From a virus, in IMG/VR virus record IMGVR_UViG_3300010883_000185, positions 1 to 34,246 of that record: a DNA stretch of 34,246 nt, one strand, 5' to 3'. Shown piece by piece: positions 1 through 34,246 of the stretch. Every line of letters starts with the position of its first letter. Position 1 is the first letter of the stretch. Made by a program: the position numbers and the translations under genes. Under the pieces are notes generated by a model that was given only the letters and a program-made list of their open reading frames with translations, was not told the DNA's origin and did not search any database.

Positions 1-342
1 AATGTTTAGCTTCAGTGTCTGGGTATCAGCAGCATCACTACCTTTGATATCCGTGCCGATGCCAACATATTTATCTCCTGATGCTACGGTATACTCCGCA
101 GCCATAGGGAATTGTTTAGCCTGTTCTACACCGATAGCAGCAAAACCAATTGCTCCTACGATAACCAAGGCAGCGACAGACATGCTGATTCCTGCCATCT
201 TCTTGAAATGACCCCCAATACTTACATTGGTAATCACTTTTGGAATAGCAAGGTCTAAACTAGGTATTCCAACATCAATATGCAGCTTAGGAACCCTAAG
301 TTTAGGTAACCTAATCTTTTTATTCTTTATTACTAGTTTCAT
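1..342 (-). CDS. Membrane-anchored hypothetical protein, C-terminus beyond the window
   Basis: The reading frame is open from an ATG at 342 to the window edge (114 residues seen), so the C-terminus is missing. The ATG overlaps the stop of the preceding gene as ATGA, which suggests translational coupling. The first 45 residues are basic and carry a recurring proline pattern (LPKLRVPKLHIDVGIPSLDL). One hydrophobic segment at about residues 49-70 (AGISMSVAALVIVGAIGFAA) is followed by a polar region. The layout suggests a protein with one membrane span and a soluble C-terminal domain. It follows another small membrane protein at the end of the head gene block. I do not recognise the family. A role in lysis or virion membrane interaction would be a guess from position only. 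Confidence 0.7.
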   Translation of the reverse strand, partial: MKLVIKNKKIRLPKLRVPKLHIDVGIPSLDLAIPKVITNVSIGGHFKKMAGISMSVAALVIVGAIGFAAIGVEQAKQFPMAAEYTVASGDKYVGIGTDIKGSDAADTQTLKLNI

Positions 343-644
343 TTTTTATCCCCCGAAGCATATGCTTTTAAGATTTCAGCCAACCCACCACTGACTGGAA
401 TGGAAAGAACTGCTAAAGCTAGCAGTAGTGGCTCTATATTGTCTAGAGTTTCTGGGTTACTTGTTGCACTCCAAATAATTCTCCCTGCTAATAGTAGCCA
501 AACTACCACAATCGGGAAGAAGATCAACAATGTTATTAGCTGTTGACCAGTGAGGGTTACATCCTTGCCTTCATCTTTTGGTTTTTCAATAGGCTCCGTA
601 ACATCTATAATGCTCTCATCAGGCCCGTCTGTGCTGCTTTCCAC
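339..644 (-). CDS. Small membrane protein with two predicted spans, holin candidate
   Basis: This protein has 101 residues. The first 30 are acidic and polar. Two hydrophobic segments follow, at about residues 36-57 (LITLLIFFPIVVVWLLLAGR) and 71-88 (EPLLLALAVLSIPVSGGL), and the C-terminus is charged (KAYASGDKK). The start is GTG at 644, chosen because GGAGG lies 7 bases upstream. Small size, two spans and a charged tail are usual for holins. No endolysin is visible next to it, so holin is only a candidate call; it could equally be another phage membrane protein. It has its own promoter-like box (694-699) after a terminator, so it may be expressed separately from the capsid genes. Its stop overlaps the next start (ATGA). 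Confidence 0.7.
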   Translation of the reverse strand: MESSTDGPDESIIDVTEPIEKPKDEGKDVTLTGQQLITLLIFFPIVVVWLLLAGRIIWSATSNPETLDNIEPLLLALAVLSIPVSGGLAEILKAYASGDKK

Positions 645-693
645 CTGATTTCCTCCAACTTATATGGTTGATTCTAATGTTGTCCTCACGCTT

Positions 694-699
694 ATTATA
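694..699 (-). promoter_or_regulatory. TATAAT-type promoter box (AGTATAATAA motif)
   Basis: On the minus strand this reads GAG-TATAAT-AAG. It lies just after the terminator that ends the capsid gene group and about 50 bases before the start of the next gene. No TTGACA-like element is found 16-18 bases upstream. It is one of eight similar boxes at gene junctions in this window. Promoter activity is inferred. Confidence 0.45.
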
Positions 700-723
700 C
701 TCAGTCTGACAAGACTTCCTAAC

Positions 724-753
724 AAAAAAAGCCCATCATTTACTGATGAGCTT
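724..753 (-). terminator. Rho-independent terminator after the decoration-protein gene
   Basis: Minus-strand arms AAGCTCATCA and TGATGGGCTT form a 10-bp stem (one G-T pair) with loop GTAAA, followed directly by seven T. It lies 25 bases past the stop of the 103-residue capsid-associated protein and just before a promoter-like box, so it separates two transcription units. Confidence 0.85.
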
Positions 754-778
754 CTTTCTATACAGAGTTCTAGTTTAG

Positions 779-1090
779 TTATCGTCCTATAGCAAAGAAC
801 TGCACGTTAGCTGCACTGATATTATCAGTATTTGCTACCTGAGCAAACTCAGCGTCCGCAGCGTTATCATTGTCTCCATAATATGCTAATAGCAAATCAG
901 AAGCCCAATAACACTGTACTATATCTGAGGTAAACGTGATATGATCAATCTTATCCAACCCAAGGTTTGTAGCCGTTAAAGCTTCACCTCCTGTTGGGTA
1001 AGAAGAATCAAACGCAATTGTACCAAACACAAGTCTTTTGTTCCCTATTACTGTTCTACCAGCATCCGGAACTGTAATTGTCAAGGCCAT
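779..1090 (-). CDS. Small capsid-associated protein, putative head decoration protein
   Basis: This 103-residue protein is rich in Thr, Ala and Asn. It carries the segment FDSSYPTGGEAL near residues 27-38 and then NLGLDKIDHITF. I associate this pattern with small, poorly characterised virion proteins encoded beside phage major capsid genes; that association is from memory. There is no signal peptide and no membrane span. The ATG at 1090 is preceded by AGGAGG at good spacing. It is the gene immediately after the major capsid protein, separated from it by a strong hairpin, and is followed by a terminator. A capsid decoration or cement role is inferred from size, position and mostly beta-like composition. 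Confidence 0.75.
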   Translation of the reverse strand: MALTITVPDAGRTVIGNKRLVFGTIAFDSSYPTGGEALTATNLGLDKIDHITFTSDIVQCYWASDLLLAYYGDNDNAADAEFAQVANTDNISAANVQFFAIGR

Positions 1091-1120
1091 GGCTTTCGCC
1101 TCCTATCTTATCATATAGCC

Positions 1121-1160
1121 TAAAAAGTAAGCCGGGGCGGGATTGCTCCCAATCCCCGGC
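1121..1160 (-). terminator. Strong GC-rich hairpin after the major capsid gene, possible partial terminator
   Basis: On the minus strand, GCCG + GGGATTG pairs with CAATCCC and, across a GCCC bulge, CGGC (loop GGAG). The sequence after it is TTACTTTTT, an interrupted T tract. The hairpin is far more GC-rich than its surroundings and lies between the capsid gene and the decoration-protein gene. It could be a leaky terminator that sets their ratio, or a 3' stabiliser of capsid mRNA. Confidence 0.55.
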
Positions 1161-1184
1161 CTGTAATTTACTAACTAACTGTTA

Positions 1185-2588
1185 TTACGCAGTCAGGTCA
1201 GTTATCTTAGCTTGGTGGAAGAAGCTGTAGCATCGGAGTTCTGCCATTGTGTAGAACAGTCCCCTGACCGCCAAAGCGTCCACAGCGAAGAAGTCACGGT
1301 TCTCGATGTATTGCGTAGGCTGTGCTACCGCAACTTCAAGATAGTCCGTGTCTAGTACGAATACGTTGGAACCAATTTCCACACCGGCGTTGTCAGCACC
1401 TTTAGGTGCATCAGCGTCAGGGAGGATCGGGATTCCCATGTATGTCGAGAGTTCCATACCAGTCCTAGTACCTGCGAAAGTCTTCTCTGAACCAACGTTC
1501 ACCTGATAGGTTTCAACACCCATGAAGCGTTGCTGGGTCTGGAGGAGTTCTTCAAGTTTGAAGTACTGGTCATGTCCGGTTACGATGAGCTTAGGCTCAC
1601 CACCGTTTTCACGTACAGCCTGAATTGAAGAATTCAAGGTCTCTAGCGTGAGGTCACGGGCTGTACCACCATTGTTAGAAACAGTAGCAGCAGCGTTCCA
1701 TGTTCCAGCAGTTCGACCATCCTGAGTGAGGTCATATACTGGTATGTTTGAGGCAGCGTCGCCACCAACAGTTGAAAGTACACGTCCATCTTGCTCAACA
1801 ATAGAGTCGATAGATGTGATACCGTTGTTACCTGAACCAGTGACAAACAAAATGTCACCCGCAACAGGGTCTTCACCGAATACCTGTCCAGTGAATGTTA
1901 CAGTAGTAGCTGTAGTGGCATCCACCGTAAGTGGAGTGTCGCTACCAGTGGCTGTACCTTCGTTACCGTTTGCGCTCTGGTCATAAATCAAACATTGGTC
2001 GCCAATTTGGAAGTTATTACCTCGTGGGGTAATAACCGTCACCACTGCGTTAGTTGAGTTAGTGGCAGAAACAATTCTGGCCCATCGCATTCGGAGAGTC
2101 TCCTGTTGGAGTTCCTTTACGTGGTCACGCTGAGAATGTTCGTTCTCAGTCGCCAGAATGTCACCAATACCACCCTCAAGCTGAGCAGTGTACATCGCCT
2201 TGACGGACGATGCGAATGTCGTTGCAACGATCTTAGGTAGTCCTGAGACTAACTGCAAATCGGAAACGTCAGGTGTTGGCAGTGTGCCAAGCTCAGTTAC
2301 CGGGCGGGATCGACCCGTACCACGGTCTGTCCTGACACGCCAACCAGCCGTATTGCCCCATGTAGCATGGGGAATGGCGTTCCAGAAGCGTGTCTGGTTG
2401 TTTAGTGCTTGCCATACCTTACGTCCATAAGTCGTAGTAAAGATGTTACCGGAGGTATTTGCACCACCGTCAACACCATAAGCAGTACCTGTGAAAGCCT
2501 TCTTTAATAGAGGGTTCTCTCCAAGGACACTAGCATTTGCACTACGATTTACTTGGGAAAGATATTCAGCAATTGAAATGTTACTCAT
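1185..2588 (-). CDS. Major capsid protein (HK97-fold type)
   Basis: This 467-residue protein is the best candidate for the shell subunit. It follows terminase, portal and a scaffold-like gene and precedes a small decoration-like protein. It shows the features of HK97-fold capsid proteins: a flexible N-terminus with an aromatic/Arg-rich stretch (TRFWNAIPHATW, about 67-78), a long helical region (about 312-352, LETLNSSIQAVRENGG then the GHDQYFKLEELLQTQQRF segment), and a C-terminal segment typical of capsid subunits (LAVRGLFYTMAELRCYSFF). Residues about 178-262 (PRGNNFQIGDQCLIYDQ to DPVAGDILFVT) look like an inserted beta domain. There is no N-terminal protease or scaffold domain. The ATG at 2588 has AAGGAG about 10 bases upstream. 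Codon use appears richer in G+C than neighbouring genes, as expected for high expression. The family call rests on context and pattern. Confidence 0.88.
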   Translation of the reverse strand: MSNISIAEYLSQVNRSANASVLGENPLLKKAFTGTAYGVDGGANTSGNIFTTTYGRKVWQALNNQTRFWNAIPHATWGNTAGWRVRTDRGTGRSRPVTELGTLPTPDVSDLQLVSGLPKIVATTFASSVKAMYTAQLEGGIGDILATENEHSQRDHVKELQQETLRMRWARIVSATNSTNAVVTVITPRGNNFQIGDQCLIYDQSANGNEGTATGSDTPLTVDATTATTVTFTGQVFGEDPVAGDILFVTGSGNNGITSIDSIVEQDGRVLSTVGGDAASNIPVYDLTQDGRTAGTWNAAATVSNNGGTARDLTLETLNSSIQAVRENGGEPKLIVTGHDQYFKLEELLQTQQRFMGVETYQVNVGSEKTFAGTRTGMELSTYMGIPILPDADAPKGADNAGVEIGSNVFVLDTDYLEVAVAQPTQYIENRDFFAVDALAVRGLFYTMAELRCYSFFHQAKITDLTA

Positions 2589-2606
2589 TTACTATATTCT
2601 CCTTAG

Positions 2607-3398
2607 TTATCCACTAATTCCAAAGCTCTGTAGGATTTCATGTGGGACACCATCATAGTCTCCTGCCATTACTTTTCCTTCAAGCCTTCGAACTTCTTTA
2701 TCGTCCATTTTTACGAGGATGTCGAGAAGGTCTTCCTGTGTCTGGACTGAACCCTTTTGAAGAGGTTGGTCGCCAGCACCCAAGTTAATCAACGTCGGAG
2801 CTTTCAAGGTATTTGCTTCCTTGAAACCAGACTTGTTGAGACGAGACGCAACACCGTCAGTTACCTGATCATTGATACTAGACTTTAGTTCGTCCAGTTC
2901 TTTCTTCAGGCTTCGCAGTTGTTTGCGTTCATCATCCTCGTCATCTTCTTCTTCTTCCCAAGGCTCTTCGCCTTTTTGGGAGGTCGTGTTCAGTTGTGAA
3001 CCACCGGCTGTGCCGTGATCTAAAGAGCTTCCAGTCGGAGACTCAGTTGGTCGTCCTGCCGTAGCAGTTGACGAGTCTGGGGAGACAGTCTTTGAACTAT
3101 CATCCGAATCTGCTCCGCCTTTAAGGTTTCCCTTTTCAGCTTTGTTAGTGGTTTTTGAGTCGCCTATTCCAATACCCGCACCTTCAGCCTTTAGAACTTC
3201 AAATACCTCACCGGCAATTTCTTTCACCAGTTCTGTTCGGGCTGAGTACTCTTCTAATTGAAGCTGCTCTTCGTAAGCATCTTCCTCGTCCTCGCTTAGC
3301 CTTGCATCCATCTTGGCAAGAACTTCTGCTAAGGCTGCTAGCCCTAGATTAGTTCCTTCCATATGTTTCTCAATAGATTGAGCGATGTCGTTCTCCAT
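2607..3398 (-). CDS. Scaffold-like capsid assembly protein
   Basis: I chose the ATG at 3398 (263 residues) because AGGAGG lies 9 bases upstream; an upstream in-frame extension to 3455 lacks this. The N-terminus is helical and acidic (residues about 1-70). A long Ser/Thr/Gly/Asp-rich linker follows (about 78-145), then an acidic run (EEEEDDEDDE), a coiled-coil-like stretch (KQLRSLKKELDELKSSINDQV) and a C-terminal helical tail. This soluble, charged, coiled-coil layout immediately before the major capsid gene is typical of internal scaffolds. No Ser-His protease motif is evident, so it does not look like a protease-scaffold fusion. Direct homology was not recognised. Its transcript leader holds a terminator, a hairpin and a palindrome. 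Confidence 0.7.
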   Translation of the reverse strand: MENDIAQSIEKHMEGTNLGLAALAEVLAKMDARLSEDEEDAYEEQLQLEEYSARTELVKEIAGEVFEVLKAEGAGIGIGDSKTTNKAEKGNLKGGADSDDSSKTVSPDSSTATAGRPTESPTGSSLDHGTAGGSQLNTTSQKGEEPWEEEEDDEDDERKQLRSLKKELDELKSSINDQVTDGVASRLNKSGFKEANTLKAPTLINLGAGDQPLQKGSVQTQEDLLDILVKMDDKEVRRLEGKVMAGDYDGVPHEILQSFGISG

Positions 3399-3461
3399 AA
3401 AATAAATCCTCCTAATGAGGGTGGGTGTCCCCAACCTAAATCCAGTCCATTCCATTACTTA

Positions 3462-3497
3462 TTTTACATGGATGTAAAACGTTTCCCAGTGGAAACG
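3462..3497. repeat. Two adjacent dyad symmetries in the scaffold/capsid leader
   Basis: On the plus strand, TTTTACAT-GG-ATGTAAAA (3462-3479) is a perfect 8-bp inverted repeat with a 2-base centre. This suits a DNA operator better than an RNA hairpin. It is followed by CGTTTCC-CAGT-GGAAACG (3480-3497), a perfect 7-bp stem with a 4-base loop. Both lie between a terminator and the scaffold gene start. Function is unknown; an operator or an mRNA 5' stabilising hairpin is possible. Confidence 0.55.
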
Positions 3498-3526
3498 AAA
3501 AAAACGAAGGTTAATATAAACCTTCG
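3498..3526 (-). terminator. Rho-independent terminator upstream of the scaffold/capsid genes
   Basis: Minus-strand arms CGAAGGTT and AACCTTCG form a perfect 8-bp stem with a 6-base loop, followed by seven T. It would stop transcripts coming from the portal/phosphoesterase genes. A TATAAT box (3532-3537) lies directly before the stem, so the predicted transcription start falls at the base of the hairpin. Confidence 0.75.
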
Positions 3527-3531
3527 CTTTT

Positions 3532-3537
3532 ATTATA
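3532..3537 (-). promoter_or_regulatory. TATAAT-type promoter box abutting a terminator, upstream of scaffold and capsid genes
   Basis: Minus strand CATAG-TATAAT-AAAA. It is one of the eight AGTATAATAA-like boxes. No -35 element is seen. The start site predicted 6-7 bases downstream would be at the foot of the terminator stem, so read-through and newly initiated transcripts could be treated differently. Activity is inferred. Confidence 0.45.
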
Positions 3538-3571
3538 CTATGACATATTTAGTTTTTAGCACTTTATAGTA

Positions 3572-3787
3572 CTATTCCTCAGGTGTCAAATCTATTTTAC
3601 CTGTAATAAGTTCATATACCTCCTGCCGAAAATTATATAGTGGGACTTGTATAAGCTTTTTTAGCTTATCACATTGCGCCCCCTCAGGTACCGCTGCTTC
3701 TAGTTGATCAAGTACTGCCCCAACCATTCGACTGTGCCGTGCTGACACCCATGCGATTTCCTGCCCTGCTGTAGCCCCATTATCCAT
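3572..3787 (-). CDS. Hypothetical 71-residue protein of the head block
   Basis: This is a small soluble protein of 71 residues with no membrane span or known motif that I recognise. It is mostly helical in appearance (MVGAVLDQLEAAVPEG, LYNFRQEVYELITGKI) and ends with an acidic TPEE. Its ATG overlaps the preceding stop as TAATG, so translation is probably coupled to the 159-residue gene upstream. It is the last gene before the terminator ahead of the scaffold/capsid genes. A minor role in head assembly is plausible from position only. Confidence 0.65.
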   Translation of the reverse strand: MDNGATAGQEIAWVSARHSRMVGAVLDQLEAAVPEGAQCDKLKKLIQVPLYNFRQEVYELITGKIDLTPEE

Positions 3788-4266
3788 TATTTTACCCTCT
3801 TCAATTCTTCAAAGCCTGCTGATGCTAAATGTTTTATTAGGAAGTCGCCAAAATCTTTTTTAAAGTGGTAATCAATGATTTTCTGTACAACCCACTGATC
3901 ACTCCCAGTTTGTGATGGTTTACTGTCTGCTCTAGGGGAAGAACTTTCTTCAGTTTTAACTTCTGTTTTCTTCTTACGCTTGTGAGCCTTTCGCTTTCGC
4001 ATAGTCGGCCTACCATCTTTATCTTTAGTTGCAAATGTTGTTGCAGGAACCCATACGTCTTCTTCTTGGGTTTCAATTCCTGTCATTTTCTTCCTATCGG
4101 GGGTACTGAAACTCAGATTTGTACTTCCTGAGCCCCCAACAATTGTGATTTCTTCTAGTTGGGTACCTGTTGCCGACGCATAGTCGGTCTGTATCTTACC
4201 CTGTATATGTTGAAGCCACGCAGGAATAGCATTACTTACTGTTTCCAAAATAGATTTTTGTGCCAT
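3787..4266 (-). CDS. Hypothetical 159-residue basic protein of the head block
   Basis: The N-terminal part (residues about 1-75) looks like a small folded domain (AIPAWLQHIQGKIQTDY). A strongly basic stretch at about 85-101 (RPTMRKRKAHKRKKKTEVK) and a Ser/Pro-rich linker follow. A C-terminal helical segment (WVVQKIIDYHFKKDFGDFLIKHL) ends the protein. The Lys/Arg run could bind nucleic acid or be a flexible tail; I cannot assign a family. The ATG at 4266 follows an AGGAG and a TATAAT box placed right after the upstream stop, so this gene may start a new transcript. Confidence 0.65.
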   Translation of the reverse strand: MAQKSILETVSNAIPAWLQHIQGKIQTDYASATGTQLEEITIVGGSGSTNLSFSTPDRKKMTGIETQEEDVWVPATTFATKDKDGRPTMRKRKAHKRKKKTEVKTEESSSPRADSKPSQTGSDQWVVQKIIDYHFKKDFGDFLIKHLASAGFEELKRVK

Positions 4267-4283
4267 TGTACTCCTATCACTTA

Positions 4284-4289
4284 ATTATA
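4284..4289 (-). promoter_or_regulatory. TATAAT-type promoter box between phosphoesterase and 159-residue gene
   Basis: Minus strand CTAAG-TATAAT-TAAG, directly past the phosphoesterase stop and only 9 bases before AGGAG. A start 6-7 bases downstream would give a very short leader. No -35 element was recognised. It belongs to the AGTATAATAA set. Confidence 0.4.
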
Positions 4290-4290
4290 C

Positions 4291-5667
4291 TTAGTTAGGG
4301 AGTATTTTTGCCCATTCAGGTGGGAGTTCAGTGTCAAACCCTGATACTGTAGAGTCGTACCTATCTAAATAAATAACTTCTTTCCCTACCTGCCCGTATT
4401 CAGGATGGTAATACAACACGATTTGTTTAGGTCTACTTATAAGGTGAAGCCTGCTTATCACATACTCATCTCCACCTTTAGGAGTCCCACAAATATGCAA
4501 ACTACCTGTGCCAATGTCCATCTCATCTACCCTGTGGAAGTGACCTATCAGCACATCGTCAAAGGAATCATAACTCTCAAAGGAGTTGTCAGTGACTGCT
4601 ATATTATTGTACTGCATTACTTCCCGCAGGTTAGCTACCGCCCTCTTTATAGAGGTTTGTGCCCCACCACCAGCAATGCTGTCTCCATGCATTATAAGAA
4701 TTCTTCTACCTGCTACCTCAAAGACATGGCTGAAAGATTTAGGGATAGCTATATCTATATTCTTATGGTTTCGTAGGAATACCCCTACCCACTGGTACAA
4801 CATGTAGTCCCAATCCATGTACCTGTCCTTTGATGGTATCTTTCGTGTCATCCGCCCATGATTCCCAACAACAGCTTTTATCTTGATATTATCGAAATGT
4901 GGGGAGAGGAATGCGATGGATTGGGATATAACGTAAGCCCCTATAATCATCTGCATCATACAGTTATCTATGTTAGTTCGAGCGAGTTCTTCGTGGATAT
5001 CCCCTGAAATCATGTCACCAAGCATAGGGATAACTAGCTCATCCACATCGCAGCTATTGCGCCTGTACTCCGCAAGATTAAGAACTTGGTTAGCCCAACC
5101 CCACATACGCTTACTGAACAAGTCTATATCATATTCATTAAGGTTTAGGTTTTGCTCTTTCTTTACATTATCTCCTACGTGAGTATCTGTAAGTGGGGCT
5201 ATCATTACCTGAGGCTTTGACCCAAAGTTCTTTGAGCGGAAAGCCTTGGTTCGGCTCTTCTCTCCCTGACGAATCTGAGGGGTAAGGGCAGGGGTGAATT
5301 CCTGTATTGCATCTAAAATTAAATCATTGTTACCACTAAGTGTAATGGCTTTCTTGTAGAGCGTTCGGTACATCTTCATGTCCGCTTCTACCGAGGCGAT
5401 CTTCTTATCCAACTTTAGCTTTGCGTCTAGGAATAGATCGTCTTCATCTTCATCTTCAGAATGATGACTTGTAAATCTCTCTGAGGATAGATATTCGTAA
5501 TCTTCACCGTGCTCTGCGTACCATCGCTGTATAGTGCTTCTGTGGAGGGTGACACCATACTCATCATCAAGCTGTCGGGCAATAGCTGTCCAGCCCATAC
5601 CTTTTACTCGCCACCCTAATATGTCCCGTTTCGCACCTTCTGGGATTGAATACATACCTTTGCTCAT
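4291..5667 (-). CDS. HTH-metallophosphoesterase fusion protein
   Basis: This 458-residue protein combines two parts. Residues about 10-52 form a helix-turn-helix of resolvase/terminase-small-subunit type (WTAIARQLDDEYGVTLHRST). After an acidic linker (SEDEDEDD, 70-77) and a coiled-coil-like region, residues about 152-400 form a calcineurin-like metallophosphoesterase. All metal-binding motifs are visible: D161-x-H163 (TDTHVGD), G217-D218, G268-N269-H270, H327 (MHGDS) and G375-H-x-H378 (GHFH). It should therefore be an active dinuclear-metal enzyme; the substrate (nucleic acid, nucleotide or phosphoprotein) is unknown. It lies inside the head operon between a disordered protein and the scaffold gene, a strange place for an enzyme. 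The ATG at 5667 has AAGGAGA at good spacing and follows the stop of a 43-residue gene by 12 bases. Confidence 0.85.
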   Translation of the reverse strand: MSKGMYSIPEGAKRDILGWRVKGMGWTAIARQLDDEYGVTLHRSTIQRWYAEHGEDYEYLSSERFTSHHSEDEDEDDLFLDAKLKLDKKIASVEADMKMYRTLYKKAITLSGNNDLILDAIQEFTPALTPQIRQGEKSRTKAFRSKNFGSKPQVMIAPLTDTHVGDNVKKEQNLNLNEYDIDLFSKRMWGWANQVLNLAEYRRNSCDVDELVIPMLGDMISGDIHEELARTNIDNCMMQMIIGAYVISQSIAFLSPHFDNIKIKAVVGNHGRMTRKIPSKDRYMDWDYMLYQWVGVFLRNHKNIDIAIPKSFSHVFEVAGRRILIMHGDSIAGGGAQTSIKRAVANLREVMQYNNIAVTDNSFESYDSFDDVLIGHFHRVDEMDIGTGSLHICGTPKGGDEYVISRLHLISRPKQIVLYYHPEYGQVGKEVIYLDRYDSTVSGFDTELPPEWAKILPN

Positions 5668-5679
5668 CTTTGCTCTCCT

Positions 5680-5811
5680 TTACTCAGACGGGTTATCGCA
5701 ACACCATCCTACACAATCATAACACATACTTTGGTTACATGAACCACAATAGGAAGAAAGTTCTTCCACTGCATCCTCACACACATCACAATATTCTACG
5801 GATTCCTCCAT
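5680..5811 (-). CDS. 43-residue cysteine-rich, probably zinc-binding microprotein
   Basis: This short frame encodes 43 residues with eight cysteines arranged as C-x2-C (8, 11), C-x2-C (22, 25), C-x2-C (30, 33) and CC (37, 38); the rest is acidic. Paired CxxC knuckles are typical of small zinc ribbons or treble-clef fingers. The ATG at 5811 overlaps the end of the preceding gene by 16 bases and has AAGGA 7 bases upstream. The stop is followed by the SD sequence of the phosphoesterase gene, so this frame fills what would otherwise be a 128-base gap. Cysteine density, start signal and fit between neighbours argue that it is real. Function unknown; a protein-protein or nucleic-acid adaptor is possible. 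Confidence 0.7.
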   Translation of the reverse strand: MEESVEYCDVCEDAVEELSSYCGSCNQSMCYDCVGWCCDNPSE

Positions 5812-6809
5812 ATGCTATTCCTTTTGTTACCTGCCATGTTATTCTGTTTAGATTGTTTCTTTTGGCTTTTCTGATCTCTTATCGTGCCGGTATTTAATCC
5901 TTGCACGTCTCTATTATAATAGGGAGCTTTTGCTTTTGTCAAGTCCTCCAAAGTTAAGGAACTGTTTCGCTCTACATATTCTGTGAGTGCCCCGATTTGC
6001 GTACCTCGTTTATTAAAGTTTTCCTCCCCTACTGCATGAGACCCGTCCTTAGCATTCTTTATTTTTATTTTCCTGCCTTTACTCCCACCATGTGTAGGGG
6101 TAAAGATACCTGCGTTAGTAGATACGTGTGCTGTTCCCCCTGAAGATAACCCTCCGCTACCATTTGCCACTTGCGCTCCTGCACCGTCACCTGCTCCATG
6201 ACCACCAGTTCCTTCTTTTTCTAGGTGCTCCAGAGCTATCTCTGGGTGCTCTTCAGGGTTCGCTTTACGGTGAGCAACTAACTCAGCATAACTCATTTGT
6301 TTTGGGGTTTTGGGTTTATCTTTAGGTTTTATCTTATCTTGTATAATCCCCTCCCAATTAATGTCGGGTTTAAATAGTTCCTCTTCTGCCACAATCTTCA
6401 TAGGGTCTACAAGATTGTTTGAACGGGATGGTTTTGCTACATTTGGAGTAGCTGGGGCTGGGGTGGATAAATCATTTTCTTCGGGTAACCCAAAGTCTCT
6501 ATTCTCCGCTTTTCGTTGGCGAGCATCAGCCCATGAATCTACATCTCGTTCCTCAGTAGGGTTTTTCTGGCTCCCGTCGGGTGTTTGCCCAGCGAACTGC
6601 CTCCCAAACCTCCTGTTGTTGGTCTTAGTTTTCGCTAATTCCATGACCTCTGAGGTACTAAGTTCTGATTTAGCTATGGGTGGTGATGGACTGTATTGAG
6701 GGAGCCTGTTTATACCGTAGGTATCAATTAGTTCCCTAAAGTTTCCACCCCTAACCAGTTGTTTTACATGGTTTGTATAATCAGTAAGATTACTCATCCG
6801 TATCTTCAT
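5796..6809 (-). CDS. Hypothetical low-complexity protein following the portal
   Basis: This 337-residue protein is polar and probably largely disordered. The N-terminal part has short helices (NHVKQLVRGGNFRELIDTYG). Lys/Pro-rich stretches (KIKPKDKPKTPKQMSYAE) occupy the middle. A Gly-rich region (about 200-245, containing GGHGAGDGAGAQ) and a basic C-terminus with KGRKIKIKN and many Lys/Gln/Asn follow. I recognise no enzyme motif. Two starts are possible: ATG at 6809 (20-base overlap with the portal stop) or ATG at 6797 (8-base overlap); neither has a strong SD, which suggests coupling to portal translation. Position after the portal suggests a minor head, internal or assembly protein; a prohead protease normally sits near here, but no catalytic motif is visible. 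Confidence 0.7.
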   Translation of the reverse strand: MKIRMSNLTDYTNHVKQLVRGGNFRELIDTYGINRLPQYSPSPPIAKSELSTSEVMELAKTKTNNRRFGRQFAGQTPDGSQKNPTEERDVDSWADARQRKAENRDFGLPEENDLSTPAPATPNVAKPSRSNNLVDPMKIVAEEELFKPDINWEGIIQDKIKPKDKPKTPKQMSYAELVAHRKANPEEHPEIALEHLEKEGTGGHGAGDGAGAQVANGSGGLSSGGTAHVSTNAGIFTPTHGGSKGRKIKIKNAKDGSHAVGEENFNKRGTQIGALTEYVERNSSLTLEDLTKAKAPYYNRDVQGLNTGTIRDQKSQKKQSKQNNMAGNKRNSIWRNP

Positions 6810-8643
6810 CTATTCTCTGAACAGGGTTAGAAGGTGTAACGGGAGCTTTCTTTTCCGGTTCTGGTGGAACGAACGCCTTTATTACAGCTTTCTCTACTTG
6901 CCCAAGCTGGCCCATATTTAATGTAGCTGTGTAATCAGTAACTCCATGTTGGAACCATACTTTACTTCCATCAGGTTGTACACTCTTAATTATTGGGAAT
7001 GGGTAACCCATCTCAGCTAACTGGTGAGTCCAAGGTGTTGAAGCTAGTGAAAGTTGCATAGGTGCACCTCCACCACCCGGAGGAGCGCCACCCGGAGGAG
7101 CACCGCCTTCTTCGCCTCCACCTTGCTGCTCCTGTTCCTGCATCTGTTGCTGCTGTTCCATCTGTTGTTCCTGCTGCATCAATGCCAATGCTTGCGACTC
7201 TGCACCCATCTTTGCCATATTCACTTGTTGACCGGACACGACAAATTCTACGTTTTCAGCATCAATGTTCTGTTCTTTCAACTCAACATCATACCCCTGT
7301 GCGGCAAGCTGTTGTGCTAACTGTGTACGTTGTAGGGCAAAAGATATTCTTGTGGACTCAGCTTTTTCTTCCGGTGTAGGAAGAACCATCTTCCAATCGG
7401 TTATGCCGAAGCTATCCAAAATCTTAGGGAATACTCTTTCGTGGAAGATGCGCTGGTCACCTTCTACAACCCTACTCATAACAACAAGCTGAGTTGTTTG
7501 GGTAGTAAGTCCCCCAAAACCCTCTGGTGCGCCCTGCCATGCAGGAGTTACGCCCCACATAGAAGCCACTCGCTCCCTGATTTCGTTTCTTATTGGCAGA
7601 TAATCCATTTCTTGCATAGTGTGGAAAAGTCTAACAAGGTCTACCCTACCACGGTTATTCCTAGAGGAAACTGCCACCATAGGCATATAGTTAGTATCTT
7701 GCTTAGTCTTTGCTTCCCACTGTTGCCGTTCCCGCCTAAGGGAATCTGGGTCGTCTGTGGAAACCATTAACATGGCTGCTGGCATTTTACGCTCAAAGAA
7801 GTACCTGTAAAGGTTCTTATCCATTCCTAGTAGGGTTAATGCCTTTTCAAATAAGGTTAGGATAGGTGACCACCCAAATGTGTCGGTCGGGTAGAACTTA
7901 GACAGGTGAATTACTTCAGAGTCTAACAGATAGTATATAGCATTCTTATGGCTATACTTATACATGGCTGGCCTTAGTGGGAAACCGCAGCCTTTCTCTG
8001 AGCAAACCAAAGCTGTCTTTTCTTCGTCTGTTGGGGTATCCTTCTCAACAACTTTGAAGCGGTGGGCAGGACAGAACCAGTGGAAGTTTTCAGGGAGTCC
8101 CCTTGCATCAAGATCAAAGTCTGTGATTGCTGGGTCTAAGTGCCGAATTTCTACCAGCTTCTGTTCAAGTTCCCCATCTTTAACGACATAGCTTTTGTTC
8201 AGTAGGATGAAAGCGTCATCAATGGAGTTTAAATCGAAGTGGGCTAAGCGAAGAACTTCTTCTAGGGTTTTATGGAACCTGTTAGCATCTCCAATGAACT
8301 TATTAATCTCGTCTAGCTGACTTTCATCTGGATTGTTAACTGTAGGTTCCCATACAATTCCTCTTCGGAAAACCTCAGATGTGATATGTTGTAGGGGTGC
8401 TCGTATCTCTTGAACTTGTGTGGCAATCTTATTTAAGTCACCGACAAGTTGAGTTCGGTAAGCCATTTGGTTTCTAATCCACGAGTTAACAATTGACTCA
8501 ATACCAATTTGTAGTGGTAGAGACCCTGTACTGTCATCACTACTACCGCCCTTACTCATGTGGAACTGCCCAATTTGGTTACCTAGCTCAGCTAACGTAT
8601 TTGCCGCATTTGCTGCTTTAGGTGCGAAATCATTTATCTTCAT
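6790..8643 (-). CDS. Portal protein with inserted zinc-ribbon-like module
   Basis: This 617-residue protein forms the dodecameric DNA entry channel at one capsid vertex, to which terminase docks. Portal features include the helical N-terminal half (IVNSWIRNQMAYRTQLVGDL), a segment with hydrophobic/aromatic residues and DSEVIHLSKF (about 241-250), GWSPILTLFEKALTLLGMDK (257-275), and the late helical stem region with REIRERVASMWGVTP-like sequence. Unusually, C191-x2-H194 and C214-x4-C219 make a zinc-ribbon-like insertion in the wing region. Residues 486-527 are a Gln-rich then Gly/Pro-rich linker before a final globular segment (about 535-590). The ATG at 8643 follows the preceding stop by 3 bases. 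It lies near the terminase genes, as usual, with nrdJ between. Family call is firm by context, fairly firm by pattern. Confidence 0.87.
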   Translation of the reverse strand: MKINDFAPKAANAANTLAELGNQIGQFHMSKGGSSDDSTGSLPLQIGIESIVNSWIRNQMAYRTQLVGDLNKIATQVQEIRAPLQHITSEVFRRGIVWEPTVNNPDESQLDEINKFIGDANRFHKTLEEVLRLAHFDLNSIDDAFILLNKSYVVKDGELEQKLVEIRHLDPAITDFDLDARGLPENFHWFCPAHRFKVVEKDTPTDEEKTALVCSEKGCGFPLRPAMYKYSHKNAIYYLLDSEVIHLSKFYPTDTFGWSPILTLFEKALTLLGMDKNLYRYFFERKMPAAMLMVSTDDPDSLRRERQQWEAKTKQDTNYMPMVAVSSRNNRGRVDLVRLFHTMQEMDYLPIRNEIRERVASMWGVTPAWQGAPEGFGGLTTQTTQLVVMSRVVEGDQRIFHERVFPKILDSFGITDWKMVLPTPEEKAESTRISFALQRTQLAQQLAAQGYDVELKEQNIDAENVEFVVSGQQVNMAKMGAESQALALMQQEQQMEQQQQMQEQEQQGGGEEGGAPPGGAPPGGGGAPMQLSLASTPWTHQLAEMGYPFPIIKSVQPDGSKVWFQHGVTDYTATLNMGQLGQVEKAVIKAFVPPEPEKKAPVTPSNPVQRIDEDTDE

Positions 8644-8646
8644 TCG

Positions 8647-9096
8647 TTACTCCAATGGTTGTTGAGCATCAACACCGATTATTTTAAGAATATTGTCCAT
8701 TCCTTTTTGTCTAAGTTGGCCTGACTCAGATAACGGTATCGCAGGTACCTCAGATTGAACTTTGTCCATCTGCTCTAATTGTTCTAGGAGGTTAAGGTTT
8801 TGCTCACGTAGAACATCAACCTCTTCTTCTAGTTTAGAGTACTCTATTTCATCCACACCATTTATATGAATACCGTCCAAGACTCCCTCAGCCGTTGCTT
8901 CTTTTATTACAGCTTCGAATGCTCCTTCAGTGAGGACGGTCATAGCTACATGATCATCAGGAATCTCGTCTGTGTCTGCATCCAACGTTTCTAGGTCGTG
9001 ATGCCATGCATTAAGGATGCGCCATGTACCTGAGGCATCTCGTTTAGCTATGTACTGAGCACTCTGCTGCCTTAAAGTCGAACCTATTTCTGCCAT
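8647..9096 (-). CDS. Hypothetical 149-residue protein between ribonucleotide reductase and portal
   Basis: The N-terminal half (residues about 15-85) looks like a compact alpha/beta domain (SGTWRILNAWHHDLETLDAD, then AFEAVIKEATAEGVLDGI). The second half contains a clear coiled coil (YSKLEEEVDVLREQNLNLLEQLEQMDKV in two parts, about 95-122) and a short C-terminal helix. I recognise no family. The ATG at 9096 is preceded by AAGGAG and by a TATAAT box at 9116-9121. The stop is 3 bases from the portal start, so the two are probably co-translated. A portal-associated or head assembly role is plausible but only inferred. Confidence 0.7.
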   Translation of the reverse strand: MAEIGSTLRQQSAQYIAKRDASGTWRILNAWHHDLETLDADTDEIPDDHVAMTVLTEGAFEAVIKEATAEGVLDGIHINGVDEIEYSKLEEEVDVLREQNLNLLEQLEQMDKVQSEVPAIPLSESGQLRQKGMDNILKIIGVDAQQPLE

Positions 9097-9115
9097 TCTA
9101 CTCTCCTTATCTCAT

Positions 9116-9121
9116 ATTATA
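9116..9121 (-). promoter_or_regulatory. TATAAT-type promoter box before the 149-residue gene and portal
   Basis: Minus strand GTAAG-TATAAT-ATGAG, directly past the nrdJ stop and about 10 bases before AAGGAG. No -35 element was seen. It fits the AGTATAATAA late-promoter set and would drive portal expression independently of nrdJ. Confidence 0.42.
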
Positions 9122-9122
9122 C

Positions 9123-11123
9123 TTACGCTATATGGCATTTTGACCACCCGCAACTGTGGCAGGTTGTGCATCCTCCTTCTTCCACCAAGATCGGGGAATC
9201 GCAACATGCTTCCTGTGCAATAACCATTGTACCATTCAATGCGGGTGTTATCAACCCCACAGCGGCTTCTTGCCTTCCATCTTTGTATGACTTAGAAAGG
9301 AGGGGTTCCCCTAGTGAGTAATCTCCGTTGGATGACCCGTCCCAAGTTGAGTACAAATCTACCTGCTCAGTTTTATTTTCAATCACCAGCACTTCTTTAT
9401 CCCTACTCCCTGCCCTGTACACGGTTACACCCTTACAGCCCTCTTCCCATGCAAGAACATAAGCTAGATGAACATCTTCGATACTTGCGTCGTTAGGGAA
9501 GTTAATAGTTTTAGATATACCTGAATCACAGAATTCTTGGAACGCTGCCTGCATACGTACATGGTCTTCCCCTGAAATCTCAGGGGCTGTCACGTAAACA
9601 CTCTTTACCCAGTCGGGTACATCATCTCTTTCCTGTAGTGCTCCACCACTAGAAATGTGTTCCATTAAATTATCAGAGTAGAACTCATATTTCTTAGCGT
9701 CCTCCTCAAAATATTTATTGGTGTAGTAGAGAGTTTCACCTTCCAGTATATTCATTTTCTTCCATGCTAATGCAAAGGTTGGCTCTATTCCACTAGAGGT
9801 GTTAGCCAGCATAGAGATAGTCCCTGTGGGAGCCACAGTTAACCTACATGCATTCCTAAATTTCATATCTTCCTTGGCGAAATCTGAATTCATCCATGCT
9901 GGAAAAGTACCTCTCTCTTCAGCTAAAATTTGGGATGCTATATCAGATCGCTCTTGAATAAAGTTCATTAAGGCTGCCCCTATAGCTCGACCTTGCGCCG
10001 AATTATAAGAAACTCTGAGTTGTATAAGTAGGTCAGCAAACCCCATTACCCCTAAACCAATTTTACGAGTGGCTTTAGTCATAGTCTCAATATCTTTAGT
10101 GGCGTACTCGTTTGCATCAATTACGTTATCTAGGAAACGAATAGCTACTTTAATTGTGTGCTCCAACCCAGACCAATTTATATTGTTCCGCCACTCTATC
10201 GAAGGTTCTGTAGAGGAAGATAAAGATGTATGTGTAAAGAATTCAGCCAAGTTGATTGACCCTAAGTTGCAAGATTCATTACCTAGCAGCGGTTGTTCCC
10301 CACATGGATTAGTCGCAATCATCCGTCCGTATTCAGGCTGAACTTTATTGTCTTTATTTACCGTATCTAGGAATATCATCCCCGGCTCTCCATTACGCCA
10401 AGCACCGGAAACGATCTTACCAAATACCTCACGGGCATCAAGCTCGTCTACAATTTCCTTTGTTCGTGGGTTAATTAAGGGGTAGTTGATACCTGCTTTA
10501 ACTGCCTTCATAAAATCATCAGTTACACCAACGGAAATATTAAAATTATGGATTTCCCCCTCAACAGCTTTACAGTCAATAAACTCTAGGATATCGGGGT
10601 GGTGGATATCCATAACAGCCATATTAGCACCGTCACGTTTTCCACCTTGGGTAATCATAGACGACACCCTTGACAAGGTTTTAAGGACTTCAATAGGCCC
10701 ACATGAGATGCCGTGAGTTGTTTTAATCCTGTCCCCTCTTGGGCGTAGGTTTGATAATGCAAATCCTGTACCCCCACCAAATTTTTGAACCATAGCTGTG
10801 TCGTGGGCTGCTTTCATGATTCCTTCCATACTATCCTCAAGGGGGAGAACGAAACATGCAGACAGGGTACCTTGTTCAGTACCTGCGTTCATTAGGGTTG
10901 GTGAGTTTGGGAGAAACTTATTCTCTGCCATAATGTCGTAAAAATCATTCACCGTTAACTTGGTGTCTATGTCGTGCTTACCGTACAAAGGTTCTACCTT
11001 AGCCACACCTTTTGCTACCCTTTTAAACATCATGCCAGCGTCTTCTATCACCTCTTCGTTGTCATTCTTCATATAATATCGTTTTCGTGCGATCACTTCT
11101 GCTTGAGGCGACAGTTGTACCAT
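9123..11123 (-). CDS. nrdJ: Class II (adenosylcobalamin-dependent) ribonucleotide reductase
   Basis: The enzyme reduces ribonucleotides to deoxyribonucleotides with a cobalamin-generated thiyl radical, supplying precursors for phage DNA synthesis in the cytoplasm. Visible catalytic features: redox cysteine C90 in TLSAC, the radical loop N272-P-C274-G-E276 (thiyl C274, with N272 and E276), C285 in GNESCNLGSINL as the second active-site redox cysteine, and the phosphate-binding PTGTISMLANTSSGIEP (432-448). The C-terminus (652-663, CTTCHSCGWSKC) is the mobile cysteine tail that re-reduces the active site. At 666 residues it is a compact single-chain form; no N-terminal ATP cone is seen. No NrdB-like subunit or activase is nearby, which agrees with class II. 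ATG at 11123 has GGAG 6 bases upstream. Its position between terminase and portal is unusual. Confidence 0.95.
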   Translation of the reverse strand: MVQLSPQAEVIARKRYYMKNDNEEVIEDAGMMFKRVAKGVAKVEPLYGKHDIDTKLTVNDFYDIMAENKFLPNSPTLMNAGTEQGTLSACFVLPLEDSMEGIMKAAHDTAMVQKFGGGTGFALSNLRPRGDRIKTTHGISCGPIEVLKTLSRVSSMITQGGKRDGANMAVMDIHHPDILEFIDCKAVEGEIHNFNISVGVTDDFMKAVKAGINYPLINPRTKEIVDELDAREVFGKIVSGAWRNGEPGMIFLDTVNKDNKVQPEYGRMIATNPCGEQPLLGNESCNLGSINLAEFFTHTSLSSSTEPSIEWRNNINWSGLEHTIKVAIRFLDNVIDANEYATKDIETMTKATRKIGLGVMGFADLLIQLRVSYNSAQGRAIGAALMNFIQERSDIASQILAEERGTFPAWMNSDFAKEDMKFRNACRLTVAPTGTISMLANTSSGIEPTFALAWKKMNILEGETLYYTNKYFEEDAKKYEFYSDNLMEHISSGGALQERDDVPDWVKSVYVTAPEISGEDHVRMQAAFQEFCDSGISKTINFPNDASIEDVHLAYVLAWEEGCKGVTVYRAGSRDKEVLVIENKTEQVDLYSTWDGSSNGDYSLGEPLLSKSYKDGRQEAAVGLITPALNGTMVIAQEACCDSPILVEEGGCTTCHSCGWSKCHIA

Positions 11124-11139
11124 TTAATTCTCCATTCCT

Positions 11140-12831
11140 TTAAAGTAGTAGGGGTTTATCCCCCCTGTGCAGACACATGAGGCACAAATTATTTTCTTTT
11201 ATCCACGCTTTGGGGGTACACCCCTGATTGTTACAATTAGGGTTTGGTGCACCTTCTAAGGGGTATTGTGCATCGGTCATTCCTTTATTATACTCGTCAT
11301 CTTTTGGACTTTCAAGCCTTTCTAGCCACGTTCTTACCGGGTCTTTACCGCTCTTGTTTGATTCAATGCCATCCACCCATCCTTGGAGATTTCCGATAAC
11401 CTTCATACCATATAAATCTGTTTCGTAAGCCGCCTGTAAAGCCATCCCAACACTAAAGAAAGCGTCACCATGCCCAGCTACAGTAGTGGTAGCTTGTAGA
11501 TTATTATTAACTTGCGTCATCTGGGCAATTTGCCTAGGTTCATTAAGCATGGCGGTGCGCCCACCTAAAATAAGCTCCTCCATTATTCCCGCCATAGTTG
11601 CCTTAGATTTTTGAGTGAACGACAGAGGGAACCACACGTTGACCAGTCCTCTATCTTCTAGCTCGCCTCGTGTATTATCTATATAACCCCTAGTTACATT
11701 AAAGTTTTCAGCAACATCATTTAGGTACTCCACTTGATCGGTATAATTCCACCCTTCTAGGTAAGAGGAGTGAATCTGTTCAATTTTACCCCTGTTCCTA
11801 CGGAAAAGTGCTAGATGACTTGGGTGTCTTTTCTTACCTACATCAAAACCACCAAAAATCTCAGTATTCTCATCAAATTTATGCCTAATTAGAGCAGGTA
11901 AATTACGTAACTTTGGGTCAACAATTTTATTTATGTCGTCCCCAGAGAAATATGTCTCACTACTGTAAAAAGGTTCGAGTAGGAATTCTGATGCAAATGA
12001 CTTTGGTTTAGCTTTTTGGTGTACCAGTAACTCTTTTTCGTTGAATATCTCAGGGGCTAACACACGCCGTCCGGGGATAGGGTCAAATACTGGGAGCCTA
12101 CGGTGCCTGAATCGTTCATCCTTAGCTAATTTAGCTAATATATCATCTGGGAGTAAAGGTGTACCTACTACTACGATAGGGGCTCCTTTATTAGGTATGA
12201 ACATGCTTTCAGTAAGGAAGTGATCTTCGACTTTAGAAACCTGTGTAATATTCAGGGGGTTTTCAGGGTCTTTCAAGATGTCGTCTGCTATCAAAGCCCC
12301 ATCTAGGTGCATTCCACGTTTGAATGAGAATAGCCCACCTCGCTCCACTTCGATATTAGCATTTCCATACTGCATTCGAAAGGTATAATCTGCTTTCGGG
12401 GCTTTATCTATCAGCATACTCATTAGAACCTTATTACGTTTTACTTCTTTCTTTAATTCATTAATATGGTATTTCGCCATTGTGTCTGAATAAGATAGGT
12501 ATAAAACCTTTAAGTCTTTCTTTTGGGTGAGCATACGCCACATTGTGAAAGCATGCCCTAGAATCGTAGACTTAAAATGTGCTCTTGGTAGAATTGCACA
12601 ATAATTTAATCCTTGCGATACAGCGTCCTCTATATCTTCCGCTAAGAATCCTACATGCCATGCATTAAACAGTTCTGGTTTCTCGAATGATTGTGACCAT
12701 ATATCACGCACAAATTCCCAGAACGAGCCTATCTTAGCTTGATGTTCTACACCTTGTAGCGTGTCAGCCATTTGTAGGATCGCATCATTATATGATAGTC
12801 CTTTATTGGAGCGTTTAGTCTGAATCGGCAA
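11140..12831 (-). CDS. terL: Terminase large subunit (ATPase-nuclease) with C-terminal zinc-like module
   Basis: This 563-residue protein is the packaging motor. Its N-terminal ATPase has a Walker A variant at 82-89 (PRAHFKST), Walker B at about 179-184 (ALIADD) and a coupling motif near 221-226 (VVGTPL). The C-terminal RNase H-like nuclease shows acidic residues D330 (GGFDVGKKR), D385 (GYIDNTRGE) and D456 (GHGDAFFS). Beyond the nuclease, residues 530-556 carry C533-x4-C538 and C550-x2-C553, an extra zinc-knuckle-like tail. The start appears to be TTG at 12831, overlapping the small subunit stop by 17 bases, with a GAGGG SD; there is no in-frame ATG before residue 21. The neighbours are the small terminase upstream and nrdJ downstream. 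Confidence 0.93.
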   Translation of the reverse strand: MPIQTKRSNKGLSYNDAILQMADTLQGVEHQAKIGSFWEFVRDIWSQSFEKPELFNAWHVGFLAEDIEDAVSQGLNYCAILPRAHFKSTILGHAFTMWRMLTQKKDLKVLYLSYSDTMAKYHINELKKEVKRNKVLMSMLIDKAPKADYTFRMQYGNANIEVERGGLFSFKRGMHLDGALIADDILKDPENPLNITQVSKVEDHFLTESMFIPNKGAPIVVVGTPLLPDDILAKLAKDERFRHRRLPVFDPIPGRRVLAPEIFNEKELLVHQKAKPKSFASEFLLEPFYSSETYFSGDDINKIVDPKLRNLPALIRHKFDENTEIFGGFDVGKKRHPSHLALFRRNRGKIEQIHSSYLEGWNYTDQVEYLNDVAENFNVTRGYIDNTRGELEDRGLVNVWFPLSFTQKSKATMAGIMEELILGGRTAMLNEPRQIAQMTQVNNNLQATTTVAGHGDAFFSVGMALQAAYETDLYGMKVIGNLQGWVDGIESNKSGKDPVRTWLERLESPKDDEYNKGMTDAQYPLEGAPNPNCNNQGCTPKAWIKENNLCLMCLHRGDKPLLL

Positions 12832-13312
12832 CGAGTTCCCTCAGTCTTTCTCCAACAGCCGTTAGTACATCAGCGTCATTAACTTCCTCCATTAGGATTT
12901 GTATGACCTGTTGGACAAACTCCATTTTCATCATATCCTGAAGAATTTCTAATTCGCCTTCGGCTCCAATTTTAGCGGCTCTAACTGCGTCTAAAGCGGT
13001 ATCGAATACAGCGGTGTCTAAGTCTTGGTTGGCTTTAGTCCTGATTTTTGTGTATAGTGCCAAGTGCTCTTTCGTAACACTCTCTAATCTTGATGCTTCA
13101 GCTTCAGTTACTTTCACTAACGCTTGGCTTTTCGCTGTTTTTTTAGCATCATCCCATCCATACTTAGTAGCCCATGAATATACCGTTGGGGTACGAACGC
13201 TTGTCATAAATTCCGCAGACACGGCATCTGCAATAGCTTTTGCAGACATGTCATCACGAATATAAAGTTCTAACGCTTTATCACGAACTTCAATAGGAAT
13301 AGTCTTAGGCAT
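12815..13312 (-). CDS. terS: Terminase small subunit (DNA-recognition, HTH)
   Basis: The protein is 165 residues from the ATG at 13312, chosen because GGGGG lies just upstream; a TTG four codons earlier is also possible. Residues about 8-55 form a helix-turn-helix of the type seen in small terminases and transposase-like DNA binders (IPIEVRDKALELYIRDDMSA, then KAIADAVSAEF and a TVYSWATKYGWDDA recognition region). The rest is helical and would form the oligomerisation and large-subunit contact region (EGELEILQDMMKMEFVQQVI). It sits immediately upstream of terL with a short overlap, the standard arrangement. It should select phage DNA for packaging. The call is by HTH plus context. Confidence 0.82.
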   Translation of the reverse strand: MPKTIPIEVRDKALELYIRDDMSAKAIADAVSAEFMTSVRTPTVYSWATKYGWDDAKKTAKSQALVKVTEAEASRLESVTKEHLALYTKIRTKANQDLDTAVFDTALDAVRAAKIGAEGELEILQDMMKMEFVQQVIQILMEEVNDADVLTAVGERLRELVADSD

Positions 13313-13332
13313 ATAAACCCCCAATCATAAAA

Positions 13333-13755
13333 TTAATTATACCAGTCCCCATGCTTGTCCCAGTCGTGTTCAAGTGTTCTGGACTCTGTGCTGCCACCGT
13401 ATGGGGTGCCATCTGATTGTAGTAGCTTAGACCAGTCATGTCGCTCTCCTTTAGAGCTAGAGGAGGATACGTAACAGGAAGGAACTTTTGTTTTTAGCCC
13501 AGTAGTAGATTTGATGGTTGCAAAGTCTATAGCGATTTCAGGGGAGCGGGTACATAGTCTATCCCAAACGGCAGTCTGTTCATTTATTGGCTTGAAACTA
13601 GGGTTCTTGCGAATCGTCCCTGTAGTCCTCTGTAAGCCTTCTACTTCTTGGTTATACGTACAGGCTGTAAATCTGCACCAAACCAACTTACCGTACTCTG
13701 CTCTAATGTCTGCTTCAGTTTTACCTTCAGGTAACTTATCTATATATTCCTTCAT
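13333..13755 (-). CDS. Hypothetical 140-residue protein before the terminase genes
   Basis: This soluble protein has no membrane span or recognised catalytic motif. It begins with a charged helix (MKEYIDKLPEGKTEADIRAEY), then a segment with two cysteines (VWCRFTACTYN), a central region with INEQTAVWDRLCTRSPEIAI, a Ser-rich linker (VSSSSSKGERHDW) and an Asp/His/Trp-rich C-terminus (LEHDWDKHGDWYN). It directly abuts the RuvC-like gene (stop and start adjacent), so it is probably in that operon. A TATAAT box overlaps its last two codons. Function unknown. Confidence 0.65.
   Translation of the reverse strand: MKEYIDKLPEGKTEADIRAEYGKLVWCRFTACTYNQEVEGLQRTTGTIRKNPSFKPINEQTAVWDRLCTRSPEIAIDFATIKSTTGLKTKVPSCYVSSSSSKGERHDWSKLLQSDGTPYGGSTESRTLEHDWDKHGDWYN
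13336..13341 (-). promoter_or_regulatory. TATAAT-type promoter box before the terminase genes
   Basis: Minus strand ACTGG-TATAAT-TAATT. It overlaps the last codons (Tyr-Asn-stop) of the upstream gene, so part of the match is forced by coding. It marks the boundary between the replication block and the packaging/head block, which supports a late-promoter role by position. Confidence 0.35.
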
Positions 13756-14202
13756 CTATGTTTTCTCCTTGGCCCATAATGCGATACACGCAGCATCGGC
13801 GTAATCTTGTTCAGGGAATATATCTCCCCACTTTTCTACGGCGTATTTTTTAATGTCAGGTTTACCTGCATTTCCTTTACCTAGGATTACTTTTTTCCAA
13901 CTCCTGTTGTCCACCGGGACTACCGAAATACTAGCCCTATAAAGTGCGTACTTTGCACATGCTACAACAGACGAAATCTGCATGGTAGTCCTTGGGTTCT
14001 GTATAAAGATGGCAGCTTCAATAGCCGCTGTGGTTACCTTTATTATACTAGCAAACTTATATAAACTGTCTGTCATTGCAAAAACCCGCTGATCAAAATC
14101 CTCTACTTTGGGTGCGAATTTTTCCATACGCACTAATGAGCCGTCCTCAGATAAGAGCACAGCGTGTACAGCCTTTGATGAGCAGTCTAACCCTAAGTAC
14201 AT
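13756..14202 (-). CDS. RuvC-like Holliday junction resolvase (RNase H fold)
   Basis: This 148-residue protein shows the RuvC/RNase H-like pattern: a first strand with D6 (YLGLDCSSKAVHAVLL), E62 in the central strand (TAAIEAAIF), and paired acids D133 and D136 in the last helix (EQDYADAACIALW). These four would bind two Mg ions. Family members cut branched DNA such as Holliday junctions made during replication and recombination, which allows packaging of unbranched DNA. It is close to RecA-like, Cas4-like and Vsr-like genes and to terminase, in keeping with that role. The length matches compact phage or bacterial RuvC. ATG at 14202 is the first in-frame start; the SD is modest. Confidence 0.83.
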   Translation of the reverse strand: MYLGLDCSSKAVHAVLLSEDGSLVRMEKFAPKVEDFDQRVFAMTDSLYKFASIIKVTTAAIEAAIFIQNPRTTMQISSVVACAKYALYRASISVVPVDNRSWKKVILGKGNAGKPDIKKYAVEKWGDIFPEQDYADAACIALWAKEKT

Positions 14203-14227
14203 ATTTGTATCCCCCTCTGAGAACGGT

Positions 14228-14743
14228 TTATATTAAATCTCGACGCACAGTAATGACTCTGCTGACTCCATCGTATAGATGAGAGTAAGCATTGTACAAG
14301 CTTTCTGTCCTACTTAGAAAAGCCTGTGTTTCCATCTGGATTTGCATCTTTTTTTGCACATCTTCGCTGTTAGCAATTATCTCTGCTTTTAAGCCTTCCT
14401 TAGTAGGAGCCTTTACCTTTGTTATCTTGTACTCCCTAATAAGTGAAGCCAACTCTACGCTCATTACCCCGTCAATAGATGTATCAATAGCTTTGGTTTT
14501 AGCTCGTAAAATACCTACCTGATATTCTAGGTAAGCTTTATAAGCCGAAAATTGCCATACTAGTCTCTCTAAGGAGCTTTTGTCCATATCATTTATCGCA
14601 TCTGGGTAATATGTATCTGATACAGGGTCGGTAGGGTCTTGCAGTACAGGTTTACCTATTACAGGTATATCTAAAGCTGCTATAAATTCATTTGCTTTCT
14701 TTAGGGGTTCACTTGCTGACCACCTATGTTCCATTTTAGGCAT
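14228..14743 (-). CDS. Hypothetical 171-residue protein in the recombination block
   Basis: This is a helical soluble protein. After a short N-terminus with Pro/Asp-rich sequence (PVLQDPTDPVSDTYYPD) it has several long helices (SSLERLVWQFSAYKAYLEYQ, LASLIREYKITKVKAPTKEG, KKMQIQMETQAFLSRTESLY) and a C-terminal strand (RVITVRRDLI). The pattern resembles small phage proteins often found near recombination nucleases, but I cannot name a family. It lies between Cas4-like and RuvC-like genes; the ATG at 14743 has AGGAG and follows the Cas4-like stop by 8 bases. An accessory role in recombination or DNA processing is inferred from context only. Confidence 0.65.
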   Translation of the reverse strand: MPKMEHRWSASEPLKKANEFIAALDIPVIGKPVLQDPTDPVSDTYYPDAINDMDKSSLERLVWQFSAYKAYLEYQVGILRAKTKAIDTSIDGVMSVELASLIREYKITKVKAPTKEGLKAEIIANSEDVQKKMQIQMETQAFLSRTESLYNAYSHLYDGVSRVITVRRDLI

Positions 14744-14751
14744 AATTCCTC

Positions 14752-15435
14752 CTAATCCCAGTTTACTCTCTGACAGTCGCAGTACCTAGGGTACTTAGAG
14801 GTACATTTTTCAGGTGGGGTATCCATACTTATTATGTTGTGACCCCTCTCTACCTGTGTTTGCCAATACTCTTTATCCCTCTTTACCCTAAATGTTTGTA
14901 CATCTTGGTCGTCTTTATTTTCATATGCGATAAGCCCTACATCTAGATTTCGAGTTTCTAAGTACATCTGCACTTGAAATATATGTTCTTCCTTAGGGTT
15001 ACCTTTCAAAGCCTTAAAGCCTTTGGAGTTAATTGTTTTCAACTCTAAAATGGTTAGCCCTAAATTTATATGGTTTACAAGGAAGTCGATTCTTCCGGTG
15101 ATTCTGAATGCACCATCAGTAAAGGAGACTGGTACTTCACGAGCCTTTAGAATACCCATCTTCATTAAGTACTTTTCCATTCGATCTTCAAATGTCCCGC
15201 CATGCTGTAGCAATCTGGAAAACTTCCCAGTTAGCTTTTTCTTAGGGAGTTTACCACGAAAGCTTGCCCAGTGTACTCTATCACATGGGTTCCCAAACGA
15301 AGAGGCATTAAAATGCCCTTCTACAGAACCGAATGCCCACGAAGCACAAGCATCTTCTAACTCTGAGTTAAACCATGAGTCTATTTGTGATTTTCGCTCT
15401 GGCTGTCCTGATCTGATACTGTTAATACTTGCCAT
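14752..15435 (-). CDS. Cas4/RecB-like PD-(D/E)XK exonuclease with probable Fe-S cluster
   Basis: This 227-residue protein carries the RecB-family nuclease core: H78 (QHGG), D117 (ITGRIDFLV), E131-x-K133 (LTILELKTI) and the downstream Q-x-x-x-Y helix (QVQMYL, from Q154). Four cysteines flank the core, C51 (NPCDR) on one side and C211, C219, C221 (EKCTSKYPRYCDC) on the other, as in Cas4 and AddB, where they hold a 4Fe-4S cluster; the C-x7-C-x-C spacing differs from the usual Cas4 pattern. Expected activity is 5' or 3' DNA exonuclease feeding recombination. There are no cas1 or cas2 genes or CRISPR array. ATG at 15435 has AAGGAG and lies inside the end of the Vsr-like gene (55-base overlap). Confidence 0.85.
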   Translation of the reverse strand: MASINSIRSGQPERKSQIDSWFNSELEDACASWAFGSVEGHFNASSFGNPCDRVHWASFRGKLPKKKLTGKFSRLLQHGGTFEDRMEKYLMKMGILKAREVPVSFTDGAFRITGRIDFLVNHINLGLTILELKTINSKGFKALKGNPKEEHIFQVQMYLETRNLDVGLIAYENKDDQDVQTFRVKRDKEYWQTQVERGHNIISMDTPPEKCTSKYPRYCDCQRVNWD

Positions 15436-15716
15436 ACCTGCTCCTTTAACTTACTCTTTGTCATTGCATCCACTCTAGCTACCTGTTTAACTTCGTCTGT
15501 GGCTTTCTGTAAGATCACTTCTGTTCGTTTCGCATCTGCTTTACGTAGGTGTCCTATAGCACCATCACATTCTAACACCATGTTAAGTTCTGGTATATAG
15601 AAGTCCGCTGTATAGTTTGTAGATGGGACACTCCATTGCTGAATGAACCGTATTCCATACTCTGTTAGTATGTCCGCTGTTAGTTCTTCTTGCGGAGTGA
15701 AATCTTTATGCGGCAT
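15381..15716 (-). CDS. Vsr/DUF559-like small endonuclease
   Basis: This 111-residue protein matches the compact PD-(D/E)XK fold of very-short-patch-repair-like endonucleases: E11 in the first helix, D38 (TADFYIPELN) and E49-C-D51 (LECDGAIGH) on the next strands, with H56 and later Lys/Arg residues. Relatives nick or cut DNA in repair, and many phage versions have unknown substrates. It starts within the end of the RecA-like gene (11-base overlap) and overlaps the Cas4-like gene by 55 bases, so the three are one translational unit. The role is probably in recombination or DNA repair. The call is by motif and moderately confident. Confidence 0.75.
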   Translation of the reverse strand: MPHKDFTPQEELTADILTEYGIRFIQQWSVPSTNYTADFYIPELNMVLECDGAIGHLRKADAKRTEVILQKATDEVKQVARVDAMTKSKLKEQVWQVLTVSDQDSQSENHK

Positions 15717-16686
15717 CTTCCCCGATATCTTCTTTCAACTGCTGATATAAAGTTGGAGTTGACTCTAGTAGATCATGTAAACCCTGTGAACCCATTACTT
15801 TCTCATCTCGATACGTATACCATGCTCCAGCTTGCTTTATTTTACCTTGGGCTATACCTTCACGCATAAACGTTTCAATGAGATCGACTCCACCCGCTAC
15901 TTTAAATGGTATGCTAGTCTTTCCCCATTGTTCTTCGCTAAACCGTCCCTTTCGCATTCGGATACCCATATCAAAGCCTAACCTATTATCCTCTTTATCT
16001 TTTATCCACGCTCCACGACGCAACTCTAAGAAGATGTGGGCAAAGAATACCTGCGCTCTCCCTCCGGGGACGTTTAGGTTTACTTCATACTTGTTTGCCC
16101 CTAAATCATCCCTAAGTTGATTTACAACAATGAGAATGGAGCCATGACGTAAATCGTTTATAAGTTTGGGGATAGATTGATTTAGGAACCGTGACTGCCA
16201 AGCCATAGGGGTATAAGAGGCATCGTTATCTAGGTTATCCTTTGGCATTAGTCCTGCAAGGCTATCCAGTACTACGATATCCATACCTGCTTGGAGGCAC
16301 TCTCTGGTAGCGTCTATTGCCTCTTCACCATTGTAAGGCTGTAAGACACCTATTTTGTCCATAGGAACGCCACATCTTTCCATCCATCCGGGGTTCACTG
16401 CAAACTCTGTGTCTACCCATGCTCCTACCCCACCACGCTCAAGAACCTTTCTGGCTATTTGTCCTGCCATATAAGATTTACCTGACCCTGACTCCCCCAC
16501 TAACTCTGTGAGTGCTTTCTTCGGAATGCCCCCACCAATTAACGTGTCTAAATTTGGGATTCCAGTGGGTATTTTTTCAATCCTAAGCCCTTCATCATCA
16601 CCACGCTTAAAGTCAAACTTTTTGTGGTTCATCATAAGTTCCATTTTATCTTCCATAGATAAAGACACAGTTTTTGCTTTAGCCAT
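15706..16686 (-). CDS. RecA-like recombinase
   Basis: This 326-residue protein is the strand-exchange ATPase of the phage. It has a Walker A at 64-71 (GESGSGKS), the catalytic Glu in WVDTEF (E94), a Walker B at about 137-141 (IVVLD, then SLAGL), and the switch region with a conserved NQLRDD around 189-194. The opening TGIPNLDTLIGGGIPKKALT is the usual RecA/RadA/Sak4 entry to the P-loop. Length is close to bacterial RecA minus its C-terminal domain. It would coat single-stranded DNA for recombination-dependent replication and repair. It overlaps the MazG-like gene by 8 bases and the Vsr-like gene by 11. Separation from UvsX or Sak4 types needs a phylogeny. Confidence 0.88.
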   Translation of the reverse strand: MAKAKTVSLSMEDKMELMMNHKKFDFKRGDDEGLRIEKIPTGIPNLDTLIGGGIPKKALTELVGESGSGKSYMAGQIARKVLERGGVGAWVDTEFAVNPGWMERCGVPMDKIGVLQPYNGEEAIDATRECLQAGMDIVVLDSLAGLMPKDNLDNDASYTPMAWQSRFLNQSIPKLINDLRHGSILIVVNQLRDDLGANKYEVNLNVPGGRAQVFFAHIFLELRRGAWIKDKEDNRLGFDMGIRMRKGRFSEEQWGKTSIPFKVAGGVDLIETFMREGIAQGKIKQAGAWYTYRDEKVMGSQGLHDLLESTPTLYQQLKEDIGEDAA

Positions 16687-16960
16687 TTTTTAATGCCCCT
16701 CTATTAAGGTAGGCTTCTGCCCACGCAACGCAAACTGCTGCACACTGAATAACTTCTTCAAACATTCCAGCACTTCGCTTTTCGTATACCTCTCTAGCCA
16801 CCTCACCTACTTCTTCAGTTAGGATGACTGTCCAATGCTCATCTGAGTTTTGGGTCTGGTCGCCCCACTTAGCGTCTTGACGTTCCCTCTCAGCTAAAAC
16901 AGCTTCCAGTACGTTTGCTCTTGGTAGCTCGTTTGGTAATCTGGTAGTATCTCTATCCAT
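16679..16960 (-). CDS. MazG-like nucleotide pyrophosphohydrolase
   Basis: This 93-residue protein carries the single MazG-type helical signature: ERERQDAKWGDQ in the first helix, then the metal-binding E49-E50-x2-E53 (TEEVGEVAREVYEK) and a later acidic helix (MFEEVIQCAAVCVAW). Such enzymes hydrolyse nucleoside triphosphates, possibly including damaged dNTPs or alarmones. Marine phages often carry small versions. It would act beside the ribonucleotide reductase in nucleotide metabolism. The start overlaps the upstream stop by 8 bases and AGGAGAAGG gives a good SD. The C-terminus is short compared with full MazG, which has two domains. Confidence 0.8.
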   Translation of the reverse strand: MDRDTTRLPNELPRANVLEAVLAERERQDAKWGDQTQNSDEHWTVILTEEVGEVAREVYEKRSAGMFEEVIQCAAVCVAWAEAYLNRGALKNG

Positions 16961-17165
16961 TTGCCTTCTCCTGAATTTCCTCTAGCTGCTTGTCAGCGAC
17001 CCTTAGTAACCCTGTAAATACCCGATCAATCACAGGGCGGCACTCTACAATCTGTTCCTCTATATCCTTTTCTGTGTCTAGGTCGTGTATACCCACGCTT
17101 ATCTTTGCGGAGTTATAGTTACCTAAGTTCAATGTAATTGAAACTTCTTGTGATACTAACGCCAT
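16953..17165 (-). CDS. Hypothetical 70-residue protein
   Basis: This is a small soluble protein with a beta-rich N-terminal half (VSQEVSITLNLGNYNSAKIS) and an acidic helical C-terminal half (DLDTEKDIEEQIVECRPVID, then LRVADKQLEEIQEKANG). I recognise the layout as common among phage proteins encoded near replication genes but cannot name a family. It is coupled to its neighbours by TAATG upstream and an 8-base overlap downstream with the MazG-like gene. An accessory replication role is a guess. Confidence 0.65.
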   Translation of the reverse strand: MALVSQEVSITLNLGNYNSAKISVGIHDLDTEKDIEEQIVECRPVIDRVFTGLLRVADKQLEEIQEKANG

Positions 17166-17386
17166 TACTTACTCCTTTTTGTAGTCTTAGAAACTTTCTT
17201 AGGTTCTACAACTTTCTCAGGTTTTACACAGATATCTTCACAGATACACTGTTTGATGTTGTTTATTCGGTTTTCTAGTTCCTCTACCGCACCTATGAGG
17301 GTCATAAGTATGTTCCCAACCGTATCCCCTGTATTCCCCAACTGGTTCGCTTGCTGTTTCGCAGCCTCAGTAATCACGTTGTCCAT
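17165..17386 (-). CDS. Hypothetical 73-residue coiled-coil protein with basic tail
   Basis: The protein begins with a helix (ITEAAKQQANQLGNTGDTVG), continues with a probable coiled coil (MTLIGAVEELENRINNIKQ), has three cysteines in a short stretch (QCICEDICVKPE) and ends in a Lys-rich tail (PKKVSKTTKRSK). The basic tail could contact DNA. No family is recognised. It follows the polymerase gene by 18 bases with its own AAGGA SD, and its stop overlaps the next start as TAATG. Confidence 0.62.
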   Translation of the reverse strand: MDNVITEAAKQQANQLGNTGDTVGNILMTLIGAVEELENRINNIKQCICEDICVKPEKVVEPKKVSKTTKRSK

Positions 17387-17404
17387 AATTAGTTCCTTTC
17401 TATT

Positions 17405-19363
17405 TTATCGCATATCTATTGTTTCAGCTACACGGATGGGTACTTCCCCCAGTCCCGCACTTAGCTTGGTTTTAGTTGCCCATGAAGGGTTACACAACTC
17501 TGTGTCAACTTCCAGATGCATACCTAAACTGTTATCCATAAGGAGTCTTTGTACTGTAGGGATCAAATACATTTCATCTTCATGAATTTCGACTATGATC
17601 TCATCATGAATTTGTACAAGTAGGTTGCTCTTGTACTCACTCAAGAATTTATCAACTTCTATCATTCGTTCTGATAAAATCTCTGCACTGGTTCCCTGTA
17701 CCAAATAGTTTACTGCTTTGTATCCCCACTCTTTATTAGTGATACGGTATATACGTCCGTACTTATTTCTCACCCACCCACGAGTTTGGATAGTGCCTAC
17801 AACTTTATTAAAGAACTCTCTCGACCCCTTCATGTTCTCAAAATACTGTTTCTTGTACCGTGCGGCTTCGGGGGATGAAACCCCCATCTCATGGGCTAAC
17901 TTATCCTTACCGATACCATAAATAACGCCGAATGTTATACTCTTAGCGGCTTGACGGTAGAATTCCCACTCTGGGTGATCTTCTTTAATGTTGAATGCGA
18001 TCTTAGCTGTCTCTGAGTGGAAGTCTATTCCACCTTTCTCCATCATAGCAATCATCTCAGGCTGCCCGACGTACAACAAGAACACTCGTACTTCCATTTG
18101 GGAATAATCAAAAGCTACCATGTTATAGTTTTTACGTGGGATGACAATACGACGAGCAGTTACCTGTGTCTCATCATCAGCTTTATCTCCCTCTAAGAAT
18201 GCCCATGACTGTAACGCTTCCGGTGACCAACCTGTAGTAGACGCAAATTTATTCTTTACTAATCGTGCAAGTAACTCGCTGCGTTGAGCCTCCGAAAGGT
18301 TCTCTCCCCCTAAACCAGTAAAATCTCTAGGTATGTTTTGGAGGTTAGGGCTGGCTGATGAGAGTCGCCCCGTCACAGTCCCCCAATTCTTGAATATGGT
18401 GTGCATCACCTCTTTATCGGCATAAGGTTCCAAATACGTCGATTGTAACTTGGTAAGGTTCCTATACTGTGCTATCAATCCTCCTAGTTCGCTCTGACTC
18501 GCCACAAGAGCCTCCTCACTCCATGAGGGGTTTCCTTTAGGTGTGAGTTTAGTAGGTTTAAGGTTCATCGTTTGCATTGCGTCTGTCACAGCCTTAGTGC
18601 TGCTTAAAATCTTGAACTCATAACCGACTAATTCGTAGATTTCTTTTGCTACTTCTGCCCTACGGTTCTCAAGTTTAGTGATGGCTTGTTTTGCATAGGA
18701 GGTATCAATTTTGATTCCCCTGCACTCCATATTAAACAGAACTTTAGTAAGTTGGATTTGTATTTGCCATACCTTAAGTTGCTTGCTATCTTTTATACGC
18801 TTCAAACAATCTTTGAAAAGTTTGTTTGTGCTGGACACATCTGTTTCGCAATATGGCCCTAATATATCGTGTGGGGATAAAGAGAAGTCTTTGTTCCACT
18901 TATTAGTACGTAACACACGTTTTGTCTCTAAGTCATACTCTCCGTATGCTTCCCCAAATCGTTTTACTAGCATGTGGGTCAGACCTAGTTGCCGTTCCAT
19001 GGTGGACTCTGTAAGCCTACACATTACTAAGGTGTCTACCAACCTAAGATTCGATACGTCCAGTCCGTCTTTTACTAGGAAGTGGGCATCAAATTTTAAG
19101 TTATGCCCGATTAGAGATTTCCTAGTACTCATGAGTTCCACTAAGGGCTCTAAGAAATCCATATCGAGGTTGTCCCCCTGTTGGTGTCGGAATGGAAAAT
19201 ACCATGTCTTATTTGACTGGTATAACCCCACCCCGACACCACAGAGTTGGTTCCCTGCATAGGAATCTAGTCCGTTAGTCTCTACATCGACGACCCAGTT
19301 TACGTCTTGCTGGGCTTCAGCAAGGAAGGTATTGAATTGTGCTTCAGTGAGAACACTAGTCAT
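17405..19363 (-). CDS. Family A DNA polymerase with 3'-5' proofreading domain
   Basis: This 652-residue replicative polymerase lacks the 5'-3' exonuclease domain of bacterial PolA. The DnaQ-like proofreading domain (about 20-180) has D26-x-E28 (VVDVETNG), D92 (HNLKFDAHF) and Y171/D175 (YCETDV). The polymerase domain has TGRLSSASPNLQNIP (331-345), motif A D419 (FDYSQMEVR), motif B R470, K474, F478, Y482 (YRQAAKSITFGVIYG) and motif C H586-D587-E588 (QIHDEI). F478 is at the position of E. coli F762. Residues about 346-405 form an insertion before motif A. It is flanked by single-strand binding protein and small genes in the replication operon. The ATG at 19363 is 9 bases past the preceding stop with only a weak SD. 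Confidence 0.94.
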   Translation of the reverse strand: MTSVLTEAQFNTFLAEAQQDVNWVVDVETNGLDSYAGNQLCGVGVGLYQSNKTWYFPFRHQQGDNLDMDFLEPLVELMSTRKSLIGHNLKFDAHFLVKDGLDVSNLRLVDTLVMCRLTESTMERQLGLTHMLVKRFGEAYGEYDLETKRVLRTNKWNKDFSLSPHDILGPYCETDVSSTNKLFKDCLKRIKDSKQLKVWQIQIQLTKVLFNMECRGIKIDTSYAKQAITKLENRRAEVAKEIYELVGYEFKILSSTKAVTDAMQTMNLKPTKLTPKGNPSWSEEALVASQSELGGLIAQYRNLTKLQSTYLEPYADKEVMHTIFKNWGTVTGRLSSASPNLQNIPRDFTGLGGENLSEAQRSELLARLVKNKFASTTGWSPEALQSWAFLEGDKADDETQVTARRIVIPRKNYNMVAFDYSQMEVRVFLLYVGQPEMIAMMEKGGIDFHSETAKIAFNIKEDHPEWEFYRQAAKSITFGVIYGIGKDKLAHEMGVSSPEAARYKKQYFENMKGSREFFNKVVGTIQTRGWVRNKYGRIYRITNKEWGYKAVNYLVQGTSAEILSERMIEVDKFLSEYKSNLLVQIHDEIIVEIHEDEMYLIPTVQRLLMDNSLGMHLEVDTELCNPSWATKTKLSAGLGEVPIRVAETIDMR

Positions 19364-19372
19364 ACAGGTAGC

Positions 19373-20125
19373 CTACCAGTCTTCGTCGTCGTCAGTTGAG
19401 GTAGGTGGGGTAGGTGGGGAGTTGTCCCATGGAACGTACTCAACCTTTTCAGAGGTAGGTGCTGTGATTACTTCGGTTGAGGTTTCTTCTGAGGAGTCAT
19501 TTCCGCCATACTGAGAAACATAGTAATCCCAAATAGGTTGTAATTCCGTTATCTCGGCTTCCTTACCTGCTGGTACATCCACTTTACGTGCAACTGGTGA
19601 AAGGGAGTAAACTGTGTCGAGTCCTGCACCCGTGCGCTTCACTCGTAATACCCCTTCGTTTAGGGAACCCCAGTCATCATACTGGTCAACTAGCATGTTC
19701 CAGTACTGATTGCCTCTCCCGAAAGGAAGACAGATAATTCTGAAATCATTGACTTCTTCTTTATAAGCCTTCTTCCCACTAGGCGACACGATCTGTTCCC
19801 ACTCATCTCTCCGCTGTTGGTTGTGGATAACTTCCGAAACGTAAGCCCATAGTGCAAACTTATGCGACGGTGACTTACCCTCAGGTACATCGTCTGACAT
19901 TGGTTTCTGGGTGTCTGGGTCTACCAGAGTATTCTTCCATCCCCCACCGTCTGCTTCATAGGTGTAAAGGTAAAGTTCCTCTAGATTCGGGTCATCGTCC
20001 TCGCCTGTTGCTACAGGGCGAAGAAAAACTTGGTCTCCATCACGAAGCCAAATTTCTTTACGGTCTGAACCCCGTGCGTTAGCCTTCTCACGTTGCCGAC
20101 TATTTATACTACTTAATCCTGCCAT
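19373..20125 (-). CDS. Phage single-stranded DNA-binding protein, gp32-like
   Basis: This 250-residue protein lies between primase and polymerase genes, where phage SSBs often sit. A basic N-terminus (NSRQREKANARGSDRKEIWL) leads into a beta-rich OB-fold-like core with many aromatic residues (EELYLYTYEADGGGWKN, FALWAYVSEVIH, QYWNMLVDQYDDWG). A Pro/Thr/Ser-rich linker then ends in an acidic tail, TSTDDDEDW. Acidic, aromatic-ended tails are the docking arm of SSB and gp32 proteins for helicase, polymerase and recombinase partners. No zinc site of the T4 type is obvious. The identification combines position, aromatic content and tail; it is not a motif hit. ATG at 20125 has AAGGAG. Confidence 0.78.
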   Translation of the reverse strand: MAGLSSINSRQREKANARGSDRKEIWLRDGDQVFLRPVATGEDDDPNLEELYLYTYEADGGGWKNTLVDPDTQKPMSDDVPEGKSPSHKFALWAYVSEVIHNQQRRDEWEQIVSPSGKKAYKEEVNDFRIICLPFGRGNQYWNMLVDQYDDWGSLNEGVLRVKRTGAGLDTVYSLSPVARKVDVPAGKEAEITELQPIWDYYVSQYGGNDSSEETSTEVITAPTSEKVEYVPWDNSPPTPPTSTDDDEDW

Positions 20126-20142
20126 TTAATCTCCTTCTCGTG

Positions 20143-21048
20143 TCACCACGAATAAGTATTGGTTAGAACTTCCTTGATTGCATTTGCGTCTCGTACTTCT
20201 TGTATATCTTTAACGTGCTTAGGAAGTTTTACATACTTAACGATACCATACTCCCTAAGCTGCGTCAAACCCTTCTTTGTCCCTTTCTGTCCTGCTTCAT
20301 CGTTATCTAGCACTAGCACAATCTTATCAGCTTTGATGTTCCTTAGCAGATTCACTTGCGCCGCTGATATCATTGACCCTAATAAGCTTACTACGGAATA
20401 CCCATATTGATCAAGGCTTATAGCATCTAATGACCCTTCAACCACGTACAAAACATCCACATGTTCAGGTAACAGGTGCTGCCCAAACAAAACCTTTGAC
20501 TTCTTCATGCCGGGATAATAAAGATATTTAGGCTCTGCTACTCGTTGCCTGAGTACCCACCCTACCATTCGTTGGTTTGCGTCCCTTACTGGTAGAGCTA
20601 GTCCTGCTTTATCGTCTACTCCTGCTTCCCATCTAATAAGACTTTCTTTATTGATTCCTCTTTTATACACCCATTTTGGGACACGTCCTTTTTCAAAGGG
20701 GAAAGGTATTTCCGGTAATGGTTTGTCCTCATCTACTACAACATGTTTGAAGAGGTCTGAGGGTGTAGGGATTCTATACATACCGTGTTGTTCCACGAAA
20801 GTACGGGCTTCACTCGCAGTGGTCTTTCGCATAAGCTTCACTAGTAGTTGTAGGTCTCCTGCTCCGCAGCCAGCAAAGCAAATCCACTTACCTGTATCAA
20901 CATTAATAGAGCATGATGGTCTATGCTCATCATGTAAGGGGCATATGATTTGGTACTCACCACCGTCTATAGGTGGGTCTAGGTGCAACGCTTTTAAAAT
21001 TTCATACCAATCGTAGGATTTTATCGTTAGAGGTCTTCTAGAAATCAT
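20143..21048 (-). CDS. DnaG-type DNA primase (CHC2 zinc finger and Toprim)
   Basis: This 301-residue primase makes RNA primers at the fork. The N-terminal CHC2-type zinc site is C36-P-L-H39 (ICPLHDEHRPSCS) with C57 and C61 (WICFAGCGAGD). A Toprim catalytic domain follows with E204 (VVEGSLDAISL) and D248-x-D250 (VLDNDEAGQKG). It is shorter than bacterial DnaG and lacks the C-terminal helicase-binding domain. Instead the helicase is a separate upstream gene overlapping by 11 bases, so both are co-translated. There is no fused helicase as in T7 gp4. Confidence 0.93.
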   Translation of the reverse strand: MISRRPLTIKSYDWYEILKALHLDPPIDGGEYQIICPLHDEHRPSCSINVDTGKWICFAGCGAGDLQLLVKLMRKTTASEARTFVEQHGMYRIPTPSDLFKHVVVDEDKPLPEIPFPFEKGRVPKWVYKRGINKESLIRWEAGVDDKAGLALPVRDANQRMVGWVLRQRVAEPKYLYYPGMKKSKVLFGQHLLPEHVDVLYVVEGSLDAISLDQYGYSVVSLLGSMISAAQVNLLRNIKADKIVLVLDNDEAGQKGTKKGLTQLREYGIVKYVKLPKHVKDIQEVRDANAIKEVLTNTYSW

Positions 21049-22273
21049 CTTCTATCTCTTGGATATCTCCTGAGTCTACCATCCACCGCATCACTGTCCC
21101 GTCCATACTTAAGTCTCCATCACGGTATTTCTGGAACTGTACTCCCCTTTTACCGGGTTGATCTTCTAGCAAGGACATGGAGATAGCCACATCACTAGCA
21201 CGTATCAAAGCATCCCCGAATGCCACTTGGTCAGCCCTAGGAGGTGTATTTAGGTTCGCTGCATCTCGTGTCGCCTGTGTGGAGACAATGACCACGATAT
21301 TTGAACTCATGGCAAGGTTCTTCATCCCATAGAACAAGTTGTGGTTCTTCTCCCACGACGCAGACCCTGAACCACCCAGCAAATAAACACCATCAATAAC
21401 CAGCACTTCCGGTTTGTGTTTCCGTACTAAGTTAGCAATAGCTGGCATAGTGATAGAATCTTGACCTACTATGTGGTCACAGGTTAGCAAGTTCTTGGAG
21501 GAGGCTTTTGCTAGGTACTCTTTATACTCCGCTTCCTTGATTTTACCCCCGGTACGAAGTGCCCTGTGGCTAAAGTTATACCCCATTGAGTGCCCCATAA
21601 CTACGTCCATACGTAAATCTATTTGGTGCTGAGGCATTTCAGTAGAAACTAGCAACGTTCTTTTACCTTGTTGGACAGCGAGTTGGGCCATCTTTATACA
21701 CATCCATGTCTTACCCACTGTGGGTCGGGCGAAGATGGAGATTAGGTCGGCGGGTTGCCACCCCATGCCACTGCTATTAATAGTATCGAAAGGGGTAACT
21801 ACTCCAAGAAGACCTTTCCCAAGTTCCCGATACTTAGCCCTCTTTTCATACAACTCAAACCTATCAAGTTTCCCAGAATTATAAGCTTGTACATCATCGT
21901 CTAAGGCTATGTCTAAGTCGTCTAGCTGCTCTTGTATACGGAGTAGTGCTTTTCTAGGGTTCGTATCTAGTACATCCTCATTATTTTGGAATGTAGAGAG
22001 TATATCCCTGTACAGTACAATCTCTTTAAACTGGTCTATAGCGTACCTAAAATCGGTTTTCGAACCTGCTTTATCTAGGTCTGGGAAAGTTTTTGCAACT
22101 AATTCTTTATTAGGCATCTCCCCCATATCATCGTAATACTCTACGATGAAATCGTATGCTTTCCTATGCCTAGAAAAACTTGATGGGGGGTGAATAAACT
22201 TTTTGAAGTTGTCTACGTTTAAAAGTCCGAAAATTACTGAGGACTCAACAAAATTAAAATCTCTGGGTGCCAT
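21038..22273 (-). CDS. DnaB-like replicative helicase
   Basis: This 411-residue protein is a hexameric RecA-fold helicase. The N-terminal helical part (1-150) would form the collar and primase contact. The ATPase has Walker A at 182-190 (ARPTVGKTW), the catalytic Glu at 212 (VSTEMP), Walker B at about 290-294 (VLVID), the sensor STQ at 331-333 and a probable arginine finger in KYRDG (R384). The C-terminus is acidic (DIQEIEDDF). Together with primase, SSB and polymerase it makes a near-complete phage replisome; no clamp or clamp loader is seen. ATG at 22273 has a GGAG SD. Confidence 0.92.
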   Translation of the reverse strand: MAPRDFNFVESSVIFGLLNVDNFKKFIHPPSSFSRHRKAYDFIVEYYDDMGEMPNKELVAKTFPDLDKAGSKTDFRYAIDQFKEIVLYRDILSTFQNNEDVLDTNPRKALLRIQEQLDDLDIALDDDVQAYNSGKLDRFELYEKRAKYRELGKGLLGVVTPFDTINSSGMGWQPADLISIFARPTVGKTWMCIKMAQLAVQQGKRTLLVSTEMPQHQIDLRMDVVMGHSMGYNFSHRALRTGGKIKEAEYKEYLAKASSKNLLTCDHIVGQDSITMPAIANLVRKHKPEVLVIDGVYLLGGSGSASWEKNHNLFYGMKNLAMSSNIVVIVSTQATRDAANLNTPPRADQVAFGDALIRASDVAISMSLLEDQPGKRGVQFQKYRDGDLSMDGTVMRWMVDSGDIQEIEDDF

Positions 22274-22280
22274 ATATCTC

Positions 22281-22541
22281 CTACCTCACTATGTGGATAA
22301 CACGATTGTGATAGTTATGAATATAGCACGTTATTCCGGTGGTGGCAACTTCTTCTGCGATCTTTCTTGCGATATTAAAGTCGTTTCCCGTGTGTACGGA
22401 AAACATAGCTTTATCTTTATGATAAACTACATTAAACCACCCGTCTTTAGGGGCAGCAGTTTCTATTAGACTATTTAGTTTCCTCGCTCCATATTTTGGA
22501 GACTTCTGACGTTGAGGGTTCACCTTTCTTTGTTTGGGCAT
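22281..22541 (-). CDS. Hypothetical 86-residue basic protein
   Basis: The first 25 residues are strongly basic (PKQRKVNPQRQKSPKYGARK). A compact domain follows with alternating strands and helices (WFNVVYHKDKAMFSVHT, IARKIAEEVATTGITCYIHN). The start at 22541 has GGAGAAG about 9 bases upstream, inside the preceding gene (71-base overlap). Basic N-terminus and position ahead of the helicase suggest nucleic-acid binding in the replication operon, but I recognise no family. Confidence 0.6.
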   Translation of the reverse strand: MPKQRKVNPQRQKSPKYGARKLNSLIETAAPKDGWFNVVYHKDKAMFSVHTGNDFNIARKIAEEVATTGITCYIHNYHNRVIHIVR

Positions 22542-22962
22542 TTCTAAACTTCTCCAATTCTTTTAATAACTTCTTGCGCTTTTTCTCTGACTCTGGGTTG
22601 GGGAACCACTTAGCTTCGTACATGAGATACCTGCTCCATAGAGTCTTGGTTTTCTCATCCCCTCTTATACTTACGTACCAGTATATATCTGGGCGATCAG
22701 TATTGGGTTTGTAATAATCAAAGCCTGCGACAAAGTATTTTATGTGCACGGTTCTATCATTCATATCTATACAAGTTTTTATGGCACATAATATTTCATG
22801 TGTATCATATTTTACCTGTAAAGACTTTATCGCTTTGAGTTCAAGCCCAAAGAAAGTCGTGGAGGTGTATGCCCTACCAAACTTTGCTTGATATAACACA
22901 GCAAACCAGTCAAAAAGTTCTTTACTGGTATAGTCATTTATTTTCTTGCCTTGTTTGACCAA
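22471..22962 (-). CDS. Hypothetical 163-residue protein upstream of the helicase
   Basis: The start seems to be TTG at 22962 with GGGAG just upstream; no in-frame ATG occurs nearby. The N-terminal part is a mixed helical domain (YTSKELFDWFAVLYQAKFGR, THEILCAIKTCIDMNDRTVH, YFVAGFDYYKPN) and the C-terminal third is a charged helix (PESEKKRKKLLKELEKFRNA). The helical N-terminus and location before the DnaB-like helicase resemble helicase loader or replication-initiator accessory proteins; this is only inference. It overlaps the sigma factor gene by 29 bases. Confidence 0.62.
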   Translation of the reverse strand: MVKQGKKINDYTSKELFDWFAVLYQAKFGRAYTSTTFFGLELKAIKSLQVKYDTHEILCAIKTCIDMNDRTVHIKYFVAGFDYYKPNTDRPDIYWYVSIRGDEKTKTLWSRYLMYEAKWFPNPESEKKRKKLLKELEKFRNAQTKKGEPSTSEVSKIWSEETK

Positions 22963-23503
22963 GTTGCTCCCTTACTTTCTGCTTTATCTGCTTATTTAGC
23001 CTGTATACCCCTTTTATACCTAGGGATTCCCCTAATTCCTTCATGGAGTACCCTTGCATCCTAAGCTTAATGAATTTCTTCTCCATAGATGATAACTCAA
23101 AGTTCTGGAGCATGTCAACCATTTCAATATCTAATGTGTCATCTGTATTATCTGTAAGTCGTGCTTCAACCTCTTCAGCCATATCAACAATTGGCATTGC
23201 TCTATGGTGCTTCGCAGCTTTTGTAATCAGGGTGCTTGCGGTATTCATTAATGTTTTGTATAGATAGGTATGGAATATTACCCCTGAATCTTCTCTGTAC
23301 CCTTTAGCAGCCTTCATTACACCAATTCGTAATTCTTGAACAATGTCGGCGTAGTCCATACCTATAATAGAGACGTTTCTAGCTACTTTATGTACTTGGG
23401 GTTCCCACTGCTTAATTAAATCATCATCAATCTTCATATCCACCATCGCTTTCGCTTTCAATTGCCTTGTCTTTTCTAAAGCATTTAATGGTGCAGTATG
23501 CAT
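22934..23503 (-). CDS. Phage sigma-70-family factor
   Basis: The product is about 189 residues. Sigma region 2 is recognisable (numbering from the upstream GTG: about 34-100, IIGMDYADIVQELRIGVMKA, then AKGYREDSGVIFHTYLYK), and a region 4 helix-turn-helix follows (about 138-185, LSSMEKKFIKLRMQGYSMKE, then GESLGIKG). Region 1.1 and region 3 are missing, as in small alternative sigma factors. It should bind host core RNA polymerase and redirect it to phage promoters, probably late ones. Start choice is uncertain: GTG 23512, ATG 23503 (AAAGG upstream, used here) or ATG 23437, which would cut the overlap with the zinc-ribbon gene to 11 bases. Confidence 0.82.
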   Translation of the reverse strand: MHTAPLNALEKTRQLKAKAMVDMKIDDDLIKQWEPQVHKVARNVSIIGMDYADIVQELRIGVMKAAKGYREDSGVIFHTYLYKTLMNTASTLITKAAKHHRAMPIVDMAEEVEARLTDNTDDTLDIEMVDMLQNFELSSMEKKFIKLRMQGYSMKELGESLGIKGVYRLNKQIKQKVREQLGQTRQENK

Positions 23504-23852
23504 TCTTGGCACCTTTCCTTTTTTCTGCTATAATTCTAGCACGTTTCCTATAAAAAGGCAACCCACACCAGCCACAATTTAGTTTAATTGTATAGTGCTG
23601 GAACCGGTGTCGGCTACCACAAAAAGTCTGTGTGGGTACAATGGAGGTGGAACAATCAAAATACCTACAATACTTGACGTTCTTTAAACGGTGCGGTGTC
23701 GTCTCAAGCTCCTGTTCGACTAGAAGCTGATAGACCCGTTGGTAGGATAAGCCTTTATAATTCCGTTTCTTGTTTAGGAGGGTGGTAAGTTCTCGTATGC
23801 TGGCATAGGGATACCTAATGCGAGCCTTCCGTACATGTAGGGCGGGGCGCAT
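23427..23852 (-). CDS. HTH protein with two zinc-ribbon-like modules
   Basis: This 141-residue basic protein begins with a helix-turn-helix-like segment (about 14-46, YPYASIRELTTLLNKKRNYK, then LSYQRVYQLLVE). Two zinc-binding modules follow: C62-x4-C67-x10-C78-x3-H82 and C93-x2-C96-x23-C120-x3-C124. Arg/Lys residues are abundant, so DNA or RNA binding is likely. It sits directly upstream of, and overlapping, the sigma factor gene and is probably a regulator of phage gene expression; a role as sigma co-activator or repressor is inference. The ATG at 23852 directly follows the upstream stop. An HNH nuclease was considered, but no HNH catalytic histidines are seen. Confidence 0.75.
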   Translation of the reverse strand: MRPALHVRKARIRYPYASIRELTTLLNKKRNYKGLSYQRVYQLLVEQELETTPHRLKNVKYCRYFDCSTSIVPTQTFCGSRHRFQHYTIKLNCGWCGLPFYRKRARIIAEKRKGAKNAYCTIKCFRKDKAIESESDGGYED

Positions 23853-24038
23853 TTAAAAATCGTCTGCGGTTAGTAGACTTTCTTCGTAGGATTTTACATG
23901 ATCAGTTACTTGGGTTTTCCATTTAGCAGCAAGTTTAGTTGCGTCAACTACCCCCTCATCTAGCCTAAGAACATATGAAGATGCGGCAACAATCCTTGTC
24001 CATTGTGCGTCCGTAAACGATACTGTTACATCTGGCAT
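23853..24038 (-). CDS. Hypothetical 61-residue protein after the tail fibre gene
   Basis: The protein starts with a short strand (MPDVTVSFTDAQWTRI) and is helical afterwards (AASSYVLRLDEGVVDATKLA, then KWKTQVTDHVKSYEESLL). No motif is recognised. Similar very small proteins are often encoded at the end of phage tail gene sets. The start overlaps the fibre stop as TAATG, so translation is coupled; AAGGAG also lies near. It could be a fibre chaperone or minor tail component. Confidence 0.62.
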   Translation of the reverse strand: MPDVTVSFTDAQWTRIVAASSYVLRLDEGVVDATKLAAKWKTQVTDHVKSYEESLLTADDF

Positions 24039-25366
24039 TATAATTTCTCCTTTAGGTTGTTAACCTCTTCTCTAAGTGTTTTTAATTCTTCTAGCATGAG
24101 AATAGAAAGCTGTTTATACTTTACTGCTTCAGGTATGTTGTCCTCATTATACACTACTAATTCAGGCAGTATCTCATGGACTTCTTCTGCTATGAACCCA
24201 AAATCGGATTCCCCGTTACTTTTCCAATTAAACGAAACCGGACGCAGATCAAACACCTTCTCTGTATTTATATCTAAATCTGCTATATTATCTTTATATC
24301 GTCTAGAAGAGCTTACTTTAGTAATGAGTCCGGAAGAACCATTTATGTTAACTTCTACTGCACTTGCCACACTCACTGTGTATAAATATAGTCCCCCATT
24401 ACCCATACTAACTCGTAAGGTACCACCGGTAGTAAACCCTATACTATCTTCCCCTGTTCTATACAGACCTGTGTTAATGCCTGTGTCTGTACTCCAGTAT
24501 AAGGAAGGGCTGCTGTCTGTCCCATCATAGGACATAACGTGGTAAGCGGATGTTATTCCATTAAAGGGTTGGGAGTTCCACCCAGAAGATGTGTTTGGAT
24601 AAGTTCCTAGGTTTACGTAAGGTCGCCCAGTAGTTCCGTTCGCAAGGGTTCCATCCGCCGTATTTGTAGGATAGATTCCCATGTAATGCACACTACCAGA
24701 TGTTACAATAGCTTCTGACACAGTAATGGATTGTCCCCCAGCGGACAGGCTTAAATGATCAGCAGCCGATCTGTATACACCTGTGTCTGGATCAGATGTA
24801 AAAGAGAACTCAGGTGCTGCAAGGGAGCCATCCGAACCGGCAACAGTGCCCGTTATTGTTATCCCCGCACTAGAGACTTCAAGTCTTTCAGTACCCCCTG
24901 CTGAAAAGTGCACCTGATCGGCTGTGCTGCTGTACATACCTGTATTAGTATCTGTAGAGAATGAGTGTGAGGGTAGTGCCGCAGTTCCTTGGCGAGCGAA
25001 AAATGCTATTGTGTCGCTAAAAGCGTCGTTCGTTAACCTTGATGCCTGACCATCTGCCTTATTCTCAACTTGTACGTCATTTCCCTCAACATATTCAACA
25101 CCACTTGGTACCGTTAACTCTAACATAACAACTCTATTTTTAGGTGTTCTATCATAAGCTGATTCTAAAACAGTTTGTAGTATATTTTGGAGTGGCCCTT
25201 TTTCCCAGAAGACAACATACCGTTGCCCTGTAGCTAGGAATGTCCCTATCCCTACGGGGGCGGCTGAGTATGTGTCCCCCGCTGCAATAGGGTACTCTTT
25301 ACCCCCAAAACTTACTACCCCAGTACTCCAATGTTGTCTCCTATGTGAATTATCACCTGTAGACAT
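24038..25366 (-). CDS. Tail fibre with C-terminal peptidase S74 chaperone domain
   Basis: This 442-residue protein begins with a short virion-attachment region (1-100). Three related repeats then occur at about 131-168, 184-217 and 286-322, each with a core like FSTDTNTGMYSSTADQVHFS followed by AGGTERLEVS. Residues 352-442 form an S74 intramolecular chaperone: SSSRRYKDNI, then FDLRPVSFNWKS, DFGFIAEEVHEILPELVV and a terminal coiled coil (LEELKTLREEVNNLKEKL). In this family the chaperone drives trimerisation and then cleaves itself off at the serine near its start, using a Ser-Lys pair. The mature fibre would bind the host surface. It ends the tail operon. Confidence 0.9.
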   Translation of the reverse strand: MSTGDNSHRRQHWSTGVVSFGGKEYPIAAGDTYSAAPVGIGTFLATGQRYVVFWEKGPLQNILQTVLESAYDRTPKNRVVMLELTVPSGVEYVEGNDVQVENKADGQASRLTNDAFSDTIAFFARQGTAALPSHSFSTDTNTGMYSSTADQVHFSAGGTERLEVSSAGITITGTVAGSDGSLAAPEFSFTSDPDTGVYRSAADHLSLSAGGQSITVSEAIVTSGSVHYMGIYPTNTADGTLANGTTGRPYVNLGTYPNTSSGWNSQPFNGITSAYHVMSYDGTDSSPSLYWSTDTGINTGLYRTGEDSIGFTTGGTLRVSMGNGGLYLYTVSVASAVEVNINGSSGLITKVSSSRRYKDNIADLDINTEKVFDLRPVSFNWKSNGESDFGFIAEEVHEILPELVVYNEDNIPEAVKYKQLSILMLEELKTLREEVNNLKEKL

Positions 25367-25368
25367 GG

Positions 25369-28300
25369 TTAAGGTTCTCCCGCTGAGAAAGTAATTTCAT
25401 TTAACCTTGCTTTACCTAATGTAATAGGCCCTGCAAGGTCTCCCTTGTTATCGACAACTGCTTTGGTTACATCGCCTAATGGCATAACTGGTGACCCCGT
25501 TGGTAAGTCTTGGTAACCTATAACTTCCAGTGCTGATGTAGATGAACTAGGGGTTTGTTTATATTCAATCTTAGTTATTATAGCATTAGACGCAACGGAG
25601 CTAAGGGGGTCAGAAACACGAACAGAGTGCCCTGCCCTTAGATGAATATACATTCTATAGTGATCGCCGGGGCTCCAACTACCAGTATTGAGGGTACCTT
25701 TAATAGCCCCAGAAGCAAACTGCTCAGCTAAAACCCCAGCCATAAATGTCCCGTCTAACCCATTGGTTTTTGTTACCAGCATCCCCGGTCGTCCCCCATA
25801 GACTGGGACGTTTTGAGTTGGTATTAATGTAGCCCCTGTTGGTGAACCACTCCCTGTGTCAGCCACCCCAGTTAATGTTATGAATGGGTATCGTGTTATG
25901 TTAACTGTCCCCCTAATTAAATCTTTAGCGGCTCGTGTTAGGAGTGAGGCTGCTGTTCGACGTATTTCATTAAAATCATTTCCAGCAGCATATGTCAGTT
26001 TACTTGTTTTCGCACGTTTTTTATCTTCCATTAGGGAGTTAGTTATTATTGCTTGTGTATTTTTAAATAAATGTTTGCTGGTTGGTGACGGTTCATCCTT
26101 CATTAAGAACCTAGTCTCACTTATTTTATCCCCTGTTCTAAACCTGACAGGCATAGCGGTATAGTGATTAACACCATTAATTGTTTTGCCAAGTCCTCCT
26201 CTAAGCCCTGTTGTGTCCATATTCAGCCGATCACCTCCAGAGTAGTTAAGACTATCTGGCATTGTAGCTTTCCCTGTAGTTAACCCAGTAAGGTAAGTAG
26301 TACTGCTTTTACGGTCTTCGTCTGCAATCGCATGTACCTCAACTCCCATGTAAGGTTTATCTAGTCTTGACCGATCAGATATCAATACATAGGAATCAGT
26401 AGTAGGGGATTCAGTCCTAGTCTTACTGGCTTGGTATTGCACCCTACACACCCCGTCAAATACATTAAACACTCGTTTGTAAGCTGTAATTCCACCTACA
26501 ACGTAAGCCATTTTAGTTAAAGCCCCTGCTGTTGGTATCGTACCTGTAATTCCGTCGTATGCCTCGTTTGGGAGGTTGGTATGATAGAACGACGCTGCGG
26601 CATTTCTCCCAGTGGTAGCGTTAATATCTGGGGTGACCCCATCCATCTCTACTCGTTTATAATTATTCCAATAATTAGTAGAATCGTAAGACTCACCTGC
26701 TGTAATCTTAATCATTGCTCCTGTTTGTAGATAGTGGGCACTCGCACTACCACCTTCCGAAGTGATATGATTAACTAACATACTCCCACTGCTGTCGGTT
26801 ACAGTGGCGTACCCAGCGAAGTTGTTGGCTTCATCAAACCCTTCTAGTTCACAATTTTGAATAGATTTTATGAGATCACAATCTACTATACCTGTGCTGT
26901 AGTGTGGGTACCGATGTGATACCTGATCAGCTTCTACTGGATTATTATCCGTATACTGTGCTACCACAGCTACTTCTCCCGGCCCTTTTTGTAGGGGGCG
27001 ACCTGTCATGGGTACTTGGCTAATACCAGCATAACCAGATACCCTATGGCCTCCACCCGGTATAGTCCCAACAGAAACGGTTGCAGTAGAAGGTACTGCA
27101 CCAGCAACATTAATACCACCCATACCTGTGACTAGGACTCTACGGAGTATTTCCAGATCATTAGGTGTTCCGGGCACTACAGCCCCTGTACTGGTATATC
27201 CTGTGGCTGTACTTGCATGATCCACCGCCCAGTAATCTAGGGCGTTCCCTAATACCGATTTTTCCCAGCTCGACGTAGAGGTATCTGAAAAACCGGGGGA
27301 TGTTAAATCGCCCGAACTCTTACAAAACATAGCTTCATCATTAACCCCTACCACTGTTTCATATTTCTCTACAGAATCGGTATAAGACTTACGGGTAAAT
27401 GAATCATGTCTATTCCAATGGAATTCCCCATTCCACCGACCTCCATGATTTAAGCGACCTAACGCAGTTGCAACTGCATCTACATTATTGCAACACTGCA
27501 TTTTCTTTACTCTAAGGAGTTGTAAGTTATGCCCTAGGTCACTGGGTTCTGAGTTCCCTTCATCAGTGGCTGTTGTACTTAAGTCTACATCTGATATTAT
27601 TTCATCATCACCTATTTTCCATGAGGCATTCTTTGTCATAATTCTAGTTTGCCCAGTTTCTTCTGCGTCTTCTATTGTGGGGGAGACTATGTTTAACCCA
27701 GTCGCATCAGGTCTGAATTGCAGGTATCCACGCTTAAAATAATTAAGCATGGGTCTAGGAGGAAGGTCAACAGAGTCCCCAGTTAACCTGTACCCGTCAA
27801 CATTTGGCTGTCCGTACATACCTACATCTAAGAAGAAATCGTAACCGAAGTTACCATCTTCTGCCCCTTCCCAAGTCAACGTAGGGCCACTTGACACACT
27901 TGCTGTCCCTACTACCCGTTCCCCCGCCATAGTTAAAAGATAGAATGCTCCTGAATTTATTACTTCAACTGTATAGTAACCATTAGCGACATACATACCT
28001 GAGGCTGATGTGCTATCTTTTACTGCAATCTGTTGACTCGTAGTGAGTCCATGCCCAGTGTGTGCAACTGCTATAGGGCTTCCTGACCCACCACACGACC
28101 AAACCTTTCCAGTGTGTGTGCCTACCGCTGTGACGTGGCGGTCTGCCATAGCCATATCCTGCATAGCCCTGAGTACTTTATGCCCTGAATCAGCTAAATC
28201 CCGTTTAAACATCCCAGATGCTAATTCGTTCATGGACATTTCGAAACCAGAGTCCTCAAACTTCGGTTGCCCTATGTTTGAAATGGCTGAGGATGCGCCA

Positions 28301-29475
28301 ATAGACCCGTTTAGGTTGTCAGTGTATATAAGCCCCGCACCTTCATTAAAATCGGATACCATATTGCCTATTGCGTCACTAACCTTAGTCTCTGTTACTT
28401 GGAAGACAGGCGGAGATGCGGTATTGTAATACCCCTTCTTCCCATCTAGGTAAATGGGGGCTTCTAGCTCTGACCCCATGTGGTATTGTTCGCCCACATC
28501 TTGGGCTGGCCCCCCAATTAGTTCTCCCTCATCGCGAAACCTTATTTGAAGTTTCTTTACTGTTGTGTTATTGAAGAACTGTAGATGATCTTTAGCTTGA
28601 AGTTTAATGATTTTACCATAGGATGGGCTCCACGACTCTTCCAAGCTTGTTATTGTTCCATAGAATAATGGAAAAGCTGTGGCATTATTATCAACATAGG
28701 TTCTTAGTGTCCCTGTTGTCGCTGGGCTGGTGCCGGTGCCATTTACTGCAACACTGCTTTTTACATGCCTTAACTGATACGTATTAGTAGTCTTACTTAC
28801 TACTTGGTACGCATTATCTTCTATGGCTCCACTGGTTTCATCTAACACCTGAATAATTTGAAAATCGCGGTAACCGTGTCCGTTATCAGTCACTACTAGA
28901 GGAGATGCCCCATTATGAGCAAATGGCCCAGCAGAGTTAAATTCATCAGGCATGTGCCAGTATATAATTTCTAGCCCCATGGTAAGATCAGGGTTGGCTA
29001 CTGACGAAGATTCAATAGAATATTTACCTGTGGGGGTGTAGGTAAGAGTCCCGTTAGCTGGGACAACCTGCCCAAGAATTCTGTTTACTTCACTCCCTTC
29101 CTCTTTCTGCCCACTCCATTGGTTTACCGCAAAATGCCGTATGTAAAAGGTGTTACCATCAATTTTTTCAACTTCATAAATTCGTGGTATTATTTGTCCA
29201 GTGCTGTCAGCACTTACCGAAATTCTATCGGTAGTGTTTAATCCGTGACTGCTTTTTGTAACTATTATGGGCGCACGGGTTGATGCTGTGTTATGGGCAA
29301 CAAGTGAGTGGCCTAAGCCTCCCCCTGCACTAATATTTTGAATTGTAGCTTCAAAAACAGCAGGTTTGTACACCACGTCTGTGTAGGATACGTCAGCAAC
29401 CTCACCTACAGAGAATTGGTTCCACTCAGCGTCAGATAAGTAAGTTCTGTCTTTATACCAAAGAAACCCAGCCAT
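25369..29475 (-). CDS. Large tail tip/baseplate protein with repeated HGL beta domains
   Basis: This is the largest protein in the window (1368 residues). It lies after the tape measure and a small distal-tail-like gene and before the fibre, the position of central tail tip or hub proteins. Residues about 69-114, 190-238 and 466-516 are three divergent copies of a beta module with a core like IIVTKSSHGLNTTDRISV and an ending like GNTFYIRHF. The middle (about 540-1000) has helical and beta segments with no recognised enzyme motif. The C-terminal region is beta-rich and has GSGSPTGATLIPTQNVP-like linkers. It could form the tail tip that holds fibres; an adsorption role is inferred. Start ATG at 29475 overlaps the previous stop as TAATG. 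Confidence 0.78.
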   Translation of the reverse strand: MAGFLWYKDRTYLSDAEWNQFSVGEVADVSYTDVVYKPAVFEATIQNISAGGGLGHSLVAHNTASTRAPIIVTKSSHGLNTTDRISVSADSTGQIIPRIYEVEKIDGNTFYIRHFAVNQWSGQKEEGSEVNRILGQVVPANGTLTYTPTGKYSIESSSVANPDLTMGLEIIYWHMPDEFNSAGPFAHNGASPLVVTDNGHGYRDFQIIQVLDETSGAIEDNAYQVVSKTTNTYQLRHVKSSVAVNGTGTSPATTGTLRTYVDNNATAFPLFYGTITSLEESWSPSYGKIIKLQAKDHLQFFNNTTVKKLQIRFRDEGELIGGPAQDVGEQYHMGSELEAPIYLDGKKGYYNTASPPVFQVTETKVSDAIGNMVSDFNEGAGLIYTDNLNGSIGASSAISNIGQPKFEDSGFEMSMNELASGMFKRDLADSGHKVLRAMQDMAMADRHVTAVGTHTGKVWSCGGSGSPIAVAHTGHGLTTSQQIAVKDSTSASGMYVANGYYTVEVINSGAFYLLTMAGERVVGTASVSSGPTLTWEGAEDGNFGYDFFLDVGMYGQPNVDGYRLTGDSVDLPPRPMLNYFKRGYLQFRPDATGLNIVSPTIEDAEETGQTRIMTKNASWKIGDDEIISDVDLSTTATDEGNSEPSDLGHNLQLLRVKKMQCCNNVDAVATALGRLNHGGRWNGEFHWNRHDSFTRKSYTDSVEKYETVVGVNDEAMFCKSSGDLTSPGFSDTSTSSWEKSVLGNALDYWAVDHASTATGYTSTGAVVPGTPNDLEILRRVLVTGMGGINVAGAVPSTATVSVGTIPGGGHRVSGYAGISQVPMTGRPLQKGPGEVAVVAQYTDNNPVEADQVSHRYPHYSTGIVDCDLIKSIQNCELEGFDEANNFAGYATVTDSSGSMLVNHITSEGGSASAHYLQTGAMIKITAGESYDSTNYWNNYKRVEMDGVTPDINATTGRNAAASFYHTNLPNEAYDGITGTIPTAGALTKMAYVVGGITAYKRVFNVFDGVCRVQYQASKTRTESPTTDSYVLISDRSRLDKPYMGVEVHAIADEDRKSSTTYLTGLTTGKATMPDSLNYSGGDRLNMDTTGLRGGLGKTINGVNHYTAMPVRFRTGDKISETRFLMKDEPSPTSKHLFKNTQAIITNSLMEDKKRAKTSKLTYAAGNDFNEIRRTAASLLTRAAKDLIRGTVNITRYPFITLTGVADTGSGSPTGATLIPTQNVPVYGGRPGMLVTKTNGLDGTFMAGVLAEQFASGAIKGTLNTGSWSPGDHYRMYIHLRAGHSVRVSDPLSSVASNAIITKIEYKQTPSSSTSALEVIGYQDLPTGSPVMPLGDVTKAVVDNKGDLAGPITLGKARLNEITFSAGEP

Positions 29476-29999
29476 TATGAATTCCTCGCTCCTACTCCAG
29501 AGGAGTCATCGGATGCTCCAGAGCCTGCCCGTTTCCTAGTTACAAATTGTAGTGTATATTCCCACTTAGTTTCAACTCCTGCTTGGAGTTGACATCTATA
29601 TTGCTGGACGGCGCATTCGTATTTATCAAAGAATTTTGTGTGGGCGGCGGCGGGGTCATAATTTGAATGGAGGACATATACAAACTGTTTCCCTGCTCTG
29701 TGTACCCAGTCCGTGGCAGCCTTTGTGAGTTCGAATTGTGTAGGAACCCTATATGTCTGCGCCCCACCACCACCATCAAATGAGGTACTATCGTTAGTGT
29801 CTACATCATCCACAACCCCTGATATAGTTAAAGATGGCCTGTATGAGCCTATATCAAATATAAATGGGGATGCTTGTGGTACTGGAATTTGGAGAGGGGT
29901 TCTGGCGACTTGGATAGAAACATCCTCGGCTTTTAAAGCATAATACTCCGCCCCATCTCTTGCGTCTATGTTTTCTATAAGAACACTTAATGCTGTCAT
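29475..29999 (-). CDS. Putative distal tail or baseplate protein
   Basis: This 174-residue protein lies between the tape measure and the large tail protein, the usual place for distal tail or baseplate hub subunits. It has a beta-rich core (SVLIENIDARDGAEYYALKA, FIFDIGSYRPSLTISGVVDD), a helical segment (LTKAATDWVHRAGKQFVYVL) and a C-terminal beta strand with WEYTLQFVTRKR. This layout is like other short tail-tube-fold proteins. The C-terminus is Ser/Gly-rich and probably flexible. ATG at 29999 has AGAGGGG just upstream. The call rests on position and fold-like pattern. Confidence 0.7.
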   Translation of the reverse strand: MTALSVLIENIDARDGAEYYALKAEDVSIQVARTPLQIPVPQASPFIFDIGSYRPSLTISGVVDDVDTNDSTSFDGGGGAQTYRVPTQFELTKAATDWVHRAGKQFVYVLHSNYDPAAAHTKFFDKYECAVQQYRCQLQAGVETKWEYTLQFVTRKRAGSGASDDSSGVGARNS

Positions 30000-30014
30000 T
30001 TTCCCCTCTTTATT

Positions 30015-31694
30015 TTAGTACATTGAACTCAAGTAAGATAACATTTTATCATTTGCAACATTACTTGCGTCTCGAATTTCTTCTTGGGCTAGTTTCTCTG
30101 CGGCAAGGGCGAGGTCGCTGTTTTGGGCCATTGTAACTGACGCTAATTGGAGAGATATAGCAGCTTCTTTACTCTTTATTGCAGCGTCCCCCATTGCTTT
30201 GGCATCTTGGGCGAACAGGTTTAGGAAAGCATCAAAGCTCATACCTCCTTGACTACGTTCTACAGCCCTTTCTGCCTCTAATGCGAAACTCTGATCCAAG
30301 AAAGCTCTTGTTCTGTCGCTCATCTCGGTCGCTGTCGTCTCCATTATTCCAGTAGTGTCTACAAACTGGTTTTTACTTTGTGTAGCCCCTTCTACCATAG
30401 TAGCTCCCGCTTCGGAGACTTTAGTTTTCCATAGTGCTGCTGCCTTATCAGTGGCCTCTGCCTGTTTTTGTAGGGCCATAGCTGATGCGTCGGTTCCGGT
30501 TAGAAGTAGGTCATAGCCACCGATCTGGGCACCTGTTGCTTTAGCAATATCGGATACCCAAGTATTTGAAGCCGCCATAATAGCATCTTGAGATTCGATC
30601 TGCCTTTGTATTGTAGCGTCTGTACCAGTTTGAATTAAGCCAGTCATGTCAAGAACTGTCCCCGGCAAAGCGGTAGCGAGCTTGCTAAATTCTTCAGTCA
30701 CGGCAACAGCGGTGGGGTTTAGTTGTGCCATTACCTCCTCAAGGGCGGCTACTGGTGGTACGAGTTCGGTTTGCACGGCATCCGTAAAGGGTTGGATAAG
30801 CCCACTCATGGATTCATTTAAGGTGCCTCCTAGTTGGCTAGCTTGTGAAGGTAGGTATCTTTTCCCTGCTTGACCAGATATATCTATAGCGCCTTCTGCG
30901 TTATCACCCTTGTCTTTGTTCTTAAATATTGCCCAAATTGCGGTTCCTACTACAGCGATAACAGCAATAGCAATCATTATTATCTTAGCATGGGGTATCA
31001 TCATGAGCATGCTCATGGCTCCCTTTGCCATACCTCCCCCTGCCTTCGCACCGGCAGATTTTGCTCTATGCATTACCAATAACTTTCCTACAGAGGCGGT
31101 AATCATTTTTCCCATACCGATATATTGCCCAACCTTCAGGAAGGCAAGCATTCGCGGAAGGACATATGCGGCTACAAGTATCTGTTTCCAGATTGGGGCA
31201 AGCTCAGAGAACCAACCGACAACCGCTTTGAGTTGCTCCCAAGCACCCATGAGTGGTGGTTTAACATACTCAACGAACTCAACTATTTTTGCCCACAAAT
31301 CTCCCACTTTAAGAGCTAATTCCTCACCCAGCCTGCGGGCAACAGGGATAAATTTAGATAGGTGTTCTACTATAGCGAATAGCTGAGGAGCGAATGATAG
31401 TAGGAAGGAGTCCAGAATAGCACCCAATACTTGGAATACCGCACCTAGAAAACCTGTGGCAATTTGGGATTGCCTGAGCATAGCAGCAAAAGTAACCTGA
31501 ATACCTAACACACTAGTTAGCACCTTACCGATACCACCTACGATACTCTTTTTTTCCTTTTTTCCCTCGCCCGTAGAGCCTTGTTCTGTTGTGCTCTTTC
31601 CTGCTTCCCCTGAGCTTTTCCCTACACTTGACCCATCCGCCCCACCCATGTTAGCCATGGCTTGTCTAAATTCAATAATCGTTGTGTCAGCCAT
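30015..31694 (-). CDS. Tape measure protein (short)
   Basis: This 559-residue protein follows the tail assembly chaperone and precedes distal tail genes, as tape measures do. The N-terminus is polar and Ser/Gly/Lys-rich (to about residue 50). Hydrophobic helices follow (IGKVLTSVLGIQVTFAAMLR, FLGAVFQVLGAILDSFLLSF), and a strong membrane-like span occurs near 240-255 (IIMIAIAVIAVVGTAIWAIF). The C-terminal 250 residues are long amphipathic helices rich in Ala, Gln and Thr. Tape measures set tail length and help DNA cross the host membrane. At roughly 0.15 nm per residue the tail would be about 80-85 nm; this is an estimate. ATG at 31694 has AGGAGG. Confidence 0.82.
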   Translation of the reverse strand: MADTTIIEFRQAMANMGGADGSSVGKSSGEAGKSTTEQGSTGEGKKEKKSIVGGIGKVLTSVLGIQVTFAAMLRQSQIATGFLGAVFQVLGAILDSFLLSFAPQLFAIVEHLSKFIPVARRLGEELALKVGDLWAKIVEFVEYVKPPLMGAWEQLKAVVGWFSELAPIWKQILVAAYVLPRMLAFLKVGQYIGMGKMITASVGKLLVMHRAKSAGAKAGGGMAKGAMSMLMMIPHAKIIMIAIAVIAVVGTAIWAIFKNKDKGDNAEGAIDISGQAGKRYLPSQASQLGGTLNESMSGLIQPFTDAVQTELVPPVAALEEVMAQLNPTAVAVTEEFSKLATALPGTVLDMTGLIQTGTDATIQRQIESQDAIMAASNTWVSDIAKATGAQIGGYDLLLTGTDASAMALQKQAEATDKAAALWKTKVSEAGATMVEGATQSKNQFVDTTGIMETTATEMSDRTRAFLDQSFALEAERAVERSQGGMSFDAFLNLFAQDAKAMGDAAIKSKEAAISLQLASVTMAQNSDLALAAEKLAQEEIRDASNVANDKMLSYLSSMY

Positions 31695-31702
31695 GATTCC
31701 TC

Positions 31703-32271
31703 CTATTTATTATACGCGGCCATTTCTTTTTCTTTACTGATGAGTTCAAAGGTTAGGATTAATTCGATTTGATCTGCTGATAAAGAATGTATTGCGTCCC
31801 AAGGTATACCTAGTTTCAGCAGAGATAATATAGTCCACCAAAGTGAGTATACGTAGGCTTCACCAGCATCCAGATTATTAGTTAACCCATCTGCGAAAAG
31901 CCTTATTCTTTTTTTAGCGGAACAGCGTCCCCTGCTTCAAATGCAGATGGTATAATGTCTTCTAGGGCTTTACCTAGCTGTTGATCTATACTCATTAAAA
32001 ACATATCGTTTGTAACTCCCCATGGAGCTTCAACAACCATGGCTTTTATGGTTTCTCTCATATATGTATCCATATCAAAGCCTACTGTGCCACCAACATA
32101 AGTATAACAAGAGGAAACTAACTTATTCTTCGCTACATACCCTAAGTCCTTAACTCCTAAGACAAGCTCATCCTCATCCTCTCCTACTTTTACAGTTATC
32201 TCGCGAACGGATGCTTTTACCTGATATTTAGTCCAATCGAACGATGCCTTTGCTTTGCTCTGTGCTGTCAT
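31703..32271 (-). CDS. Tail assembly chaperone, frameshifted long form (gpGT-like)
   Basis: A -1 slip at A-AAA-AAA (31915-31909) would join the first 121 codons of the short chaperone to 68 further codons that stay open to a TAG at 31705-31703, giving about 189 residues. The added part includes LTNNLDAGEAYVYSLWWTIL, LKLGIPWDAIHSLSADQIEL and ISKEKEMAAYNK, a helical domain like the T extension of other phages. The extension has no start codon and SD of its own and ends just before the tape measure SD, exactly as in lambda-type G/GT genes. The long form would recruit tail tube subunits to the tape measure. The slip itself is predicted, not shown. Confidence 0.8.
31709..31714 (-). promoter_or_regulatory. 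TATAAT-type box before the tape measure gene
   Basis: Minus strand CCGCG-TATAAT-AAATAGGAGG. It lies inside the last codons of the frameshift extension (Tyr-Asn-Lys), so coding may explain part of the match, and the SD starts only 4 bases after it. It is a weaker promoter candidate than the intergenic boxes; it could also serve as an A/U-rich translation enhancer. Confidence 0.28.
31856..31933 (-). promoter_or_regulatory. Programmed -1 ribosomal frameshift signal
   Basis: On the minus strand an SD-like AGGGGA (31933-31928) lies 12 bases before the slippery heptamer A-AAA-AAA (31915-31909). Six bases after it begins a possible stem: GGCTT (31902-31898) with AAGCC (31860-31856), enclosing CAGAT/ATCTG. 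Upstream SD-like sequence, slippery heptamer and downstream stem are the three parts of bacterial frameshift sites such as dnaX. The stem is modest and should be folded computationally. Confidence 0.75.
31903..32271 (-). CDS. Tail assembly chaperone, short form (gpG-like)
   Basis: The zero-frame product has 122 residues and ends KKE-stop right after the slippery run. It is an acidic soluble protein with beta strands at the N-terminus (ASVREITVKVGEDEDELVLG) and helices later (DTYMRETIKAMVVEAPWGV, ALEDIIPSAFEAGDAVPL). It follows the tail tube gene and precedes the tape measure, the conserved position of the lambda G/GT pair. The short form outnumbers the long form in known systems and binds along the tape measure before tube polymerisation. 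ATG at 32271 has AAGGAGG and lies 10 bases after the tail tube stop. Confidence 0.8.
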   Translation of the reverse strand: MTAQSKAKASFDWTKYQVKASVREITVKVGEDEDELVLGVKDLGYVAKNKLVSSCYTYVGGTVGFDMDTYMRETIKAMVVEAPWGVTNDMFLMSIDQQLGKALEDIIPSAFEAGDAVPLKKE

Positions 32272-32281
32272 TAAATCCTCC

Positions 32282-34192
32282 TTAAGGATATATGGGTGTA
32301 GTGTCCACTATCTCAATTTCTACATTACGTAGCATGATTTCCAAATCTGCTTGGATTGGGCTTGACCCATCCAAACTATACTTCGCTGACGCAATAAACA
32401 TACCTTGATTACCAAGCCCGAATGATGGACTTGATCCACTTTTGTAAGAAGGCTTAATTTTTATGTAGTCTGTACTAGAAGTAGTTAAGTCGTCCCTAGA
32501 GAATTGAATCTCAAACGACAACCCTTCGGGGGTCGAAGATGTTAGCCCGCCGTAATCACCTTCCATAAGCATCTGTTTGAAGATGCTTTGGCCTCCTAGC
32601 TCATACCCTGACTCAGAAGACCCTGCTTCACTAGCGGCTCGTGACGTAGGTTCTACAACTGTCATAGACATAGTGTAATCTCTTCGCTGATTTACAATTT
32701 CGTATGGGCCACGGAACCTGTTACCTGATTTCCCACCAATGTAATATCTGGCTTCAGGGTTATTATTTATCGAGAGGCTGAAATTACGTACTGTAGCAAT
32801 AGGTACACCAAATAAGCTTATATTTCCTTGTGTGAAGTAATACGGCTGCGTTGTGTTGCCTGTAGGGGCAGCCGACGTAATTCCATCAGATGGAACCCAT
32901 GCTTCAGTGTCTGAAATAGTCTTCATAACACCGTGTCTAGGTAGGTAGGCTGCACCCCCTGAACCTGACCAAGTGGGAGACTTTCCTTGATTATGTACCA
33001 TCCCCATAAACTGAATACCATCCCAAGACGTAGTTACTAACCCTTGCTCTTCGGCTGCTATAACCCCAGTACCTATACGCCCTCCATAATACCTTCTGTT
33101 AAAGTCATTACCAGCAGTTTCACCAGAATCCCTCATGTGGACATTCATAGCGATACTATCTAGGTCGGCAGTCTCAGTAATTGTATGCGTGTACTTTCGG
33201 GTAGCTGCTTGAGCCGCATCCATTACTACGACTGTAACTATATCCGCAGCGGCAGAACCAGAAATATGATCAAAACGTAAAGGATGAGATAAGATTATTC
33301 GTTTATTAGTGGCATCTGCAATTTTATACCCTTGAACCACTTCTTCTTTACCAGTATGGTTAATCCATATTAAATCCCTATTCGCAGCGGAGGCACCATC
33401 CAGTACAAGTGCCCCGTAGGGGTTACCGGGTGTTGACTCGTCATCAGTAGGGAGGTCTATTATTTGATCCCCTTTTCGCCAGCTAATCTCCGCTGTCGCA
33501 TGATTATACACAGCGGTACCGGTACTACCTTCGTCTTCATATAGGCTAGGGGTGGTGGTTACCTTACCGATTGCGTAACGTAGAGGCCACCCATTCAAAA
33601 GGGTCATACCTGATATAGCCCCAGAAAACGCTTGTTCTCCCCTATAGATAAAGGTAGGGCTTCGTTTTGCAGTGGAACCAAGTGCATATACCGGATTGTA
33701 AGTAGTTGTTTGATCTGCTACTTCAACTGTGTCATATATTCCCGGTACAAAACGCATAGCATTTGTGTACATTGTGGTAGCCCCTGTTCTTGCTGCGGGC
33801 CAAGAGAGGTTAATTGGGGTAGCGTGAGACGCATCCACTGATTGCACCATAGCGTTATCTACGTGGTGAAATCCGGTAGGGGCATCTAAATGAAGCACGT
33901 CTACATCAGAGGTAACATCCATTGCTACAATGCGACGAATTTCTGAGTTATACTCTCCGGGCTCAGCATCCGAATTAATGGAGTACCCAATACATATATA
34001 ATCACCAATTGCTAACTGGGCATCAGCAGCGTCAATTCTAATCGACCGTGATCCTGCTTCGTGTGCCCCAGATAAAACTGTAGCCGTGATATCCCCTTCG
34101 GCAGCACCGGTGAATGCCAGTTCGGGGTAACCACCCTCTGCGGCTTCTGTTCCAAATGTTACTAGGGCTTGATCTGAACGATAAACAGCCAT
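32282..34192 (-). CDS. Tail tube protein, enlarged with inserted beta domains
   Basis: The C-terminal third of this 636-residue protein matches the tail tube pattern: VATVRNFSLSINNNPEARYY, then the RGPYEIVNQRRDYTMSMTVV segment, a helix with IFKQMLMEGDYG, and strands ending in QADLEIMLRNVEIEIV. The N-terminus (MAVYRSDQALVTFGTEAAEG) also fits the start of tube proteins. Between them are extra beta-rich regions (about 30-120 with LAIGDYICIGY, and about 200-400), making it much longer than the usual 150-300 residues. Direct position before the chaperone/frameshift cassette supports the call. No sheath gene is visible upstream because the window ends. ATG at 34192 has AAGGAG. Confidence 0.8.
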   Translation of the reverse strand: MAVYRSDQALVTFGTEAAEGGYPELAFTGAAEGDITATVLSGAHEAGSRSIRIDAADAQLAIGDYICIGYSINSDAEPGEYNSEIRRIVAMDVTSDVDVLHLDAPTGFHHVDNAMVQSVDASHATPINLSWPAARTGATTMYTNAMRFVPGIYDTVEVADQTTTYNPVYALGSTAKRSPTFIYRGEQAFSGAISGMTLLNGWPLRYAIGKVTTTPSLYEDEGSTGTAVYNHATAEISWRKGDQIIDLPTDDESTPGNPYGALVLDGASAANRDLIWINHTGKEEVVQGYKIADATNKRIILSHPLRFDHISGSAAADIVTVVVMDAAQAATRKYTHTITETADLDSIAMNVHMRDSGETAGNDFNRRYYGGRIGTGVIAAEEQGLVTTSWDGIQFMGMVHNQGKSPTWSGSGGAAYLPRHGVMKTISDTEAWVPSDGITSAAPTGNTTQPYYFTQGNISLFGVPIATVRNFSLSINNNPEARYYIGGKSGNRFRGPYEIVNQRRDYTMSMTVVEPTSRAASEAGSSESGYELGGQSIFKQMLMEGDYGGLTSSTPEGLSFEIQFSRDDLTTSSTDYIKIKPSYKSGSSPSFGLGNQGMFIASAKYSLDGSSPIQADLEIMLRNVEIEIVDTTPIYP

Positions 34193-34204
34193 GTAAATCT
34201 CCTT

Positions 34205-34210
34205 ATTATA
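34205..34210 (-). promoter_or_regulatory. TATAAT box directly before the tail tube SD
   Basis: Minus strand TATC-TATAAT-AAGGAG. The box runs into the Shine-Dalgarno sequence of the tail tube gene, so a transcript starting from it would lack most of the SD. It is more likely an A/U-rich leader element than the main promoter, which is better placed at 34232-34237. Confidence 0.25.
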
Positions 34211-34231
34211 GATATACTATTATTCATTGTT

Positions 34232-34237
34232 ATTATA
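34232..34237 (-). promoter_or_regulatory. TATAAT-type promoter box of the tail operon
   Basis: Minus strand GGAAG-TATAAT-AACAA, 40 bases before the tail tube start. It matches the AGTATAATAA set and gives a leader of about 33 bases. The window ends too close to judge a -35 element. Confidence 0.45.
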
Positions 34238-34246
34238 CTTCCCTAA

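Follow-up and report, generated by a model that had tools for sequence, protein, structure and literature searches.

Comparison with Described Tail-Assembly Chaperones

In tail-assembly chaperones of the G/GT class, G binds the tape measure protein, T binds the tail tube protein, and neither remains in the virion. The slip heptamer of phage lambda is GGGAAAG, where a −1 frameshift of low rate gives G over GT at 30:1. In the lambda model, many G are present per GT, and T recruits the tail tube protein (PMC5009743). Two genes of an HK97-like chaperone cluster had measured frameshift rates of 6 and 7% (PMC3711429). Furthermore, a joined tail assembly chaperone is annotated in the haloarchaeal viruses HCTV-5 and HVTV-1 (Druskaviridae; phrog_32593/35486), where it occupies the slot of the locus studied here, and their chaperones were given as −1 frameshifts in reviews (PMC8211752, PMC5009743). 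The frameshift mechanism is long known from lambda, and no new mechanism is involved in the present case. What the locus adds is a predicted chaperone gene family not recognised by sequence in Pfam or PHROGs, together with a candidate stimulator hairpin.

The window, meaning the whole stretch of DNA analysed, was the 34,246-base contig IMGVR_UViG_3300010883_000185 (positions 1 to 34,246) of an uncultured tailed virus. On its minus strand, the tail tube protein gene is followed by G/T and then by a probable tape measure gene. The tail tube gene (32282..34192) lies just upstream of G, and its product matched Pfam Phage_tube_2 (6.5e-14) and phrog_290 (8e-12). The gene just downstream (TMP, 30015..31694, minus strand) encodes a protein of 559 aa with no Pfam or PHROGs profile match; by its place and size it is probably the tape measure protein, which agrees with the gene order of HCTV-5/HVTV-1. 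The locus resembles lambda G/GT in lying between the tail tube and tape measure genes, in a predicted −1 slip towards the 3' end of G, and in a C-terminal T domain that the fusion would carry (PMC5009743). It is unlike lambda in its heptamer, A_AAA_AAA, and in that its G and T match no chaperone family in Pfam or PHROGs.

The tail tube and capsid proteins of the window are also distant relatives of those of HCTV-5/HVTV-1, and the gene order is the same, whereas the candidate slip site of those viruses is GGGAAAG and the similarity in G is marginal. The G of the window matched HCTV-5 G weakly by BLASTP (E 0.011), and hhalign gave E 0.004 but a probability of 8; T against HCTV-5 T gave E 0.11, and phrog_32593 was absent from the hmmscan results of the window G. 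An IF2_N match to T (Pfam, E 0.027, below the cut-off) was rejected as chance. IMG/VR protein and alignment scans with G, T, TMP and the tail tube protein returned a single relative contig or nothing. No relative came from GTDB genome scans, for which the tail tube and T alignments served as queries, or from tblastn of phage records with G, TMP and a 1368-aa protein. The AlphaFold model of G, built from a two-sequence alignment, had a pLDDT of 39 and was too poor for use. The initial annotation had proposed that the locus fits the G/GT arrangement of tailed phages. Slot, lengths and site geometry did match, the annotated HCTV-5/HVTV-1 chaperones included; the comparison with known G/GT families carried that far, but it did not establish sequence homology of G or T with any named family of chaperones.

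Gene G and the Extension in the −1 Frame

Gene G (31903..32271, minus strand) is predicted to encode a short tail-assembly chaperone of 122 aa in the 0 frame, with the SD TAAGGAGGA upstream. Its ATG is at 32271 and its TAA at 31905-31903, and the 3' end reads CTA AAA AAA GAA TAA. The slippery heptamer A_AAA_AAA occupies 31909..31915 (minus strand), with the TAA two codons beyond it, and this was the single in-frame copy across 21 large genes of the window. These coordinates are as the initial annotation had given them for a 122-residue gene ending just past the run.

A −1 slip at this point opens the T extension (31703..31909, minus strand), which consists of 68 codons and a TAG. The frame starts AGA ATA AGG CTT; its sense codons run from 31909 to 31706, and the last two bases of the TAG (31705-31703) are the first two bases of the tape-measure SD AGGAGG. 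Because G up to the second Lys has 121 residues, the addition of 68 codons gives a GT fusion of 189 aa, so that both lengths had been predicted correctly. In dinucleotide shuffles, an open run of 68 codons in a specified frame had P=0.004. The extension had also been thought to have no start of its own, and the first ATG, GTG or TTG in the −1 frame of the window was found only at codon 63, leaving no independent standard start. The distance between the stop of G and the start of TMP is 208 nt, the size of the false gap that had been anticipated. Gene finders left these 208 nt empty, and the annotation may be corrected by a T domain that looks coding and under selection.

Conservation and Selection in a Relative

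The IMG/VR protein search gave a sole relative, IMGVR_UViG_3300048645_000077 (L001), the only one obtained independently of the slip site itself. Between the window and L001, G was 79% identical in amino acids and T 57%. L001 retains CTAAAAAAAGANTAAGGCTNTTCG, that is, the A7, the stop two codons later and the open −1 frame. The T region showed 65% nucleotide identity without indels. Its dN/dS was 0.30 in the −1 frame, compared with 0.89 and 1.31 in the other two frames, and that of G was 0.09. In addition, the third-position excess of T had P=0.017, and when the same substitutions were placed randomly, an open frame and the observed amino acid identity occurred together in 0 of 20,000 simulations. 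On these comparisons, the T extension looks coding and appears to be under purifying selection.

The −1 frame of L001 is interrupted by a stop just 4 codons ahead of the slip point, and the 0 frame stops two codons after the heptamer; the shift must therefore take place at or next to A7. No ATG, GTG or TTG was found in the −1 frame of L001 before codon 54. The expectation that heptamer and −1 frame would be conserved in relatives was borne out in this one relative, where both are kept. In the window and in L001 alike, an intact G is accompanied by the run and by the frame, and T has no independent standard start, these being the points on which the initial annotation had made its proposal depend.

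Downstream Hairpin and SD-Like Element

A hairpin of 47 nt (31856..31902, minus strand; GGCT...AAGCC) follows A7 after a 6-nt spacer in the window, where a possible stem 6 bases downstream had been pointed out, and L001 has it at the same spacing. Its own stability was about −14 to −15 kcal/mol; for 50 nt, values of −15.0 (window) and −14.9 kcal/mol (L001) were obtained, and in each of the two sequences this places the hairpin among the 3% of segments with the highest stability. When T codons were recoded synonymously, the stability had P values of 0.038 and 0.019 for the two genomes, and the joint consensus fold had P 0.007. Fourteen of the 18 pairs of the window hairpin are able to form in L001. 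The changes between the two genomes are one-sided only, with no compensatory (double-sided) change, and because of this and the 14/18 pairs the hairpin is regarded as a probable, not a proven, frameshift stimulator. Rfam gave no match.

The SD-like AGGGGA (31928..31933, minus strand) does lie 12 nt upstream of A7, with an anti-SD pairing of −6.5 kcal/mol, compared with −0.2 kcal/mol at the corresponding place in L001. Its presence had been noted correctly, but its reading as a stimulator went too far: AGGGGA is absent from L001 and was ruled out as a conserved stimulator. As L001 has no counterpart, the element would be at most an optional stimulator.

Occurrence of the Slip Site in Other Viruses

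IMG/VR was scanned for the 16-base DNA signature TAAAAAAAGANTAAGGC, with no protein information used. The scan gave 23 loci: the L001 contig, ten loci of a second group of uncultured phages (L010, L018, L020, L021, L022, L024, L026, L028, L029 and L032), L011, and 11 others. The G/GT layout was present in 12 of the 23. About every second occurrence of the site therefore marks a tail chaperone gene, and the signature can locate the frameshift sites of such genes in unannotated viral contigs. The remaining 11 matches were taken, as judged by their frames, as chance or other contexts. Since the loci were picked by the site itself, they are uninformative on how often A7 is kept.

In the second group, which has the same slip site, a chaperone-sized ORF ends in ...LRSGLKKD, and the −1 frame has about 133 codons where complete, with a dN/dS of 0.11-0.14 at 82% identity. 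The hairpin of this group (−25 to −28) begins 6 nt past A7. L024, the locus read in detail, has a tail tube gene upstream (Phage_tube_2 3.9e-6; phrog_290 1.9e-13) and a tape measure gene downstream (phrog_934 1e-10). L024-type loci have the slip site, the hairpin spacing, the type of tail tube and the downstream tape measure in common with the window, whereas their T is about 133 aa compared with 68 codons, and their hairpin is far stronger. No match was found for L024 G and T in phage records, and tblastn detected no similarity between the G/T of the second group and those of the window.

For L011, the same slip site ends a recognised tail assembly chaperone: its G matched a PHROGs tail assembly chaperone (1.5e-6) and its −1 frame a PHROGs tail protein (5e-10) (phrog_344 with phrog_337). 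A tape-measure-sized ORF lies downstream, as in the window. However, the G/T sequences of L011 and the window are unrelated, the hairpin of L011 is weaker, and in its second frame the slip is closely followed by an ATG. The shared elements (A7, GAN TAA and GGCTT...AAGCC) might form a portable recoding cassette that is swapped among unrelated chaperone genes beside Phage_tube_2-type tail tubes, but this is unlikely. The site may equally be shared by convergence, and the second group was selected by the site itself.

Proposed Mechanism and Alternative Explanations

The locus combines a position between the tail tube and tape measure genes, a slippery heptamer close to the 3' end of G, an open −1 frame with no independent standard start, a conserved frame relation, and purifying selection on T in one unbiased relative. 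It is very probable that a ribosomal −1 frameshift here yields a G/GT tail-assembly chaperone pair of the lambda type; the slippage, its rate and the chaperone function are inferred. Most ribosomes would make the 122-aa G and stop. In a minority of ribosomes, with tRNA-Lys on A_AAA_AAA, translation would be slowed by the hairpin 6 nt downstream, and the slowed ribosomes would slip back one base and so produce GT, a fusion of 189 aa. If the lambda model is followed, the tape measure protein would be coated by many copies of G and few of GT, with the T domain recruiting the tail tube protein.

The only serious rival is transcriptional slippage, in which RNA polymerase would add one A at A7, so that GT would form one continuous frame in some of the mRNAs and the same products would arise. 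Homopolymer A runs are a known substrate of this process (PMC3711429), and A7 is uninterrupted in both the window and L001. However, both genomes also hold a structured element at ribosomal spacing, and known G/GT cases are ribosomal. Seven A's are, moreover, short for efficient transcriptional slippage, and overall this explanation has a slim chance.

T might also be translated as a small protein in its own right, through reinitiation or translational coupling past the stop of G from a non-standard codon, since it directly follows that stop and has in-frame non-AUG codons (ATA at codon 2, CTG at codon 13). These early codons are not common to L001, ATG, GTG and TTG are missing from the early part of the frame in both genomes, and the kept A7 would be left unexplained, which makes this reading very improbable. 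An assembly or sequencing indel within the A-run of one continuous gene is the least credible possibility of all: A-runs are typical indel sites, but L001 is a different virus (65% nucleotide identity in this region) in which both A7 and the relation of the frames are the same, and the site also occurs in unrelated families. Ribosomal frameshifting accordingly stays the preferred explanation.

Other Features of the Two Genomes

Besides the tail genes, the products of the window include an SU10-like capsid protein, portal, terminase, PolA, RecA/UvsX, primase, helicase, ribonucleotide reductase and a sigma factor. The last of these is suggestive of a bacterial host, in contrast to the haloarchaeal HCTV-5/HVTV-1. 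The capsid (1185-2588) and the tail tube protein (32282-34192) had haloarchaeal viruses as their sole matches among phage records, the capsid also matching a Methanofastidiosa virus, whereas the bacterial-type sigma factor (22934-23512) and PolA lie on the same contig.

L001 shares PolA (81%) and the tail module with the window. The major capsid protein of the window had no match in the 33 kb contig of L001, which may reflect a module swap or the end of the fragment. Early in the probable tape measure gene of the window, two nearby in-frame A_AAA_AAG heptamers (31547-31563, minus strand) form another possible slip site. In L001, a 420-aa protein built from short repeats (e.g., VDATGTIGRAITRLIS) is encoded upstream of the tail tube gene (L001:1388-2650).
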